In this document: positions 1-64,000 of the stretch, in pieces
Layout of the letters: the number at the start of each line of letters is the position of its first letter
How positions within the stretch are numbered: position 1 is the stretch's first letter
Source: Brevundimonas basaltis
Lineage (GTDB): Bacteria; Pseudomonadota; Alphaproteobacteria; Caulobacterales; Caulobacteraceae
Length of the DNA: 64,000 nt
Reading direction: 5' to 3'
Assembly (NCBI RefSeq): GCF_014202075.1
Contig: NZ_JACHFZ010000001.1
Location: 62,001 to 126,000, forward strand
Translations under genes and position numbers: made by a program
Notes under the pieces: model-generated
The model's input: the letters and a program-made list of their open reading frames with translations, nothing else
What the model was told of the DNA's origin: nothing
Database searches by the model: none

Positions 1-730
1 GATAGGGGCGGCCCCATTTGCGCGAGCCGGTGTCCATATAGAAGGCGAAGAAGGCGTCCCAGTGGGCCTCCTCGATAGCGGCGCCGGCGAGGACGCGGAT
101 GTCGAGGCCGGCGTTGGCCTCACGGCGCTCGCGGCGGATGGTCTTGCGGCGGCTGGAGGAGAGGGCGGCGAGGAAGTCGTCGAAGGTCCGGTAGCCGCCG
201 TTGCGCCAGACGTACTGCATGTCCTGGCGCCGGAGCAGGCCCGCCTCGCCCATGGCGGTCCAGTCGTCGCGGGTCGGGAAGTTGACGTGCAGGGAGGAGA
301 CGCCGAGCCGTTCGGTCAGGGCGACCGCGCCCTGCAGCAGGGCCTGACGGACCGTGGTCGGGTCGGCGTCGGGATGGGCGAGGAAGCGCGGACCGGTGAC
401 CGGGGTGAAGGGCACGGCGGCCAGCAGTTTGGGATAGTAGCGGCCGCCGGCGCGCTCATACGCCTCGGCCCAGCTATGGTCGAAGACGTATTCGCCCTGA
501 CTGTGGCCCTTGAGCCAGAGCGGCATGACGCCGAGGACGCGTCCGGCCTCGTCGCGCAGCGACAAATGGCGTCCGGCCCAGCCCTGATCGGGCGCGGCGC
601 TGCCCGAGGCCTCGCAGGCGTCGAGGAAGTCGAACGAGACGAACGGGTCGCCGCAGGGAGAGGCGCAGGCCTCCCACGCCTCGCGGCCGATGTCGGCGAC
701 CCGATCGTGGACGCGGAGGGTGAAGGTCAA
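1..730 (-). CDS. GNAT-like acyltransferase, DUF482/COG3146 type (C-terminus outside window)
   Basis: Translating the minus strand from a TTG at 730 gives about 243 residues with no stop before the window edge, so the C-terminus is missing. The upstream frame is closed by a TGA at 737-739, and the only ATG nearby (740) is in another frame, so TTG is the best start. The sequence opens TFTLRVHDRVADIGREAW and contains DPFVSFDFLDACEASG, PLWLKGHSQGEYVFDHSWA, YYPKLLAAVPFTPVTGPR and LSSSRRKTIRRERR. This string of motifs is typical of the DUF482 (peptidogalycan biosynthesis, COG3146) family, which has a GNAT-like fold. The family's substrate is not established. It lies downstream of ridA on the same strand, separated by an inverted-repeat element. 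Family assignment is firm; function is unknown. Confidence 0.8.
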   Translation of the reverse strand, partial: MTFTLRVHDRVADIGREAWEACASPCGDPFVSFDFLDACEASGSAAPDQGWAGRHLSLRDEAGRVLGVMPLWLKGHSQGEYVFDHSWAEAYERAGGRYYPKLLAAVPFTPVTGPRFLAHPDADPTTVRQALLQGAVALTERLGVSSLHVNFPTRDDWTAMGEAGLLRRQDMQYVWRNGGYRTFDDFLAALSSSRRKTIRRERREANAGLDIRVLAGAAIEEAHWDAFFAFYMDTGSRKWGRPY

Positions 731-745
731 CTCCGCTCATCCCCA

Positions 746-878
746 CCCGTCATTCCGGAGCCCGGCGGAGCCGGGAATCCGGAACCCAGGGCCGCAACGC
801 AAGTGATCGGCGCGCTGTGAGGACCGCGCCTGGTCCTCCTGGGTTCCGGGTTCCGCTGCGCGGCCCCGGAATGACGGG
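746..878. repeat. Nested inverted-repeat element, family A copy 1
   Basis: A 133-bp intergenic element lies between ridA and the DUF482 gene. Its outer arms, CCCGTCATTCCGG at 746-758 and CCGGAATGACGGG at 866-878, are perfect 13-bp inverted repeats. An inner pair, GGAACCCAGG near 781 and CCTGGGTTCC near 839, forms a second stem. A second copy with the same plan lies at 5087-5233. It has no coding potential that I trust. It could fold into a long hairpin and stop or protect transcripts, or be a passive mobilised repeat. Confidence 0.8.
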
Positions 879-896
879 AAAGAATGGGGTTCGGGA

Positions 897-1355
897 TCAG
901 CGGACTTCCACGATGGCGTCGACCTCGACGGCGAAACCGAGGGGGAGCCGGTAGACGCCGACGGCGGAGCGGGCGTGGCGGCCCTTGTCGCCGAAGGCCT
1001 CGACCATCAGGTCGGAGCAGCCGTTGATGACGGCCGGGATGGCCTCGAAGTCGCCGGCGGCCTGGACGAAGCCGCCCAATTTGACGACCCGGACGACGCG
1101 CTCGAGGTCGCCGCCGAGGGCCGCCGACATCTGGGCCAGCAGGTTGATCCCGCACAGGCGGGCCGCGGCCTTGGCCTGGTCCGCGGAGACATCGGCGCCG
1201 ACCGTGCCCTTTACGCCGCCCGAGGCGTCGTTGGACAGCTGGCCGGAGATGTGGAGCAGGTTTCCGCTCTGGACGAACGGCACATAGTTGGCCACCGCGC
1301 TGGCGGGTTCCGGCAGTTCGATGCCGAGTTCGGCGAGGCGGGCGGCGACGGTCAT
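897..1355 (-). CDS. RidA family enamine/imine deaminase
   Basis: This 152-residue protein belongs to the RidA/YjgF/Rid family, which hydrolyses reactive enamine and imine intermediates (such as 2-aminoacrylate) made by PLP enzymes. The sequence has the family core: HISGQLS near residue 36, a central GGDLERVVRVVKLGGFV stretch, and a C-terminal RHARSAVGVYRLPLGFAVEV segment. The Arg before SAVGV sits where the substrate-carboxylate Arg of RidA lies. The start is the ATG at 1355, preceded by CAGGAGCCTGCC, a good ribosome-binding site; the frame extends upstream but without a comparable site. The N-terminal MTVAARLAELGIELPEP is typical of the longer Rid subgroup rather than E. coli RidA itself, so the exact substrate is open. 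It is cytoplasmic and upstream of the DUF482 gene on the same strand. Confidence 0.88.
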   Translation of the reverse strand: MTVAARLAELGIELPEPASAVANYVPFVQSGNLLHISGQLSNDASGGVKGTVGADVSADQAKAAARLCGINLLAQMSAALGGDLERVVRVVKLGGFVQAAGDFEAIPAVINGCSDLMVEAFGDKGRHARSAVGVYRLPLGFAVEVDAIVEVR

Positions 1356-1693
1356 GGCAGGCTCCTGATTGAGATTTTGGAGGCGGTTTAGCGCGCGGGA
1401 AGGGCGGCGTCGATGCGACGGCCGTGACATGAACCGATCGAAAAAACGGTGTGGCAGAGTCGGCAGAGTCGGCGCCGGAGGGAGCAGACGGCGGCTTCGC
1501 GCCTGGACGGCGCGGCGTGGGTTCGATTGTCAAAGACCGGTCGACGGCGAAAGGCCGCATTATGCGCCCGCCGGCCTATCCGGATGGAAGATTGATTCTG
1601 GATTTGGCCAAGTGACGGAAAACGCAGCGGAACGTCTCCACAATCCGACTATAAATTCGCGGATTGTCAGCACAGCGTCATGGGGGAGAAGGA
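1356..1693. other. Non-coding gap between dinB and ridA
   Basis: This is 338 bp with no reading frame I can support. It holds a short 9-bp tandem repeat (GGCAGAGTC twice, near 1453-1470) next to a six-A run. A TTGACA-like box on the minus strand near 1530 could belong to the ridA promoter, but I cannot pair it with a convincing -10. No hairpin with a T-run is obvious after dinB. Confidence 0.5.
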
Positions 1694-2941
1694 TCAGGTT
1701 TTCAGGGCCCGGCCCGCGACCACGGCCCCGGCGCCGAATTTGGCGCGGAGGCGGTCGATGGCGGTTTCGGTCTTGAGGGTGCGGGCCTCGGGGGAGTCGA
1801 ACAGGGCGGCAGGGCCGTCGACGGCGTCCTGGATGTCGCCCATGCCGATGCCGATCAGGCGGTAGGGGCGGCCGAGTTCGGGGGCCATCAGTTCCCGGGC
1901 GGCGGCGAACAGGGCGCGGGCGGTCTGGATCGGCTCCGGGACCGTGACGCGGCGGGTGAGGATCCTGAAGTCGGTGCGGCGCAGCTTGAGCACGATGACG
2001 CGGCTGGCGACGCCGTCGCGGCGAGCCTTGGAGGCCAGTTTCTCGCACAGGGGCCAGAGTTCCGCCTCAAGGTCGGCGGCGGTGGTCAGGTCTTCGTTGA
2101 AGGTGGTCTCGGCGCTCATGCCCTTGCGGTCGTGTTCGGGCCGGACGGCGCGGGCGTCGCGGCCGTGAGCAAGGTCGTGCAGGCGCAGGCCGGTCTCGCC
2201 ATAGCGTTTGACCAGATCGCGGACGTCGGCTGCGGCGAGGTCGCCGACGGTGGCGTAGCCGTCGCTCTGCAGGGTTTTGCGGAACACGGGACCGACGCCG
2301 GGCAGGATGCCGACCGGCTTCGGCGCCAGCAGGGCCTGCGCCTCGGAACCAATGACGGAGAAACCGCGCGGCTTGTCGAGTTCGGACGCCACCTTGGCGA
2401 GGAAGCGGTTGCTCGACAGGCCGATCGAGACGGTCAGGCCGACCTCGGCCTCGATGCGCTGCTGCAGACGGATCAGCTGGAAGGCGGGCGGACCGCCGTT
2501 GAGGCGTTCGGTGCCGGCCAGGTCGATCCAGGCCTCGTCCAGCGACAGGGTCTGGACCAGCGGGGTCAGTTCCCGCACCGCCCCGAAAATCTGCGCGCTG
2601 GCGGTCTTGTATTTGGCGAAGTCGGGTTTGATGACCACCGCGTCGGGGCAGGCCTTGAGCGCCTTGTACATCGGCTGGGCCGAGCCGACGCCGTAGAGGC
2701 GGGCGATATAACAGGCGGTGGTGACCACGCCGCGCTTGCCGCCGCCGACAATGACCGGGACGTCGCGCAGTTCGGGTCGGTCGCGTTTCTCCACCGAGGC
2801 GTAGAAGGCGTCGCAGTCGAGGTGGGCGATGGTGAGGGTGGAGAGCTCGGGGTGGGCGATGACGCGCCGCGAGCCGCAGGCGGGACAGCGCTCGACGGGG
2901 GCGTCGGCGGCGTGGAGGCAGTCGCGGCAGATGGACGTCAT
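1694..2941 (-). CDS. dinB: DNA polymerase IV (Y-family) with N-terminal zinc ribbon
   Basis: This 415-residue Y-family translesion polymerase copies damaged DNA with low fidelity. The palm motif LDCDAFYASVEKRD (Asp42, Asp44) and SLDEAWIDL (Asp135, Glu136) supply the metal ligands; the finger motif PVIVGGGKRGVVTTACYIARLYGV and the helix-hairpin-helix LPGVGPVFRKTL follow, with the little-finger domain C-terminal. Before the polymerase domain is a four-cysteine module, CRDC (5, 8) and CPAC (19, 22), which looks like a zinc ribbon. I chose the ATG at 2941; a start at 3010 is possible but adds a low-complexity, proline-rich leader. No Caulobacter-type SOS box (GTTC-N7-GTTC) is visible just upstream, so SOS control is unproven. 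The C-terminus ends without an obvious beta-clamp-binding motif. Confidence 0.9.
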   Translation of the reverse strand: MTSICRDCLHAADAPVERCPACGSRRVIAHPELSTLTIAHLDCDAFYASVEKRDRPELRDVPVIVGGGKRGVVTTACYIARLYGVGSAQPMYKALKACPDAVVIKPDFAKYKTASAQIFGAVRELTPLVQTLSLDEAWIDLAGTERLNGGPPAFQLIRLQQRIEAEVGLTVSIGLSSNRFLAKVASELDKPRGFSVIGSEAQALLAPKPVGILPGVGPVFRKTLQSDGYATVGDLAAADVRDLVKRYGETGLRLHDLAHGRDARAVRPEHDRKGMSAETTFNEDLTTAADLEAELWPLCEKLASKARRDGVASRVIVLKLRRTDFRILTRRVTVPEPIQTARALFAAARELMAPELGRPYRLIGIGMGDIQDAVDGPAALFDSPEARTLKTETAIDRLRAKFGAGAVVAGRALKT

Positions 2942-3002
2942 CGGAGGGGGCGGGTCATGGCGTGGGCCATTATCGGCCAATCGATGGCTCGGCCCCAACC
3001 CT

Positions 3003-3168
3003 TTCGTCATCCTCCGGCGAGCGTAGCGAGACCGGGGGACCCAGCGGCGCCGAAGGCGATCTGTTCAAGCAGGCTGTCGTGAAGGCGCGCTCCCGACAGC
3101 TTCGCGCTCGCGCGCGCCGCTGGGTCCCCCGATCGCGGCGCTGAGGCGCCTTGCCGGAGGATGACGAA
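3003..3168. repeat. Nested inverted-repeat element, family B copy 1
   Basis: A 166-bp element lies between dinB and divK. Outer arms TTCGTCATCCTCCGGC (3003-3018) and GCCGGAGGATGACGAA (3153-3168) are perfect 16-bp inverted repeats. Inner arms GGGGGACCCAGCGGCG (3034-3049) and CGCCGCTGGGTCCCCC (3115-3130) are also perfect over 16 bp. The middle carries GCCGAAGGCGATCTGTTC, which recurs at 19252-19269. The plan (outer CGTCAT arms, inner ACCCAG/CTGGGT arms) resembles family A. The rest of the 2942-3296 gap shows nothing further except the short palindrome before divK. Confidence 0.8.
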
Positions 3169-3296
3169 ATGGAGGGGCGTGGCTCGCCGCCGACTTCACG
3201 TCAACTTAAGAGAAGCGGAGCAAGACTACACCCGAAGAAGGCGATCAAGCCTCCGCGCAACCGCGCTTCCGAGGAAGCGGAACAGGCCGGGTGATG

Positions 3297-3683
3297 ATGT
3301 CGAAGACGGTCCTCATCGTCGAGGATAACGAGCTGAACATGAAGCTGTTTCATGATCTGCTCGAGTCCCAGGGGTACCAGACCCTGCAGACCCGCGAGGG
3401 CTTGCACGCGCTCGCCCTGGCGCGACAGCACCGGCCCGACCTGATCCTGATGGATATCCAGCTGCCCGAGATCAGCGGCCTGGAAGTGACCAAATGGCTG
3501 AAGGACGACGAGGAACTGAACCACATTCCCGTCATCGCCGTCACCGCCTTTGCCATGAAGGGTGACGAGGAGCGGATCCGGCAGGGCGGCTGCGAGGCCT
3601 ATATCTCCAAGCCGATCTCGGTGAAGCATTTCCTCGACGTCGTGCGCAAATACCTTGGGCCGGTGGAGGCGCTGGTCCCATGA
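3297..3683 (+). CDS. divK: Single-domain response regulator DivK
   Basis: This 128-residue receiver protein is the essential cell-fate regulator DivK. In Caulobacter it is phosphorylated by PleC/DivJ and acts through DivL/CckA on CtrA activity. The sequence reads [54 protein letters not shown] and [12 protein letters not shown], which is the DivK signature almost word for word. The phospho-acceptor is Asp53. Three in-frame starts (GTG 3291, ATG 3294, ATG 3297) are stacked; the last gives the N-terminus that matches the family. It overlaps pleD by 4 bp (ATGA), so the two are translationally coupled. A 16-bp inverted repeat (3264-3279) sits just upstream, and one lone TTAA near 3208 is not a full CtrA box. 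Confidence 0.96.
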
Positions 3684-5041
3684 CGGCGCGGATTCTCGTA
3701 GTTGATGACGTCGAGCCAAACGTACGTCTGCTCGAGGCCAAGCTGACCCTCGAATACTACGAGGTGTTGACGGCGATGGACGGGGCGACAGCGCTGGAGA
3801 TCGCCGCGGCCGAGCGGCCGGACATCATCCTGCTGGACGTGATGATGCCGGGGATGGACGGGTTCGAGACCTGCAAGCGGCTGAAGGCCGATCCGGTTAC
3901 GCGGCACATCCCGGTGGTGCTGGTCACAGCGCTGGACGGCCGCGAGGACAAGATCAAGGGACTGGGCGCCGGAGCCGACGACTTCGTCACCAAGCCGATC
4001 GACGACGTCATTCTGTTCGCCCGCGTGAAGTCGCTGGTGCGGCTGAAGGCGGTTATGGACGAGCTGCGCGAGCGCGAGGAGAGCGGTCGGCGGCTCGGGG
4101 TCGACGCCGACGGCGCCGGCCGGCTGCGTGGCTCGGGCGGGCGGGTGCTGATCGTCGACGACAATGAGCTGCAGGCCGAGAAGATGGTCACCCATCTGGG
4201 CGGCGAGCACCGGCCGGTGGTCGAGACTGATCCGGCGGCGGCGCTGATCGCGGGTCGGGGGCCGATCGACCTGATGATCGTCAATGTGTCGAGCAGCGGT
4301 TTCGACGGTCTGCGGTTCGTGGCCCAGGCCCGCTCCAGCGAGGCCTCGCGGCGGACGCCGATCCTTGCGGTGGTCGATCCGGCCGACCGGCCGCGCCTGC
4401 TGAAGGCGCTGGAGCTGGGGGTCAACGACATCCTGCCGCGGCCGGTCGATTCCGAGGAGTTGATGGCCCGGGCGCGGACGCAGATCCGGCGCAAACGCTA
4501 TGCCGACTTCCTGAAGGAAAAGCTGGATTACAGCCTCGAGATGGCGGTGACCGACGCCCTGACCGGGCTGCACAACCGCCGCTACATGGCCGGTCAGTTG
4601 CAGGCGATGGTCGGACGGGCGGCGCAGGGCGGCGACCCGGTGGCGGTTCTGGTCATGGACATCGACCACTTCAAGGTGGTCAACGACAGCTTCGGCCACG
4701 ACGCCGGCGACGAGGTGCTGCGCGAGTTCGCGGTGCGGCTGGCGACAAACGTGCGGGCCATCGATCTGCCGTGCCGGTTCGGCGGCGAGGAGTTCGTGGT
4801 CGTCATGCCGGGGGCGACGCTGGAAGCCGCCTCGCGGGTGGCCGACCGTATCCGCCGCGACATCGAGGCCCAGCCCTTCCCGATCATGGGCGGTGCCGAG
4901 GGTTTGACCATCACCGTCTCGATCGGGGTCGCGGCCAGCATCGCCGGAGACACGCCGGAAGCCCTGCTGAAGCGGGGCGACGAGGGGGTCTATGAGGCCA
5001 AGAGCCAAGGCCGGAACCAGGTGATTTCGCGGGCGGCGTAG
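3680..5041 (+). CDS. pleD: Response regulator and diguanylate cyclase PleD
   Basis: This 453-residue protein has two receiver domains and a GGDEF output domain that makes cyclic di-GMP during swarmer-to-stalked differentiation. Receiver 1 (about 1-125) holds Asp53 in [13 protein letters not shown]. Receiver 2 (about 150-275) is degenerate: the Asp position reads [10 protein letters not shown], as expected for the adaptor/dimerisation domain. In the GGDEF domain (about 290-453) the active site is GGEEF at 368-372, and the allosteric product-inhibition site RAID is at 359-362, five residues upstream. Both match the numbering of characterised Ple[15 protein letters not shown] and [14 protein letters not shown] are also intact. 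It is coupled to divK by an ATGA overlap. A family A repeat follows the gene. Confidence 0.96.
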
Positions 5042-5086
5042 GCCTGGGTCCTGGCGCCGATCGATGATCTCGTCCGCTCAACTCAA

Positions 5087-5233
5087 ATCCCGTCATTCCG
5101 GGGCCGCTTAGCGGAACCCGGAACCCAGGAGATCGAACCGACGGCTTCCGGCTCGGCCAAGACCAGTTTCCAGACGCCTGGGTTCCGGGTTCTGTACCCG
5201 GCTGCGCCGGTCCCAGCCCCGGAATGACGGGAT
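5087..5233. repeat. Nested inverted-repeat element, family A copy 2
   Basis: A 147-bp element lies between pleD and the small ORF at 5275. Outer arms ATCCCGTCATTCCGGGG (5087-5103) and CCCCGGAATGACGGGAT (5217-5233) are perfect over 17 bp. Inner arms GGAACCCGGAACCCAGG (5113-5129) and CCTGGGTTCCGGGTTC (5177-5192) pair inside. The same blocks occur in copy 1 at 746-878. The loop sequences differ, which suggests the paired arms are what is conserved. Confidence 0.82.
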
Positions 5234-5274
5234 GGGAATCAGGGAAAACGGTCAGGGTTGAATGGTGATCGAAC

Positions 5275-5454
5275 CTAGCGACTCATCCAGGGCTTGGATT
5301 TGCCGGCGGCGATGCTGGCGGCCTGTTCGCGCTGGAAGCGGCCGCCGCGGGGCGGTTTGGGCCGGGCGTTGATGATCGCCTGTTTCAGGCGGAGCGCCCG
5401 CTGGATCGGGGTCTCGGAAGCCGGGGCCTGCGCGTCGTCGTCTTGAGCGGTCAT
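5275..5454 (-). CDS. Small conserved-looking hypothetical protein (59 aa)
   Basis: A 59-residue basic protein runs MTAQDDDAQAPASETPIQ, then RALRLKQAIINARPKPPRGG, RFQREQAASIAAGKSKPWMSR. The C-terminal RGG..R.QAA..AAGKSKPWMSR pattern looks like a short protein I associate with Caulobacterales next to rpmG, but I cannot name a family. The ATG at 5454 is preferred over the track's longer start at 5496, because the longer version would run through the rpmG terminator. The ribosome-binding site is weak (AGGTTG). It follows rpmG on the same strand. Function unknown; a nucleic-acid-binding role is only suggested by the Lys/Arg content. Confidence 0.6.
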   Translation of the reverse strand: MTAQDDDAQAPASETPIQRALRLKQAIINARPKPPRGGRFQREQAASIAAGKSKPWMSR

Positions 5455-5480
5455 TCGGCAACCTAGCACGCCCGACAACG

Positions 5481-5510
5481 AAAAACGCCCGGTCATCGCT
5501 GACCGGGCGT
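5481..5510 (-). terminator. Rho-independent terminator after rpmG
   Basis: A perfect 10-bp stem, ACGCCCGGTC (5485-5494) and GACCGGGCGT (5501-5510), has a 6-nt loop. On the minus strand it is followed by a T-run (TTTTTCG). It sits 28 bp past the rpmG stop and before the small ORF at 5454, so that ORF needs readthrough or its own promoter. Confidence 0.85.
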
Positions 5511-5537
5511 CTCAGAATTCGTCAGGCGGTCAAGGGA

Positions 5538-5705
5538 TTACTTGATCTTGCCTTCCTTGAACTCGACGTGCTTGCGCACGACGGGGTCGTATTTCTTGAC
5601 GACCATCTTTTCGGTCATGGTCCGGGCGTTCTTCTTGGTGACGTAGAAGAAGCCGGTGTCGGCGGTCGAGTTCAGGCGGATCTTGATGGAGGCGGGCTTG
5701 GCCAT
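5538..5705 (-). CDS. rpmG: 50S ribosomal protein L33
   Basis: This 55-residue protein on the minus strand reads [55 protein letters not shown]. This is bacterial L33 of the large ribosomal subunit. The length and the form without the CxxC zinc pairs match the proteobacterial (zinc-independent) type. The gene is too short for most ORF cut-offs and is otherwise masked by a longer shadow frame. The ATG at 5705 has AAAGGTAATTGTCCG upstream. A clear terminator follows. Confidence 0.95.
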
Positions 5706-5834
5706 CGGACAATTACCTTTGCGACGGCGAAAGCCGCTGGAAACGAGAGGCGCGGAACATACTCAGGCGCGGTCGGAAGTCAACCGGGCCGGAAGCCGAT
5801 TGAGCCGGGACGCGGGAGGGGGCAGTGTGCGGGG

Positions 5835-6404
5835 ATGAAAATGCTCAAGCTCGCCGTGACGGCGCCGGTTCTCGCCCTGCTCGCCGCCTGCGCCACGGCG
5901 CCCGAGCCGGCCCATCCGCAGGACGCCTTCATGGCGCGGCTGAACGCCCTGTGCGGGCAGACCTTCGAGGGGCGGGTGACGTCCGACGACCCGGCCGACG
6001 CCGACTTCCGGGCCAGCCGGCTGGTCATGCAGGTGCGCGACTGTTCGCCCGGTGAGGTGGGGATACCGTTCGCGGTGGGCGAGGACCGGTCGCGGCGCTG
6101 GATCGTGACGCGGACGGCGGACGGGTTGCGGCTGAAGCACGATCACCGCGACGAACAGGGCGTCATCCACGGCTATCACATGTACGGCGGCGACACGGCG
6201 GGGACGGGCACCGCGTGGCGACAGGAATTCCCGGTGGACCGCGAGTCGATCGACCAGTTCATCGCCGGCGGGGCGCAGGTCTCGACGACCAATGTCTGGG
6301 CCATGGAGGTGCATCCGGAGCGGATGTTCGCCTATGAGCTGCGCCGGCCGAACGGGCGGTTCCTGCGGGTCGAGTTCGATCTGACGCGGCCGGTTGCGGA
6401 GTAG
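5835..6404 (+). CDS. Lipoprotein of unknown function
   Basis: This 189-residue protein has a lipoprotein signal, MKMLKLAVTAPVLALLAAC, with the lipobox LAAC giving Cys19; the next residues (Ala, Thr) do not give the Asp+2 inner-membrane retention signal, so an outer-membrane location is likely. The mature part shows RLNALCGQTFEGRVTSDDP, LVMQVRDCSPGEVGIPFAVGEDRSRRW, LRLKHDHRDEQGVIHGYHMYGGDT and RMFAYELRRPNGRFLRVEFDLT. Two further Cys could form a disulfide. I recognise the layout as a conserved hypothetical of alphaproteobacteria but no domain with a known role. It ends one base before the convergent fusion gene. Confidence 0.75.
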   Translation: MKMLKLAVTAPVLALLAACATAPEPAHPQDAFMARLNALCGQTFEGRVTSDDPADADFRASRLVMQVRDCSPGEVGIPFAVGEDRSRRWIVTRTADGLRLKHDHRDEQGVIHGYHMYGGDTAGTGTAWRQEFPVDRESIDQFIAGGAQVSTTNVWAMEVHPERMFAYELRRPNGRFLRVEFDLTRPVAE

Positions 6405-8240
6405 TCAGGAAAAGGCGCGGAGGCGGTCGAGGAGGGGCTGGAGGCCGGGGATCAGGGGCTCGATCTCGGCGGCGTTCTTCTTCCACTTGCCGGCCTTGGG
6501 CGGGGTCAGGGTGTGGCGCGACGGGGGCAGGTCGCCGCCGGTGCGCTCCGTCAGGGCCGCGTCGAATTCCAGATCGGCGAAGCCGCAGACGGCGCGGATG
6601 ACGGCGGCGGGATCGGCGAGGAAGTCGCTGTAGCGGACGACGTGGCGGCGGTCGGCGGGGAGCTGCTCCAGATCGTCCATGATGGTCTGGTTGGTGGTCG
6701 CCCACTGATAGGCGGCGATCTCGGGCAGGGGCCTGCCCTTCAGGTCTTGCCAGCCGGGCGGCAGCAGCAGGGACCAGGGGCCGTCCCATCCGGGCAGCTG
6801 GGGATAGGTGACCCAGCCACCGGCGCGCCAGGCGTCGATGATGCTGGAGATGTTCTCCTCCGGTTCGCGCCACAGGAAGACGAAGCGGGCGTCGGGGAAC
6901 AGGGCGTTGAAGAAGGGGATGCGCAGGGCGTTCTTGGGCGTCTTCTCCAGCAGGCGGACGCTGTCGGCGTCGGCGGGGGCGCCGGCGGCGCCGACCAGTT
7001 TCCCGGCCAGACGGGACTTCATGGCCAGGGCGATCTCGGGCGTCAGTTTGTCGGCGGTCAGCCGGTTGGAGTCCACGCCGGGCGCGCCGGGCAGGAACAT
7101 GCGGAAGCCCTCGACCAGCCAGTGAGCCTCGCCGCCGGGATTGTGCAGCTGGGGCGTGACCGCGAGGGTCTCGAACAGGGCGGTGCTGCCCGAGCGGGGC
7201 GCGGCGACGATGATCACCGGGCGGTCGTAGTCGGGGGTGCGGACCACGGGGCGGGCGGCGGGCGCGGGGGCGGTGGAGGGTGCGCCGCCGACCGCGCCGA
7301 CTTCGGGATTGACGGCGTAGGTGCCGATGCGCTGGCCGATGACGCGCAGCACCGGCATCTGGTTGGAGCGCACGCGCAATTCGTCGCCGAGAGCGTTGAC
7401 CTGCTGCAGCAGCATATCCAGCCGCTTGCGGTAGTGGGGCACGCCGCGGTCGGTGTCGGCGAACAGGGACCACAGCTGGCGCCAGTCCTGACGGAAGCCG
7501 TAGACGACCCGCTCATAGGTCTGCATCTGCTCGCGCCCGGCGTCGCCGGCCTTGAGCGAAATCGTCTCCTCGACGAGATCGCGCAGCAGGTCGTCGACCT
7601 CGGACGGCGGCATGACGCGGTAGATGTTGTGCTGTTCGGTGGCGATGCCGACGCGGGCGCCGGGCTGGTAGGGAATGGTCTGCGGCTCGATGGTCTGCGT
7701 CGCGGCGGCGTGGGCCATGTCCCAGAAGCGGCTGTTGCCGGTGGTGTCGGCGACGAGGTGGATGCGCTCGATGTCGGAGTTGTTCTCGACCTTGTGGGTG
7801 CGCCAGTTGTCGAAGATCCACGACTCGCCCTGGGCCATGTGCACGACCTGGTCGCCGCAGAAGAATTTGACATCGGGGGTGGTCACGATGGGGACATGCA
7901 TCCGCACCCGGTGGAACCAGTGGTAGTTGATGTCGGTGTGCAGCGGCACGGTCGCGCCGGGCCCAAGCTTCATCAGGCGGGAGCGGCTCCAGACCACGCC
8001 GAAATGGGCCAGCACCTGCTGCAGATAGGGCGAGGCCTTGAGGTGCGGCGTCATGGCCATGGCCCCGGCCACGTCATCGTTCTCGCCGCCGCCGACGGTG
8101 ATCAGGCGCAGGGCGCTGTTGCCGTCCAGATTGTTCGGGTGGCGCGCCCAGGCGTCGGCGGGCAGGGCCGCGACCTCTTCCTGCAGCCGGGCGGCGTCGA
8201 ACCGGAACGGCAGCTTGATGAAGGGGGCTTCGAGTTTCAT
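6405..8240 (-). CDS. Aspartyl/asparaginyl beta-hydroxylase-like and sulfotransferase fusion
   Basis: This 611-residue two-domain enzyme starts at the ATG at 8240; the frame extends upstream only by running through the DUF5990 gene. Residues about 1-165 form a 2-oxoglutarate/Fe(II) domain of the aspartyl/asparaginyl beta-hydroxylase type: VPLHTDINYHWFHRVRMHVP supplies His101 and Asp103, FDNWRTHKVENNSD supplies distal His149, and ERIHLVAD the Arg159 expected to hold 2-oxoglutarate. After a linker that includes an Ala/Pro-rich stretch near 315-335 comes a sulfotransferase: the PAPS 5'-phosphosulfate loop is IIVAAPRSGSTALFETL (about 343-359) and FVFLWREPEENISSI resembles the 3'-phosphate motif. 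It has no signal peptide, so it is cytoplasmic. It is last in an operon after a lipoprotein and DUF5990. The substrate is unknown; hydroxylation followed by O-sulfation of one product is an inference. Confidence 0.85.
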   Translation of the reverse strand: MKLEAPFIKLPFRFDAARLQEEVAALPADAWARHPNNLDGNSALRLITVGGGENDDVAGAMAMTPHLKASPYLQQVLAHFGVVWSRSRLMKLGPGATVPLHTDINYHWFHRVRMHVPIVTTPDVKFFCGDQVVHMAQGESWIFDNWRTHKVENNSDIERIHLVADTTGNSRFWDMAHAAATQTIEPQTIPYQPGARVGIATEQHNIYRVMPPSEVDDLLRDLVEETISLKAGDAGREQMQTYERVVYGFRQDWRQLWSLFADTDRGVPHYRKRLDMLLQQVNALGDELRVRSNQMPVLRVIGQRIGTYAVNPEVGAVGGAPSTAPAPAARPVVRTPDYDRPVIIVAAPRSGSTALFETLAVTPQLHNPGGEAHWLVEGFRMFLPGAPGVDSNRLTADKLTPEIALAMKSRLAGKLVGAAGAPADADSVRLLEKTPKNALRIPFFNALFPDARFVFLWREPEENISSIIDAWRAGGWVTYPQLPGWDGPWSLLLPPGWQDLKGRPLPEIAAYQWATTNQTIMDDLEQLPADRRHVVRYSDFLADPAAVIRAVCGFADLEFDAALTERTGGDLPPSRHTLTPPKAGKWKKNAAEIEPLIPGLQPLLDRLRAFS

Positions 8241-8271
8241 GCCGTCGGCATACCGGCGGGCGGAGGCGGGG

Positions 8272-8682
8272 TCAAAGCGCGCGCCACGGGCGGAGCGGGT
8301 GAACGGTGGCGCAGGTCGGCGAGCCGTCGTGGCCGCGGCCCGGCAGGACGACCTCGAGCGTGCGGCCCGCGCGGGCCCGGTCGAGCAGCGGCGGCGGGAT
8401 GTCGTGAATGTCGATCTTGGCGCGACGGGACCAGCAGCTGGCGTGGTCACCGGCCGAGGTGCCGACGCGGATGTAGACGAAGCGGCGGGCGGGGCCCTCG
8501 CGTCGGACGAAGGGGCCGAGGACGCGGTTGTCGTCGGACAGGCGGATCGGGACGTCGAACGACAGGGCCGCGTCAGACGCGGTGACCGGTTCGAACGGCG
8601 CGTCGTCCTTCTGCAGACTGTAGCGCACGCCGGGGACCGGATCGGCGATGGTCAGGCGCAGGGTGATTGGGACATCGGTCAT
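8272..8682 (-). CDS. DUF5990-like protein
   Basis: This 136-residue soluble protein reads MTDVPITLRLTIADPVPGVRY, SLQKDDAPFEP, SFDVPIRLSDDNRVLGPFVRR, ARRFVYIRVGTSAGDHASCWSRRAKI. The order of LRL..DP..GV.Y.LQ, a short strand-rich middle, GPFV and RF.Y...G is what I know of the DUF5990 family, whose function is not known. It lies 31 bp upstream of the hydroxylase/sulfotransferase gene and 17 bp downstream of the lipoprotein at 8700-9506, all on the minus strand, so the three are probably co-transcribed. No signal peptide or membrane segment. Confidence 0.65.
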   Translation of the reverse strand: MTDVPITLRLTIADPVPGVRYSLQKDDAPFEPVTASDAALSFDVPIRLSDDNRVLGPFVRREGPARRFVYIRVGTSAGDHASCWSRRAKIDIHDIPPPLLDRARAGRTLEVVLPGRGHDGSPTCATVHPLRPWRAL

Positions 8683-8699
8683 CCCGGCACGCTGCGGCG

Positions 8700-9506
8700 T
8701 CAGGCCCGGTCGCGCAACGTCATCAGGAAGGCCTCGGCTTCGTCAACGCGGCGGAAGACATCCGCCGCGTCTCCCGTGATGCAGCCGCGATCCCAGCCGA
8801 GTTCCTGATCCTCATGACCCGGCTGGGACCAGACGAGCCGGCCGTAGGGCAGGTCGGCGACGACCCTCTCGCACTCGAAGCCCGCGCCCTCGTAGGGACG
8901 GAACAGATCCCGGACGCGGTCGAAATCGGCCGGAGAGACGGCGAAGGTCGTCGTCCTTCCGTCGCGGTGGGCCCAACTCGCATCGCCGCCCCGGGGAATG
9001 TCCCAGCGCTCCTGCATATTGCCCCAGGAAAGCCAGGTGAGAGTCATCCGCGTCGGATCCGGCAGGCCGGGAGGGGGGACCCAGCGTTCCTCGGCCATCG
9101 CCTTGACGGCGTAGTAGGCGCGACTGATCCCTCTGCCGGCCTCCCTGTGCCCTTCGGCGTAGCAGATCGATTCATGAGGCCGGCGTGTTTCGACGCCGTT
9201 CTCGCGCCAGACGAGGTAGCCGTTGTGTTCCCAAGGTTCCTCGCGGGCGCAGACCAAGCCTTTCTCGCGGTAGGGCTGAAGCAGGTCGCGGATGCGGACG
9301 TAGTCGTCATGGGTGACGGGGAAGAGGTAGTCTTCCTTCTCGCTGAGCGTGAAACGCGCCGCGCCGCCGTCCTCGATGGAAAAGAACATCGTGGCTGGGC
9401 TGTAGACCACCTCGATCCTGTCCGGCGGACCGGCGGGCGTGGCCGGCGGCGTGTGGGTGGCGCAACCGGTCAGCAGGGCAGTCGCCGCGATCAGCAGAGT
9501 GCGCAT
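8700..9506 (-). CDS. Lipoprotein with internal duplication
   Basis: This 268-residue lipoprotein has the signal MRTLLIAATALLTGC, lipobox LTGC, Cys15. The ATG at 9506 is preferred over a TTG one codon upstream; GGAAGG precedes it. Two halves share a pattern: DYVRIRDLLQPYREKGLVC followed by NGYLVWRENG (about residues 65-110), and DFDRVRDLFRPYEGAGFEC followed by YGRLVWSQPG (about 185-230). Each repeat has two Cys (one in the GLVC/GFEC motif, one about 25-30 residues later), consistent with one disulfide per repeat. I know no named family. It heads the operon ending in the hydroxylase/sulfotransferase fusion. Confidence 0.75.
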   Translation of the reverse strand: MRTLLIAATALLTGCATHTPPATPAGPPDRIEVVYSPATMFFSIEDGGAARFTLSEKEDYLFPVTHDDYVRIRDLLQPYREKGLVCAREEPWEHNGYLVWRENGVETRRPHESICYAEGHREAGRGISRAYYAVKAMAEERWVPPPGLPDPTRMTLTWLSWGNMQERWDIPRGGDASWAHRDGRTTTFAVSPADFDRVRDLFRPYEGAGFECERVVADLPYGRLVWSQPGHEDQELGWDRGCITGDAADVFRRVDEAEAFLMTLRDRA

Positions 9507-9592
9507 CAATATACCTTCCCTCTTTCCGGGCGGGCATTAGACCGCAGAGGGAGCCCCCCGCACAACCCGAAGTCCGTCGGCGTCAGGTCTGG

Positions 9593-10309
9593 TCAGTTGA
9601 GGTGCTCGATGACGTGGCGTCCGCGTACCATGCGCACGAAGGGAAGGGGTCGGTCGGGGGCGGCGAGGCGTTCGGCCACCTCGCCCAGCACGAAGCGGGT
9701 GATGGCGGGGACGTCGACGGCGCGGGCCTTGTCGAGCGGCAGCCAGGCGATTTCGTCCAGTTCGCCAGAACCGGCGGTGGGCTCGGGATGCAGCAGGGCC
9801 GAGGCGTCGGCCATGAAGAAGCGGGCGTCGAAGCGGCGGGTGCGGCCGGGCGGGGTTACGGCGCGCGCGATGTAGGACAGGGCCGCGAGGTCGGGCAGGG
9901 CGCCGACGGCGCGGAACTCGCGCCACGGCCCGGCGACGGAGGCGGTCGGGGCCGGCTCGGCCAGCAGCAGGCCGGTCTCCTCGAAGGTTTCGCGCACGGC
10001 GGCGAGGGCGAGGGCGCGGGCGCGGCGCAGGGTAATCTCGCGGGCAAGACGGCGGATTTCGGCGGGCGGCAGGTCGTTGGCGGCGGCGGCGGCGTGATCG
10101 GCGCGCTCGATCCGCCCGCCGGGGAAGACCCATTTGGAGGCCATGAAGACGTGTCCGGGGGCGCGGCGGCCCATCAGGACCTCGGCCCCGCTCGCGCCCC
10201 GGCGTGTCAGGATCAGGGTGGCGGCGTCCTTCGGGCGCTGACGGCCGCCGACACGCGGGGCGTCGGCGAGGTCGCGGGCGGCGTCGAAGGGATTACTCGT
10301 AGCGGTCAC
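9593..10309 (-). CDS. NUDIX hydrolase with an insertion in the Nudix box
   Basis: This 238-residue NUDIX enzyme would hydrolyse a nucleoside diphosphate linked to another moiety. The box begins FPGGRIERADHAA (Gly64, Gly65) and ends ALAAVRETFEETGLLL (Arg106, Glu107, Glu110, Glu111, Gly113). The usual spacing between these halves is about 7 residues, but here about 30 extra residues, rich in Ala and Arg, intervene. This split box resembles the NUDT19-type (CoA diphosphatase) subgroup. Start is GTG at 10309, overlapping the DUF4424 stop by 17 bp on the same strand, so they are probably coupled. Substrate is inferred only. Confidence 0.82.
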   Translation of the reverse strand: MTATSNPFDAARDLADAPRVGGRQRPKDAATLILTRRGASGAEVLMGRRAPGHVFMASKWVFPGGRIERADHAAAAANDLPPAEIRRLAREITLRRARALALAAVRETFEETGLLLAEPAPTASVAGPWREFRAVGALPDLAALSYIARAVTPPGRTRRFDARFFMADASALLHPEPTAGSGELDEIAWLPLDKARAVDVPAITRFVLGEVAERLAAPDRPLPFVRMVRGRHVIEHLN

Positions 10310-11279
10310 CCTGGACGATTAGCACGTTGAGGTCCCGGGTCGGGGTGAAGTTGGCATGGCGAACCTCGAATTGGGTCGGGCTGATGCGGCGTACGCCCTC
10401 GGCGCAGAAGCTGACGACATTGTCCTCGGAGCCCTTGTCGACCACCAGCCGGAAATCGCCGATGGGACCGGACCAGTTGGCGCCGGTGACCAGGGTGTAG
10501 TCGAGCCAGGAATCCCGCATCTGGAGGCCGTCGGCCTGTCTGCGCGCGACGGCGGCCCGCACCGGCTCGTCGATGCAGTATTTGCTGTCGTATTCGGGCC
10601 AGTGGTCGCCCGGCCTGCTCACCCCCGTGGCGGTCGTGCCGCCGACAACCGGAACATAAAGGTGTTCAATCCGGACCTCTTCGCCGGGGTAGAAGGTCTG
10701 GGTCCAGTAGTGGGTGGTCTTCAGGGTCCAGAGCCCGAAACTGGACCGGCTGCCGTCGTCGTGGACATTGCTTTCCATCAGGCCGTCGGCGACCAATTTG
10801 GCGATCTGGGCTTCCGAGAGCTCGCTCACGGGCCCTTCGAGCGAGTCGAAGTAGGGGATCAGCGGCAGGCCCAGCCGCTGAAGCCGGCGGGTGACGTCGA
10901 CGCCGTCGAGCATGGCCTTCTGCTCGACCTGGGTCGGGACGGAATAGCCGTCGATGCGGGTGATGAAGGGCAGGGTCCGCATCGGGTCCGGCGTCGGCCC
11001 ATTCACGCTGCCCATCCAGTCCGGCTCGATGTCCGGCATCGGGAAGGCGACGATGGTCTCGATCGCCTCGTCGGTGTGGTTGAGGAAGCGGTAGGTGACC
11101 CGGACCTCGTCCCTCGACAGGTACAGGTCCTCGGACAGCATGGTGATCCCGTCGGTCTTCTCCAGCACCAGGCCGCCCGCGCCCATCGAGGCGACGGTGT
11201 CGTTGGCGGGCGCCGGGGCGGCCGCGAGCAACGCGGCGACGGCCAGAGCCGTGGCGAGGGTCGAAGTCAGGCGTATCAT
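10293..11279 (-). CDS. DUF4424 domain secreted protein
   Basis: This 328-residue exported protein has a Sec signal, MIRLTSTLATALAVAALLAA, cut after AAPAPA. The mature protein starts NDTVASMGAGGLVLEKTDGI and continues MLSEDLYLSRDEVRVTYRFLN and ETIVAFPMPDI, the hallmark of DUF4424, a periplasmic or extracellular beta-rich family of unknown role. SSFGLWTLKTTHYWTQTFYPG and the C-terminal SPTQFEVRHANFTPTRDLNV fit the same family. The ATG at 11279 has GGGAGGACGCC upstream and is better than the track start 24 bp earlier. The NUDIX gene overlaps its 3' end. Confidence 0.85.
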   Translation of the reverse strand: MIRLTSTLATALAVAALLAAAPAPANDTVASMGAGGLVLEKTDGITMLSEDLYLSRDEVRVTYRFLNHTDEAIETIVAFPMPDIEPDWMGSVNGPTPDPMRTLPFITRIDGYSVPTQVEQKAMLDGVDVTRRLQRLGLPLIPYFDSLEGPVSELSEAQIAKLVADGLMESNVHDDGSRSSFGLWTLKTTHYWTQTFYPGEEVRIEHLYVPVVGGTTATGVSRPGDHWPEYDSKYCIDEPVRAAVARRQADGLQMRDSWLDYTLVTGANWSGPIGDFRLVVDKGSEDNVVSFCAEGVRRISPTQFEVRHANFTPTRDLNVLIVQGDRYE

Positions 11280-11356
11280 GGCGTCCTCCCGTTCAGCGAC
11301 CAAGGCTAGACGAAAGGAGCCGGGACACGAAATCCATCAGTCGGGCCGGCTCTCCA

Positions 11357-13693
11357 TTAGCGCCGCTTGCCCTTGCGAACGCCCTTGAGGCCGCCGGAAG
11401 GTTTGCCGCCCTTCGGCTTGGGACCACCGGGGCGGCCGCCGCCGCGCTTGGGATAGCCGCCGCCCTTGTCGCCGCGAGAGCGGGCGCCGAGGCGAGGCGA
11501 GGGGGCGTTGGGGTCGCGCGGGGCCGGGTCGGACAGCATTTCAAACACCAGACCGCCGGTCACGGGGGTGGCCTCGACCAGCTTGACCTCGACCGTGCGG
11601 CCGAGGGTCCAGCGCTGACCGCTGCGCTCGCCGACAAGGGCGTGGGTGCGATCGTCGTGGTGGAAATATTCGCCGCCGAGGGTGGAAACCGGGATCAGGC
11701 CGTCGGCGCCGGTCTCGTCCAGCCGGACGAAGAGGCCGAAGCGGGTCACCCCGGTGATGCGGCCGGTGAAGGTCGCGCCGACGCGTTCGGACAGGAAGGA
11801 AGCCATGTAGCGGTCCATGGCGGCGCGCTCGGCGGCCATGGAGCGGCGCTCGGTCGTGGTGACCTGTTCGGCGATGGCCGGCAGTTCGGCGATCTCGCGG
11901 TCGGTCAGGCCGTCCTTGCCGAGGCCCAAGGCGCGGATCAGGCCGCGGTGGACGATCAGATCGGAGTAGCGCCGGATCGGCGAGGTGAAGTGGGCGTAGC
12001 GGTCGAGGTTGAGGCCGAAATGGCCAACGTTCTCGGGGCTGTAGATGGCCTGCATCTGGGTGCGCAGAACGACTTCGTTGACCACCTCGGCGTGTTCGCC
12101 GTCGCGGGTCTCGTCGAGCAGTTTGTTGAACCGTTTGGTGGTGGCCGGCTCGCCCTTGTTCCACGGCTTGCCGATGGTCTGGAGAAAGTCGCCGAGGTTG
12201 AACAGCTTCTCCTGACTGGGGGCGTCGTGGACGCGGTAGAGGAGGGGGACGCGCTTCTGCTCCAGCGTCTCGGCGGCGCAGACATTGGCCTGGATCATCA
12301 TCTCCTCGATCAGGCGGTGCGCCTCCAGGGACTTACGGGGAACGATCGAGCCGATGCCGCCGCCCGGGTCCATCAGCACCTTGCGCTCGGGACTCTCGAT
12401 GGCCAGCGGGCTGCGCTTTTCACGGCCCTTGAGCATGGTCCGGTAGGCGTTCCACAGCGGGCAAAGGATGGCCTCCATGATCGGGCCTGTGACGTCGTCG
12501 GTCCCGCCGCCGTTCTCGACCCCGTCGACGGCGGACTGGGCCTGTTCGTAGCTGAGGCTGGCGTGCGACCGCATCAGGCCACGGAGGAATTTATGGCCGG
12601 TTTTCCGGCCGGCCTTGTCGAAGACCATGCGGACGGCCAGGCAGGCGCGGTTCTCACCCTGTTTGAGGCTGCACAGGCCGTTGGACAGGACCTCGGGCAG
12701 CATCGGCTCGACGCGGTCGGGGAAGTAGGTCGAGTTGCCCTTCTCGCGCGCCTCGCGGTCCAGCGCCGTGCCGGGGCGGACGTAGGCGGCGACGTCGGCG
12801 ATGGCGACCCAGACGATCCAGCCGCCCGCGTTCTTCGGATCCTCGTCACGCTGGGCGAATACGGCGTCGTCGTGGTCGCGGGCGTCGGCCGGGTCGATGG
12901 TGATCAGGGGCAGATCGCGAAGGTCCTCGCGGCCCTTGAGGGTGGGCAGTTCCTGATCCTGGGCCTCCTGAAGGACCTTGTCCGAGAATCCCATGGGGAC
13001 ATTGTGGGCAGCGATGGCGATCAGGGAGGCGGCGCGCGGGTCGTCCTCGCGGCCGATGGTCTCGAGAATCTTGCCGCGCTTGGGGCCGTAGCGCTGTTCG
13101 CCCTTCTCGATGGCGGCGAGCACGAGGTCGCCGTCGCGCAGGCTCTCGGCCTGGGCGTGTGGGACCAGCAGGACGTCCTTCGAGCGGCGATCGACGGGCT
13201 CGACCCGAACCTCCCTGTTGGACTTGCGGATGACGCCGAGGACGCGGTTCGCATCGGTGTCCAGCACCTTGATGATGCGGGCTTCCCAACCGTCCTCGCC
13301 GCGCGAGAATTTGGCGAGGACGCGGGCGCCGAGGCCGGGGGCCGCTCCGGTCTTGCCAGTGTTATCAGGGACGAGGATGGCTTTCGGCGCATCGGGCGAG
13401 GCCTCGACGAGGCGGACGTAGAATTCGCCGTCCACATCGCGTTCGACCACGTCGGCGACGCCGACGGGGGGCAGGGCGCCGGCCTCGGAAAAGCCCTTGC
13501 GGCCACGCTTGCCGAGTTTGCCCTCGGCCTCGAGCTCGCGGATCATTTCGCGCAGGGCGCGGCGATCATTGCCCTTGAGGCCGAAATGGCGGGCGATGTC
13601 GGTCTTCTCGGCCGATCCGGCTTCACGCAGGAAGGCGAGGAGGGCAGCTTTGTCGGGGAGGCCGGCGGCGGGCCGGCGGGGAGGTTTTGTCAT
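11357..13693 (-). CDS. rnr: Ribonuclease R
   Basis: This 778-residue 3'-to-5' exoribonuclease degrades structured RNA. Domains run: winged helix (about 12-70, ALLAFLREAGSAEKTDIARHF), cold-shock OB folds (about 80-220), the RNB catalytic domain (about 255-590) with LPLITIDPADARDHDDAVFA near 262-280 (Asp267, Asp273, Asp275 and Asp276 in the metal site), an S1 domain (about 635-720, FTGRITGVTRFGLFVRLDETG), and a Lys/Gly/Arg-rich tail typical of RNase R. The ATG at 13693 gives the family N-terminus MTKPPRRPAAGLPDK. In tmRNA-mediated quality control and cold adaptation RNase R is the usual enzyme; regulation is not visible here. Confidence 0.95.
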   Translation of the reverse strand: MTKPPRRPAAGLPDKAALLAFLREAGSAEKTDIARHFGLKGNDRRALREMIRELEAEGKLGKRGRKGFSEAGALPPVGVADVVERDVDGEFYVRLVEASPDAPKAILVPDNTGKTGAAPGLGARVLAKFSRGEDGWEARIIKVLDTDANRVLGVIRKSNREVRVEPVDRRSKDVLLVPHAQAESLRDGDLVLAAIEKGEQRYGPKRGKILETIGREDDPRAASLIAIAAHNVPMGFSDKVLQEAQDQELPTLKGREDLRDLPLITIDPADARDHDDAVFAQRDEDPKNAGGWIVWVAIADVAAYVRPGTALDREAREKGNSTYFPDRVEPMLPEVLSNGLCSLKQGENRACLAVRMVFDKAGRKTGHKFLRGLMRSHASLSYEQAQSAVDGVENGGGTDDVTGPIMEAILCPLWNAYRTMLKGREKRSPLAIESPERKVLMDPGGGIGSIVPRKSLEAHRLIEEMMIQANVCAAETLEQKRVPLLYRVHDAPSQEKLFNLGDFLQTIGKPWNKGEPATTKRFNKLLDETRDGEHAEVVNEVVLRTQMQAIYSPENVGHFGLNLDRYAHFTSPIRRYSDLIVHRGLIRALGLGKDGLTDREIAELPAIAEQVTTTERRSMAAERAAMDRYMASFLSERVGATFTGRITGVTRFGLFVRLDETGADGLIPVSTLGGEYFHHDDRTHALVGERSGQRWTLGRTVEVKLVEATPVTGGLVFEMLSDPAPRDPNAPSPRLGARSRGDKGGGYPKRGGGRPGGPKPKGGKPSGGLKGVRKGKRR

Positions 13694-13781
13694 TGGAATC
13701 CTGTGATAGCGCGGGTTCGAGTCAAAGGACACGCCGCGCGGGAGGGGCGGTGAAGGTTGGCGGGCCAGCCGGCATGGGCGG

Positions 13782-14219
13782 TCATTCCGGGGAGACGGCG
13801 CGGCCCCTGCTCCGTCTCGGGGCGGCCTGATCAGGCGAGCTGCGGTCCGGACTGTGCCGCCGCCATGGCCAGCGGCCCTCGATCTCGGTCTCCAGCGCGA
13901 AGCTGAGGAAGGTGCGGATGGCGACGATGCCGGCCAGAAGGCCGACGCTCTCGACCGTCAGCGGCGCGGTGACCGTGGCGATGATGTCGGCGCCGACGAG
14001 CAGTTCCAGCCCCAGCAGGATGCCGCGCCCGAGATTGGCGCGCGCGGCGTCATAGGCGGAGGCCCAATCCCGCGTGCCGAGGCCGCCCCGGAGGTAGAGC
14101 ACCGCCGCGATCAGCACGGCGAGCAGGATCACGAGGACGCCGAGCATCTCCAGCACCATGGCGGCCAGGCGCGCCCATTCCATCAAGTCTCCCCTCCCGC
14201 CCAGGTCGGCGCCGATCAT
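13782..14219 (-). CDS. DUF1622 membrane protein
   Basis: This 145-residue integral membrane protein has about three hydrophobic helices: MVLEMLGVLVILLAVLIAAVL, LGRGILLGLELLVGADIIAT and SVGLLAGIVAIRTFLSFALE. The conserved LLGLELLVGADIIATV and IRTFLSFALETEIEGRWPW mark the DUF1622 family, of unknown function. The start at 14219 is supported by CAGGAGGGATTGAAGC upstream; an internal ATG at 14183 is an alternative. The basic 24-residue tail after GRWPW is unusual; the stop codon falls in CCGGAATGAC, the arm sequence of the family A repeats, so the tail end may be repeat-derived. Confidence 0.8.
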   Translation of the reverse strand: MIGADLGGRGDLMEWARLAAMVLEMLGVLVILLAVLIAAVLYLRGGLGTRDWASAYDAARANLGRGILLGLELLVGADIIATVTAPLTVESVGLLAGIVAIRTFLSFALETEIEGRWPWRRHSPDRSSPDQAAPRRSRGRAVSPE

Positions 14220-14336
14220 GCTTCAATCCCTCCTGACAGGACCATCGCGGCGGGCGCGGATTGGTTCCGGCGCGCATGGCTTGACCTGGGAGGACGGCGC
14301 GGCCAGCTTCCCGGCCGAACGTCACGGAGTATCTGA

Positions 14337-15740
14337 ATGTCTCTCGCCCCCGCCCCAGTCCTGTCAGGACCCACCGGTTCGCTGCTGGACCTGATCGGCA
14401 AGACGCCGATGGTGGAGGTGACGAAGCTGGACACCGGGCCGTGCCGACTGTTCCTGAAACTGGAGTCCCAGAACCCGGGCGGGTCCATCAAGGACCGCAT
14501 CGCCCTGTCGATGATCGCGGCGGCGGAACGGGAGGGCTTCCTGAAGCCCGGCGGCACCATCGTCGAGGCGACGGCCGGCAACACGGGACTGGCGCTGACC
14601 CTGGTGGGGCAGGCCAAGGGCTATAAGGTGCTGCTGGTCATTCCGGACAAGATGTCCAAGGAAAAAATCCAGCATTTGAGGGCGATGGGCGCCGATGTTC
14701 GTCTGACGCGTTCGGACGTCCCGCATGGGCATCCCGACTATTACACCGACATGGCCGAACGGCTGGCGCAGCAAATCCCGGGCGGATTCTACGTCAACCA
14801 GTTCGCCAACGACGCCAACTCCGAGGCGCATTTCAGGACCACCGGGCCGGAGATCTGGGAGCAGATGGACGGCAGGGTCGACGCCTTCGTCGCGGGCATC
14901 GGCTCGGGCGGCACGATCACCGGCATCGGCCGCTATCTGAAGAGCGTCGGCTCGGACGCGAAGATCATCCTTGCGGACCCGGTCGGCTCGACCCTGGCGG
15001 GGATCGTCAACGAGGGCGTGCCGGGTCCGGAGGGCAGCTACACCGTCGAGGGCATCGGGCAGAATTTCGTGCCGGATACGGCCGAGATGGATCTGATCGA
15101 TAGCGCTTATTCCATCCCGGACGGCGAGGCGATCGCCACGGTGCGCGATCTGTTGCTGAAGGAAGGGGTGCTGGCGGGATCGTCGTCGGGCACCCTGATC
15201 GCCGCCGCCCTGCGCTGGTGTCGCGAGCAGACCGAGCCGAAGCGGGTCGTGACTTTCGTCTGCGACACGGGGGCGAAATATCTGTCCAAGGTCTACAATG
15301 ACGCGTGGCTGGCCGACCAAGGGCTTGCCGAACGCGAGATCCACGGAGACCTGTCGGACCTGATCACGCGCAAATACGAGAAAGGCGACGTGGTGGTGAT
15401 CAGCCCGGACGACACCCTCGACACGGCCTTCAAGCGGATGAAGGGGGCGGATGTTTCGCAGCTGCCCGTGATCGAGGACGGGCGGCTGGTCGGCATCGTC
15501 GACGAGAGCGACATCGTCCAGGTGATGCACACCGACGAGATCACCCGCGAGGCGCGGTTCAAGAAGCCTGTCGGCTCGGTGATGACGCGCGATCTGGACA
15601 CGGTGCAGGTATCGGAGCCGCTGGAGGCGCTGATCCCGCTGTTCGACCGCGACCGGGTGGCCATCGTGCTGGACGGCGAGACCTTCGTCGGGCTGATCAC
15701 GCGAAGCGATCTGATCAATCACCTGAGTTTGAACCGGTAG
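14337..15740 (+). CDS. Cystathionine beta-synthase
   Basis: This 467-residue PLP enzyme joins homocysteine and serine to make cystathionine, the first step of reverse transsulfuration. Residues about 15-320 form the fold-II catalytic domain: LKLESQNPGGSIKDRIAL holds the PLP lysine, Lys52; EATAGNTGLALTLVGQAKGY binds the substrate carboxylate; GIGSGGTITGIGRYL is the phosphate loop. Residues about 340-465 are two CBS motifs (DVVVISPDDTLDTAFKRM and VMTRDLDTVQVSEPLEALI), the regulatory module that tells CBS from cysteine synthase. The N-terminal heme domain of animal CBS is absent. Start ATG 14337 has CACGGAGTATCTGA upstream. It heads an operon that ends in cystathionine gamma-lyase, which supports CBS over cysteine synthase. 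Confidence 0.92.
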   Translation: MSLAPAPVLSGPTGSLLDLIGKTPMVEVTKLDTGPCRLFLKLESQNPGGSIKDRIALSMIAAAEREGFLKPGGTIVEATAGNTGLALTLVGQAKGYKVLLVIPDKMSKEKIQHLRAMGADVRLTRSDVPHGHPDYYTDMAERLAQQIPGGFYVNQFANDANSEAHFRTTGPEIWEQMDGRVDAFVAGIGSGGTITGIGRYLKSVGSDAKIILADPVGSTLAGIVNEGVPGPEGSYTVEGIGQNFVPDTAEMDLIDSAYSIPDGEAIATVRDLLLKEGVLAGSSSGTLIAAALRWCREQTEPKRVVTFVCDTGAKYLSKVYNDAWLADQGLAEREIHGDLSDLITRKYEKGDVVVISPDDTLDTAFKRMKGADVSQLPVIEDGRLVGIVDESDIVQVMHTDEITREARFKKPVGSVMTRDLDTVQVSEPLEALIPLFDRDRVAIVLDGETFVGLITRSDLINHLSLNR

Positions 15741-15744
15741 GCCG

Positions 15745-16497
15745 ATGGGACGCAGCCGGCTCCTGATCGTCGTATTGGGGCTGGTCTGGTCGCTCGCGCC
15801 GGCGGCCCGCGCGGCCTGCGCCGACGACATTCCCCACGCGGCGACACGGGAGCAGACCAGCTACGCCAGCGGCGCGGCCACGGTCCGGGGACTGATCTAT
15901 CGCCCGGCGCGGCCGAATGGCGCGGGGGTGGTGCTGCTGCACGGCGCGAGGGGGTTGGCGGCCGACGCGACGACCTTCGACCCGCACGCCGTCCAGCTGG
16001 CGTCTCGAGGCTACCATGTGCTGGTCCCGAACTACTATGACGCCGCGCCCGGTCGGGAGCGGCGCACCAGCCGCGACATGCGCGTCTGGCGCGGCGTGGC
16101 GCGGAACGGGGCGGCGTATCTGGCGCAGCAGCCCGGCGTGGAGGCGAATCGGGTGGCGCTGTGGGGCTATTCGCTCGGCGGCTTCCTGTCCGGCGAGGCG
16201 GCGATGGAGAGCGTGGGCGTGGCGGCTGCGGTCGCGCTGGCCGCCGGGCTCGACGGCGGCGAGATGGGCCGGGACCGGCGGGCGGTTCCTCTTCTGCTGA
16301 TCCACGCCCGGACCGATCCGGTGATTTCGCCGATGTCGACGCGGCGCTGGGGCGACGGCTTGCAACGTCGGGGCGCGATGGTGGAGGTTCAGGCTCTGGA
16401 CTGGGATGGGCATGGCTTCGATGGTCCGACCTGGTGCGACGTGTTCGGACGGACGCGGGCCTTTCTGGAGCGCGCCCTGGTCGGGGAAGGAGCTTGA
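15745..16497 (+). CDS. Secreted dienelactone hydrolase-like alpha/beta hydrolase (first of three)
   Basis: This 250-residue hydrolase has a Sec signal (MGRSRLLIVVLGLVWSLAPAARA). The oxyanion strand is GVVLLHGARG, the nucleophile elbow WGYSLGGFLSG with Ser143, then HARTDPVIS (Asp) and DWDGHGFDGPTW (His), a complete catalytic triad of the dienelactone-hydrolase type. It starts 4 bp after the cystathionine beta-synthase stop and is followed 4 bp later by a paralogue. DPHAVQLASRGYHVLVPNYYDA is shared nearly word for word with the second copy. Substrate is unknown; export argues against a direct cytoplasmic transsulfuration role. Confidence 0.85.
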   Translation: MGRSRLLIVVLGLVWSLAPAARAACADDIPHAATREQTSYASGAATVRGLIYRPARPNGAGVVLLHGARGLAADATTFDPHAVQLASRGYHVLVPNYYDAAPGRERRTSRDMRVWRGVARNGAAYLAQQPGVEANRVALWGYSLGGFLSGEAAMESVGVAAAVALAAGLDGGEMGRDRRAVPLLLIHARTDPVISPMSTRRWGDGLQRRGAMVEVQALDWDGHGFDGPTWCDVFGRTRAFLERALVGEGA

Positions 16498-16501
16498 GGT
16501 C

Positions 16502-17305
16502 ATGACCACGGATCGGGCGCTCCGCCGGTCGGCACTGGCGCTGATCGGCCTTACCGCGATGCTGGGGAGCGGGCCGTCAACCGTCCTGGCCCAGGCGCAG
16601 GTCGGCGTGCCGGGCTGCACGGACGACGCGCCGGTCCGGGCGATGCGGGAGTCGATCACCTTCGACAGCCGCGGGCGGACCATCCGGGCCCACCTCTATA
16701 CCCCCCGGGGAGAGGCCAACGGCGAGGGCCTCGTGCTGCTGCACGGCGGCACGGGCTTCGAGATGAACTCGATCCTTTTCGACGCTCACGCCATCCAGCT
16801 GGCGTCGCGGGGTTACCGGGTCATCCTGCCGGCCTATTTCGACGCGGCTGACCCCGATGCGCGGCGGCGGACCGCAGTGGCGCGAGCGTGGCGGCAGGCG
16901 GCGCTGGACGCCGCCGAGGCCCTGTCGGCCGAGCCGGGCATGGCCCGCGATCGGGTGGCGCTGTGGGGCTATTCGCGCGGCGCGGCGGTCGGGGCCGATG
17001 CGGCCACAGCCGAGGGCAGCGGCGTGCGGTCGGCGATCCTGGTGGCCGGAGGCGGGGCGGTCGAGGGCAGCGTCGCCGGACGGGACCTGTCGGTTCTTTT
17101 ATTGCACGCGCGGCGCGACGAGGCCGTGCCGGTGCGCTCGACACTGCGTCTGGCGGAAGCGCTGCGCGAGGCGGGGGCGACTGTAGAGGTCCGGGAGCTG
17201 GCCTTCGACGGCCACCAGTACGACCTGCCGACCTGGTGCGAGGCGTTCAGAACGACCCGCGCCTTCCTCGAGAACCGGAGGGAGGCAGGCGATGGACCGG
17301 CGTAG
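16502..17305 (+). CDS. Secreted dienelactone hydrolase-like alpha/beta hydrolase (second of three)
   Basis: This 267-residue paralogue of the preceding gene has a signal peptide (ALALIGLTAMLGSGPSTVLAQA). GLVLLHGGTGF gives the oxyanion strand, VALWGYSRGAAVG the nucleophile Ser158, LLLHARRDEAVPV the Asp and LAFDGHQYDLPTW the His. The start is ATG 16502, 96 bp inside the longest open frame, because that is where the gene leaves the end of its neighbour and a signal sequence begins. It overlaps the third hydrolase by 14 bp. FDAHAIQLASRGYRVILPAYFD shows close kinship with copy one. Confidence 0.85.
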   Translation: MTTDRALRRSALALIGLTAMLGSGPSTVLAQAQVGVPGCTDDAPVRAMRESITFDSRGRTIRAHLYTPRGEANGEGLVLLHGGTGFEMNSILFDAHAIQLASRGYRVILPAYFDAADPDARRRTAVARAWRQAALDAAEALSAEPGMARDRVALWGYSRGAAVGADAATAEGSGVRSAILVAGGGAVEGSVAGRDLSVLLLHARRDEAVPVRSTLRLAEALREAGATVEVRELAFDGHQYDLPTWCEAFRTTRAFLENRREAGDGPA

Positions 17306-18041
17306 CCTGCTGGCCGGCGCCGCAGCGGCGGGGCTGGCGGGGGCGGTCCGGGCGCAGGAGCCGGTCCTGCCGACGCCGACCTACGAGGGCATGACCTTCG
17401 ACAGCCATGGCAAGACCATCCGGGCCATACACTACCGGCCGGTCGGCGAGGGGCGGCGCGCCGCCATCGTGATGATGCACGGCTCGGGCGGGCGGATCAG
17501 GAACCGCGGCCCCTGGCACGAGCTGGCCATGCGGTTCGCGGGCGAGGGCTACCAGGTGCTGACGCCGCTCTATACCGACGCCTTTCCCGACGACGGGATC
17601 CGGCCCGAGCGGATGATGGAGGCATGGCGCGACGTCGGCGAGCACGCCATCGACTGGTTCATCGACCGGGGCGTAGACCGACGCAGGACGGCGATGTTCG
17701 GCTACTCGTTGGGGTCCTATGTCGCCGTCGACGGGGCTCTGGGTAACAGCAGGGCGGCGGCGGCGATCGGGCTGGCTGGCGGGACGGACGTCTATACGCC
17801 GCGCGTGCCCCGGCGGCGGATACCGGTGCTGGTCATCCGGGCCGAGAACGACGACCACGTGCTGCCGCGCAATACGGCAGCGTGGGCCCGCTTCCTGCGC
17901 GACCATGACATCAACGTACGGGTTGAAGTGATCGCCGGGGCCGGCCATCTGTTCAGACCACGCGAGTGGGCCGAGATCTTCGCCCGCTCGGCCGAGTTTT
18001 ACAGCGGCAACATCGGCCGCATCGATCAGGACACCGCATGA
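17292..18041 (+). CDS. Secreted dienelactone hydrolase-like alpha/beta hydrolase (third of three)
   Basis: This 249-residue, more divergent paralogue begins MDRRSLLAGAAAAGLAGAVRAQ, a signal peptide of possible Tat character. The shared block YEGMTFDSHGKTIRAIHYRP aligns with ESITFDSRGRTIRAHLYTP of copy two. Triad candidates are Ser139 in MFGYSLGSYV, Asp in VIRAENDDHVLP and His in IAGAGHLFRP. It overlaps the second hydrolase by 14 bp and the cystathionine gamma-lyase start by 4 bp (ATGA), so all five genes from 14337 to 19201 form one tightly coupled operon. Substrate unknown. Confidence 0.83.
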   Translation: MDRRSLLAGAAAAGLAGAVRAQEPVLPTPTYEGMTFDSHGKTIRAIHYRPVGEGRRAAIVMMHGSGGRIRNRGPWHELAMRFAGEGYQVLTPLYTDAFPDDGIRPERMMEAWRDVGEHAIDWFIDRGVDRRRTAMFGYSLGSYVAVDGALGNSRAAAAIGLAGGTDVYTPRVPRRRIPVLVIRAENDDHVLPRNTAAWARFLRDHDINVRVEVIAGAGHLFRPREWAEIFARSAEFYSGNIGRIDQDTA

Positions 18042-19201
18042 GTTCGCTGAAGAACAGCCAGGGTTTCTCGACCCGCGCCATCCACGCCGGTCAGCGGCCC
18101 GACCCGACGACGGGCGCGGTGATGACGCCGATCTACGCCACCTCCACCTATGCCCAGGAAAGCCCGGGCGTGAACAAGGGCTATGAATACGCCCGCGGAA
18201 AGAACCCGACGCGGGAGGCGTTCGAGGCCTGTCTGGCGGACCTTGAGGGCGGCACGCACGGCTTCGGCTTCGCCAGCGGCATGGCGGCGACCTCGACGGC
18301 GCTGGAGCTGCTGGACGCGGGGTCGCACATCGTCACCGGCGACGACCTGTACGGCGGGTCCTGGCGGTTGTTTGAGCGGGTGCGGCGGCGCTCGATGGGT
18401 CTGGACTTCGCCTACGTCGACCTGAGCGATCTGGCGGCGGTCGAGGCGGCGATCACGCCGAAGACCCGGATGATCTGGGCCGAGACGCCGACCAATCCGC
18501 TGATGAAGCTGGCCGACATCGCCGGCCTGTCCAGGATCGCGAAGGCGCACGGGCTCAAGCTGGTGGTCGACAACACCTTCGCGACGCCGTTCAGCCAGCA
18601 GCCGCTGAAACTGGGCGCCGACGTGGTGATGCATTCGGCGACCAAATATCTGAACGGCCATTCGGACATCATCGGCGGGGCGCTGGTCACCGGGGACCCG
18701 GAGCTGGCGAAGGAGATCAAGTTTCTCCAGAACTCGGTCGGCGGCATCATGGGGCCGTTCGACGCCTTCCTCGCCAACCGCGGGCTGAAGACGCTGGGCC
18801 TGCGCATGAAGGCGCATAACGAGAACGCCCTGGCTGTCGCCCGCTGGCTGGAAGACCGCAAGGGCGTCGCCAAGGTGATCTATCCGGGCCTGATCAGCCA
18901 TCCGCAGCACGATCTGGCGGCGACGCAGATGAACGGGCGCTTCGGCGGCATGGTCACGGCGATCATCGACGGTGATCTGGCGCGCACGCGTCAGGTGCTG
19001 GAGCGGGTGCAGGTCTTCACCCTGGCGGAGTCGCTGGGCGGGGTGGAGAGTCTGGTCAACCACCCGGCCATCATGACCCATGCGAGCGTGCCGAAAGAGG
19101 TGCGAGAGGCCGGCGGCGTGACGGAGAACCTGATCCGGCTGTCGGTGGGCGTGGAGGAGGTCGAGGACCTGATCGCGGACCTGGATCAGGCGCTGGGGTA
19201 G
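18038..19201 (+). CDS. Cystathionine gamma-lyase (or gamma-synthase), PLP-dependent
   Basis: This 387-residue fold-I PLP enzyme of the Cys/Met metabolism family starts at ATG 18038 (MSSLKNSQGFSTRAIHAGQ); the open frame extends 72 bp upstream inside the hydrolase. The PLP lysine is Lys203 in VVMHSATKYLNGHSD, with YEYARGKNPTREAFE, FASGMAATSTALELL and VDNTFATPFSQQPL around the cofactor. The C-terminal AESLGGVESLVNHPAIMTHASVP and LIRLSVGVEEVEDLIADL are shared by lyase and synthase. Linkage to cystathionine beta-synthase favours the gamma-lyase reaction (cystathionine to cysteine, 2-oxobutyrate and ammonia). Sequence alone does not exclude gamma-synthase. Confidence 0.88.
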   Translation: MSSLKNSQGFSTRAIHAGQRPDPTTGAVMTPIYATSTYAQESPGVNKGYEYARGKNPTREAFEACLADLEGGTHGFGFASGMAATSTALELLDAGSHIVTGDDLYGGSWRLFERVRRRSMGLDFAYVDLSDLAAVEAAITPKTRMIWAETPTNPLMKLADIAGLSRIAKAHGLKLVVDNTFATPFSQQPLKLGADVVMHSATKYLNGHSDIIGGALVTGDPELAKEIKFLQNSVGGIMGPFDAFLANRGLKTLGLRMKAHNENALAVARWLEDRKGVAKVIYPGLISHPQHDLAATQMNGRFGGMVTAIIDGDLARTRQVLERVQVFTLAESLGGVESLVNHPAIMTHASVPKEVREAGGVTENLIRLSVGVEEVEDLIADLDQALG

Positions 19202-19380
19202 GGGCCGGCCCAACGGTCCACCCTCGTCACGCTCGGGCAATATCGATCGCCGCCGAAGGCGATCTGTTCGGCCAGGCTGTTGGGAGCACCGGCATCCCCA
19301 CAAGGTCGCCCTCGCGCGCCGCCGGGTCCCCGGTCTGGGCCGCTGCACGGTTTGCCGGCGCAAGACGGGACAGGAGGGTA
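19202..19380. repeat. Degenerate family B repeat between the transsulfuration operon and the 87-aa gene
   Basis: This stretch carries GCCGAAGGCGATCTGTTC followed by CAGGCTGT (19252-19281) and GCGCGCCGCCGGGTCCC (about 19314-19330), the same blocks in the same order as the element at 3003-3168. The outer CGTCAT arms are not intact: CTCGTCACGCTCGGGCA on the left has no clean partner on the right. I read it as an older, decayed copy. No gene is visible. Confidence 0.6.
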
Positions 19381-19383
19381 GGT

Positions 19384-19647
19384 TCAGGCCGCCTTGCCGG
19401 GCAGCGCGGTCTGGTGGCCGGTGGCGGGGACGGCCTTCTTCTTCGCCGGGGCGCGCTTCTTCGGTTCGGCGACCGACTTGGGCGCGGCGGCGCGGCGGGC
19501 GGTTTCGGCGTCGATCAGGGGCAGGATATCACCGGCCGCCGTCATCTGGGCCGGCGTGCCGGCTTCCGACAGGCGGGCGGCGTTGGCGCGCAGGGCCTTC
19601 AGGTCAGGATCGCTCATGGCGGGGATCATGTCGGCAAGCGGGGTCAT
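19384..19647 (-). CDS. Small hypothetical protein with Lys/Ala/Pro-rich tail
   Basis: This 87-residue protein starts MTPLADMIPAMSDPDLKALRANAARL and includes SEAGTPAQMTAAGDILPLIDAETARR. The second half, KSVAEPKKRAPAKKKAVPATG, is a basic, disordered tail of the kind seen on DNA-binding proteins. A GGAG sits 6 nt before the ATG at 19647, which supports translation. It follows the first cold-shock gene on the same strand after a GC-rich hairpin. I do not recognise a family. Confidence 0.6.
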   Translation of the reverse strand: MTPLADMIPAMSDPDLKALRANAARLSEAGTPAQMTAAGDILPLIDAETARRAAAPKSVAEPKKRAPAKKKAVPATGHQTALPGKAA

Positions 19648-19680
19648 CGGCGGTCTCCGGAAGGCGGGGAAGGGGTGGTC

Positions 19681-19709
19681 GGGCCGGCGCCGTGATCGGC
19701 GGCCGGCCC
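19681..19709 (-). terminator. Possible hairpin after the first cold-shock gene
   Basis: GGGCCGGC (19681-19688) pairs with GCCGGCCC (19702-19709), and adjoining GC pairs extend the stem. No T-run follows on the minus strand, so this may be a pause or stability hairpin and not a true intrinsic terminator. Confidence 0.4.
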
Positions 19710-19725
19710 TCCCGTCATTCGAAAC

Positions 19726-19938
19726 CTATTCGGCGGCCTTCAGGCGACCGGCGGATTCCTTGCCCGAGCGCGCGTCGCGTTCGACCTCGTAGGAGACCTT
19801 CTGGTTTTCGTTGAGCGAACCCAGGTCCGAGACCTCGACGGCCGAAGCGTGGACAAACACATCCTTGCCGCCGTCGTCAGGGGCGATGAAGCCATAGCCC
19901 TTGGTGGAGTTGTACCATTTCACAGTGCCGGTAGCCAT
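19726..19938 (-). CDS. Cold-shock protein (CspA family), copy 1
   Basis: This 70-residue cold-shock domain protein is a single-stranded nucleic acid chaperone. RNP1 is [10 protein letters not shown] and RNP2 is VFVHASAV; the start [16 protein letters not shown] is typical. The end, [21 protein letters not shown], is shared with the second copy at 20985 (KESAGQLK). A strong ribosome-binding site (GGAGGTCCTGAAA) precedes ATG 19938. The 160-nt leader upstream is similar to that of copy 2, so both are probably controlled the same way. Confidence 0.94.
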
Positions 19939-20105
19939 TTTCAGGACCTCCGCTAGCAGTTGACCGCCGGAAGAGTTCCGGGTCGGCCTGTCGGGTCTGA
20001 ATGGGATCGGCTTTGGACCTCGGTGCGCGATGCAAAGGGCAGCAGCGTTTCGCAGAGAGATCGACGCTTATCAGGTGGGCGCTTCCGGCCCGAATAGCAA
20101 GAGCG
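19939..20105 (-). promoter_or_regulatory. Conserved leader of cold-shock gene copy 1
   Basis: The 5' region shares several blocks with that of the other cold-shock gene at 21198: CAACTGCTAGCGGAGGTCC near the start codon, TTCAGACCCGACAGGC in the middle, and 24 identical bases (20045-20068, ending GCGTTTCGCAG on the complementary strand). Blocks keep their order and roughly their spacing while the DNA between them has drifted. This pattern fits a structured 5' UTR, as in enterobacterial cspA, or a promoter plus UTR. The limits and fold are inferred. Confidence 0.6.
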
Positions 20106-20116
20106 GAGCGGAAACG

Positions 20117-20154
20117 CCCCCGGGCCGCCGGGAAGGAGGAACGGCGGCCCGGGG
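20117..20154 (-). terminator. GC-rich hairpin after the fasciclin gene
   Basis: CCCCGGGCCGCCG (from 20117) pairs with CGGCGGCCCGGGG (to 20154) around an 11-13-nt loop. On the minus strand it lies 11 bp beyond the fasciclin stop and is followed by CGTTTCC, a weak T-run. Probably the terminator of that gene. Confidence 0.6.
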
Positions 20155-20164
20155 CTGGTCTCCA

Positions 20165-20779
20165 CTAGTCGGGCATGGAGACGGTGTCGGTGACGTGGAT
20201 GACGCCATTGGACTGGAACACATCGGCCTGGGTGACGGTGGCTTCGCCACCCTTTTCGTCGGTGAGGATCACCGAGGAGCCGCGCAGGGAGGCGGTCAGG
20301 GTTCCGCCCTCGACGGTGGTCAGCCGGGCGCTGCCGCCGCCGGCCTGGATCTGCTGGATCAGGTCGGCTGCGGCGATCCGGCCGGACACCACATGGTAGG
20401 TCAGGATCCTGGTCAGGGTCGCCTTGTTGGCGGGCTGGACGAGGCTTTCGACCGTGCCGGCCGGCAGTTTGGCGAAGGCGGCGTCGGTCGGGGCGAAGAC
20501 GGTGAACGGACCCGGGCCGGACAGGGTCTCGACCAGGCCGGCGGCGGTCACGGCGGCGACAAGGGTCGTGTGATCGGCCGAGTTGACGGCGTTTTCGACG
20601 ATAGTCTTGTTCGGATACATGGCCGCGCCGCCGACCATGGGGACATCCTGGGCCGGGGCCGACGCGGCGTCGGCGGGTTCCGGAGCGGGGGTTTCCGCGG
20701 CGTTCGAGCAGGCGCTGGCGAACATGGCGGTGGCGGCGACGCCGGCGACGAGCAGGGTGCGGTTAGCGGTGAATTTCAT
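20165..20779 (-). CDS. Fasciclin (FAS1) domain lipoprotein
   Basis: This 204-residue exported protein has a lipoprotein signal, LLVAGVAATAMFASAC, with Cys24 as lipid site. After a Pro/Ala-rich linker comes one FAS1 domain (about 60-204): TIVENAVNSADHTTLVAAV, GPGPFTVFAPTDAAFAKLPAG, TLTRILTYHVVSGRI and the C-terminal QADVFQSNGVIHVTDTVSMP, all standard FAS1 elements. FAS1 proteins mediate adhesion or surface interactions; the partner is unknown. It lies between the two cold-shock genes on the same strand, with its own hairpin. Confidence 0.9.
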   Translation of the reverse strand: MKFTANRTLLVAGVAATAMFASACSNAAETPAPEPADAASAPAQDVPMVGGAAMYPNKTIVENAVNSADHTTLVAAVTAAGLVETLSGPGPFTVFAPTDAAFAKLPAGTVESLVQPANKATLTRILTYHVVSGRIAAADLIQQIQAGGGSARLTTVEGGTLTASLRGSSVILTDEKGGEATVTQADVFQSNGVIHVTDTVSMPD

Positions 20780-20920
20780 TTGTGTCTCTCCTGAGCGGCC
20801 GTTGATACGGCTCAGGACTGGAGACGAACGGGGGGCGCGGACGGATCAGAACCGCGGCTACTGGCCACACCGGGCCATCCGCCCCGGACGTTCATTCGTA
20901 GGGCTGACCCCGGACAGCAA

Positions 20921-20952
20921 AACGGCGGCGGGGCCGGAGCCCCGCCGCCGTT
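20921..20952 (-). terminator. Terminator after cold-shock gene copy 2
   Basis: AACGGCGGCGGGGC (20921-20934) pairs with GCCCCGCCGCCGTT (20939-20952), a 14-bp perfect stem with a 4-nt loop. On the minus strand the stem runs into TTTTGCTG. It lies 32 bp past the cold-shock stop. Confidence 0.85.
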
Positions 20953-20984
20953 CGAAATCACGCGCCGGAGACCGGCGCCTGAAA

Positions 20985-21197
20985 TCAGCCCTCGGTCTTC
21001 AGCTGACCAGCGGATTCCTTGCCCGAACGCTTGTCGCGCTCGATTTCGTAGGAAACCTTCTGGTTTTCATCGAGGCCGCGCAGGCCCGCCTGTTCGACGG
21101 CCGAGATGTGGACGAACACGTCCTTGCCGCCGTCGTCAGGCTGGATGAAGCCGTAGCCCTTGGTGCCGTTGAACCATTTCACAGTGCCGGTAGCCAT
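20985..21197 (-). CDS. Cold-shock protein (CspA family), copy 2
   Basis: This 70-residue cold-shock protein starts [22 protein letters not shown]1 ([10 protein letters not shown]) and RNP2 (VFVHISAV) are intact, and here Trp-Phe precedes Asn as in classic CspA (copy 1 has Trp-Tyr). The C-terminus [18 protein letters not shown] parallels copy 1. GGAGGTCCTGAAA precedes the start, identical to copy 1. A strong terminator follows. The conserved leader extends to about 21354. Confidence 0.94.
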
Positions 21198-21354
21198 TTT
21201 CAGGACCTCCGTTAGCAGTTGGCTTCAGGGAAGAGCCCCTGGAGCCTGTCGGGTCTGAAAGGAGCGGCTAGACCTCAGTGCGAAAGCAGAGGGTGGCGTT
21301 TCGCAGAGAGATCGACGCTGGAGTTGTGGACTCTTCCGGTGACGAAAGCAAGGC
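21198..21354 (-). promoter_or_regulatory. Conserved leader of cold-shock gene copy 2
   Basis: This region matches the leader of copy 1 in ordered blocks: CAACTGCTAACGGAGGTCC beside the start, TTTCAGACCCGACAGGC, and the same 24-base block at 21296-21319. It ends 8 bp before the stop of the upstream 76-aa gene, so the promoter probably lies within it or inside that gene. Confidence 0.6.
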
Positions 21355-21362
21355 GGCGAAGC

Positions 21363-21593
21363 TCAGCTCGCGGCGTCTTCCGCGGTATGGCCGGCCGCCT
21401 GTTCGGCGGGGGCGACGTAATGCTCCTGGCACAGCTTGCGCAGGGCTGCGCTCAGGCTGGGGCCGTAGAGAGAGTCCTGGATGCGGTCGAAACCCTCGGA
21501 CGAAAGGGCCTGCTTGATGTCGCTGACGGTGCGGCAGCGCCCCTCGCGGGCGAGTTCATAGGCGCGTTCGAGTGTGGTCGGTCGGTGAGTCAT
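21363..21593 (-). CDS. Small hypothetical protein (76 aa)
   Basis: This 76-residue protein reads MTHRPTTLERAYELAREGRC, RTVSDIKQALSSEGFDRIQD, SLYGPSLSAALRKLCQEHYV and a polar tail. The helical pattern LERAYELAREGRCRTVSDIKQAL..EGF looks like a small winged-helix or HTH-like fold found in alphaproteobacterial hypotheticals, but I cannot assign a family. No good alternative start is seen. It is directly upstream of the second cold-shock leader on the same strand. Confidence 0.6.
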   Translation of the reverse strand: MTHRPTTLERAYELAREGRCRTVSDIKQALSSEGFDRIQDSLYGPSLSAALRKLCQEHYVAPAEQAAGHTAEDAAS

Positions 21594-21631
21594 GCCTTTC
21601 AGATAGGCATGATCGGGCGAGATTGCGAGCC

Positions 21632-22321
21632 TCAGAAGGCGAGACTGAGGCCGGCGACCAAACTATCGGCGTATTGTTCGCCGGGAACGTCGGCGTCCGT
21701 ACCGTACCAACGCAGTTCCGCCTCCAGGTTGCGGGTCAGGGCGTAGTTCAGGCCGACGTCATAGCCGGTGTAGTCGATGTTGTTGTCCTGCTCGCGCCGG
21801 CCGACGGCGGCGGAGGCATAGAGCTTGTCGGTAAAGTCCCAGCCCAGCCGGGCCTCGGCCCAGGTCCAGGCCTCGGTCGCTCCGGTGCTATCGGGCGAAT
21901 ACTGCAGGCGGATGCGGCCGCTGGCGGGGCCGATCGAGCGCTTCACGTCGGCGGTGAACTCCCAGGCGTCGGCGTCGGCGCCCGGATCAGCGTCGATCTG
22001 CCACTTGTGTTTGACGTTGAGATCGAGGTCGAAGCCGGCGAATTCCGGCCGCACGCCGGCGTTGAGAGCGACCTCGAGTTCCGAGCCGGACGACTTGATC
22101 GTCTCGAACGACGGCCCGGCGTAAAGCAGGCCTGAGGCGCTTTCCCACTCGGCCTCTCCCCAGACGAAGGCGTCGCCGTCGGATTTGGAGGCGGCCTTGG
22201 AGCGGTTGTCGGTGGCGGCGCCCGCCACGAAGGTCCACGCGCCGGTCGCGTCCTGGGCGGCGGCGGGGGCGGCGAGGGCCAGAAGGGCGAGGGCGGCGGC
22301 GGTCGGCAGGGTGCGGATCAT
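21632..22321 (-). CDS. TorF-type putative porin (TIGR02001/Gcw_chp family)
   Basis: This 229-residue outer-membrane protein has a Sec signal (MIRTLPTAAALALLALAAPAAAQ). The mature part alternates short amphipathic strands: WTFVAGAATDNRSKAASKSDG, AFVWGEAEWESASGLLYAGPSFE, FDLDLNVKHKWQIDAD, NNIDYTGYDVGLNYALTRN, LEAELRWYGTDADV and the C-terminal SLVAGLSLAF with terminal Phe expected for BAM-dependent assembly. The order resembles the conserved Gcw_chp/TIGR02001 family. The ATG at 22321 is chosen because the upstream extension lacks signal character. Substrate unknown. Confidence 0.75.
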   Translation of the reverse strand: MIRTLPTAAALALLALAAPAAAQDATGAWTFVAGAATDNRSKAASKSDGDAFVWGEAEWESASGLLYAGPSFETIKSSGSELEVALNAGVRPEFAGFDLDLNVKHKWQIDADPGADADAWEFTADVKRSIGPASGRIRLQYSPDSTGATEAWTWAEARLGWDFTDKLYASAAVGRREQDNNIDYTGYDVGLNYALTRNLEAELRWYGTDADVPGEQYADSLVAGLSLAF

Positions 22322-22367
22322 CGGGGTCGCTTCGAATGGGGGGCGGAGGGCCCTGAAGCGGGCCGGT

Positions 22368-23294
22368 CTAGAACCGCTTCTTGTCGAAAACGGCGCAGGC
22401 CTCCGCATATTCGTCCCGAAGCCGCCCGACAAGATCGGCGGTCGGCAGAATGTCATGAACCGCGCCCGCGCCCTGGCCGGCGGACCAGACGGTCTTCCAG
22501 GCCTTGGCCTCGTCGGCCATGTCGAGTTTGTGCTCGGGCAGGGACTTCGGGTCGATTCCGTTGGCGACCAGGGAGGGGGTCAGGAAGTTGGCCGGGATGC
22601 CCGATACGGCGGGGGTGTAGGTGATGTCCGAGGCGCCGGCGTCGACGATCATCTGCTTGTATTCGGCCTGGGCCTGGCTCTCGGTCGTCGAGATGAAGCG
22701 GGTGCCCATATAGGCGAAATCGGCGCCCATCATCGTGGCGGCGGCGACGTCGCGGCCGGTCGACAGGCAACCGGACAGGATGATGGTCCCGTCGAAGAAG
22801 GTGCGCACCTCCTCGACCAGGGCGAAGGGGTTCACCACCCCGGCATGGCCGCCGGCGCCGTTGGCCACGAGGATCAGGCCGTCGACCCCGGCCTGGGCCG
22901 CCTTGCGGGCGTGGCGGACGTTGGCGATGTCGTGGAAAACCACGCCGCCATAGCCGTGCACCGCATCGACCACGTCGCGGACCGCGCCCAGCGAGGTGAT
23001 GATCAGCGGCACCTTCTCCTCGACCGAGACCATCATGTCGGCCATCAGCCGGGGGTTGGTCGGATGGACGATGTGGTTGACGCCGAAGGCGGCGGCGTCG
23101 GGGGTCAGGCGGCCCTTGATGTCGTGCAGCCACTCCCGGTAGCCCTCGGTGGTGCGCTGGTTCAGCGACGGGAAGGCGCCGATGACCCCGTTGTTGCAGC
23201 ACTCGACGACCAGATCGGGGCCCGAGACGAGGAACATCGGCGCGGCGATGACCGGCAGCTTGAGACCTTTTTGCAGCGATGCCGGAATGGCCAT
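22368..23294 (-). CDS. NAD(P)H-dependent flavin oxidoreductase / nitronate monooxygenase family
   Basis: This 308-residue FMN-binding TIM barrel begins MAIPASLQKGLKLPVIAAPM. Markers are APMFLVSGPDLVVECCNNGVIGAFPSLN, GVDGLILVANGAGGHAG with the flavin-phosphate glycine loop, IILSGCLSTGRDVAAATMMGADFAYMGTRF, and the Thr/Glu-rich FISTTESQAQAEYKQ. These mark the 2-nitropropane dioxygenase/enoyl reductase II superfamily. The family oxidises alkyl nitronates or reduces quinones, and substrate cannot be told from sequence. Cytoplasmic; monocistronic as far as visible. Confidence 0.88.
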   Translation of the reverse strand: MAIPASLQKGLKLPVIAAPMFLVSGPDLVVECCNNGVIGAFPSLNQRTTEGYREWLHDIKGRLTPDAAAFGVNHIVHPTNPRLMADMMVSVEEKVPLIITSLGAVRDVVDAVHGYGGVVFHDIANVRHARKAAQAGVDGLILVANGAGGHAGVVNPFALVEEVRTFFDGTIILSGCLSTGRDVAAATMMGADFAYMGTRFISTTESQAQAEYKQMIVDAGASDITYTPAVSGIPANFLTPSLVANGIDPKSLPEHKLDMADEAKAWKTVWSAGQGAGAVHDILPTADLVGRLRDEYAEACAVFDKKRF

Positions 23295-23403
23295 GAGATC
23301 CTCCCCGTTGTCTTTCGCTACGGATAGCGGGCTGTCGCGGGGGAAGGCAAATCCTTCGAGGGGCCAAGATGACGTCGCCCGGTGAACCGGCTACATCGCC
23401 TCC

Positions 23404-23865
23404 ATGACCACCGACACCTCGGGCCTGCACCAACTGGGCCAAATGACCGCCGCGCCGACGAGCCCGGAGACCGCCGTGCTGGAGCGGGTGCCGAACCCTC
23501 ACGCCGACACGCTCTATCTGACGCGGTTCACGGCGCCGGAGTTCACCAGCCTGTGCCCGGTGACGGGCCAGCCCGACTTCGCCCATATCGTCATCGACTA
23601 TGCGCCGGGCGAGTGGCTGGTCGAGTCGAAATCGCTGAAGCTGTACCTGACCAGCTTCCGCAACCACGGCGCCTTTCACGAGGACTGCACCGTGGCCATC
23701 GGAAAGAGGCTGGTCGACCTTTTGAAGCCGCAATGGCTGAGGATCGGGGGCTACTGGTACCCGCGCGGCGGCATCCCCATCGACGTCTTCTGGCAGACCG
23801 GCGCGGCGCCCGAGGGGCTGTGGTTGCCCGACCAGGGCGTGCCGACGTATCGCGGGCGGGGGTGA
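23404..23865 (+). CDS. queF: NADPH-dependent 7-cyano-7-deazaguanine reductase
   Basis: This 153-residue enzyme reduces preQ0 to preQ1, the last free-base step in queuosine tRNA modification. The active-site Cys51 lies in [15 protein letters not shown] with Asp58 downstream, and the QueF fingerprint [21 protein letters not shown] binds NADPH. The short single-domain length is the unimodular type (YkvM-like). The start at ATG 23404 is the first after a short gap from the divergent flavin oxidoreductase. No preQ1 riboswitch is apparent in the 109-bp gap. Confidence 0.94.
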
Positions 23866-23936
23866 ATTCACCCGCCGCGCCAATTCCTCAGGATTTGCTC
23901 ATGCGCGGGACGGCCGCATCGGCCTAGCTGGCCCCC

Positions 23937-24809
23937 ATGACCGAACCGCGCCGCCTGCCGCTCGAAATATGGGGCCGTCACTGGCTGGGGCGGTTGCAGG
24001 CGTGGGCCGACCAGCGGGCGTGGAGCCGGTACGGGTTCGAGTTCCTGATGTTCGGGATCAAGCAGGGCTGGGCCTGTCTGTTCGGCGGGCTGATGCTGGC
24101 GCTGCTGATCGTGACGAAGCTGTGGTGGCCGGAGCCGGCGCCGGTCGCGCGCTACGACTTTCTGGTGCTGGGCGCGGTGGCCATCCAGGCGGGGATGCTG
24201 GCGCTGAGGCTGGAGAGTTGGGAGGAGGCGCGGGTCATCCTCGTCTTCCATGTCGTTGGCACGGTCATGGAGCTGTTCAAGACCTCGGCGGGGTCGTGGA
24301 TCTACCCGGAGCCGTCGTTGCTGCGGATCGGCGAAGTGCCTCTTTTCTCCGGCTTCATGTATGCGGCGGTGGGCAGCTACATTGCGCGGATCTGGCGTAT
24401 CCTGGACATCCGCTTCCGCCACTATCCGCCGCTGTGGACGACCTGGGCGCTGGCGGCGGCGATCTACGTCAACTTCTTCGCCCATCACTGGCTGCCGGAT
24501 GGGCGGCTGGGACTGTTCGCCATGACGGCGGTGCTGTTCGGGCGGGGCTGGTTCTATTTCACCCCGGACCGGCGACGGCGGTCGATGCCGTTTCTGGTCG
24601 GTTTCTTTCTCGTAGCCCTGTTCATCTGGCTGGCCGAGAATATCGGGACGTGGGCGCAGGCCTGGGCCTATCCGGGGCAGGACGACGGCTGGGAGCCGGT
24701 GTCGTTGGCCAAGCTCGGCAGCTGGTTCCTGTTGATGATGATCAGCCTGGTGCTGGTGTCGTTGGTGCACAGGCCGGAGGAGGAGTCTGCCCGGCCGCGG
24801 CAGCCGTGA
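23937..24809 (+). CDS. DUF817 integral membrane protein
   Basis: This 290-residue protein has about seven or eight hydrophobic segments, among them WACLFGGLMLALLIVTKLWW, FLVLGAVAIQAGMLAL, TTWALAAAIYVNFFAHHWL and MPFLVGFFLVALFIWLAEN. Signature pieces FEFLMFGIKQGWACLFGG, HVVGTVMELFKTSAGSWIYPE and IWLAENIGTWAQAWAYPGQ identify DUF817, an inner-membrane family of unknown function. It lies between queF and an FAD oxidoreductase on the same strand; the latter starts 25 bp later, so co-transcription is likely. Confidence 0.88.
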   Translation: MTEPRRLPLEIWGRHWLGRLQAWADQRAWSRYGFEFLMFGIKQGWACLFGGLMLALLIVTKLWWPEPAPVARYDFLVLGAVAIQAGMLALRLESWEEARVILVFHVVGTVMELFKTSAGSWIYPEPSLLRIGEVPLFSGFMYAAVGSYIARIWRILDIRFRHYPPLWTTWALAAAIYVNFFAHHWLPDGRLGLFAMTAVLFGRGWFYFTPDRRRRSMPFLVGFFLVALFIWLAENIGTWAQAWAYPGQDDGWEPVSLAKLGSWFLLMMISLVLVSLVHRPEEESARPRQP

Positions 24810-24834
24810 TAGACGGAGCGAAAGCGGAGGCTCC

Positions 24835-26442
24835 ATGACCACAACCACCACCGACGTCGTCGTCCTCGGCGGGGGCCACAACGGCCTCGTCTGCGCCTTC
24901 TATCTGGCGAAGGTCGGGCTGAAGGTGACGATGCTGGAGCGGCGGTCTGTGGTCGGCGGCGCGGCGGTGACGGAGGAGTTCCATCCGGGCTTCCGCAACT
25001 CGACCGCCAGCTACACCGTCAGCCTGCTCAATCCCAAGGTCATCGCCGACATGGAGCTGGCCCGGCACGGGCTGACCGTGGTCGAGCGCAAGGTCTCGAA
25101 CTTCCTGCCGTTCGACGACGGCCGCTATCTCCTGGCGGGCGAGGGGCGGACGCAGGGCCAGGTCGCGAAGTTCTCGGCGAGGGACGCCGAGCGGTTGCCG
25201 CACTACGAGCGGCGGCTGGAAGTCATCGCAGCGATCCTGCGCGACTGGATCCTGAAGGCGCCGCCCAATGTAATCGAGGGCGGCTGGATGGCCATGCTGC
25301 CGGAGCTCGTAAAGGGCGCGTCGCTGGGCAAACAGGCGGCGGGGCTGGACACACAGGGGCGGCGCGACCTGCTGGACCTGTTCGCCAAGTCGGCGGGCGA
25401 CTGGCTGGACGGCTGGTTCGAGAGCGATCCGATCAAGGCGCTGTTCGGCTTCGATAGCGTCGTGGGCAACTACGCCAGCCCATATACGCCGGGCTCGGCC
25501 TATGTGCTGCTGCACCATGTGTTTGGCGAGGTGAACGGGCGCAAGGGCGTCTGGGGCCACGCGCTCGGCGGCATGGGGGCGATCACCCAGGCGATGGCCA
25601 GCGCCTGCGCGGAACTGGGCGTCGAGGTGCGGCTGGAGACGGCCGTCGCCGAGGTGCTGACCGAGAAGGGCCGGGCCGTGGGTGCGGTGACCGCGGGCGG
25701 CGACGTAGTGCGGGCGCGGGCCGTCGTGTCCAACCTGCACCCACGGCTGCTGTTCGAAACCCTGGTGGATGACGCCGTGGTCCCGGCGGACTTCCGCGAG
25801 CGGATCGCGAACTATCAGTCGGGGTCGGGCACCTTCCGCATGAATGTGGCCCTGTCGAAGCTGCCGAACTTCACCAGCCTGCCGGGGCAGGGGGACCACC
25901 TGACCGCCGGGATCATCATCGCGCCGTCGCTGGCCTATATGGACCGGGCCCACGCCGAGGCGCGCCTGAACGGCTGGTCGTCGAAGCCGATCGTCGAGAT
26001 GCTGATCCCCTCGACTCTCGACGACAGCCTGGCGCCGCCCGGCCAGCATGTCGCCAGCCTGTTCTGCCAGCATGTCGATCCAACGCTGGGCGACGAACAC
26101 CGCGACACGGTGGCCGACCTGATGATCGACACGGTCGACGCCCACGCCCCGGGGTTCAAGGCGTCGGTGGTCGGGCGGCTGGCGCTGGGGCCGCGTGATC
26201 TGGAACGGCGCTTCGGCCTGGTCGGGGGCGACATTTTCCACGGGCGGCTGACGCTGGATCAATTGTTCAGCGCCCGACCCGTGCTGGGCCACGCCGATCA
26301 CCGCATGCCGGTTCCGGGGCTGTATCTGTGCGGGTCGGGGGCGCACCCCGGCGGCGGCGTCACCGGCGCGCCGGGGCATAATGCGGCGCGAGCGGTGGCG
26401 AAGGATCTGGGAAGGTGGGGTCCAGGGGCGAGGGGCGAGTAA
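24835..26442 (+). CDS. Phytoene desaturase-like NAD(P)/FAD oxidoreductase
   Basis: This 535-residue flavoprotein begins TTDVVVLGGGHNGLVCAFYLAKVGLKV, a Rossmann FAD-binding motif. LERRSVVGGAAVTEEFHPGFRNSTASYTV and the C-terminal PVPGLYLCGSGAHPGGGVTGAPGHNAAR are the FAD-contact end motifs of the CrtI/PYROXD2 family. Although related to carotenoid desaturases, this subgroup (PYROXD2-like) is often outside carotenoid clusters, and no crtB/crtY genes are here. Substrate unknown. Probably co-transcribed with DUF817. Confidence 0.85.
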   Translation: MTTTTTDVVVLGGGHNGLVCAFYLAKVGLKVTMLERRSVVGGAAVTEEFHPGFRNSTASYTVSLLNPKVIADMELARHGLTVVERKVSNFLPFDDGRYLLAGEGRTQGQVAKFSARDAERLPHYERRLEVIAAILRDWILKAPPNVIEGGWMAMLPELVKGASLGKQAAGLDTQGRRDLLDLFAKSAGDWLDGWFESDPIKALFGFDSVVGNYASPYTPGSAYVLLHHVFGEVNGRKGVWGHALGGMGAITQAMASACAELGVEVRLETAVAEVLTEKGRAVGAVTAGGDVVRARAVVSNLHPRLLFETLVDDAVVPADFRERIANYQSGSGTFRMNVALSKLPNFTSLPGQGDHLTAGIIIAPSLAYMDRAHAEARLNGWSSKPIVEMLIPSTLDDSLAPPGQHVASLFCQHVDPTLGDEHRDTVADLMIDTVDAHAPGFKASVVGRLALGPRDLERRFGLVGGDIFHGRLTLDQLFSARPVLGHADHRMPVPGLYLCGSGAHPGGGVTGAPGHNAARAVAKDLGRWGPGARGE

Positions 26443-26500
26443 GCGGAGCGCGACGCGGGGCTGTTCTTTCACCCTCGCCCCTCGTCTCTCGCCCCTGCCT

Positions 26501-26878
26501 TCAGACGTCCGCCAGACCCATAGCCGTCATCAGGGCGTCGCGGACGGCGGCCTCGGTGAAGGGTTTCTGAAGAGTGGGTTGGCCGCGCCATTCGTCGGGC
26601 AAGCCGCCCTCGCCGTAGCCGGTCGAGAAGACGAAGGGCACGCCGCGCGCCTTCAGCGCCTGGGCGACCGGAAAGACCTGTTTGCCGGCGACATTGACGT
26701 CCAGCAGGGCGGCGTCGAGCGGTTCCTCAGCGCCCGACAGCCGGAGGCCCTCGTCGACCGTGGCCGCGGGGCCGACGGGGACGCAGCCCATGTCCTCGAG
26801 GATGGTCTCCAGCAGCATGGCGACGAGGGATTCGTCCTCCACGACCAGAACGCGGCGGCCTGCGATCGCCTGGGTCAT
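26501..26878 (-). CDS. Single-domain response regulator
   Basis: This 125-residue receiver domain begins GRRVLVVEDESLVAMLLETIL. Acid residues Glu14 and Asp15, the phospho-acceptor Asp60 (ALLDVNVAGK), a Ser/Thr in VFSTGYGEGG and Lys in TLQKPFTEAAV complete the set. It has no output domain. Its ATG overlaps the stop of the HWE kinase (ATGA), so the two are a cognate pair. Such regulators often act on a second phosphotransfer step or are sinks for HWE kinases. Confidence 0.9.
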   Translation of the reverse strand: MTQAIAGRRVLVVEDESLVAMLLETILEDMGCVPVGPAATVDEGLRLSGAEEPLDAALLDVNVAGKQVFPVAQALKARGVPFVFSTGYGEGGLPDEWRGQPTLQKPFTEAAVRDALMTAMGLADV

Positions 26879-28398
26879 AGGTCCGGCTCCCTCTCCAATG
26901 GTACTGAAATTGTGACGGTCAAGCCGCCGCTGGGGTAGTCGAGTTCGATCTCTCCGGCCAGATCATGGCGGACATTTCGTTCGATCAGGCGACTGCCAAA
27001 GCCCTTCCGATCCGGGGCGGTGACCGGGGGGCCGCCGGTTTCTCGCCAGACCAGCTTGAGCCGGGGGCGGGTCGGGTCGGCTATGGACCAGTCGACGAGA
27101 ACCCGGCCGTCCTGAGCGGACAGGGCCCCGTACTTGGCGGCATTGGTGGCCAGTTCGTGGAAGATCATGCCCAGCGACAGGGCCGCGGCCGGCGCCAGAG
27201 CCACGCGCGGACCGTTGGTCGAGACCCGGCTGGCGCCGTGGGCCTCGGTTTCATGCTGCAGGATGTCGCCGAGATCGGCGCCTTCCCAGTTTCTGCGGGT
27301 CAGCAGGTCGTGGGTGTGCGACAGCGCCAGCAGACGCGCCTGGAACCCCTCGGCGAAAGTCCGCGGATCCGCGTGCGACCGGGCGGTCTGCATGGCGATC
27401 GACTGCACGGTGGCGAGGGTGTTCTTCACCCGATGGTTCAGCTCGTCGATCATGAGCTTCTGACGCTCGTCCGCGAGGACGGACTCCGTCACCTCATGGC
27501 CCTGGACGAAAACGCCGATGGTCTGGCCATCCGCGTCGCGGATCGGCTGAAAGATGAAGTCGACCCAGACCGTTTCGAGGGGAGCGTCGGGCGAGCGTTG
27601 GAGCTGGACGCCGAGGCTCCGGCCCTCGAACGGCTCGCCGGTCGCCAACACGGTGTCGAGGAGAGGTATGAAGCCCTGACTTTCTATCTCGGGCAGGGCC
27701 TCGACCAATGGCTTGCCGGCGATGTCGCGATGGCCGATCAATTGGGCGTAGGCCATGTTGTGCATCTGGAATACGTGGTCCGGGCCGGACAGCACAGCGA
27801 TGAACCCGGGCGCCTGCATGAACAGCTCGACAAGCTGATTCCGTTCGGTCTCCAGCCGCCGGTTGTCTTCCTGGACCTGCTCGGCGCGGCCGAGCACAGC
27901 TCCGCTCACCACGCTGTCGAGCGCGCTTGCCTCGGTCGCGGTTCGTCCGCGATTGCGTAACGTCTCGAGTTCCGTGATGTCGGTGGTGTGCTGGAGAAGA
28001 AAGACCACCTCGCCGGCGTCATCGAAGATCGGCGTATGGGTGGCGCTCCAGAACCGGTCTTCGAACGTGTCAGCGCCGTTCGCCTGCCGGCGGGCGATCG
28101 AAAAGCGGACGACCGCGAGATGGTCGCGCTGGCCGGTGTCGCGAGCCTTTTCAAGCGAGGCCTTCACCTGCCGGACGTTTTCCGGGGCGTCTTCACCAGG
28201 CCCGGAATCGAAGGCGTCGAACAGTGGCTTGCCGAGGATGGCCTCGCGGGTCGCGCCGGTGACGTTGAGATAGGCCTGATTCATGCCCGCGATCCGCAGG
28301 TCGGGCGTGAGCAACACATAGGGATTGGGCGAGGCGTCGAACACGCTCGCCAGATCGACCGTCAGGTCGCCCGATTTAAACAGTTCCTTCAATCCCAT
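26875..28398 (-). CDS. HWE-family sensor histidine kinase with two PAS domains
   Basis: This 507-residue soluble kinase has PAS 1 (about 18-150; FDASPNPYVLLTPDLRIAGMN) and PAS 2 (about 190-320; LFMQAPGFIAVLSGPDHVFQ). The kinase part follows: the phospho-acceptor His lies in IDELNHRVKNTLATVQSIA, the N-box in IFHELATNAAKYGALS, and WRETGGPPV supplies the Trp-x-Glu that gives the HWE family its name. The second PAS has no LOV cysteine motif (GxNCRFLQ), so blue light sensing is unlikely. No membrane segments. The start is ATG 28398; an extension to 28452 is also open. Coupled to the receiver gene at 26501. Confidence 0.9.
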   Translation of the reverse strand: MGLKELFKSGDLTVDLASVFDASPNPYVLLTPDLRIAGMNQAYLNVTGATREAILGKPLFDAFDSGPGEDAPENVRQVKASLEKARDTGQRDHLAVVRFSIARRQANGADTFEDRFWSATHTPIFDDAGEVVFLLQHTTDITELETLRNRGRTATEASALDSVVSGAVLGRAEQVQEDNRRLETERNQLVELFMQAPGFIAVLSGPDHVFQMHNMAYAQLIGHRDIAGKPLVEALPEIESQGFIPLLDTVLATGEPFEGRSLGVQLQRSPDAPLETVWVDFIFQPIRDADGQTIGVFVQGHEVTESVLADERQKLMIDELNHRVKNTLATVQSIAMQTARSHADPRTFAEGFQARLLALSHTHDLLTRRNWEGADLGDILQHETEAHGASRVSTNGPRVALAPAAALSLGMIFHELATNAAKYGALSAQDGRVLVDWSIADPTRPRLKLVWRETGGPPVTAPDRKGFGSRLIERNVRHDLAGEIELDYPSGGLTVTISVPLEREPDL

Positions 28399-28513
28399 CC
28401 CCGCCCCTGCCGGTCCGCTGTAACGCCTTGCGGGCGTGTCGGTTTCACGCAATCGGGCCCCCGGGCGATTTTCAGGATTGGGGGAGGGCGGCGGACGCCG
28501 CTAGTCTGGCCCG

Positions 28514-30040
28514 ATGTATGTGGCTTTCATTCTGGCGGCGGCGGCTCTGATGATTTCACCGGCGGATCCCGCTGATCCCAATCCCCGGGCGACGGTCGAG
28601 CAGGGCGTGCTGGTCGGGCGCGGGGCGGAGGGGGTGCTCAGCTTCAGGGGCGTGCCCTACGCCCGACCGCCGGTGGGCGAATGGCGCTGGCGGCAGCCTC
28701 GGCCGGCCCTACCCTGGTCCGGTGAGCGGGACGCAGGGCAGGTCGGGGCGATCTGCATCCAGCCGCCCGCCAATGGCGACAATGGCGTCGGTCCCCTGCC
28801 GATGAGCGAAGACTGTCTGACGCTCAATGTCTGGGCGCCCGCGGAGCGAGAGGAGCCGCTGCCGGTGATGGTCTGGATCCACGGCGGTGGCCTGAACAAC
28901 GGCTCGGGCACGGCCGCGCTGTACGATGGGAGGAACCTCGCCAAGCGCGGCGTGGTGGTGGTGACCATCAACTACCGGCTGGGCCGGTTGGGCTTCTTCG
29001 ACCATCCAGCGCTGGCGGCGGAGCGGGAGGCGGGCGAGCCGGCCGCCAACTACGGACTGATGGACGTGATCGCCGCCCTGCAGTGGGTTCGAGACAACGC
29101 GGCGGCCTTCGGAGGCGACGCGGACAATGTGACGATCTTCGGCGAGTCAGCCGGCGGGGCGCTGGTCACGCGGCTGATGATTTCTCCGGAGGCGCGGGGG
29201 CTTTTCCATCGCGCGGCGGTTCAGTCAGGACTCGGACGCGACGAGGGCACGCCGCTGGACTCTGCGCGCCGCGACGGCGGGCCGTCGATGCGGGCGAGGG
29301 GAGAGGCCTTCGGGATGGCCTACGGCGCGAGGACGGCCGAGGCGCTTCGAGCCATCCCGGCGGAGGCTTTCCTCAGACCAGCGCCAAGCTTTTACGGCGG
29401 TGACCTGCTGGTGCGGGACGGGACCCTGATAACCGAAGATGTCGAGGCCGCGTTCGCCGGTGGGCGCGAGGCGCCCGTCCCCCTGATCATCGGCACAAAC
29501 AGCGCCGAGTTCTGGTGGATGAAGCCGTCGGATCTGAGCCTTTATGGCGCGCTGGATGACGCGATGACAAGCGACGAGCGCGCGGCCTTCCTCAAGGCCT
29601 ATGGCGGTCCGTCGGGCTACGACCAGTTCGTGCTGAGCGACCTCGTGTTCAACGAGCCGGCGCGGCGCCTGGCGCGGCTGCACGCGCGAAACGGACATCC
29701 GACGTACCTGTACCGCTTCGATGTGGTTTCCGCAGCGATGCCCGAGCCCCACGACGGGGCCACCCATGCGTCGGAGCGACAGTACGTGTTCGACAATCTG
29801 ACCGCCTCGCCGTGGCCGACGGCGGCGATGGACCAGCGGGCCGCGGATCAGATGGCCGGCTACTGGACGACCTTCGCGGCGACGGGCGATCCGAACGGGG
29901 GGATGCGGCAGGTCTGGCCCGACTTCGGCGCCGATCCGGATCGACTGCTGGACTTCACCAACGACGGACCGGTGGCGAAGGCGGTTCCGTTCGGCGAACG
30001 GCTGGACCTTATCGAGGCGTTTTATAACCGGGCCCGCTGA
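28514..30040 (+). CDS. Type B carboxylesterase
   Basis: This 508-residue secreted esterase of the cholinesterase/carboxylesterase B family starts with a short signal (MYVAFILAAAALMISPADPA). Landmarks are GVPYARPPVGEWRW, SEDCLTLNVWAP, VMVWIHGGGLNNGSG (oxyanion hole), NVTIFGESAGGALVTRLM with Ser212 as nucleophile, and IIGTNSAEFWWM before the acid residue. PHDGATHASERQYVFDN holds the likely catalytic His. It is convergent with the GH1 gene (3 bp apart), so it need not belong to the sugar locus. Confidence 0.9.
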   Translation: MYVAFILAAAALMISPADPADPNPRATVEQGVLVGRGAEGVLSFRGVPYARPPVGEWRWRQPRPALPWSGERDAGQVGAICIQPPANGDNGVGPLPMSEDCLTLNVWAPAEREEPLPVMVWIHGGGLNNGSGTAALYDGRNLAKRGVVVVTINYRLGRLGFFDHPALAAEREAGEPAANYGLMDVIAALQWVRDNAAAFGGDADNVTIFGESAGGALVTRLMISPEARGLFHRAAVQSGLGRDEGTPLDSARRDGGPSMRARGEAFGMAYGARTAEALRAIPAEAFLRPAPSFYGGDLLVRDGTLITEDVEAAFAGGREAPVPLIIGTNSAEFWWMKPSDLSLYGALDDAMTSDERAAFLKAYGGPSGYDQFVLSDLVFNEPARRLARLHARNGHPTYLYRFDVVSAAMPEPHDGATHASERQYVFDNLTASPWPTAAMDQRAADQMAGYWTTFAATGDPNGGMRQVWPDFGADPDRLLDFTNDGPVAKAVPFGERLDLIEAFYNRAR

Positions 30041-30043
30041 TCC

Positions 30044-31402
30044 TCAGAGCACGCCGCCGTTCGACTTGATCACCTCCGCGTAGAGCAGACCGGAGTCCTT
30101 GATGGTCCGCTCCTGGGTCTGGAAATTGACGTGGGTGATGCCGAACCGCTTCGAATAGCCCAGCGACCATTCCAGATTGTCGAGCAGCGACCAGGCCATG
30201 TAACCGCGCAGGTCGACGCCCTTGCCGATGGCGTCGTGCGCCGCCTTGAGGTGGTTCTTCAGATACTCAACCCGCATCGGGTCGTGGACCCGGCCGTCGA
30301 TGGCGTGGGGCGGATCGTACCAGGCCGAGCCGTTTTCGGTGATCATCAGCGGCAGGCCGTTGGTCTGTTCATGCAGCCAGACGAGGGTGTCGGTCAGGGC
30401 GGGAGGATAGACCTCCCAGCCGGTCTCGGTGTGGGCGTGCTGGACCTGTTTCACCGGCCGGGCGCGGACGGGCCAGGCGTCGGGGGCGTTCTCGGGCACC
30501 GAGCGGGTGTACCAGTTCAGGCCCATCCAGTCGGTCGGCTGGGCGATCAGGTCGAAGTCCGCCTGCGGGAAGTCGCGGTAGGCCTCCCCGTAGACGTCTT
30601 CCAGTTCCTGGGGATAGCCGCGGCCCATCAGGGGGTCGAGGAACCAGCGGTTCATCTGGGCGTCGGCGCGGCGGCGGGCCGCCTCGTCCTCGGGCCGGTC
30701 GCTGGCCGGGTATTTCGGTTCGATGTTGAGGACGATGCCAATGTCGCCCTCGCCGACCTGACGGAACCGTTTCACCGCGGCGCCGTGGGCGCGCAGAATA
30801 TTGTGGCCGGCGATCATGGCCTCGAAAGCCGAGCGGTGGCCCGGGGCGAGGGCGCCGTGCAGATAGCCGCCGTCGACGATGACCCACGGCTCGTTGATCG
30901 TGCCCCACGTCTTCACCCGGCCCTTGAATTTCTCGAACAGGACCTGGCCATAGTCGGCGAACCAGTCGGCGATGTCGGGATTGAGCCAGCCGCCGCGGTC
31001 GTCGAGAGCGGCGGGAAGATCCCAGTGGTAGAGGGTGCAAAGCGGCTCGATCCCGGCCTCGAGCAGGCCGTCGACGAGCCGGTCGTAGAAGGCGAGACCC
31101 TTCTCGTTGATGGCGCCGCGGCCCTCGGGCATGACCCGGCTCCAGCTGACCGAGAACCGGTAGGCCTGGAGGTTCAGGCGCTTCATCAACTGGATGTCTT
31201 CGCGCCACTTGTTGTAGTGGTCGCAGGCCACGTCGCCGGTGTCGCCGTCCCGCATGTTGCCCGGCGTATGGCTGAACCGGTCCCAGATCGAGGCGCCCGC
31301 GCCATCGGCCATGGAGGAGCCTTCGATCTGATAGGCGGCCGTCGCCGCGCCCCACAGGAAACCTTCTGGAAACAGATAGTTACCGGTGTCTTTCGTGATC
31401 AT
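30044..31402 (-). CDS. GH1 beta-glucosidase
   Basis: This 452-residue glycoside hydrolase family 1 enzyme cleaves terminal beta-linked glucose from oligosaccharides or aryl glucosides. FPEGFLWGAATAAYQIEGS and GASIWDRFSHTPG are family markers. The acid/base Glu171 lies in WGTINEPWVIVDG and the nucleophile Glu356 in PLMITENGSAW. The start MITKDTGNYLFPEG has no signal, so it is cytoplasmic and acts after uptake. It diverges from the LacI gene across a 257-bp region that holds a palindromic operator, and so is probably repressed by it. Confidence 0.94.
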   Translation of the reverse strand: MITKDTGNYLFPEGFLWGAATAAYQIEGSSMADGAGASIWDRFSHTPGNMRDGDTGDVACDHYNKWREDIQLMKRLNLQAYRFSVSWSRVMPEGRGAINEKGLAFYDRLVDGLLEAGIEPLCTLYHWDLPAALDDRGGWLNPDIADWFADYGQVLFEKFKGRVKTWGTINEPWVIVDGGYLHGALAPGHRSAFEAMIAGHNILRAHGAAVKRFRQVGEGDIGIVLNIEPKYPASDRPEDEAARRRADAQMNRWFLDPLMGRGYPQELEDVYGEAYRDFPQADFDLIAQPTDWMGLNWYTRSVPENAPDAWPVRARPVKQVQHAHTETGWEVYPPALTDTLVWLHEQTNGLPLMITENGSAWYDPPHAIDGRVHDPMRVEYLKNHLKAAHDAIGKGVDLRGYMAWSLLDNLEWSLGYSKRFGITHVNFQTQERTIKDSGLLYAEVIKSNGGVL

Positions 31403-31537
31403 GGTCGAGGCTCGTGAAACGCGATGTGGTCAACTGAAAAGGGCTGGGCCGCCGGGGCGGGTACGCGTGTAGCCCCGTGAGCACAACCTCCCTGTGACCA
31501 AACTAGGGCACTTGCGGGCGATATGGCCAGTGTGTCA

Positions 31538-31551
31538 TGTAATCGGTTACA
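31538..31551. promoter_or_regulatory. Palindromic LacI-family operator
   Basis: TGTAATCGGTTACA has 5-bp perfect arms (TGTAA/TTACA) around the centre TCGG. A CG at or near the dyad is usual for LacI-family operators. It lies between the divergent GH1 gene and the LacI regulator and is the only such dyad I see in that gap (31403-31659). Confidence 0.75.
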
Positions 31552-31659
31552 CGGAATTATCGAACGGACCCGCGAGAAGCGGGCCGGGATCGCGAACCGG
31601 TCAGGGAGAGAGACTTTGGGGCCTGGTGCGACAGCAAACATCTGCGTGGATGTTGGGGC

Positions 31660-32733
31660 ATGAAGGCCGCGACGATCCGGGACGTGGCGGACCGGGCGGA
31701 CGTCTCCGTCGCGTCCGTTTCACGCGTCCTGACCGGGGCCGGCCCGGTCACCGAAACGACCCGGAAGAAGGTGATGGAGGCGGTCGATGCGCTCCAGTAC
31801 GTGCCCCACTCCGGCGCGCGCAGCCTGTCGACCAGCAAGACCCAGACGATAGGCGTCATCCTGCCGGACCTGTATGGCGAATACTTTTCCGAGCTGATCC
31901 GGGGCATGGACGTGGGGGCGAGGGCCCTCGGCTACCACCTGATCGTCTCCAGTTCCCATGACGACGCCGAGGAGGCCTCGGCGGCGATCCGCTCGATGCG
32001 TGGTCGCGTCGACGGATTGATTGTCCTGTCGCCGCATCTCGACGCGGCCAATCTGGCGACCAGCCTGGCCGGACGGCTGCCGATCCTGCTCATGAACGGC
32101 GGCGCCGACGCCGGTCGTCCCTCGATCGTGGTCGACAATCATGGCGGCGCCGTTCAGGCGGTGGAGCACCTCATCGCCACCGGCCGGCGCCGTATCGCGC
32201 ACATTTCCGGCCCGACCGGCAACCTTGAGGCCGAGTCGCGGCTGGCGGGCTATCTGGAAGCCATGGCGCGGGCCAACCTGCCGACCACCGTGGTCGAAGG
32301 CGCCTTCACCCAGGCCTCGGGCCATCAGGTCGGGGCAGAACTGGCGGCGCGTAGCGAGCGGCCGGACGCGATCTTCGCCGGCAACGACATGATGGCGGTC
32401 GGAGCCATGCTGGCCCTTCAGGACGCCGGGCTCTCCGTGCCGGAGGACGTGGCTCTCGTCGGGTTCGACGACGTGCCGATCGCCGAGCTGGTGCGTCCGG
32501 GCCTGACCACTCTGAGGATCCGGATCGCTGACACCGGACGAAGCGCGCTGGAGCGTCTCGTCCGCCTCGTCGACGCAGCGGGGGCCCCTGCCGACACCGC
32601 CTGCGAGGTCGTCCGTCCCGAACTGGTCGTGCGCCCGTCGAGCGATCCTGCGGCGCAGGCCCGAACCACGTCCGGCGATCGCCCTCGCGATTCCGCCAGC
32701 TTACCACATCTCAAGGGGGAGAACCCGCAATGA
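31660..32733 (+). CDS. LacI-family transcriptional regulator
   Basis: This 357-residue regulator starts MKAATIRDVADRADVSVASV, the LacI HTH (residues 4-25), followed by the hinge SVSRVLTGAGPVTETTRKKV and the periplasmic-binding-like sensor domain (about 60-330: QTIGVILPDLYGEYFSELIRG, IFAGNDMMAVGAMLALQDAG, VALVGFDDVPIAELVRPGLT). The C-terminal 30 residues are polar and unlike other LacI proteins. Its stop overlaps the TonB receptor ATG by 4 bp, so repressor and receptor are coupled. The likely effector is a glucose disaccharide. Confidence 0.93.
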   Translation: MKAATIRDVADRADVSVASVSRVLTGAGPVTETTRKKVMEAVDALQYVPHSGARSLSTSKTQTIGVILPDLYGEYFSELIRGMDVGARALGYHLIVSSSHDDAEEASAAIRSMRGRVDGLIVLSPHLDAANLATSLAGRLPILLMNGGADAGRPSIVVDNHGGAVQAVEHLIATGRRRIAHISGPTGNLEAESRLAGYLEAMARANLPTTVVEGAFTQASGHQVGAELAARSERPDAIFAGNDMMAVGAMLALQDAGLSVPEDVALVGFDDVPIAELVRPGLTTLRIRIADTGRSALERLVRLVDAAGAPADTACEVVRPELVVRPSSDPAAQARTTSGDRPRDSASLPHLKGENPQ

Positions 32734-35700
32734 CCCGCAAGTCCAAGCAGTACCTGGGCGCCGTCTCGGCCCTCGCCGTCGCCCTCTCGCTGGCCGCCGC
32801 CGGCGGCGCGGCGGCCCAGGTCGCCACCTCGACCATCCGGGGTTCGGTGACCGACGGGGGACAGGCCGAAGCCGGAGCCGCGATCGTGGCGCGCGACGTG
32901 GCCTCGGGGTTCACCAACCGAACCACGGCGAACTCGCAGGGCGGCTATGTCCTGTCCGGCCTGCGCCCCGGCACCTATGAGATCACCGTCACCACGACCG
33001 ACGGCGAGACCACGTCCGAGGTGGTCACGATTGGCATCGGCCAGGTCGGTGAGGTCGATCTCCGCATCGGGGGCGCGGCCGCTTCCGGCGGCGGGGCCAC
33101 CGAAATCGCTGAAGTCGTGGTCACCGGTCGCCGGCTGGTCGAGGTCCGGACGCCGGAGATCGCCACGAATGTGACGACGCAGCAGATCAACACCCTGCCG
33201 CAGATCAACCGCAACTTCCTCAACTTCGCCGCCCTCGCCCCCGGCGTACGGGTGTCGCAGAACGAGCAGGAGCAGACCATCACCGCGGGCGGCCAGCGGG
33301 CGGAATCGGTCAACGCCTTCATCGACGGCGCCAGTCTGAAGTCGAACATTATCGACGGTGGCATCGCCGGTCAGGACGACAGCCGCGGCAATCCGTTCCC
33401 GCAGGCCGGCATCCAGGAGTTCCGGGTCGTCAGCCAGAACTTCAAGGCCGAGTACGAGCAGGCCTCCTCGGCCATCATCACGGCCGTGACCCGTTCGGGC
33501 ACCAATGAGTTCCACGGCGAGGTGTTCGGCACCTATCGCGATCAGAGCTTCATCGAGCAGGACGTCTTTTCCGCACGGCGCGGCGACGAGCAGCCCGATC
33601 TGGAGGTTCAGCAGTACGGCTTCGCCCTCGGCGGTCCGATCATTCGGGACACGCTGCACTTCTTCGGCACTTATGAGCGCAAGGAAGAGGGCCGCGCCGC
33701 GGCCGTCAATCTCGGCCGTCAGGAGCCGCGCTTCACCAACCAGTTCGGCCAGTACATCGGCACCTTCGCCGTGCCGTTCGAGGAAGACCTGTATTTCGGC
33801 AAGCTGAGCTGGCAGCCGGCCGACGATCATCTGGTTGATCTGAGCGTCACCTGGCGTGACGAGTTCGACACCCGCGGGATCGGTGGGGCCGACTCGGCCG
33901 AGCGGGCCACGGAACTGAACCAGACCACGCTGACCATCAACGGCCGCCACCAGTGGACGACGGACACCTTCGTCAACGAGCTGACGGTCACCCAGCGCGA
34001 GTACAACTACAACCCGCAGCCGATCAACTTCTCCAGCTTTGGGGAAACCTACCGGCTGCACACCGACACCAATCCGGCGCCCGGGTTCCAGCCGAACTTT
34101 TTCGGGGGCGACACCATCCTCAACCTCGGCGGCGCCGACAGCCGGCAGGACATTGTCGATGAGGTTCTAACTCTCCGCGACGACCTGACCTTCAACGAGA
34201 TCGAGTGGAACGGCTTCCACACCATCAAGATCGGCGGGAAATTCTCCCGCCAGAACTACCAGGTGACGAAGGAGTTCGGGCGCAATCCGCTGTTCTATTA
34301 TGACGTCGATGGTCGTCCGGAGCTGTCGGGCAGCACCACGGTCCCGTACCGCGTCGAGCTGGGCAACGCCTTCCCGTCGGTCGATCTGACCAACAACGTC
34401 ATCGGCCTGTACATCCAGGACGACTGGCAGATCACCGACAAGCTGGAGCTGAACCTCGGCCTGCGCTGGGACTACGAAGACAACGCCAACAATAACGACT
34501 ACGTCACGCCCCGGTCGGTGGTCGACGGACTGAACCAGTGGATCGCCTCGACCAACGGCGGCAAGCCGGCGGGCTATGCGCCGAGCTGGTTCGACATCAA
34601 CGACTACATCGCCACGGGCGACAACCGCGATCCGTTCACCGGGGCCTTCCAGCCGCGGATCGGCTTCTCGTACGATGTCTTCGGCGACCGCTCGACGGTG
34701 ATTTTCGGCGGCGCCGGCCGCTACTACGACCGCGTCCAGTTCAACTTCTCGTTCGACGAGATCGTCAAGCCGTTCGACTTCCGCCAGAATGTCTTCTTTT
34801 CGACCACCGGAGCCCCTCCCGGCGTAGCCAGCGGCAACGCCGGCGACCCGATCTTGTGGCAGGAATCGTATCGCACGGTGGCCGGGCTCGACGCCCTGCT
34901 CGACACCATTCCGGCCCGGGGCGAGGCCTTCCTGCTGGCCAACGATTTCGAGCCGCCGCGCACCGACCAGTTCAACATCGGGGTTCGCCAGCGCTTCGGC
35001 GACTGGCAGACCGAGCTGACCCTCGCCTACGGCAAGACCGAGAACGAGTTCACCTGGCAGTATCTGAACCGCTGCCGCGAACCCACGCGACCCAATGACG
35101 GCAATGGCTATGGCGACAGCGGCGGCTTCTGCGGTCCGGACGGGACCAACCCGTACCGCGCCTACCTGGTGTCGGATCACAACAAGGAGCGCGAGTTCAC
35201 CGCCCTCTATCTGAAGGCCGACAAGCCCTACACGCGGGACTCGGGCTGGGGCTTCAACCTCGCCTACACCTGGTCGGAATCGCTGCAGAACGGCGGCAAC
35301 GACAATTTCTGCTTCGACTGCTTCTCGGTCGAGACGTCGCCGATGCGCTCTTCGGCGAACGACGAAACCCACCGGATCGTGGCCAACGGCATCCTCGACC
35401 TGCCGTGGGACTTCCAGCTGTCGGGCATCCTGACCCTCGGCTCGGGCTCGCCGTTCAACGTCTTCGACGGCACGGGTTCGCAGTTCTACTTCCGGCCCTA
35501 CGCCGGGCGTCCGGAGAAGTACGGCTTCATCATTCCGAACGCCTTCGCCTACCGGAATCTGGACCTCCGCCTGACCAAGAATTTCGAGGCCTTCAGCGGT
35601 CACGAGCTGTCGCTGTTCGTCGACGCCATCAACGTCTTCAACTTCGACAACTACAGCGGCTTCGACGGCGGCACCGGCTCTGCGACCAATCCGAACCCGA

Positions 35701-35771
35701 ACTTCGGCAACCCGAGCTCGGTGCTGTTCCCGACCCGCACCTTCCAGGTCGGTATGCGCTACAGCTTCTGA
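32730..35771 (+). CDS. TonB-dependent receptor with carboxypeptidase-like N-terminal domain (Oar-like)
   Basis: This 1013-residue outer-membrane receptor has a signal peptide (about 1-30, ending AAGGAAAQ), a carboxypeptidase-regulatory-like domain (about 32-112: TSTIRGSVTDGGQAEAGAAIV, ANSQGGYVLSGLRPGTYEIT), and a plug (about 125-250: EIAEVVVTGRRL, LPQINRNFLNFAALAPGV, EQASSAIITAVTRSGTNEFHGEVFG). The beta-barrel follows and ends FQVGMRYSF with terminal Phe. VVTGRR resembles the TonB-box neighbourhood. It probably carries glycan oligomers across the outer membrane. Overlaps lacI by 4 bp; a good terminator follows. Confidence 0.92.
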   Translation: MTRKSKQYLGAVSALAVALSLAAAGGAAAQVATSTIRGSVTDGGQAEAGAAIVARDVASGFTNRTTANSQGGYVLSGLRPGTYEITVTTTDGETTSEVVTIGIGQVGEVDLRIGGAAASGGGATEIAEVVVTGRRLVEVRTPEIATNVTTQQINTLPQINRNFLNFAALAPGVRVSQNEQEQTITAGGQRAESVNAFIDGASLKSNIIDGGIAGQDDSRGNPFPQAGIQEFRVVSQNFKAEYEQASSAIITAVTRSGTNEFHGEVFGTYRDQSFIEQDVFSARRGDEQPDLEVQQYGFALGGPIIRDTLHFFGTYERKEEGRAAAVNLGRQEPRFTNQFGQYIGTFAVPFEEDLYFGKLSWQPADDHLVDLSVTWRDEFDTRGIGGADSAERATELNQTTLTINGRHQWTTDTFVNELTVTQREYNYNPQPINFSSFGETYRLHTDTNPAPGFQPNFFGGDTILNLGGADSRQDIVDEVLTLRDDLTFNEIEWNGFHTIKIGGKFSRQNYQVTKEFGRNPLFYYDVDGRPELSGSTTVPYRVELGNAFPSVDLTNNVIGLYIQDDWQITDKLELNLGLRWDYEDNANNNDYVTPRSVVDGLNQWIASTNGGKPAGYAPSWFDINDYIATGDNRDPFTGAFQPRIGFSYDVFGDRSTVIFGGAGRYYDRVQFNFSFDEIVKPFDFRQNVFFSTTGAPPGVASGNAGDPILWQESYRTVAGLDALLDTIPARGEAFLLANDFEPPRTDQFNIGVRQRFGDWQTELTLAYGKTENEFTWQYLNRCREPTRPNDGNGYGDSGGFCGPDGTNPYRAYLVSDHNKEREFTALYLKADKPYTRDSGWGFNLAYTWSESLQNGGNDNFCFDCFSVETSPMRSSANDETHRIVANGILDLPWDFQLSGILTLGSGSPFNVFDGTGSQFYFRPYAGRPEKYGFIIPNAFAYRNLDLRLTKNFEAFSGHELSLFVDAINVFNFDNYSGFDGGTGSATNPNPNFGNPSSVLFPTRTFQVGMRYSF

Positions 35772-35786
35772 TCTCCTGACCCTGGC

Positions 35787-35826
35787 GGCCGCCCTCCGTT
35801 CAGAATCGGGGGGCGGCCTGTTTTTT
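35787..35826 (+). terminator. Rho-independent terminator after the TonB receptor
   Basis: GGCCGCCCTCCG (35787-35798) pairs with CGGGGGGCGGCC (35807-35818) with one T-G wobble, and TGTTTTTT follows. It separates the receptor from the GH144-like gene, so the downstream genes need readthrough or their own promoter. Confidence 0.88.
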
Positions 35827-35860
35827 GACTAGTCGGACCGTGAGTATGAGAGTGGCCGCC

Positions 35861-37300
35861 ATGGATCGTCGTCGTTTCCTGATGGGTTCCACCGTGGCCG
35901 GGGTCGGCGCTCTCGGACTGGCCGGCTGCGCCAGCGTGCCGGGCGCCCCGTGGACCGGCGGCCGGGCGCTCGACGCCGAGGTCGAGGAGCTGCAGGCGCG
36001 AACGTTCCGCTGGTTCGTGGACGTCACCAACCGGTCCAACGGCCTGACGCCGGACCGCTGGCCGACGAAGACCTTCGCCTCCATCGCCGCCGTCGGCTTC
36101 GCCCTGACCTGCTGGCCGATCGGGGTCGAACGCGGCTGGATGACGCGGGAGGAGGCGCGCGAGCGCACCCTGATCACCGCCCGCTTCTTCCATGACGCCC
36201 CGCAAGGGCCCGAGCCCACCGGCGTCGCGGGCCACAAGGGCTTCTTCTACCATTTCCTCGACATGGAGACCGGCCACCGCTACCGCGACACCGAGTTGTC
36301 GACGGTCGATACGACGCTGCTGCTGGGCGGGATGCTCTATGCGGCGCAGTGGTTCGACGGGGACCATCCCGACGAGGTGGAAATCCGCCGGCTGGTGCAG
36401 GCCATCTATGAGCGGGTCGAATGGGACTGGGCGGTGGTCCGGCCCAACCGCATCTCGATGGGGTGGCGTCCGGAGCGGGGCTTCATCGCCGCCGACTGGA
36501 ACAAGTACAACGAGGGGATGCTGGTTCTGCTGCTGGCCATGGGCAGCCCGACGCACCCCGTCCCGGCGGCGGTCTGGGACGAATGGTGCAGCGTCTACGA
36601 TCTGAGCTGGACCGACGAATGGGGGCCGGCGCACCTGCATTTCGCGCCGCTGTTCGGGCATCAGTACAGCCACATGTATGTGGACTTCCGCGGCATCCAC
36701 GACCCGTTCATGCGCTCGAAGCAAGCCGAGATCCCGGGCTTCGACTACTTCCAGAACAGCGTGCGGGCGGTGCAGGCGCAGCGCAGATACGCCATCGACA
36801 ATCCGATGGGCTGGGCCGGCTATTCCGCCGACATCTGGGGCCTGACCGCCTGCGACGGGCCGGGTGACATCAAACAGGTCATCGACGGACGGGAGCGGCA
36901 GTTCTTCAGCTATTCGGCGCGCGGGCCCGGCGACCGAGACGACGGGACGATCGCACCGACGGCGGCGCTCGGCTCCATGCCCTTCGCCCCCGCCGAGGTG
37001 ACGGCCTGCATGAAGGCGATGAAGGCGCGCTACGGCGCGGCCCTCTATACGGAATACGGCTTCCTCGACTCGTTCAACCCGACCCTGACGCAGACCAGTC
37101 AGACGCTGCGTCACGGCCGCATCGCGCCGGGGATCGGCTGGGTCGACGGCGACTATCTGGGCATCGACCAGGGGCCGATCGTCATCCAGATCGAGAACCA
37201 CCGTTCCGACGCCGTCTGGAAGCGTATGCGGCGTGAGCCGAACATCATCCGCGGTCTGAAGGCGGCCGGGTTCACGGGCGGCTGGCTGGCTAACGCATGA
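35861..37300 (+). CDS. Glycoamylase-family lipoprotein (GH144-like; possible endo-beta-1,2-glucanase)
   Basis: This 479-residue exported enzyme begins MDRRRFLMGSTVAGVGALG with a Tat-like RRRFL and a lipobox LAGC (Cys23), so a lipoprotein. The mature part is an (alpha/alpha)6 barrel: TFRWFVDVTNRSNGLTPDRW, SIAAVGFALTCWPIGVERGW, HKGFFYHFLDMETGHRY, SELSTVDTTLLLGGML-type helix (ELSTVDTTLLLGGML), MGWRPERGFIAADWNKYNE, FAPLFGHQYSHMYVDFRGI and YGFLDSFNPT. These are hallmarks of the glycoamylase domain PF10091, which includes GH144 beta-1,2-glucanases. It could also cut another beta-glucan. Start ATG 35861 fits the Tat/lipobox spacing; ATG 35846 is possible. Overlaps the binding-protein gene by 4 bp. 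Confidence 0.85.
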   Translation: MDRRRFLMGSTVAGVGALGLAGCASVPGAPWTGGRALDAEVEELQARTFRWFVDVTNRSNGLTPDRWPTKTFASIAAVGFALTCWPIGVERGWMTREEARERTLITARFFHDAPQGPEPTGVAGHKGFFYHFLDMETGHRYRDTELSTVDTTLLLGGMLYAAQWFDGDHPDEVEIRRLVQAIYERVEWDWAVVRPNRISMGWRPERGFIAADWNKYNEGMLVLLLAMGSPTHPVPAAVWDEWCSVYDLSWTDEWGPAHLHFAPLFGHQYSHMYVDFRGIHDPFMRSKQAEIPGFDYFQNSVRAVQAQRRYAIDNPMGWAGYSADIWGLTACDGPGDIKQVIDGRERQFFSYSARGPGDRDDGTIAPTAALGSMPFAPAEVTACMKAMKARYGAALYTEYGFLDSFNPTLTQTSQTLRHGRIAPGIGWVDGDYLGIDQGPIVIQIENHRSDAVWKRMRREPNIIRGLKAAGFTGGWLANA

Positions 37301-38568
37301 GCGTGATCCGGCCGGATCGACGGGCGGCGCTGGGCCTTCTGGCCGGGGCCGCGGCGTCGGGTCTGGCCGGATGCGGACGGCGGGATGACGGGGTCCTCCG
37401 CCTGACCTTCTGGGCCATGGGCAACGAGGCGACCAACGTCCCGCTGCTGCTGCCGGAGTTCGAGCGGCTGAACCCCGGGATCAAGGTCGACGTCCAGGCC
37501 CTGCCGTGGTCGGCGGCGCATCAGAAACTGCTGACCGCCTACGCCGGAGACTCGTTGCCGGACCTCAGCCAGGTGGGCAACACCTGGGTGTCTGAGATGG
37601 CCGCCATCGGGGCGATCTCCGCCCTGCCGGACTTCGCCTCGGACCTGCTCACCGACCAGTTCGATGCGGTGCTGGAAACCAACCGCATCGACGGCCGGGT
37701 GGTCGGCGTTCCCTGGTACGTCGACACCCGGCTGATTTTCTACCGCTCCGACCTGCTGGAGCAGGCGGGGTACGGGGCCGTGCCGCCGACCTGGGCCGGC
37801 TGGAAACAGGCCATGCTTGCGGTCAAGCGGGTGGTCGGGTCCGATAAATACGCCGTCCTCTTGCCGCTCAACGAGTTCGAACAGCTGCTGACCTTCGGCC
37901 TGCAGGGCGACCAGTCTTTGTTGCGCGAGCAGGCGACGCGGGGCAATTTCTCCAGCCCGTCGTTCGTGGCGGCGCTGGCCTTCTACAAGAGCCTGTTCGA
38001 CGAGGGCCTGGCGCCCGTGGCGTCGGCGGCGCAGATCTCCAACGTCTGGACGGAGTTCGCGCGCGGCTGGTTCAGCTTCTATTTCTCGGGACCGTGGACC
38101 ATCGGGGATTTCCGCAATCGCCTTGGTCCGGAGACGCGCTGGATGACCTCGGGCGTGCCGGGCCCGGACGGCATGGGAGCCTCGGCGCCCGGCGGCTCGT
38201 CCCTGGTGGTCTACAGCTCCTCGCCGCGGCAGGAGGCGGCGTGGACGCTGGTCCGCTATCTGTCCGATCCGGCGGTGCAGGCGCGCTTCAATGTCGTGAC
38301 AGGCAATCTGCCGGCGCGGCAGAGCGCCTGGAGCGCGCAGGCGGTGGCCAATGATCCGTACATCGCCGCCTTCAAGGGCCAGCTGGCGCGCGCCGAGGCC
38401 GTGCCCAAGGTCCCGGAATGGGAGCGGATCGTCACCGAGATGCAGATTGTCGCCGAGCGGATGGTGCGCGGCGAGTACACGCCCGAGGCCGCCGGCGCCG
38501 AGATCGACCGCCGCGCCGACCGGCTGCTCGAGAAACGCCGCTGGATGATGGAGCGGGGCAGGGCATGA
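37297..38568 (+). CDS. Sugar ABC transporter substrate-binding lipoprotein
   Basis: This 423-residue solute-binding protein of the UgpB/MalE type has a lipobox LAGC at Cys26 after MSVIRPDRRAALGLLAGAA. LRLTFWAMGNEATNVPLLLPEF, PWSAAHQKLLTAYAGDSLPDL, GRVVGVPWYVDTRLIFYRSDL and GPWTIGDFRN are typical oligosaccharide-binding features. It overlaps GH144-like upstream and permease downstream by 4 bp each (ATGA). It captures glycan fragments in the periplasm for the two permeases. Confidence 0.9.
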   Translation: MSVIRPDRRAALGLLAGAAASGLAGCGRRDDGVLRLTFWAMGNEATNVPLLLPEFERLNPGIKVDVQALPWSAAHQKLLTAYAGDSLPDLSQVGNTWVSEMAAIGAISALPDFASDLLTDQFDAVLETNRIDGRVVGVPWYVDTRLIFYRSDLLEQAGYGAVPPTWAGWKQAMLAVKRVVGSDKYAVLLPLNEFEQLLTFGLQGDQSLLREQATRGNFSSPSFVAALAFYKSLFDEGLAPVASAAQISNVWTEFARGWFSFYFSGPWTIGDFRNRLGPETRWMTSGVPGPDGMGASAPGGSSLVVYSSSPRQEAAWTLVRYLSDPAVQARFNVVTGNLPARQSAWSAQAVANDPYIAAFKGQLARAEAVPKVPEWERIVTEMQIVAERMVRGEYTPEAAGAEIDRRADRLLEKRRWMMERGRA

Positions 38569-39524
38569 CCGACGTCCGGCTCAACATGGCCAAGGTCGAG
38601 GCGGAGGCCGCCGTCCGTCCGCGCCGCAGGCCAGGCGGCGCCCGGGCGCGGGAGCGGGCCGCGTGGGGCTTCGTGGCGCCGGCGCTGATCGCCATCGGCG
38701 TGTTCTTCGCGGTCCCGGTGTTCGCGGCCCTGCTGCTCAGCCTGACCGACTTCGACATCTACGCCCTGGCCGATCTGGACAATGTCCGCTTCATCGGAGT
38801 GCAGAACTACGAGCGGCTGTTCGGAAATCCGCTGTTCTGGGGGGCGATGAAGAACACCGGCCTGTTCGCGGTGCTGGGCGTGCCGCTGTCGATCGCGGCG
38901 TCGCTGGCGGCGGCGGTGATCCTCAACGCCCGGGTGGTGAAGTGGCGGCCCCTGTGGCGGGTGATCTTCTTCGCCCCCTTCGTGACCACGCTCGTGGCCA
39001 CGGCGGTGCTGTGGAACTACCTGCTGCACACCCGCTACGGCGTCATCAACTGGGCCATATCAAGCGTGGGCCTGTCGCCCGTGGACTGGCTGGGCCAGCC
39101 CTCGACCTCGATCCCCGCCATCCTGATGTTCGTGGTGTGGAAGATATTCGGCTACAACATGCTGATCTTCCTCGCCGTCCTGCAGACCGTGCCGGACGAC
39201 CTGTACGAGGCGGCGCGGATCGACGGGGCGGGGGTGTGGAAGCGGTTTACCCACGTCACCCTGCCGGCCATCGCCCCGACGCTGTTGCTGGTCTCGATCA
39301 TCTCGGTGGCGAGCTTCTTCCAGCTGTTCGCCGAGCCCTATGTGATGACCCAGGGCGGACCGGCGCAGAGCACGGTGACGGTGCTCTACTTCATGTACGA
39401 AGAGGGCTTCAAATGGTGGAACCTCGGCTCCGCCAGCGCCGTGGCCTTCGTGCTATTCGTCTGCATCCTGGCGGTGACGCTGGTGCAACTGGCCGTGGCG
39501 AAGCGGATGGGGGCCTACGAATGA
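38565..39524 (+). CDS. Sugar ABC transporter permease 1 (MalF/UgpA type)
   Basis: This 319-residue membrane protein has six main transmembrane helices after a basic N-terminus (about 1-35). WGFVAPALIAIGVFFAVPVF is helix 1, WRVIFFAPFVTTLVATAVLWN is another, and the EAA loop that docks the ATPase reads LYEAARIDGAGVWKRF. It forms a pair with the next permease. Start ATG 38565 overlaps the binding-protein stop. No ATPase gene is present in the operon. Confidence 0.92.
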   Translation: MTDVRLNMAKVEAEAAVRPRRRPGGARARERAAWGFVAPALIAIGVFFAVPVFAALLLSLTDFDIYALADLDNVRFIGVQNYERLFGNPLFWGAMKNTGLFAVLGVPLSIAASLAAAVILNARVVKWRPLWRVIFFAPFVTTLVATAVLWNYLLHTRYGVINWAISSVGLSPVDWLGQPSTSIPAILMFVVWKIFGYNMLIFLAVLQTVPDDLYEAARIDGAGVWKRFTHVTLPAIAPTLLLVSIISVASFFQLFAEPYVMTQGGPAQSTVTVLYFMYEEGFKWWNLGSASAVAFVLFVCILAVTLVQLAVAKRMGAYE

Positions 39525-40345
39525 CCGCCCGCCGGGTCCCTTCGGTCGCGCTGAACGCGGCGGTGGCCTTCATCGCGCTGCTGGTGCTGTTCCCGCTGCT
39601 GTGGATGCTGTCGGTCAGTTTCATGGCGACCGGTGAGGCGGCCAGTTTCCCGCCCCCGCTGCTGCCGTCGACCTGGACGCTGGAGCACTACCGCGACCTG
39701 TTCGTGACCCAGGGCATGGGCCGCTATCTGTGGAACAGTTTCGCCCTGGCGACCATGGCGACCGGGCTGGCGCTGCTGTTCACAGTCCCGGCCGGCTACG
39801 CCTTCGCCAAGCTGAGGTTCCGGGGACGCGAGCGCACCTTCCAGCTGCTGGTCGCGGCCCTGGTGGTGCCTGCACAGATCGGCACCCTGCCGCTGTTCCT
39901 GATGCTCAAGGGGATGGGGCTGGTGAACACCTACGCCGGGGCGCTGGTGCCGTGGCTGGCCTCGATCTTCGGCCTGTTCCTGGTGCGGCAGTATTCGCTG
40001 TCGATCCCCGACGAGATGCTGGAGGCGGCGCGCATCGACGGGGCGTCGGAGGGGCAGATCTTCCGCCGGGTGGTGCTGCCGACACTGCAGCCGATCATCG
40101 TGACCCTGGCGCTGTTCGTCTTCCTCGGCAGCTGGAACGATTTCCTGTGGCCGCTGATCATTCTGACCGATCAGTCGAACTACACCCTGCCGGTGGCGCT
40201 GGCCGCCCTGTCCCGCGAGCACGTGCAGGACATCGAGATGATGATGGCGGGGGCGGTGATCACCGTCGCGCCCGTGCTGATCCTGTTCCTCGCCCTGCAG
40301 CGCTACTACATCCGCGGCATGCTGGCCGGGAGCGTGAAGGGTTAG
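39521..40345 (+). CDS. Sugar ABC transporter permease 2 (MalG/UgpE type)
   Basis: This 274-residue membrane protein has six helices. LPSTWTLEHYRDLFV is a periplasmic-side marker of the MalG family, and the EAA loop reads MLEAARIDGASEGQIFRRV. It overlaps permease 1 by 4 bp. The stop codon overlaps the dnaB stop by 4 bp in a tail-to-tail arrangement, leaving no room for a terminator. The ATP-binding subunit must come from elsewhere. Confidence 0.92.
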   Translation: MTARRVPSVALNAAVAFIALLVLFPLLWMLSVSFMATGEAASFPPPLLPSTWTLEHYRDLFVTQGMGRYLWNSFALATMATGLALLFTVPAGYAFAKLRFRGRERTFQLLVAALVVPAQIGTLPLFLMLKGMGLVNTYAGALVPWLASIFGLFLVRQYSLSIPDEMLEAARIDGASEGQIFRRVVLPTLQPIIVTLALFVFLGSWNDFLWPLIILTDQSNYTLPVALAALSREHVQDIEMMMAGAVITVAPVLILFLALQRYYIRGMLAGSVKG

Positions 40346-41841
40346 TCGCCGTAGCTGTCGTAGCGCTGGCCGCCGGCGAGATTGCCGAATTTGGTGGTGT
40401 CGGCGTCGAAGGACAGTTTGACGATGCCGATGGGGCCGTGGCGCTGCTTGCCGATGACGACCTCGGCCTGGTGTTTGAGGCGGTCCATGTCCTCCTGCCA
40501 TTTGAGGTGTTCCTCGGTCCCCTCGCGCGGCTCGGCGCGGCCGAGGTAGTAGCTTTCGCGGTAGACGAACATGACGCAGTCGGCGTCCTGCTCGATCGAG
40601 CCGGATTCGCGCAGGTCGGACAGCTGGGGCCGCTTGTCCTCGCGCTGCTCGACCTGACGCGACAGCTGCGACAGAGCGATGATCGGCACGCCCAGTTCCT
40701 TGGCCAGGGCCTTGAGGCCGCCGGTGATCTCGGAGACCTCCTGCACGCGGTTCTTCTGGCTGTTCGACTCGCCGGTGGTGATCAGCTGCAGATAGTCGAC
40801 GATGATCAGGTCGAGGCCATGCTCCATCCGCTTCAGGCGGCGGGCGCGGGCGGCCAGCTTGGACATCGACAGGCCGCCGGTGGCGTCGATGAACAGGGGG
40901 CTCTCGCCGATCTCGACCGCGGCGTCGCGAATACGGCCGAAGTCGGCGGCGTCGATCTCGCCCTTGCGCAGCTTGTCCGACGACACGCCCGAGGCGTCGG
41001 CGAGGATACGCATGGCCAGCTGTTCGGCCGACATTTCCAGCGAATAGAAGGCGACGACGCCGCCGTTCACAGTCTTGCGGCCCTCGGGCGTCGGCTCCCA
41101 GCGATAATTGCGGGCCACGTTGAAGGCGATGTTGGTGGCCAAGGCCGTCTTGCCCATCGAGGGACGGCCGGCGAGGATCAGCAGGTCGGACGGGTGCAGG
41201 CCGCCCAGCTTCTGGTCGAGGTCGTCGAGATTGGTGGCCAGGCCGGCCAGCTTGCCGTCGCGCTGATAGGCCTCGGCGGCCATCTGCACGGCGCCGCTAA
41301 GGGCGGTGGAGAAGCTGACGAAGCCGGAGGAGGGCTTGCCGGTCTCGGCCAGGGTGTAGAGCCGCTGTTCGGCGCTCTCGATCTGGTCGAGGGCGGCGGT
41401 TTCGGGCTGGGGCGCCTCCTTGATGATCTCGCCGCCGATGCGGATCAGGTCGCGGCGCAGGGCCAGATCGTAGACGACGCGAGCATAGTCGGGCGCGTTC
41501 GCCGCCGGCGGGGCCCGGTCGACCAGGTCGGCCAGGTAACGCAGCCCACCGAACTCCTGGAAGGCCGGGTCCTGCTTGAACCGCTCCATCAGGATGGTCG
41601 GCTCGGCCAGCAGGCCCTGGCGGACGTGATCCTCGACGGCGTCATAGAGCCGCTGGTGGAAGGGTTCGTAGAAATGACTGCCGCGCAGACGGTCGGACAG
41701 GCGCTCGAACACCGCGTTGTCAAACATCAGGCTGCCGAGCAGAGCCTGCTCCGCCTCCAGGTTATGGGGCAGGGACGGGATGCCCGACGCGTCTGAAGAC
41801 GACGGGAAGGGGACGGGGGCGAAGGCGTTCATCGGGGTCAT
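40342..41841 (-). CDS. dnaB: Replicative DNA helicase
   Basis: This 499-residue hexameric helicase unwinds DNA at the replication fork. N-terminal domain: LPHNLEAEQALLGSLMFDNAV. C-terminal RecA-like domain: Walker A LAGRPSMGKTALATNIA, Walker B LDLIIVDYLQLI, and LSQLSRQVEQREDKRPQLSDLRESGSIEQDAD, the standard DnaB set. Length is normal. Its start is at 41841 (MTPMNAF); an ATG three codons on is possible. It is upstream of the ribosomal protein operon's 3' end in the order seen in Caulobacterales. Confidence 0.96.
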   Translation of the reverse strand: MTPMNAFAPVPFPSSSDASGIPSLPHNLEAEQALLGSLMFDNAVFERLSDRLRGSHFYEPFHQRLYDAVEDHVRQGLLAEPTILMERFKQDPAFQEFGGLRYLADLVDRAPPAANAPDYARVVYDLALRRDLIRIGGEIIKEAPQPETAALDQIESAEQRLYTLAETGKPSSGFVSFSTALSGAVQMAAEAYQRDGKLAGLATNLDDLDQKLGGLHPSDLLILAGRPSMGKTALATNIAFNVARNYRWEPTPEGRKTVNGGVVAFYSLEMSAEQLAMRILADASGVSSDKLRKGEIDAADFGRIRDAAVEIGESPLFIDATGGLSMSKLAARARRLKRMEHGLDLIIVDYLQLITTGESNSQKNRVQEVSEITGGLKALAKELGVPIIALSQLSRQVEQREDKRPQLSDLRESGSIEQDADCVMFVYRESYYLGRAEPREGTEEHLKWQEDMDRLKHQAEVVIGKQRHGPIGIVKLSFDADTTKFGNLAGGQRYDSYGD

Positions 41842-41950
41842 GTCTTACCCATGCCCGCGTCCTGCGTCAGTCGCGGACGTAGCGGCGGCTAGGGATAAGT
41901 CAGGGCGATTGTGGGCGATCCGGAATTCCGTAACCGGATCAGTTAACGGC

Positions 41951-42331
41951 TCAGCTGGAGCACGGATAGCGCGAGGCCATCCAGCTGCGAATGCCGTCAG
42001 TGACGGTCATGCGCTGGCGGCGCGACTGCGGGATGGCGTTCAGGTAATCCAGCATCTGGCGCGGGTTGAGCTCGATGCGTTCCGGCGGGCAGGCCGGCGG
42101 GGTGCGGCCCGCCGCCCGGGCCTCCCGGATCTCGCGGCCGACGGCGGTGAACGCCCGTTCCGCCTCGCCTTTCAGGCGGTGGGCGCTGGGACGCAGGGCG
42201 GAGGTCGCGTTGAGCGGAATGCGGTTTGCCTCGGCGAGGAAGCCGTCCAGCGTGCGTTGGGTCTGGGCCGTCACGGCGTCCGCCGCCAACAACACGCCCA
42301 ACGCCATCAAGATCGATGCCAGCCGCTTCAT
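41951..42331 (-). CDS. Small exported protein, possibly Rap1a/Tai-like
   Basis: This 126-residue protein has a Sec signal (MKRLASILMALGVLLAADAVTAQ). The mature sequence has FLAEANRIPLNATSALRPSA, REIREARAAGRTPPACPPER and MLDYLNAIPQSRRQRMTVTDGIRSWMASRYPC. Two Cys (one mid-chain, one near the C-terminus) and the YL..IP...R......GI..W....YPC end resemble the Rap1a/Tai immunity family fold, but the match is weak and no toxin gene is adjacent. Chosen start is ATG 42331; the open frame extends 87 bp upstream without signal features. Confidence 0.55.
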   Translation of the reverse strand: MKRLASILMALGVLLAADAVTAQTQRTLDGFLAEANRIPLNATSALRPSAHRLKGEAERAFTAVGREIREARAAGRTPPACPPERIELNPRQMLDYLNAIPQSRRQRMTVTDGIRSWMASRYPCSS

Positions 42332-42420
42332 TGCCGTTCCCCTCGCTTCGCCGAAGAATGGCGCCGGCGGGACAAGACACAAGCCTTGCTGAACCGATCG
42401 TGAATGGGCCCGGCTCATGA

Positions 42421-42450
42421 AAAAGGGCGCGACCGTTGCTGGTCGCGCCC
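42421..42450 (-). terminator. Terminator of the rpsF-rpsR-rplI operon
   Basis: GGGCGCGACC (42425-42434) pairs with GGTCGCGCCC (42441-42450), a perfect 10-bp stem with a 6-nt loop. On the minus strand it is followed by five T. It lies 30 bp past the rplI stop. Confidence 0.9.
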
Positions 42451-42479
42451 CTTAGCAGTCTTTAGCCGGTTGGCCGGGT

Positions 42480-43064
42480 TCAGGCTTCCGAACCGAGGCC
42501 TTCCTGCTGGCCGGCGCCGCCGGCGATCATGTCCTGCGCCGCTTCCGCCGCTTCCGCGCGGTCCTGGTCGTAGGCGGACTTGATCACGTCCTCGCCCTTG
42601 GCCTGACGCTCGGCCTCGTCGGCCGAGCGGGCGATGTTGATCTTGACCGTGGCGGTGACCTCGGCGTGCAGGCGAACCGACACTTCGTGGACACCCAGGG
42701 TCTTGATCGCGGTGTTGAGCACGACCTGCGAGCGCTCGATCTTGCCGCCTTCGGCCTGGACGGCCTCGGCGACATCGCGACCGGCGACCGAACCGTATAG
42801 CTGACCGGTCTCGCCCGCCTGGCGGATCATGACGTAGGTCTGGCCGTCGATCTTGTCGGCGACCTTCTGCGCCTCGGCCTTGTTCTTCTCGTTGCGGGCC
42901 TCGATGGCGGCGCGGTCGAGTTCGAAGGCTTTCAGGTTCGCGGAGGTGGCCCGACGGGCCTTGTCGCGCGGCAGGAGGAAGTTACGGGCGAAGCCGTCCT
43001 TGACGGACACGACGTCGCCGATGGCGCCGAGGTTCTCGACGCGTTCAAGCAGAACGACCTTCAT
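42480..43064 (-). CDS. rplI: 50S ribosomal protein L9
   Basis: This 194-residue protein of the large subunit begins [32 protein letters not shown], the near-invariant N-terminal domain of L9, followed by the long connecting helix and a C-terminal domain. It has an extended C-terminal tail (about 150-194, acidic and Ala/Gly-rich, ending [13 protein letters not shown]) compared with E. coli L9 at 149 residues; such tails are common in alphaproteobacteria. It is the last gene of the operon, 1 bp after rpsR. Confidence 0.96.
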
Positions 43065-43065
43065 A

Positions 43066-43341
43066 TCACTTCACCACATAGGGCAGGAGGGCCAGATAGC
43101 GGGCGCGTTTGATGGCCTGGGCCAGCAGACGCTGCTTCTTCTGGGAAACAGCGGTGATGCGCGACGGGACGATCTTGCCGCGCTCGCTGATGTAGCGTTG
43201 CAGCAGTTTGACGTCCTTGTAGTCGATCTTCGGGGCGTTGGTGCCGGAGAACGGGCACACCTTGCGGCGACGGTAGAAGGGGCGGCGGGCGGGGCCGGAG
43301 CCGGCCGGCGCGCCCGGCGACGGGGCAGTCGTATCGGTCAT
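43066..43341 (-). CDS. rpsR: 30S ribosomal protein S18
   Basis: This 91-residue small-subunit protein has [22 protein letters not shown] and [38 protein letters not shown], the S18 signature. It has a 20-residue Ala/Pro/Gly N-terminal extension relative to E. coli. S18 binds S6 in the platform of the 30S subunit. Order rpsF-rpsR-rplI is the standard one. Confidence 0.97.
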
Positions 43342-43353
43342 GTTCCGGGTTCC

Positions 43354-43743
43354 TTAGTCAGCGGCTTCGGCGGTGGCGTCTTCGCGCGGGGTGCGCTCGC
43401 GCTCGCGTTCACGCTCGCGCTCGCGGCGGGCCAACAACGGCGACAGTTCCAGGTCGAGTTCCTCGACGCGGACGGTCAGCCAGCGCAGCACGTCTTCGTT
43501 GATCGACAGCTGACGCTCGACCTCGGCCATGGCGGCAGGCGGGCAGTCGACGGCGAGCAGCGAATAGTGAGCCTTGCGGTTCTTCTTCACGCGGTAGGTC
43601 AGGTTGCGCAGACCCCAGTACTCGATCTTGGCGACGGAACCGCCGCCTTGCTCGATCAAGCCCTTGATGGTGTCGTTCAGCGCTTCGGCCTGTTGCGCGC
43701 TGATATCCTGGCGCGACATGACCGTGTGCTCGTAAAGAGCCAT
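43354..43743 (-). CDS. rpsF: 30S ribosomal protein S6
   Basis: This 129-residue S6 starts [22 protein letters not shown] and includes [36 protein letters not shown]. The C-terminal tail is built from RE repeats ([17 protein letters not shown]), encoded by a short repeated gctcgc/gctcgc unit on the plus strand. S6 tails are variable and, in other species, are the target of RimK glutamylation. The SD GGGAG lies 8 nt before the ATG and pairs within a hairpin in the leader, which suggests autoregulation. Confidence 0.96.
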
Positions 43744-43748
43744 GCGGT

Positions 43749-43860
43749 GGTCTCCCTTGGGGGGCGTCGGCGCGGGGAGACCGGGTAAGTCCGTCCCACG
43801 ATGGCTCCTGATGCGGCGGCCGGGATGACTTCCCGGACCCTTTGGAACTCCGCGTCAGGA
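43749..43860 (-). promoter_or_regulatory. Structured rpsF leader with SD-sequestering hairpin
   Basis: Two hairpins lie between the promoter and rpsF. Upstream: TCCTGA (43806-43811) pairs with TCAGGA (43855-43860), GCGG (43813-43816) with CCGC (43850-43853), and CCGGGA (43820-43825) with TCCCGG (43831-43836), leaving unpaired bases and a CCG run. Downstream: GGTCTCCC (43749-43756) pairs perfectly with GGGAGACC (43775-43782); in the RNA this covers the rpsF Shine-Dalgarno GGGAG. Known S6:S18 leaders regulate this operon by binding of the complex to a stem with a CCG bulge. The match here is suggestive, not proven. Confidence 0.6.
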
Positions 43861-43882
43861 CCGAAGCCCTAGAAAGGCGGGG

Positions 43883-43911
43883 CGTATAGGGGAAAAGGGG
43901 GCGGGGAGCAA
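43883..43911 (-). promoter_or_regulatory. Sigma-70-type promoter of rpsF-rpsR-rplI
   Basis: On the minus strand TTGCTC (43911-43906) is followed after exactly 17 bp by TATACG (43888-43883). The spacer is rich in C. It lies about 140 bp upstream of rpsF, leaving room for the structured leader. Confidence 0.65.
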
Positions 43912-43921
43912 GGCTCCGGGC

Positions 43922-45991
43922 CTAGAAGCTGCGCCGAACGTTCAAAGAAACCTGGCTGGTTCCCGGCTGGCGGCTGGCTTCCGTATAGACGGGCGTGCCG
44001 ACGTGACGCGGGGCGTTGTACAGGGTGAACTCATTCCGGCTGCCGGAACCGACATAGAGGCCGCCGGTGACGCTCCACTGCGGGTCGGGCCGGTAGGTCA
44101 GGTTAAACTGGCCGGTCGGCTGCGAGCTGAAGCGCGACAGGACGCTGGGGCTGTAGCCGATCGTGTCCTGTCCGCTGCTCATGCTGACGTTCCAGTTAAT
44201 GCGCTGGGCCACCAGATTCTGATTCAGGGCGATCGACCATCCGGTGGCCTGCTCGCCGGACAGGCGCCGGTCCACGAAGGTCACGGGGTCGGTGGTGTCG
44301 GACCAGCGATGGTAGACCTGGCCGGAGAGAAGGCCGCCCGACATGCCCCAGCGATCCAGCGGCAATCGGCCGGACAGGGTCAGCCTGTCACGGGTCGCGC
44401 CGCCGACATTGCGGGTGATGTTGAACGGACGCGGCGTCGTGCCGCCCGGCGGTATCTCGTAGATCACCACCACCCCGAGCACATCTTCAAAGACCTCATG
44501 GGTGAATTCGGCGACGAAGGAGCCCTGGGTGCCGAACAGTCGCTCGTAGCGCGCGCTGCTCAGCCAGATTTGCGCCGGACGAATGTCGGGGTTGCCTCGT
44601 CCGTAGATGTCGGTCGCAAAGGCGGCGGAGGCGGTGAAGGCCCCGAAGGACAATTGATCGACGCTCTTTTCGAGCTTGAAGGTCAGGGTGTTGCGCGGCG
44701 CGACAGTCCAGGTCGCGGCCAGCCGCGGCTTCAAATAGCCAAGGGTCGTCTCCGCCTCGCCGGCCGACCCATCGGCGGTGATGCGGGAGAGCTCGTAGCG
44801 CAGATTGGCCTCGACGCTGAGGTTGGGGCGCGCAGCCCACAGGGCGGTCACAAAACTCTCGTTGCGCAGTTCCTCGACCCGGGTGTCGTCGCCGGGAAGA
44901 AACAGGGGGCTGCCGTCGAACGTATAGGCGGTCGCCGAGTCGACCCAGTTGAGCGCCGTCTCCGATCCGGCCTCGAGATTCAGGGCGCCGCGTCCGGTTT
45001 CCAGCGGGGCGAACTTCAGGGTTCCCGAAACGATGCTCTCACCCGAGGTCTGGTCGCTCAACGTCCGGGTGGTGAAGAAGGGGGTGTCGTAGGCGCCGGC
45101 GTTATCGTTCTGGGTGAGCGACTGGAAACCGACCAGTTCGAGGTTCATCCCGCGCGGCAGGCTGCGGTTCCAGCGCAGGCCGGCTTCGCCACGCCAGCGC
45201 GTCGAGTCAGAGCGACTGAAGTCCTGGCCGCCGGGGAAGATCAGGATGTCCGTGCCCTCAAACAGGCTGGCGCTGTAGTTGACCAGAACGTTGGCGCGCA
45301 CGCGCCCCCCGCCCAAGGGCCCTTCATAGACGCCCGTGGTCTCGCCGTTTGAATAGCCGACGTCCCCGTCATTGAGACCGACCAGGAGGACCTCCCCGTT
45401 CGGCCGGCGTCTTTCGCGCACTCCGCTGAATTCCTGGCTTCCGGTGGAAAAACGAAACGATCCGTCCATCGAGCGGCCGTCTCTCTGACGTCGCGCCTGA
45501 AGATTGACGCCGGGCTGAAAGCGGCCCTGATCGTTCATGGACAGGCTGGCGGCCGCTGATCCCGACACGCCCGCGTCGGGCTTGCGAATGACATTGGCGA
45601 CGACGGCCTTGCCCTGCATGTCGATACCGCCCGCGCCCGCGCGCACGACGTCGATGCGCAGCACCTGGGCGGCTGGAATGCGGGACAGCACCGAGGCAAG
45701 GGAATCACCGCGGGTTGGCGGTCGCACGCCATCGATCAACACATTGCCGGCCGTGCCCGCGAATCCCCGCGCTGATGAGCCGCCGTCGAACTGGAAACCC
45801 GGAATGCGCCCGATCATGTCCAGCGCCGTAACCGGGCGGAACTCGGCGAAGTAGTCGGGGGCGTAGGGAGTGACGTTGGGATCGGCCGGCGCGGGCGCCG
45901 GATCCTGGGCCGCCGCTCCGCCGGCTACCGCCGCCGACAAGGCGAGCACAGACGCTCCGATCAGACGCCAGCCCCCGAGTGTGCCTGCCAT
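43922..45991 (-). CDS. TonB-dependent receptor
   Basis: This 689-residue outer-membrane receptor has a signal peptide (about 1-28, ending GGAAAQ) and a plug domain (about 50-150: DMIGRIPGFQFDGGSSARGF, GTAGNVLIDGVRPPTRGDS, LRIDVVRAGAGGIDMQGKAVV). The barrel continues to the terminal Phe in VSLNVRRSF. There is no N-terminal carboxypeptidase-like or signalling domain, and no clear TonB box. Substrate unknown. The ATG at 45991 is chosen because it starts the signal peptide; upstream residues of the open frame are not signal-like. A TTGACA on the minus strand at 46063-46068 may be its -35. Confidence 0.85.
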   Translation of the reverse strand: MAGTLGGWRLIGASVLALSAAVAGGAAAQDPAPAPADPNVTPYAPDYFAEFRPVTALDMIGRIPGFQFDGGSSARGFAGTAGNVLIDGVRPPTRGDSLASVLSRIPAAQVLRIDVVRAGAGGIDMQGKAVVANVIRKPDAGVSGSAAASLSMNDQGRFQPGVNLQARRQRDGRSMDGSFRFSTGSQEFSGVRERRRPNGEVLLVGLNDGDVGYSNGETTGVYEGPLGGGRVRANVLVNYSASLFEGTDILIFPGGQDFSRSDSTRWRGEAGLRWNRSLPRGMNLELVGFQSLTQNDNAGAYDTPFFTTRTLSDQTSGESIVSGTLKFAPLETGRGALNLEAGSETALNWVDSATAYTFDGSPLFLPGDDTRVEELRNESFVTALWAARPNLSVEANLRYELSRITADGSAGEAETTLGYLKPRLAATWTVAPRNTLTFKLEKSVDQLSFGAFTASAAFATDIYGRGNPDIRPAQIWLSSARYERLFGTQGSFVAEFTHEVFEDVLGVVVIYEIPPGGTTPRPFNITRNVGGATRDRLTLSGRLPLDRWGMSGGLLSGQVYHRWSDTTDPVTFVDRRLSGEQATGWSIALNQNLVAQRINWNVSMSSGQDTIGYSPSVLSRFSSQPTGQFNLTYRPDPQWSVTGGLYVGSGSRNEFTLYNAPRHVGTPVYTEASRQPGTSQVSLNVRRSF

Positions 45992-46076
45992 AAGTCTCGA
46001 TTCCCCGCGTGTCCCTCGAGCGGAACCTTGACGGGTAATGTGTCCTAGCCGCGACCATAAACTGTCAAAAATGTAA

Positions 46077-46640
46077 TCACCCGAGGCTGCGCGACAGCCA
46101 GCCGATGGGCCCCGAGCTGAGCAGGAGGATGGCGATCGCGTGCCACCACAGTCGGCGGACGAAAACCAGCGAAGCGAACACACCCAACACCGCGAAGTCG
46201 AAGATCCGTTCCCCCAGATAAGCCAGAAGCAGGCCGTTCAGGGCGTTCTCGACGACGTCGACCAGCAGCAGCCAACCCAGCGCGGCGGTGAACAGGCCCC
46301 AGAAATACGGACCGTTGCGGTGATAGTAGGCCTTCAGGTCGATGCCTTCGGCGGGGACATCGTCAGGCAGGGCCGCCGCAGCCAGCAGGAACAGGATCAC
46401 CAACTCGACGAACAGCGGAAGGAACTGACCGATGGTGATGGCGGAATCGTCGGGCCGGTAGAGGCTCCACCAGATCTGGATGAGGGTCAGGACCACGAAG
46501 ACGGCAGCGACCGGGGCGGCCCAGTGCCACTGGACCGTCCGGCCGGCGCGGATCAGGCGATTGAGGCTGACCAGAATGTCGACCAGCGCCAAGCCGATGA
46601 TGATCGACGCCAGCACGGACGTGTATTCGAACGCGCTCAT
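46077..46640 (-). CDS. Multi-pass membrane protein of unknown function
   Basis: This 187-residue protein has about five or six hydrophobic helices: VLASIIIGLALVDILVSLN, WAAPVAAVFVVLTLIQIWW, FLPLFVELVILFLLAAAAL, FWGLFTAALGWLLLVDVVEN, FDFAVLGVFASLVFVRRLWW and AIAILLLSSGPIGWL. No catalytic motif or known family is evident. It lies between the TonB receptor and the carboxypeptidase on the same strand. Confidence 0.75.
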   Translation of the reverse strand: MSAFEYTSVLASIIIGLALVDILVSLNRLIRAGRTVQWHWAAPVAAVFVVLTLIQIWWSLYRPDDSAITIGQFLPLFVELVILFLLAAAALPDDVPAEGIDLKAYYHRNGPYFWGLFTAALGWLLLVDVVENALNGLLLAYLGERIFDFAVLGVFASLVFVRRLWWHAIAILLLSSGPIGWLSRSLG

Positions 46641-46699
46641 GCTGCTCCCCCGAACCGCTGCCCGAGCTTAGGCTGGTTCAGGGGGCCTCGCCAAGCTGG

Positions 46700-48106
46700 C
46701 TATTGGGGTCGGACGACCATGCAGGTGACGCGGCGCTCGGCGAGCGTGGCGCAGGCGGCCTGGGCGGCCTGCTCGCTCATTCCGGTGAAGCGCGAGCGAT
46801 ACCAGCCTTCGGCGTTCTGGACCGACCGCTCGGCGGCCGAGAACTGACTCCGGAAGCGGCGGTTGACCTCGGTCAGCCAATCGCTGGCCACGGCCTCGTC
46901 GCGGAAGGCCCCGACCTGAACGGCCCAGCGGCCGGCGGTCTCGCGCGCGGTTTCGCGGGCCGGCGGTCTGGGCGTCGCCGATCGCCCGGCCGGTGCGCCG
47001 TTGAGAGAGGCCGTGACGTCGGCCGGATCAGCGGTGCGCATCATGGCGGCGAGGGTGCGGCCCTCGGACGGCGCCGGCGTGATTCGGGTCGGTTGCGACG
47101 GCGGGGAGGGCAGGGCGGCGTAGCTGACGGCGTTCGAACCGACGCTGTTATCGTCGTCCTCGTCGCCGAGGTCGGCGTACTGAACCGGGCCGGAATTTTC
47201 CGGGCCGATGCCGAAGCCCTTCTGTTCGAAATAGGTCTGGGCCACCTGGATCGGCTGACCGGCGCGGCGCAGCCGCTCGACCTCGAAGCCGGTGTCCATC
47301 AGCTCTGCGACATGGCTGTTGCGGCTGGCGGTCGACCGGCCGCCGAGGACGATGGTGATCAAACGCCGACCGTCACGCACCGCCGAGGCCGCAAGGTTAT
47401 AGCCCGAAGCGTTGGTGTAGCCGGTCTTCATTCCATCATAGCCGTACTGACTGCGCAGCAGGCCGTTGGTGTTGCGGTACTCCCGGCCCTGGTAGGCCCA
47501 GTCGTGCAGGCCGAAATACCGGTAGTACTGGGGATAGTCGCGCATCACGGCGCGGGCGAGAATGGCGAGGTCGCGGGCCGTGGTGATCTGGCGCGCGTCG
47601 GGCAGACCGTTCGGATTGACGTAGCGGGTCTGGGTCATGCCCAGCTCACGGGCCTTGAGCGTCGCCCGGGCGGCGAACCGGTCGTGCGAACCGGCGACGT
47701 GTTCCGCGATGACCACGGCCATGTCATTGGCGCTGCGCACCGCGGTGGCCTTCATCGCGTCGTCGAGGGTGATGGTTTGTCCCGCGGCGAGGCCCAGCTT
47801 CGACGGCGGCTGGCTGGCGGCGCGGGAGGAGACGGTGATGACGTCGTCGAGCTTGACCTTGCCCTCGGTCAGGGCCTCGAAGGCCAGATACAGGGTCATG
47901 ACCTTGGTGATGGAGGCTGGATAGCGCCGGCTGTCGGCGTGGCGGGCGAACAGGACCTCGCCCGTCTCGGCGTCGACCACGATGGCGGCGTAGCGGGTGT
48001 TCTCTGACGACTGGGCGACCAGCGGCGGCGTCGAGGGGACCACCGCGAGCGCGACGATCAACATCAGGGACAGCAAGCTACGGCGTATCAGGGACAGGTT
48101 CGGCAA
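46700..48106 (-). CDS. D-alanyl-D-alanine carboxypeptidase (PBP5-like) with SPOR domain
   Basis: This 468-residue periplasmic enzyme removes the terminal D-Ala of peptidoglycan stem peptides. After a signal or anchor (about 8-32) the penicillin-binding motifs follow: SITK (Ser65, Lys68), SAN (Ser125-Asn127) and KTG (Lys227-Gly229). The C-terminal 85 residues, WAVQVGAFRDEAVASDWLTEVNRRF, YRSRFTGMSEQAAQAACATLAERRVTCMVV, are a SPOR domain that binds denuded glycan at the septum. A Pro/Ser/Thr-rich linker separates them. The pairing suggests a role in division-site wall trimming. Confidence 0.94.
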   Translation of the reverse strand: MPNLSLIRRSLLSLMLIVALAVVPSTPPLVAQSSENTRYAAIVVDAETGEVLFARHADSRRYPASITKVMTLYLAFEALTEGKVKLDDVITVSSRAASQPPSKLGLAAGQTITLDDAMKATAVRSANDMAVVIAEHVAGSHDRFAARATLKARELGMTQTRYVNPNGLPDARQITTARDLAILARAVMRDYPQYYRYFGLHDWAYQGREYRNTNGLLRSQYGYDGMKTGYTNASGYNLAASAVRDGRRLITIVLGGRSTASRNSHVAELMDTGFEVERLRRAGQPIQVAQTYFEQKGFGIGPENSGPVQYADLGDEDDDNSVGSNAVSYAALPSPPSQPTRITPAPSEGRTLAAMMRTADPADVTASLNGAPAGRSATPRPPARETARETAGRWAVQVGAFRDEAVASDWLTEVNRRFRSQFSAAERSVQNAEGWYRSRFTGMSEQAAQAACATLAERRVTCMVVRPQ

Positions 48107-48267
48107 GCGCAGGCCTCATTCATTCATTGCGCGACGGCGGCCCCACCACGCGACGCTGACGAAAGGCTAACATGCGTCATCGGGGTTTCGTGAGGGTAAA
48201 CAAGCCGTCAACGGATTTGTGAAGCGGTCTCTCCTGTCAGGGGCGGTTCCCCATCGCGGCGGCATGG

Positions 48268-48315
48268 TGCAGTGCACAAAATATCCTTGACCTTTGTTCG
48301 CACTTGCACCATATG
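48268..48315 (+). promoter_or_regulatory. Promoter and possible PhaR operator of the phasin gene
   Basis: TTGACC (48287-48292) and CATATG (48310-48315) are separated by 17 bp. Immediately upstream is TGCAGTGCA (48268-48276) and TTGCAC lies within the spacer end. PhaR repressors bind TGC-rich dyads upstream of phasin genes, so this arrangement is consistent with polyhydroxyalkanoate-responsive control. The operator call is inference. Nothing else is seen in the rest of the 48107-48392 gap. Confidence 0.55.
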
Positions 48316-48392
48316 AGTGTCTGTCGCGGTGGCGTTTGTCGTCGCGGATCAGTCAACAGCGGCCCAGCCGCGACAGGTTCAGGAGAGATACC

Positions 48393-48884
48393 ATGGCCGA
48401 CAGCGCCGAAACCGTGAAGAAGACCGTCGAAACCGCCACCGCCCAGGTCAAGGCCTCGGCCGAGAAGGCCCAGGCCCAGGCCGAGAAGATGCAGGCCGCC
48501 GGCGCCCAGGCGTTCCGCGAAGCCGCTGACAAGTCGGTCGCCGGCCTGACCGAGCTCAACGCCGAGGGCAAGAAGAACCTCGAGGCCGTCGTCGCCTCGG
48601 CCACCGCCGCCCAGAAGGGCGTCGAGGCCATCTCGGCCCAGACCGTCGCCTACGGCAAGAAGTCGTGGGAAGATGGCGTCGCCGCTGCCCAGTCGCTGAC
48701 CGCCGCCCGTTCGGTGCAGGAACTGGTCGAGCTGCAGACCTCGTGGGCCAAGTCGGCCGCCGAGACCTATCTGGCGGAAGTCACCAAGATGACCGACGTC
48801 TTCACCGCCTCGGTGAAGGACAGCTTCAAGCCGATCAACGAGCGCGTCACCGCCTCGGTCGAGAAGTTCCAGGCCACCCGCTAA
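48393..48884 (+). CDS. Phasin
   Basis: This 163-residue helical protein coats polyhydroxyalkanoate granules. It begins MADSAETVKKTVETATAQV and is almost wholly helix-forming, with KASAEKAQAQAEKMQAAGAQ, ADKSVAGLTELNAEGKKNLEAV and VQELVELQTSWAKSAAETYLAEVTKMTDV, the last being the phasin_2 signature. AGGAGAGATACC gives a strong ribosome-binding site before ATG 48393. A strong terminator follows. A high codon bias towards GCC/GTC/AAG suggests abundant expression. Confidence 0.93.
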   Translation: MADSAETVKKTVETATAQVKASAEKAQAQAEKMQAAGAQAFREAADKSVAGLTELNAEGKKNLEAVVASATAAQKGVEAISAQTVAYGKKSWEDGVAAAQSLTAARSVQELVELQTSWAKSAAETYLAEVTKMTDVFTASVKDSFKPINERVTASVEKFQATR

Positions 48885-48917
48885 GGCGAGCCACGGTTCA
48901 GTAAGCGTAGTGGAGAG

Positions 48918-48944
48918 CCCCCGGCGGAAGCGCCGGGGGTTTTT
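48918..48944 (+). terminator. Rho-independent terminator after the phasin gene
   Basis: CCCCCGGCG (48918-48926) pairs with CGCCGGGGG (48931-48939), a perfect 9-bp stem with a GAAG loop, followed by TTTTT. It ends just at the stop of the convergent S41 gene. Confidence 0.92.
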
Positions 48945-50122
48945 CATTGGCCGCTGCGCAGCCAGTCGAGCGCCGCATCCAGCGCCGGATCGGCCCCTTT
49001 CGACGCGCTGCCGGGCGTCGGGACGACGTCAACATCCGGAGCCACGCCCCGATCCTCGATCCTTGCCCCCGCTGGCGTGAGATAGTCGGCGTACGGCAGC
49101 ATCAGCCGTCCTCCGTCGGGCAAGTCATAGGTCTGCGATGCGAGGACGCTGCCGCACGTGCGGGCGCCGAACAGACGTGCGCGTCCGTGATGCTGCAGCG
49201 CCGCCGCGGTCACTTCTGCGCAACTCGAGGTGCGGGGACCGATCAGAACGGCCAAGGCGCCAGTGAATTTGTCAGGTCCCGCGCCGGCGTTCATCAGGTA
49301 ATCCCGCTCCCTGCCCTTAAACCGACCCAAGTCGCGTCCCTCCGGGAGAATAGCGGACAGGAAGTTCCAGCCCTCGCGGATCAGGCCTCCGGAGTTTCTG
49401 CGCAGGTCGAGCACCACCGGTCCGGCGGTTCCAAGCAAGACTGTCACGGCCGAGGCGACGGGCTGCCGGTCGAAGCTGTTGAACCTCAAATAGGCGGCGC
49501 CGCCGTAGAGGGGTCGGGTCTCGTTCGCCGGCGCCGCCTGTCGGGGAGCCCAGCGGATGCTGAACCTGTCCCCGTTGGATGCCGCGAGTCTCAGTTCGGG
49601 CCGGTGGTTCGGCCCTTCGAAGCCGGCGACCTGGAGCGACTGTCCCGGCCTGAGCCCGGCCGCCCAGGCAGGGCCATGCCTCGAGACGTCCTCGACGAGG
49701 TAGGCCGCTCCGGTCCAGGTCAGCACTGCGCCCATTCCAGCCTCGTCGGCGGGCGTGATCATGAAGAATGACCTACCCTTCTGCGGACGCGGCAGTCGGA
49801 AGCTCCGCCCGGTCGTCAGCAACAGGTCGCCCGGCGGCGTGAGGATGACGTGGGATGTCCTGAACTGGTCCAGCACCGGGAACAGGACGTCGAGATAGAG
49901 CGCGGACTCCGTCGACGCCGCCAAGGCCTTGGGCCGCCACTCCCGCCGGATGGCGGGCCAGTCAAGGCCGCCGAGGTCCGGGTCGAAATACTGGTTGCGC
50001 ACGGTGCGCCATATCGCATCGAAGACGCCGAGACGTCGCCCTGCGTCCTCAGGCAGACAGCCGGACAGCGCCGCGCTCGCACCTACCTGTGCCAGGAATA
50101 TCCGCCGCGTCGCCCGCCCCAT
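48944..50122 (-). CDS. S41-family peptidase-like protein, exported
   Basis: This 392-residue protein has a lipoprotein-like start ([22 protein letters not shown]; Cys22), an N-terminal S41 helical region ([22 protein letters not shown]), a PDZ-like domain (about 145-190, [19 protein letters not shown]) and a catalytic core. [16 protein letters not shown] is the typical strand, and the nucleophile is probably Ser299 or Ser300 in [15 protein letters not shown]. The Lys of CtpA-type peptidases (GxxTxGKG) is missing: here GARTCGSV. It may be a tricorn-like variant or an inactive protein. Convergent with the phasin gene. Confidence 0.82.
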
Positions 50123-50247
50123 CCGGCGATCCTAGGGCAGCGTCGACCGCCACAGCAACATCCCCACGCAAACCTGTGACTGGACGCGCCTTCAAATCAG
50201 GCCATCATCCCCTATCTGTCCATCGACTCCCCAAACACGGACAACGA

Positions 50248-50580
50248 ATGCCGCCGTCACGTAAGGCCGGTGATCAGGAAGGAGGCCTTGGGGCCGCCAC
50301 CGTCACCGAGACAAAGCCGAAGCTTCAGAAGCCCTCGCTGTACCGGGTGCTGATCCTGAACGACGACTACACGCCGATGGAATTCGTCATCTACGTGCTG
50401 GAGCGGTTCTTCCAGAAGAGCCGCGAGGACGCGACCCGCATCATGCTGCATGTGCATCAGCATGGGGTCGGGGTGTGCGGCGTCTTCACCTACGAGGTGG
50501 CCGAGACGAAGGTCGCCCAGGTGGTGGAGACGGCGCGCCGTCACCAGCATCCGCTGCAATGCACGATGGAAAAGGACTGA
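50248..50580 (+). CDS. clpS: ClpS, N-end rule adaptor for ClpAP
   Basis: This 110-residue adaptor delivers N-degron substrates to Clp[58 protein letters not shown] and [10 protein letters not shown] are all conserved. The N-terminal about 30 residues are flexible. ATG 50248 is the family start; the open frame reaches 50089 without support. It ends 12 bp before clpA. Confidence 0.96.
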
Positions 50581-50592
50581 GAGGAACCTCCC

Positions 50593-52905
50593 ATGCCGTC
50601 ATTTTCGCGTCCTCTCGAAGAGACCCTGCACCGCGCCGTCCACTATGCGAACGAGCGCCGGCACGAGTACGCCACGCTGGAGCACCTGTTGCTCGCCCTG
50701 GTCGACGACCCGGACGCGGCCAATGTGATGACCGCCTGCACCGTCGACCTGCCGAGCCTGAAGACGGCGTTGACGCTGTACGTCGACACCGACCTGGCCG
50801 CACTGGCGACCTCGGACGGCGAGGACGCCAAGCCGACCGCTGGCTTCCAGCGCGTCATCCAGCGGGCCGTGATCCACGTCCAGAGCTCGGGCCGCGAGGA
50901 GGTCACCGGCGCCAATGTGCTGGTCGCCATCTTCTCGGAGCGCGAGAGCCACGCCGCCTATTTCCTGCAGGAGCAGGACATGACCCGCTACGACGCGGTC
51001 AACTACATCGCCCACGGCATCGCCAAGAAGGCGGGCGGCGAGACGCGGCCGGCCCGGACGGGCGGGAGCCCGGAGGACGCCGAGGACGCCGCCGCGGCCA
51101 AGACCGGCGGCGAGGCGCTGGAGGCCTATTGCGTCGACCTCAACGAGAAGTCCCGCAACGGCAAGATCGACCCGCTGATCGGCCGTCAGGCCGAGGTCGA
51201 TCGCGCCATCCAGATCCTGTGCCGGCGAACCAAGAACAATCCGCTGCTCGTCGGGGATCCGGGCGTCGGCAAGACGGCCATCGCCGAGGGCCTGGCCCGC
51301 AAGATCGTCAACCACGAGGTGCCGGACGTGCTGGAAGGCGCGACCATATACAGCCTCGACATGGGTGCGCTGCTGGCCGGCACCCGCTACCGCGGCGACT
51401 TCGAGGAGCGGCTGAAACAGGTCGTCAAGGAGCTGGAGACGCACGACAACGCCATCCTGTTCATCGACGAGATACACACGGTGATTGGCGCGGGGGCGAC
51501 CTCGGGCGGGGCCATGGACGCGTCTAACCTGCTGAAGCCGGCGCTGGCCTCGGGCAGCCTGCGGTGCATGGGGTCGACGACCTACAAGGAGTACCGCCAG
51601 CATTTCGAGAAGGACCGGGCCCTGGCTCGCCGCTTCCAGAAGGTCGACGTCAACGAGCCCACGCTGGACGACACGATCAAGATCCTGAAGGGACTGAAGA
51701 CCTCCTACGAAGGCCATCACAAGCTGCGCTACACGGACGCCGCCATCCGCACGGCGGTCGAACTGTCGGCGCGCTACATGACCGACCGCAAACTGCCGGA
51801 CAAGGCCATCGACGTGATCGATGAGGCAGGAGCGTCGCAGATGCTGCTGTCGGAATCGAAGCGCAAGAAGGTTATCGGCCAGAAGGAGGTCGAGGCCGTC
51901 ATCGCCCGCATGGCCCGCATCCCGCCGAAATCGGTCTCCAAGTCCGACACCGAGGGGCTGCGCGAGCTCGAGCGCGATCTGAACCGGGTGGTGTTTGGCC
52001 AGTCGGCGGCGATCGAGCAGGTCTCGGCGGCGATGAAGCTGGCCCGGGCCGGCCTGCGCGATCCGCAGAAGCCGATCGGCGCCTTCCTGTTCAGCGGCCC
52101 GACCGGGGTCGGCAAGACCGAGGTGGCCAAACAACTGTCCTCGACCCTCGGCATCGAGATGCTTCGCTTCGACATGTCGGAGTACATGGAACGGCACACC
52201 GTCTCGCGTCTGATCGGCGCGCCTCCGGGCTATGTCGGGCACGACCAGGGCGGGCTGCTGACCGACGCGGTCGACCAGCATCCGCACGCCGTGGTGCTGC
52301 TGGACGAGATCGAGAAGGCCCACCCGGACGTCTACAACATCCTGCTGCAGGTGATGGACAACGGCCAGTTGACCGACGCCGTCGGCAAGAAGGTCGACTT
52401 CCGCAATACGGTGCTGATCATGACCACCAACGCCGGCGCCGCCGACAACGCGCGGGCGGCCATCGGCTTCGGCCGCGGCAAGGTCGAGGGCGAGGACGAG
52501 AAGGCCATCCAGCGGCTGTTCGCGCCGGAGTTCCGCAACCGCCTCGACGCCATCGTGGCGTTCAAGGCGCTGGATGCCGACACGATCCGGTCGGTGGTGA
52601 CCAAGTTCATCCTGCAGCTGGAAGCCCAGCTGGCGGACCGCAACATCACCATCGAACTGACCGACGAGGCCAACGACTGGCTGGCCAAGAACGGCTTCGA
52701 CGAACTGTACGGCGCACGGCCTCTGGCCCGGGTCATCCAGGAGCACATCAAGAAGCCGCTGGCCGACGACATCCTGTTCGGGCGTCTGACGCGCGGCGGC
52801 CATGTGAAGGTGGAGCTGAAGGACGGCAAGATCGCCTTCGACATCGCCTCGTCCAGCGCCGCCCAGGTCAAGGCGTCGCGGAAGGCGGACCAGGTGGTCG
52901 ACTAG
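50593..52905 (+). CDS. clpA: ClpA, AAA+ unfoldase of ClpAP
   Basis: This 770-residue AAA+ protein has the Clp N-domain (about 1-150: [29 protein letters not shown]), NBD1 with Walker [16 protein letters not shown], and NBD2 with [16 protein letters not shown]. The loop that contacts ClpP (IGF) is present as [11 protein letters not shown]. It unfolds proteins for ClpP, and with ClpS, N-end rule substrates. In Caulobacter, ClpAP acts in cell-cycle proteolysis. Downstream terminator at 52929. Confidence 0.96.
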
Positions 52906-52928
52906 CCGCGTCCCGAAGACATGGAGGA

Positions 52929-52957
52929 GGCCCGGGCGTCGCCGTCCGGGCCTTTTT
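52929..52957 (+). terminator. Rho-independent terminator after clpA
   Basis: GGCCCGG (52929-52935) pairs with CCGGGCC (52946-52952), with TTTTTCTT following. The loop is GC-rich and may extend the stem. Confidence 0.8.
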
Positions 52958-53004
52958 CTTTGTTCTGCGCGGAGGCAAGGTCGCCGCTGGAGCAGGAGGC
53001 GGAC

Positions 53005-53583
53005 ATGAGTGGAGCGGGGCTGACGGGGCGTCAGAAGAAGTGGTTCGCCACGGTCGAGGCCAATTTCGAGAAGCAGACGGGCCGGCCGGTGGCCGTCTGG
53101 GTCGACATCCTGAAGGGCTGTCCGGAAACCCGGCCGAAGGCGCAGGCGGCGTGGCTCAAGGCGACTCATGGCATCGGGGCCAACCACGCGGCCTATATTC
53201 TGAGCGCCGCGCGCCCGACCACGGAGCCGGGCTGGGACGACGCCGAGGCTCTTCGCGCCGCTCTGTGGGCCGATCCTCGGTCGCTGGCGATCCTTGAGGC
53301 GATCGAGCGCGCGGCCGTGGGCGTGGACGGCATCGTTTGCGGCCAGAGGAAGGGCTACACCGCGTTCAGCCGCACAGTGCAATTCGCGGCGGCGCGTCCG
53401 CTCAAGGGCGGGCGGGCGCTGCTGGGTTTGAAGCTGGAACCCGCAGCATCGGCGCGGCTGACGTCGTCGGCGCGCCGGGAAAGCTGGTCCGAGCGGCTGA
53501 CGGCGGTGATCGAACTGGACGGGCCCGGCGCGGTCGACGCCGAAATCGGCCGCCTGTTCGCACAGGCGGCCGGGAACGGTTAG
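53005..53583 (+). CDS. DUF4287/DUF5655-like protein
   Basis: This 192-residue soluble protein starts MSGAGLTGRQKKWFATVEAN. The N-terminal part (about 10-70), KKWFATVEANFEKQTGRPVAVWVDILKGCPETRPKAQAAWLK followed by THGIGANHAAYI, resembles DUF4287; the C-terminal part (about 85-190), with YTAFSRTVQFAAARPLKGGRALLGLKL, resembles DUF5655, a predicted transport or binding domain. Neither has a settled function. AGGAGGCGGAC before ATG 53005 is a strong ribosome-binding site. Its stop overlaps the csbD stop by 4 bp, tail to tail. Confidence 0.8.
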   Translation: MSGAGLTGRQKKWFATVEANFEKQTGRPVAVWVDILKGCPETRPKAQAAWLKATHGIGANHAAYILSAARPTTEPGWDDAEALRAALWADPRSLAILEAIERAAVGVDGIVCGQRKGYTAFSRTVQFAAARPLKGGRALLGLKLEPAASARLTSSARRESWSERLTAVIELDGPGAVDAEIGRLFAQAAGNG

Positions 53584-53885
53584 CGGCGGCGGCCGAGGCC
53601 GCTGAGCAGCACGGCCAGGCCGGCCACGATGCCGGTGGTCAACAGCGGCTTCCGGCGCGCGAAGTCGAGGCCCTGACGGGCCTTGCCCTGATATTGGGCC
53701 GGAGCCTTTTCGACGAGGCCGTCGAGGCCGTCGATGACCCGGCCGTAGGCGTCGAGCGCCTTGCCCTTCACCTCGTTCATCTTGCCCTCGAGCTGAAGCT
53801 TCGTGTCGCCGGTCATGCGGCCGAGGCCGTTCTGGACCTGGCCTTCGGTCTGGGCGGCGGCGCCTTCGATGCGTTGATCGGTCAT
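53580..53885 (-). CDS. CsbD-family stress protein
   Basis: This 101-residue protein starts MTDQRIEGAAAQTEGQVQNG and has the CsbD repeat LGRMTGDTKLQLEGKMNEVKGKALDAYGRV. CsbD proteins are general stress proteins, mostly helical, with no known activity. Unlike many, this one ends in a hydrophobic segment (LLTTGIVAGLAVLLSGLGRRR), so it is probably anchored in the inner membrane. ATG 53885 has AAGGAGCTCCCC upstream. A cluster of palindromes lies 90-195 bp upstream and may regulate it. Confidence 0.88.
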   Translation of the reverse strand: MTDQRIEGAAAQTEGQVQNGLGRMTGDTKLQLEGKMNEVKGKALDAYGRVIDGLDGLVEKAPAQYQGKARQGLDFARRKPLLTTGIVAGLAVLLSGLGRRR

Positions 53886-53976
53886 GGGGAGCTCCTTCGA
53901 TGCGGATGGGGAGGGTTGTCGGGTTAGCGCATGGCCGGGGCGGGAGTTCCGGGCCTGTGACAGCGGCGCGCGGATA

Positions 53977-54078
53977 GTTTTACCCGGGGAGTATCGTCTG
54001 CGAGTTTTACCCGGGTAAAACCCGGCGAACATGGTCCGGGGAGTCTACAGAGTCCAAGGGGTTTCACCCGGGTAGAAC
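53977..54078. promoter_or_regulatory. Cluster of ACCCGGGT-centred palindromes upstream of csbD
   Basis: GTTTTACCCGGGTAAAAC (54004-54021) is an 18-bp perfect palindrome. GTTTCACCCGGGTAGAAC (54061-54078) matches it at most positions as an imperfect copy, and GTTTTACCCGGGG starting at 53977 is a half copy. They lie between csbD and the DUF2239 pseudogene in a 316-bp gap (53886-54201) with no credible gene. The rest of the gap has GAGTCC-type short repeats at 54090-54115. An operator array for a dimeric regulator is the simplest reading. Confidence 0.65.
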
Positions 54079-54201
54079 CCGCACAACTGAGTCCACTGGG
54101 TCCACCTGAGTCCCGCATGTCCGCCTCCGATCTCGCAGGCGGGAGTCTGGAGGTCATCCACGTCAAACACGGTCGTATCCCCGCCGCCCGGAGCTGGATT
54201 C

Positions 54202-54640
54202 ATGTCCATTCCTTCCGACCTGCCTGTTGTGGCCTTCGTCGGCGTTGACCGCATCGTCGCACCCGCCCCGCTTCTCCGGGCCCTGCCGGTCCTCCACGCC
54301 GCCGCCGCGGCGGCCGAAGCTGGGCGTCACGGCGAAGGAGGTGACCCTGCTGCCGCGCCACTGGGGCTGGCTGTCGGCCCAGCCGAGCGGTGCCTCGGTG
54401 GCGCTGCGCAAGCAGATCGAGGCGCAGATGTAGGTCAGCGAGGTGCCGGAGCTGGCGCGGCGGGCGAAGGAGCGGGTCCACCGGTTCATGACCGCCATGG
54501 CCGGGGATCTGCCGAACTATGAGGAGGCGACGCGGATGCTGTTCGCCGGCGACTGGACGGCGTTCGATGCAGCGGTAGAGAGCTGGCCGGAGGGGTGCGG
54601 AAGACGGCGCAGGCGATGGCCGAAGGGGCGCGACGGAATG
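54202..54640 (+). pseudogene. DUF2239 family pseudogene with frameshifts and a stop
   Basis: Pieces of one DUF2239 protein appear in three frames. MSIPSDLPVVAFVGVDRIV begins at 54202. A shifted frame has RRPKLGVTAKEVTLLPRHWGWL and SAQPSGASVALRKQIEAQM, then a TAG at 54431-54433. The same frame resumes with PELARRAKERVHRFMTAMAGDLPNYEEATRMLFAGDWTAF. A third frame at about 54594 gives VRKTAQAMAEGAR. The normal middle (the FDD.TGR..DLDLRG stretch of the family) is missing, so there is also a deletion. Three lesions make sequencing error an unlikely cause. 54641-54906 holds nothing else that I can support. Confidence 0.85.
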
Positions 54641-54906
54641 GGGCGGGATGGGTTTTGTTCCACTGGCGTGCGGGGGCGCCACAGGATCGCTCTGACAACC
54701 CGCGCCGGCCGTTGGTAAATCTGCCGGTCGGGAGTTCGGGCGCGATCGTCCCGTCGCTCGCAGCCAGTAGAGCGGTGCGGCTTTTCCGCCCGCCCTGCCA
54801 GATGGCCGAAGCCGCCCGCCGCAGGTTTGCCGTCAAGCTTGCACCGTGTTCATTTGACCGGGGCCGTCCGGCTTGGGATCGATGCCGAAAAGGCGGAGAA
54901 ACTTCC

Positions 54907-56121
54907 TTGTTCAAGCGAGCAATTTTCCTCGGCGCGCTGTGCGCCGCCGGGATGGCGGCGGCCCCGGTCAGCGCCTCGCCGGCGACCGGATTCCTGTCGG
55001 CTGTGCGCGAGGCCCTCGCGGGCGGCTACTATCCGAAGCCGGGCGTCGACGTCGGGGTCATCATGGACCGCGCCCGCGAGGACCTGGACCGCGAATGCGC
55101 CGCGCTGGCCGGGGACTGTCCGCTCGAGACGGGGGTCGAGGCCGCGCGCCGCGCCGTGGCCGCCCTTGACGATACCCACACCCGGATCGACCGGGCACCG
55201 CCGCCGTTGCTGGGAGCCCAGGCGCACCGGGGCCCGACCGCGGCGAGCACGCCGCTGGGCTGGATGGTCCGGGCGGTGCGCGGCAGCGACCGCCTCTATG
55301 TCGCCTGGGTCGACCCCGACGGCCCCGCCGCCCGCGCCGGGGTGCAGCGCTATGACCTGATCCTCGCCGCCCCGGACATGAGCGCGGCCCGGCTGGGCGC
55401 CTTCGACGGGCCGGCGACCGTGACCCTGTCGCGCGGGGGCCGGACGTTCGAGGTGACGCTGAACCCCGACAGCGGGCGCCGCGGACCGTTGCCGCGGCTG
55501 GACCGCGTCGGCGAGGTGGCGGTGCTGCAGGTGCCGACGGGGGCCGGTAACGGCGTGGCCCAGGCGGCGCATGACCTGCTGGCCGGGGCAATCGACGCGG
55601 GGGTTACCGGCGTGGTGCTCGACCTGCGCGACAACGGCGGCGGCGGCATCGAATGCGCCGCCATGGCCTCGGCCTTCCTCGACTATGAGGTGGTCATGAC
55701 CGACGGCGCCGGTGACCGGCGGGTCCTGACCATCACCCCCGGTGCGGTGCGCATCGCCGAGGGCGGGGGGGATGAAACCCTGAGCCTCGACCGGTCGGTG
55801 CGCTGGACCGGGCCGCTGGCCGTCCTGGTCAATCGCAACACCGGCAGCTGCGCCGAGGCAGTGGCCATCCAAGCCAGCCTGGCCGGTCGCGCCGCGGTCA
55901 TCGGCGAGGACAGCGTCGGGGTCGGCAACAACGTCATCCGGCCCGTGCCCCTGCCGGACGGCTGGCGACTGCTGATGACGACAGCCTACAATTCGACCCC
56001 GGACGGCGAACTTCTGCCGCCGCGACCGCCGCTGGACCTTGAAGTGACGGACGATCCTGTCGCGATCAGCGCCACGGGCCGCGACGCCGTGTTGGAAGCG
56101 GCGGTGGCTTGGTTAGGCTAG
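54907..56121 (+). CDS. S41-family peptidase-like protein, secreted
   Basis: This 404-residue protein starts at a TTG (54907) with GGCGGAGAAACTTCC upstream; its signal peptide is MFKRAIFLGALCAAGMAAAPVSA. The longer open frame to 54595 runs through pseudogene DNA. There is an N-terminal helical region, a PDZ-like domain (LYVAWVDPDGPAARAGVQRYDLIL, about 135-165), the strand VVLDLRDNGGGGIECAAMAS and a likely nucleophile Ser314 in NRNTGSCAEAVAIQ. As in the other S41 protein here, the Lys of GxxTxGKG is not seen (EDSVGVGNNV). It converges with cobS (5 bp apart). Confidence 0.82.
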   Translation: MFKRAIFLGALCAAGMAAAPVSASPATGFLSAVREALAGGYYPKPGVDVGVIMDRAREDLDRECAALAGDCPLETGVEAARRAVAALDDTHTRIDRAPPPLLGAQAHRGPTAASTPLGWMVRAVRGSDRLYVAWVDPDGPAARAGVQRYDLILAAPDMSAARLGAFDGPATVTLSRGGRTFEVTLNPDSGRRGPLPRLDRVGEVAVLQVPTGAGNGVAQAAHDLLAGAIDAGVTGVVLDLRDNGGGGIECAAMASAFLDYEVVMTDGAGDRRVLTITPGAVRIAEGGGDETLSLDRSVRWTGPLAVLVNRNTGSCAEAVAIQASLAGRAAVIGEDSVGVGNNVIRPVPLPDGWRLLMTTAYNSTPDGELLPPRPPLDLEVTDDPVAISATGRDAVLEAAVAWLG

Positions 56122-56126
56122 GCCGC

Positions 56127-57131
56127 CTAACCCACCTTCACCCGCGTCGCCGCCTCCGGCAGGTCCTCCCCGAACGCCCGCTGGTAGAACTCCGCAATCG
56201 TCGGCCGCTCCAGTTCGTCGCATTTGTTGAGGAAGGTCAGGCGGAAGGCGAGGCCGACGTCGCCTTCGAAAATGATGGCGTTCTGGGCCCAGGTGATCAC
56301 CGTGCGGGGGCTCATGACGGTGGAAATGTCGCCGTTCATGAAGGCGTTGCGGGTCATGTCGGCGACGCGGACCATGGCGGCGATGCGGCGTTTGCCCTCG
56401 GCGTCGTTCCACTCGGGCACCTTGGCGGCGACGATCTCGCCCTCGACGTCATGGTCGAGGTAGTTGAGCGTGGTGACGATGCTCCAGCGGTCCATCTGGC
56501 CCTGATTGATCTGCTGGGTGCCGTGGTAAAGGCCGGAGGTGTCGCCGAGGCCGATGGTGTTGGTGGTGGCGAACAGGCGGAAGAATCTGTTCGGGCGGAT
56601 GACGCGGTTCTGGTCCAGCAGGGTCAGACGGCCCTGGGCCTCGAGCACGCGCTGGATGACGAACATCACGTCGGGGCGGCCGGCGTCGTATTCGTCGAAC
56701 ACCAGGGCGATCGGGCGCTGGATGGCCCAGGGCAGCATGCCCTCGCGGAACTCGGTGACCTGTTTGCCGTCCTTGAGAACGATGGCGTCCTTGCCGACCA
56801 GGTCGATGCGGCTGACGTGGGCGTCGAGATTGACGCGGACCATCGGCCAGTTGAGGCGGGCGGCGACCTGTTCGATGTGGGTCGACTTGCCGGTGCCGTG
56901 ATAGCCCTGGACCATGACGCGGCGGTCGAAGGCGAAGCCGGCGCAGATGGCCAGCGTCGTCTGCGGGTCGAAACGGTAGGCCTCGTCGATGTCCGGCACA
57001 TGGCTGTCGCGCTCGGAGAAGACCGGCACGGTCATGTCCGAGTCGATCCCGAACACTTCGCGGACGGTGGCGCGGCGGTGCGGCTCCATGGTCAGGAGGG
57101 CGTCGGGGGAGGCGTCGAGCGGGGAGGTCAT
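56127..57131 (-). CDS. cobS: Cobaltochelatase subunit CobS
   Basis: This 334-residue AAA+ ATPase subunit of the aerobic cobaltochelatase (CobNST) inserts cobalt into hydrogenobyrinate a,c-diamide. Walker A is [19 protein letters not shown] (Lys82), Walker [18 protein letters not shown], and the N-terminal [21 protein letters not shown] is the CobS signature. CobT usually follows, but here the next gene downstream is a convergent S41 gene, so cobT must be elsewhere. No cobalamin riboswitch is apparent. Confidence 0.94.
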
Positions 57132-57141
57132 GCCGGAGCGA

Positions 57142-58251
57142 TTACCGCACCGTCACCGGGTGGTCGAGACCCATGCCGACCTTGATCAGGCGGTTGATGA
57201 CGAAGGGGAGGCGGGCGATCAGCGGAAGGGCCAGACGGCGCAGCAGATCCGAACGGCGGGACGTGTCGCGGATCGCCGAGGTCACGGCCCGGACCCGGTC
57301 GACGACGGCGCCGTCCACCGCCTGACGCAGGCGGCCGTAGTCGTAAAGGCGGGCGCGGTCGCCGTCGAGGAAGTCCGCGGCGCAGGCGGCGAAGACGTAG
57401 GCGTCCTCGATGCCCAGATTCATGCCCCGCGCGCCGAACGGGGAATGGATATGGGCCGCGTCTCCGGCGAGACAGACCCGGCCGACGGTCATGGCCTCGA
57501 CCATCCGGTGCGAAATGCGGAAGTTCGAGCTCCAGTGGACGGTTCCGGCGCTCCAGCCGGCGGGCAGACTGTCCAGCAGCGGCGGCCCCGGACCGATCAG
57601 ACGAAAGGTCCGGCCCGAGAAGGGCAGGCAGACGAACGGGCCGGCGGCGCGCAGATCGATCCACGCCTCGTCGGCGGCGGGGCCGGTCAGGTCGACGTCC
57701 ATCAGCCGCCACGGCTCCTCCCAGGCGTCTCCCGGGAAATCGAGACCGAGCGCCTTGCGGGCAGTTGAATGGGCGCCGTCCGCGGCGAGCAGCACCGGGA
57801 TCTCAAGGGTCGAGCCATCGGTCAGGCGAGCGGTAACGCTGTCTGCGGATTGCGTCAGGCCAGCGAGGCCCAGGCCGCGTTCCGGCGTCACGCCGAGGGC
57901 CGCGAGCGCGCCGGCCAACAGCGCCTCGGTGCGGGCCTGGGGCAGGATGACCATGCGGTGGTCGACGCCGAGAGCGGCCCAGTCGATCGTCAGGCTCGCC
58001 AGGGCGCGGCCGCGGCGATGGATGCGCAGGGCGCGAACGCCCTGGGCCTCGGCCTCGATCCGGGCGGTGACGCCGGTGTCCTCCAGAAGGTCGAGGGTGC
58101 GCGGATTGACCCCGAGAGCCTTCGAGGTCCGGCCCGGTTCGGCGGCGATGTCGACGATCCGCACCGGCACGCCGCGCCGGGTCAGGAACAGGGCCGCGGC
58201 CAGTCCCGTGGGGCCGGCGCCGGCGATCAGGACCTGGGGCGGGCCGGGCAT
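57142..58251 (-). CDS. FAD-dependent monooxygenase (PheA/TfdB-like)
   Basis: This 369-residue flavoprotein has the Rossmann FAD motif [21 protein letters not shown] at the start, the middle strand DG motif ([18 protein letters not shown]) and [23 protein letters not shown] near 270-290. That is the class A aromatic hydroxylase (p-hydroxybenzoate/phenol hydroxylase) layout, without the C-terminal thioredoxin-like domain of TfdB. Substrate is unknown. The stop lies 10 bp before cobS, so they may share a transcript, but no vitamin B12 role is known. Confidence 0.88.
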
Positions 58252-58316
58252 GGAGCGACGCTAGGCCGCGTCTGACGTGAGGTCCACCGTGGCGAGCGGA
58301 CGCGGAAGCCCGCCCG

Positions 58317-58991
58317 TCAGGCCGCCAGTCCGGCTTTCTTCAGCGTCTTGTAGGCCTTGATGACGTTCTGCAGCTTGGCCTCGGCGCCGCGGTCGCCCTT
58401 GTTCAGGTCCGGGTGGAAGCGTTTCAGCAGCTCGTGATAGCGGGCCTTGACGGCCTTCTTGTCGCTGCGGGCGTCGAGGTCCAGGTCGGCCAGGGCCGCC
58501 CGCTCCAGCCGACCGAGGCGCAGTTCATCCTCGCCGGCCGGCCCCGCCTGCTCGCGGGTGCGGCGGCCGAACAGGCCAAAGCTGTCGCGCCAACTGCCCG
58601 CGCCTTCGGTGTTGGCCGTGCCGAATTTGGAGGCGAAGGCGGCCGCCTCGCGGGTGAATTTGCCGGCCTTCATCTCCCAGGTCGGGCGGCCGCCGGTCAT
58701 GGCCTCATTCTCCTGGGCGGCGCGAACCTCGCCCTCGCTCATGCCGGCGTAGAAATTCCAGCCCTTGTTGTACTCGCCGGCGTGGCGTTGGCAGAAGTCG
58801 TAGAAATCGTTGAGGCGCTCACGCGACTTGGGGGCGCGGGCCGTGGCGGCCTGGCGGCAGTCGGGCCACTGGCACGGCTTCTCGCCCGGCTTGAGGTGCA
58901 GGACGTCGGCTTCCGCCGCCTCCTCCTCGGGCCGGGGCGGCTTGATCCGCATGTCTTTGAAGCGCGGCTTGTATTGAAAGGCAGATGACAT
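58317..58991 (-). CDS. J-domain protein with Cys-containing N-terminal region
   Basis: This 224-residue protein has a C-terminal J domain: DLDARSDKKAVKARYHELLKRFHPDLNKGD with the HPD tripeptide (His193-Asp195) needed to stimulate DnaK. The N-terminal part has CQWPDCRQAATARAPKSRERLNDFYDFCQRHA (Cys pair plus Cys/His), a possible zinc site, and KGWNFYAGMSEGEVRAAQEN. This arrangement is the DnaJ-like family seen beside bolA in Caulobacterales. ATG 58991 is the start that gives the family N-terminus MSSAFQYKPRFKDMRIK. Divergent from bolA. Confidence 0.88.
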   Translation of the reverse strand: MSSAFQYKPRFKDMRIKPPRPEEEAAEADVLHLKPGEKPCQWPDCRQAATARAPKSRERLNDFYDFCQRHAGEYNKGWNFYAGMSEGEVRAAQENEAMTGGRPTWEMKAGKFTREAAAFASKFGTANTEGAGSWRDSFGLFGRRTREQAGPAGEDELRLGRLERAALADLDLDARSDKKAVKARYHELLKRFHPDLNKGDRGAEAKLQNVIKAYKTLKKAGLAA

Positions 58992-59036
58992 CGCACGAAG
59001 TGTAGGGCCGAATTGGTCGCCAACAAGGACAAGCCC

Positions 59037-59363
59037 ATGCCGGAAGGCCCGATCGCGACGATTATTCGCAAAAAACTGACGTCGGGGCTGTCGCCGGTCC
59101 GGCTGGAGATCGAAGACGATAGCGGGCGACACGCCGGCCACCACCATGAAGGCGGCATGGACGGGAAGGCCGGGGGCGAGAGCCACTTCAATGTGACGGT
59201 GGTCTCGACGGCGTTCGAGGGGCAGGGGCGGGTTCAGCGTCAGCGGGCGGTCAACGACCTGCTGCGAGAGGAGCTGGCGGGTCCGGTGCACGCCCTGTCG
59301 ATCCGGGCGCTGACCCCGGACGAGGCCGCGTCGGTCGCATCCGCTCCTGCCCGAACGCCGTGA
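59037..59363 (+). CDS. BolA family protein
   Basis: This 108-residue protein has MPEGPIATIIRKKLTSGLSPVRLEIEDDSGRHAGHHHE, then ESHFNVTVVSTAFEGQGRVQRQRAVNDLLREELAG and VHALSIRALTPDE, the BolA fold with its His (in SHFNV) for [2Fe-2S] sharing with monothiol glutaredoxins. ATG 59037 is chosen with AAGGAC upstream; a TTG at 59013 extends it by 8 residues. It is divergent from the J-domain gene (45 bp). Confidence 0.92.
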   Translation: MPEGPIATIIRKKLTSGLSPVRLEIEDDSGRHAGHHHEGGMDGKAGGESHFNVTVVSTAFEGQGRVQRQRAVNDLLREELAGPVHALSIRALTPDEAASVASAPARTP

Positions 59364-59441
59364 TTGCAGATTCGTCGGCGTTCACTTCGTCTTAGAATCT
59401 TGGCCATAGCGTTCGGCCCGGGATGTTTGGGAGGGGGCGGA

Positions 59442-61259
59442 ATGGTCGAGTCCGACGGGATCAGCAAGCCGGCGAACGGCGAACCCGGTTCCGGTGAGGC
59501 CGCCCAGGCGCTGCGCGCCATCCTGCAGACCCAGTATCTGCGCTATCTGATCATCTCCAGCTGGGCCGTCGGCCTGCTGGCCGTGGTCGGTCCGATCGCC
59601 GCGGCGCTCTGGTTTCTCGGGACGATCGCTGCCGGCACTCTCCGCGGCGCGATGGAGAAGCGCATCAGCGAACGCGTCGGGGCGGGCTGGGGCCTGATCT
59701 TCCCGGCCGTGGCCACTGCGACCACCGCCGCCTGGGCGACCGCGCCGCTGATGGCGTGGTTTTCCGGCCACCCGTTCGGCCAGCCCCTGGCCATGACCCT
59801 GCTCGTCTCCGGCTATGTGCTGGTGTTCGCACAGCTGAGAAGCTCGCCGAAACAGGCGGTGGTGATTTCGTCGCCCTACAGCGCTGCCGCCGCCGTGATC
59901 GCGGCCTCCCTTTGGGGCACCGACCTGTTCTGGGCCTTCATGGGCGTGGTGCCGTTCACCGGCGCCGGTCTGGTCGTGCTGGTCCTGATGACCATGCTGC
60001 GCGAAGAACGCATCCGTGCTTTCCAGGAGCACCAGGCGCACCTGATCGAGGAACTGGAAAGCGCCCGCGACCGTGCCAATGCGGCCAGCGAGGCCAAATC
60101 CAGCTTCCTGGGCGTTATTTCGCATGAACTGCGGACGCCGATGAACGGCGTACTCGGGGCGGCCCAGTTGCTCGGCGCGACCCGGCTGGAGCCGACGCAG
60201 CGCGAATATCTGTCGATCATTCGCAACTCGGGCGACAATCTGCTGAGTCTGCTCAACGACATCCTCGACATGACTAAGATCGAGGCCGGCAAGATGACCT
60301 TCGAGATGGTCGACGTCTCCATGTCCGACCTGCACAAGCGCATCACCGGACCGTTCCAGGCCCAGGCGGAGGCCAAGGGCCTGACTTTTTCGGCCCGCTT
60401 CGAGGGCGACGCCCCCGCCGTGGTCCGCGGAGACCCGCTGAGGGTCTGCCAGGTGATCCACAACCTGCTCTCCAACGCCGTGAAATTCACCGACGCGGGG
60501 GAGGTGGTCTATACGGTGCGCTCGGAACGCATGGGCGACAACCAGGTCAGGTTCGCCTTTTCGGTCAAGGACTCCGGGGCCGGCATTTCGCCGGAGGATC
60601 TGGAGCGGCTGTTCCAGCCCTTCACCCAGGTCGACGCTTCCTCGACGCGCCGCTTCGGCGGCACCGGTCTGGGCCTGACCATCTCGCAGCGCATGGCCAA
60701 CATCATGGGCGGCGACATCACCGTGGAATCGACGGTGGGCGAGGGCTCGACCTTCACCTTCACGGTCGAGACCGAGGTCGTCGAATGGACCCGGCAGGAG
60801 GCCGCCGCGCCGATCGCGGCTGAGGTCCAGGACGGGCGGTCGCTGAATGTACTGGTTGTCGAGGACCACCCGGTCAACCGGATGATCCTGGAAGCCTGGA
60901 TGAGCTCCGCCGGCCATACCTCCTCGACGGCCGAGAACGGCCAGATCGCGCTCGAGATGACAGCGGGCCAGCGTTTCGACCTGATCATCATGGATGTGAA
61001 CATGCCGGTCATGGACGGGCTGACCGCCACGCGCGGCATCCGGGCCGGGGGCGGAATCAACGCCGAGACGCCGATCGTCGTGCTTTCGGCCTCAGCGCGG
61101 ACAGAGGACCACGAGGCCGGGCTGGAGGCGGGCGCCGACGCCTATCTGAACAAGCCGATCGACTTCGCCGCCCTGGCGGCGGTGATGAACCAGGTCGGCG
61201 CCGGCCGGGCTGGACTGCGCGCGCTGACCGCCCTGGGCGAGAAAGCCCGGGCGGCCTGA
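59442..61259 (+). CDS. Membrane-bound hybrid sensor histidine kinase
   Basis: This 605-residue kinase has several hydrophobic segments (about 30-205), a helical linker, HisKA with His228 in FLGVISHELRTPMNG, the ATPase domain (about 335-450: NLLSNAVKFTDAGEVVY, FGGTGLGLTISQRMANIMGG) and a C-terminal receiver (about 475-600) with Asp518 in LIIMDVNMPVMDG and Lys in YLNKPIDF. The membrane part resembles MASE-like sensor domains; ligand unknown. Start ATG 59442 follows GGGAGGGGGCGG. A terminator at 61363 follows. No adjacent regulator. Confidence 0.92.
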   Translation: MVESDGISKPANGEPGSGEAAQALRAILQTQYLRYLIISSWAVGLLAVVGPIAAALWFLGTIAAGTLRGAMEKRISERVGAGWGLIFPAVATATTAAWATAPLMAWFSGHPFGQPLAMTLLVSGYVLVFAQLRSSPKQAVVISSPYSAAAAVIAASLWGTDLFWAFMGVVPFTGAGLVVLVLMTMLREERIRAFQEHQAHLIEELESARDRANAASEAKSSFLGVISHELRTPMNGVLGAAQLLGATRLEPTQREYLSIIRNSGDNLLSLLNDILDMTKIEAGKMTFEMVDVSMSDLHKRITGPFQAQAEAKGLTFSARFEGDAPAVVRGDPLRVCQVIHNLLSNAVKFTDAGEVVYTVRSERMGDNQVRFAFSVKDSGAGISPEDLERLFQPFTQVDASSTRRFGGTGLGLTISQRMANIMGGDITVESTVGEGSTFTFTVETEVVEWTRQEAAAPIAAEVQDGRSLNVLVVEDHPVNRMILEAWMSSAGHTSSTAENGQIALEMTAGQRFDLIIMDVNMPVMDGLTATRGIRAGGGINAETPIVVLSASARTEDHEAGLEAGADAYLNKPIDFAALAAVMNQVGAGRAGLRALTALGEKARAA

Positions 61260-61362
61260 ACGGTCGTCGAACGGGCGCAATCGGCGCCGCCCATCTGAAC
61301 CGGCTATGAGCGTCGCGGTTCAGGCGGCTCTGTTCAACCAAAACAGGCCGACGCCACAGCCG

Positions 61363-61395
61363 AAACGCCCCGAATGGAGACTTCCGGGGCGTTTT
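61363..61395 (+). terminator. Terminator after the hybrid kinase
   Basis: AAACGCCCCG (61363-61372) pairs with CGGGGCGTTT (61385-61394), and the 3' arm runs on into a TTTT. The symmetric A and T runs mean it could act in both directions. It ends 17 bp before the ligase start. Confidence 0.8.
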
Positions 61396-61411
61396 CGCGT
61401 TTGGAGACGGA

Positions 61412-63106
61412 ATGCGCGCCTTCGCCGAACTGCTGGATCGCCTGTCTCTGACCGCGTCGCGCAATGCGAAGCTGGTTTTACTGAGGGACTATCTGCGCAG
61501 CACGCCCGACCCTGACCGGGGCTGGGCCTTGGCGTCGTTAACGGGCGAGCTGACCTTCGCCGCGGCCAAGCCGGCCATGATACGCAAGGCGGTGGAGGGC
61601 CGGGTCGACGCCGTGCTGTTCGGCTGGTCGTACGACTACGTCGGCGATCTGGCCGAGACGGTCGCCCTGATCTGGCCGCGCGATCCCGATCACCGCCCCA
61701 ACCGGGAACCCGAGCTGGGAGAGGTGGTCGAGGCGCTGCGCACCGCCGGTCGCGGCGAGGTGGCGGGGTTGCTCGAGGGCTGGCTCGACGCGCTGGAGCC
61801 CAAGGGCCGGTGGGCCCTGCTCAAGCTGATGACCGGAGGGCTGCGCGTCGGACTGTCCGCACGGCTGGCCAAGACAGCGGCCGCCATGGTGCGGCCCGCG
61901 ACCGTCAGCGAACCGCCCGACCCGGATGGCGGCGAGGCGGCGGTCGCGCTCGAGCCTGTCGAGGTGTCGGAGATCGAGGAGATCTGGCACGCTCTAGAGC
62001 CGCCCTATGGCGACCTGTTTGCCTGGCTCGAGGGGCATGGCGACCGGCCGGACGCCGAGGCCCCGGGCCGGTTCAGGCCTGTGATGCTGGCGACGGCGAT
62101 CGACGAGGCGGCGGATTTCGCGAAGCTCGACCCGGCCGACTACGCCGCCGAGTGGAAATGGGACGGCATCCGGGTGCAGGCGGTGCGCGAGAGCGGGGTC
62201 GCCCGGCTTTATTCCCGAACCGGGGATGAGATCTCCGGCGCCTTCGCCGATATCATGGCCGGGCTGGCATTCGAGGGGGCGGTGGACGGCGAGCTGGTCG
62301 TCTGGCGCGACGGCGCCGTCGCGCCGTTCGGCGATCTGCAGCAACGGCTCAACCGCAAGACCGTCGATGCGAAGATGATGGCGGCGTATCCGGCCGTCAT
62401 TGTCGCCTACGACCTGCTGTCTGAGAACGGCGAGGACTTGCGAGGCCTGCCGCTGCGGCAGCGGCGGGCGCGACTTGAGGCGGTGGTCGCGGACCATGGC
62501 GGCGACCGGCTGCATCTGTCGCCGGTCGTGCCCTATGCCGACTGGGACGAACTGGCCGCCCTCCGCGCCGATCCGCCGGTCGGGGCGGCGGCCGAGGGGT
62601 TGATGCTGAAGCGATGGGACAGTCCCTATGTCGCGGGCCGACCCAAGGGCCCGTGGTTCAAGTGGAAGCGCGACCCGCACGTCATTGACGCGGTGCTGAT
62701 GTACGCCCAGCGCGGGCACGGCAAGCGGTCCAGCTTCTATTCCGACTACACCTTCGGGGTGTGGACGCGGGACGGTGCGCTCACGCCGGTGGGCAAGGCC
62801 TATTTCGGCTTCACCGACGAGGAGTTGAAACAGCTCGACAAATTCGTGCGGGAGCACACCGTCGAGCGCTTCGGGCCGGTGCGGTCGGTGCGGGCCGAAC
62901 GTGACTTTGGTCTGGTGCTCGAGATCGCCTTCGAGGGACTGAATCGGTCGACGCGGCACAAGTCGGGCGTGGCCATGCGTTTCCCGCGCGTCAGCCGCAT
63001 CCGCTGGGACAAGCCGGCGCGCGAGGCCAACACGCTGGACGATGTGATGGATCTGCTCGACGCGCTGGAAAGCGGTGGCGGACGGATCGGGACGGCGCAG
63101 GGCTGA
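61412..63106 (+). CDS. ATP-dependent DNA ligase
   Basis: This 564-residue DNA ligase has an N-terminal DNA-binding domain (about 1-200, RAFAELLDRLSLTASRNAKL), a nucleotidyltransferase domain with the adenylated Lys249 in EWKWDGIRVQAV, VDGELVVWRDG and AEGLMLKRWDSPY, and an OB-fold domain (about 420-560: KGPWFKWKRDPHVIDAVLM, SGVAMRFPRVSRIRWDKPA). The family is usually in an operon with an Lhr-like helicase, a beta-CASP exonuclease and a phosphoesterase; none is here. Start ATG 61412 is not preceded by a strong ribosome-binding site. Confidence 0.93.
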   Translation: MRAFAELLDRLSLTASRNAKLVLLRDYLRSTPDPDRGWALASLTGELTFAAAKPAMIRKAVEGRVDAVLFGWSYDYVGDLAETVALIWPRDPDHRPNREPELGEVVEALRTAGRGEVAGLLEGWLDALEPKGRWALLKLMTGGLRVGLSARLAKTAAAMVRPATVSEPPDPDGGEAAVALEPVEVSEIEEIWHALEPPYGDLFAWLEGHGDRPDAEAPGRFRPVMLATAIDEAADFAKLDPADYAAEWKWDGIRVQAVRESGVARLYSRTGDEISGAFADIMAGLAFEGAVDGELVVWRDGAVAPFGDLQQRLNRKTVDAKMMAAYPAVIVAYDLLSENGEDLRGLPLRQRRARLEAVVADHGGDRLHLSPVVPYADWDELAALRADPPVGAAAEGLMLKRWDSPYVAGRPKGPWFKWKRDPHVIDAVLMYAQRGHGKRSSFYSDYTFGVWTRDGALTPVGKAYFGFTDEELKQLDKFVREHTVERFGPVRSVRAERDFGLVLEIAFEGLNRSTRHKSGVAMRFPRVSRIRWDKPAREANTLDDVMDLLDALESGGGRIGTAQG

Positions 63107-63158
63107 AGAATTGGAGCGGCGGGGTTTAAAATCCGGGCGGGGACGTTAGACCCGGCTG

Positions 63159-64000
63159 ATGACCTCGCTCCCGACCTCCTTCAACGACGCCGTGGCCGCC
63201 GGGCAGAAGGCGGTGACAGTCGACGCGGCCATGCTGGCGAAGCTGACCGATCTGGCCGGCGACCTGGCGGTCAACCTGGTCATCGCCTCCATCATCCTCG
63301 CGGCCACGGTCATTGGGGCGCGTTGGGCGGCCCGGCTGACCCGGCGCGTCCTGCTGCGGGCGCAGGCCTTCCGCCACGACCAGACTATCCTGAGCTTTGC
63401 CGTGCAGGTGGTCCGGGTGTTGGTCTACATCCTTGGTTTCATCGCCATCCTGCAACGGCTGGGGGTGCAGACCACATCGATCATCGCGGTGCTGGGCGCG
63501 GCGTCGCTGGCCGTGGGTCTGGCGCTGCAGGGGACGCTGTCGAATGTGGCGGCGGGGGTGTTGCTGCTGGTGTTGCGGCCCTACAAGGTCGGGGACGTGA
63601 TCGACATCGGCGGGGCCGTCGGCACCGTGCAGCGGCTGGACCTGTTCACGACGCAGATGTCGAACGCCAACAACCACAAGATCGTAGTCCCCAATTCGCA
63701 GGTGCTGGGCGATGTGATCCTGAACCTGTCGGGCCAGACGACGCGGCGGATCGAGATTAATTTCACCGTCGGCTACGGCGAGGATCTGAACGCGGCGCGA
63801 GCGGTACTGGTCGGCGTAGCGGCGGCCCATGAGAAGGTGCTGGCGGATCCGCCGCCCTGGACGGGCGTCACCGGCCTGCTCGACAGCGCCGTGGAGATCC
63901 GGCTGCAGGCGTGGGTGGAGTCCGGCGACTGGTGGCAGACCCAGGCCGATCTGATGCAGGGCGGCAAGGAGGCCATCGACGCCGCCGGCATCGAAATTCC
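63159..64000 (+). CDS. MscS-type mechanosensitive channel (C-terminus outside window)
   Basis: Reading from ATG 63159 gives about 280 residues with no stop before the window ends, so the 3' end is missing. Transmembrane helices: LAVNLVIASIILAATVIG, TILSFAVQVVRVLVYILGFI and the pore helix TTSIIAVLGAASLAVGLALQGTLSNVAAG. Downstream the MscS beta domain RPYKVGDVIDIGGAVGTVQRLDLFTTQM and MSNANNHKIVVPNSQVLGD is complete. The channel opens under membrane tension to release solutes. Confidence 0.94.
   Translation, partial: MTSLPTSFNDAVAAGQKAVTVDAAMLAKLTDLAGDLAVNLVIASIILAATVIGARWAARLTRRVLLRAQAFRHDQTILSFAVQVVRVLVYILGFIAILQRLGVQTTSIIAVLGAASLAVGLALQGTLSNVAAGVLLLVLRPYKVGDVIDIGGAVGTVQRLDLFTTQMSNANNHKIVVPNSQVLGDVILNLSGQTTRRIEINFTVGYGEDLNAARAVLVGVAAAHEKVLADPPPWTGVTGLLDSAVEIRLQAWVESGDWWQTQADLMQGGKEAIDAAGIEI

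Follow-up and report, generated by a model that had tools for sequence, protein, structure and literature searches.

What would a bacterium gain from joining a hydroxylase to a sulfotransferase, and on what substrate would such a protein act? The window, i.e. the whole stretch of Brevundimonas basaltis DNA that was analysed (64,000 nucleotides), raises this question through one open reading frame. The preliminary description had placed this frame at 6405-8240, and these coordinates are exact; the ORF check adds that it lies on the minus strand, with its start at 8240 and its stop at 6405. A plus-strand reading of the same interval is a mirror frame only and was rejected. The frame and its parts are the following.

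6405..8240, minus strand: whole ORF of the hydroxylase-sulfotransferase fusion, 611 aa (ORF, Pfam, orthologues)
7296..8240, minus strand: hydroxylase module, residues 1-315 (PF05118, conserved residues, AlphaFold2 model, VIA-align)
7245..7295, minus strand: Ala/Pro-rich linker, residues 316-332, predicted disordered (pLDDT < 50; variable length in the alignment)
6405..7244, minus strand: sulfotransferase module, residues 333-611 (PF13469, conserved residues, TPST1 profile alignment, VIA-align)

That a single protein carries both activities, as had been proposed, is borne out by two Pfam domains that score well over their cut-offs and by the existence of full-length fused homologues. As these homologues (41-92% identity) occur in many species and dN/dS is low, a chance ORF or an assembly chimera could be ruled out. 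From its sequence and its model, the fusion protein is real, appears functional and is made of known parts; its substrate is what we infer below.

The N-terminal module matches the Pfam family Asp_Arg_Hydrox (PF05118) at residues 64-166 (E 1.7e-14, 54.4 bits vs a cut-off of 22.6). Its double-stranded beta-helix (DSBH) core, approximately residues 1-180, comprises H101, D103, H149, R159 and H161. The first four are found at the positions previously given for them and are invariant in 29 of the 29 relatives that bear a hydroxylase. Membership in PF05118 is borne out by the iron and 2-oxoglutarate (2OG) residues lying within the DSBH fold and with the model matching solved structures at Z 15-17. 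The core is followed by a helical extension (181-312), which remains with the hydroxylase when the latter occurs alone, the hydroxylase-only homologues in the alignment ending at about 313-330. VIA-align of the N-terminal part of the model gave Z 16.8 to 7v4m, 16.2 to 4p7w and about 15 (15.2) to AspH, and the best structural matches are small-molecule and amino-acid/peptidyl hydroxylases. The closest solved enzymes include the L-proline cis-4-hydroxylase 4p7w, the proline 3-hydroxylase 1e5r and the nucleoside-antibiotic beta-hydroxylase 7v4f/7v4m, which share with the window protein the DSBH over the whole core (Z 15-17), the HxD...H iron triad and an Arg ten residues past the second His. In contrast, these enzymes stand alone and act on free small molecules, whereas the window protein adds the helical extension and the sulfotransferase, and the identity is only 17-25%.

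The module had been described as of the Asp/Asn beta-hydroxylase type, which holds in the sense of Pfam membership and not in the sense of human AspH. Both proteins belong to the same Pfam family and have the same fold (Z about 15), and the spacing between the 2OG-binding Arg and the distal His is equal (Arg735/His725 in AspH, Arg159/His149 in the window protein). However, the iron site of human AspH comprises His679 and His725 only, without an acidic ligand (PMC6817910), whereas the window protein exhibits a full His-x-Asp...His triad, D103 being kept in 29 of 29 relatives. The window protein is thus a PF05118 member and no AspH, and a human-type AspH assignment was rejected. AspH also has an ER-membrane anchor and an N-terminal TPR domain, and the window protein has neither: Pfam gave no TPR match at residues 1-63, and the helices of the model are C-terminal to the core. 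A phage origin was rejected as well, with one phage match, to the hydroxylase domain only, and five distant hydroxylase-only matches in viral contigs.

The C-terminal module matches Sulfotransfer_3 (PF13469) at residues 341-473 and over a second stretch (E 1.6e-24, 87.8 bits vs a cut-off of 27). Its key residues are the PAPS motif PRSGST (348-353), Glu371, Lys433 (in EKTP), Arg458 and Ser466. R349, G351, K433, R458 and S466 are kept in all 23 sulfotransferase-bearing relatives, and every sulfotransferase row has Glu371; the one exception counted in its column is a residue misaligned in a row that has the hydroxylase only. In the profile search, the C-terminal half was closest to the CurM and Ols sulfotransferases (E 5e-19), followed by TPST1/2, and VIA-align gave Z 18.6 for TPST1/2, 18.3 for the CurM sulfotransferase and about 16 for heparan 3-O-sulfotransferases. 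The CurM and Ols domains (4gbm, 4gox), the best sequence match, share the PAPS fold and are likewise part of bigger fused proteins. Nevertheless, theirs are polyketide synthases with carrier and thioesterase domains, and Pfam detected no PKS domain in the window protein or its neighbours, so that an embedding of the CurM/Ols type does not apply. With TPST1/2, the best structural match, the PAPS-binding residues and Glu371 align, GGEAH lying opposite CGEETR in the TPST1 profile alignment; the partner of Glu371 is presumably the TPST catalytic Glu. TPST1 and TPST2 sulfate peptides and were solved with peptides, and the likeness to them is a fold match. They differ from the window protein in being eukaryotic Golgi enzymes with 15-17% identity and no fused hydroxylase.

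The AlphaFold2 model of the fusion protein, built from a 32-row alignment with two plasmid-collection rows left out, has a pLDDT of 90.1, and the linker (316-332) is the only stretch below 50. With a pTM of 0.55, the model does not fix how the two domains are placed relative to each other. The preliminary description had named loss of function of either domain on modelling as a possible refutation, and no such loss is seen in the sequence or the model. The N-terminus (MKLEAPFIKLPFRFDAARL) exhibits no signal peptide, which is consistent with a cytosolic site of the protein. Both 2-oxoglutarate and PAPS are found in the cytosol, and PAPS can be made in this organism since its genome encodes an APS kinase (705-aa frame).

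The fusion, full-length or cut by a contig end, was found in about 14 of 131 Brevundimonas genomes and the stand-alone hydroxylase half in about 10 others; no genome of the 131 has both types. In one genome, G143 (L128:9075-10925), the halves are separate adjacent ORFs (hydroxylase of 323 aa, sulfotransferase of 288 aa), and this split pair occupies the chromosomal slot of the Brevundimonas fusion. Among 398 Caulobacterales genomes, the fusion is also present in one other family (genus g19, at least 9 genomes) and in G376, from another genus of Caulobacteraceae, and stand-alone halves occur elsewhere. Outside Caulobacterales, it was found in the proteobacterium G450 and on a Diaphorobacter plasmid. 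An Asticcacaulis plasmid encodes a fusion with 49% identity to the window protein. In the trees of the two halves, fused and hydroxylase-only proteins are interleaved, which indicates repeated loss or gain of the sulfotransferase half. Against Brevundimonas orthologues, dN/dS is about 0.10-0.29 in the hydroxylase core and 0.14-0.33 in the sulfotransferase, so both halves are under purifying selection. On the Diaphorobacter plasmid (L047:9380-14987), the fusion and the neighbouring gene for an IPTL-CTERM surface protein are divergent, and the fusion also overlaps a gene of unknown function (TIGR03032/DUF4915). In Azospirillum lipoferum 4B (L048:6001-7782), a frame that carries a related hydroxylase domain (31%) bears the annotation EamA family transporter and may be a further fusion.

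In the window, and in most Brevundimonas orthologues, the fusion gene occupies a conserved slot between RNase R/NUDIX and pleD/divK-like genes. Two genes flank it directly.

8272..8682, minus strand: DUF5990 protein, directly upstream with a 31 bp gap (PF19452, E 7e-38)
window:5835-6404, plus strand: small lipoprotein-like gene (MKMLKLAVTAPVLALLAACA...), convergent, its stop abutting the stop of the fusion; no Pfam match

The DUF5990 gene is missing beside several Brevundimonas orthologues and lies on the other side in one. It is a frequent but inconstant neighbour and probably not a required partner, and it was rejected as a functional partner on its inconstant position in orthologous loci. 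The lipoprotein-like gene is kept beside the fusion in several, though not all, orthologous loci. The neighbour maps showed no sulfotransferase gene adjoining the window fusion. Besides the fusion, the genome encodes one Sulfotransfer_3 protein, of the TPR type, on the same contig at a distance of 748 kb (C1:816614); it has no adjoining receptor and was set aside. The only other PF05118 protein of the genome, also of the TPR type, is encoded on another contig. About 25 kb from the fusion, the window encodes a 1013-aa Oar-like outer-membrane receptor (window:32730-35771, plus strand), which adjoins genes for a LacI regulator and a glycoside hydrolase, with no modifying enzymes alongside.

A search for other such fusions and their genomic context, as had been suggested, was carried out; fusions recur, and relatives are found in operons of TonB-dependent receptors (TBDRs). 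In Caulobacter-like and Brevundimonas genomes, the order is TBDR, Sulfotransfer_2, PF05118 hydroxylase, TPR/Sulfotransfer_3 and, last, a stand-alone hydroxylase half with 46-47% identity to the window protein. The enzyme genes overlap by 4 bp and follow the receptor gene, which belongs to the TIGR01782 family, after 46-70 bp. In Asticcacaulis (pASDW145_1), a fused protein replaces the hydroxylase half as the last gene. These operons thus end in a homologue of the window protein, fused or reduced to its hydroxylase half, whereas the window gene stands alone in its slot without a receptor. The linkage of receptor and cassette is tight: among the 398 Caulobacterales genomes, the nine with the cassette hydroxylase half are exactly the nine with the receptor at ≥70% identity, and the cassette genes lie directly downstream of 9/9 receptor orthologues vs 0/15 paralogues (38-49% identity). 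Fisher tests gave 1.6e-18 and 7.6e-7, values that overstate independence, as the genomes are related. Other arrangements occur as well. The fused gene of g19 and a TPR-sulfotransferase gene overlap, and a TBDR then follows in L098 and L100. The order is TBDR, TPR/sulfotransferase, hydroxylase half in L112, and hydroxylase half, TBDR, two TPR/sulfotransferases, ST2, hydroxylase in L116. In L117-L121, the hydroxylase and sulfotransferase halves belong to one operon. In the G018 operon, the TPR-sulfotransferase is split into two ORFs of 370 and 268 aa (L041:9116-11040), possibly through a frameshift or a sequencing error. The Asticcacaulis cassette (L046:2851-15476) lies amid phosphonate-degradation genes (the FAD oxidoreductase TIGR03364, phnX) and a phosphodiesterase, and near several further cassettes there are again genes like phnX, GntR or phosphodiesterase genes, a hint at a phosphonate or phosphodiester as receptor ligand.

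Three Caulobacterales genomes of other families carry a divergent second SecB within such a cassette.

L117:8905-9405: cassette SecB gene
L118:10530-10979: cassette SecB gene
L119:8930-9445: cassette SecB gene

The cassette reads TPR/sulfotransferase, hydroxylase, SecB and a stand-alone sulfotransferase that is a homologue of the C-terminal half of the window protein. A TBDR gene lies just upstream in L117 and L119, and L118 reaches a contig end. A second SecB copy was found in exactly these three of the 12 genomes examined. The cassette SecBs are 68-69% alike mutually vs 28-40% to the housekeeping SecBs, and they occur only in operons with stand-alone halves, none with a fusion.

Taken with the domain assignments, this context suggests a mechanism to which we give an even chance: the fusion would be a cytosolic bifunctional enzyme that hydroxylates and then O-sulfates, the substrate likely being a protein bound for export. 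The N-terminal Fe(II)/2-oxoglutarate module would hydroxylate an amino-acid side chain, and the tethered C-terminal module would transfer the sulfate of PAPS to a hydroxyl, most simply the newly made one, with a linker flexible enough for the two active sites to reach the same segment. The substrate would be kept unfolded in the cytosol ahead of Sec translocation. For the relatives, the best candidate target would be the TBDR of their own operon; the window copy would act on an unlinked receptor or on another exported protein. Enzyme activity, reaction order, acceptor residue and target are thus put forward as a proposal, beside the domains, the fusion, the PAPS supply and the linkage of homologues, which were observed. 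Hydroxylation followed by O-sulfation of one substrate, as the preliminary description had it, is plausible, as the halves are recurrently linked, whether fused, adjacent (G143/L128) or co-operonic (L117-L121), which provides Rosetta-stone support for linked activities; the order and the common substrate are the parts that we infer. SecB, the TPR-bearing partners and the TPST-like fold together make a polypeptide the best guess for the substrate. The linkage of homologues to a receptor, a TPR-sulfotransferase and a second SecB likewise favours an exported protein, e.g. a TBDR, over a lipid or a free amino acid.

A broader and more tentative proposal covers the TBDRs of Caulobacterales and of Proteobacteria beyond this order: before such a receptor is exported from the cytosol, the enzymes of its own operon would hydroxylate and O-sulfate its side chains, and in some lineages a dedicated SecB would present it in unfolded form. 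The window protein would then be a one-chain version of the two chemical steps for an unlinked exported protein. Several observations count against a receptor as the target. The neighbour maps showed no receptor beside the window gene or any of its Brevundimonas orthologues, so that the TBDR linkage of the homologues does not extend to the window gene, and the fused copies in G376, G450 and Diaphorobacter have no adjoining receptor either. Of the 13 TBDRs of the window genome, one (G000:C3:89997-92999) resembles a cassette receptor over its full length (34.5% over 93%) and was the sole receptor in the co-occurrence test; among the 131 genomes, its type is present in 2/15 Brevundimonas with the fusion vs 39/116 without. 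Its presence therefore does not track the fusion, and it was rejected as an obligatory partner. SecB does not accompany the fusion. When the receptors with a cassette were screened for an acceptor motif of their own, many residues specific to their clade and a short DGTGGxLQDIEN insertion emerged, none of them decisive. Furthermore, TBDRs are abundant in Caulobacterales, the co-occurrence figures include shared ancestry, and a receptor operon could equally serve to modify the ligand of the receptor.

The last point leads to the main rival, which we consider somewhat unlikely: a free amino acid or derived metabolite would be hydroxylated and sulfated, and would, in the case of the receptor operons, then be a ligand or signal that the receptor carries. 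It is the main rival since the nearest solved hydroxylases include enzymes for free proline (4p7w, 1e5r) and for a nucleoside antibiotic (7v4f/7v4m), and since operon receptors handle small ligands, as is certainly the case where the Asticcacaulis operon adjoins phosphonate-degradation genes. The CurM/Ols domains, nearest to the sulfotransferase in sequence, moreover act on carrier-bound polyketides. Nevertheless, genes for NRPS, PKS, carrier proteins or amino-acid biosynthesis do not recur alongside, the addition of a hydroxyl and a sulfate would be unexpected in a catabolic uptake cluster, and the dedicated SecB and TPR-bearing partner enzymes fit a polypeptide better.

The two domains could also have different substrates and be merely co-expressed or co-localised, the fusion being a neutral outcome of gene adjacency. 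The flexible linker and the repeated loss or gain of the sulfotransferase half, with fused and hydroxylase-only proteins interleaved in the hydroxylase tree, agree with this. However, both halves are under purifying selection, the fusion persists among proteins only ~40% alike, and split halves usually stay co-operonic with further sulfotransferases and hydroxylases, which makes separate substrates improbable. A lipid, which had also been mentioned, is disfavoured too. The acyl chain of an ornithine lipid or of lipid A would be 2-hydroxylated in the manner of OlsC or LpxO, both PF05118 members, and the new hydroxyl would then be sulfated. The NCBIfam similarity to these enzymes is weak and sub-threshold (LpxO, E 0.0056, 15.8 bits vs an equivalog cut-off of 500; OlsC, E 0.13, 11.4 bits vs 450), and an LpxO/OlsC assignment was rejected. 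No lipid genes recur around the gene, neither the sequence nor the model exhibits a transmembrane segment or an amphipathic anchor, and the context of the relatives points to exported proteins, which together make a lipid substrate improbable.

Each domain is known already, and what is new is the company of the fused family, namely the receptor cassettes and the cassette SecB. In open-access full text, we found neither fusions of this kind nor TBDR cassettes with sulfotransferase/hydroxylase genes described, and subscription journals may hold such a paper. To our knowledge, few cases of protein sulfation are known in bacteria, and even fewer of outer-membrane receptors that are modified after translation. 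Two generic domain annotations thereby become a testable system, in which hydroxylation and sulfation are coupled and the homologues are tied to a single receptor family and sometimes also to a second SecB. Receptor orthologues with the cassette and paralogues without it offer a ready-made comparison. Receptor modification, if proven, would be more than a variant of known parts. If the substrate is a small molecule, the fusion would still be a compact route to sulfated hydroxy-amino acids, which the preliminary description regarded as little known in Caulobacterales.

The cassettes may not be restricted to these two activities. At L121:8638-16072, a hydroxylase-sulfotransferase pair lies beside a TBDR and a gene that, by eye, resembles a tryptophan halogenase, which suggests that modifying enzymes of several kinds may be found in cassettes linked to TBDRs.
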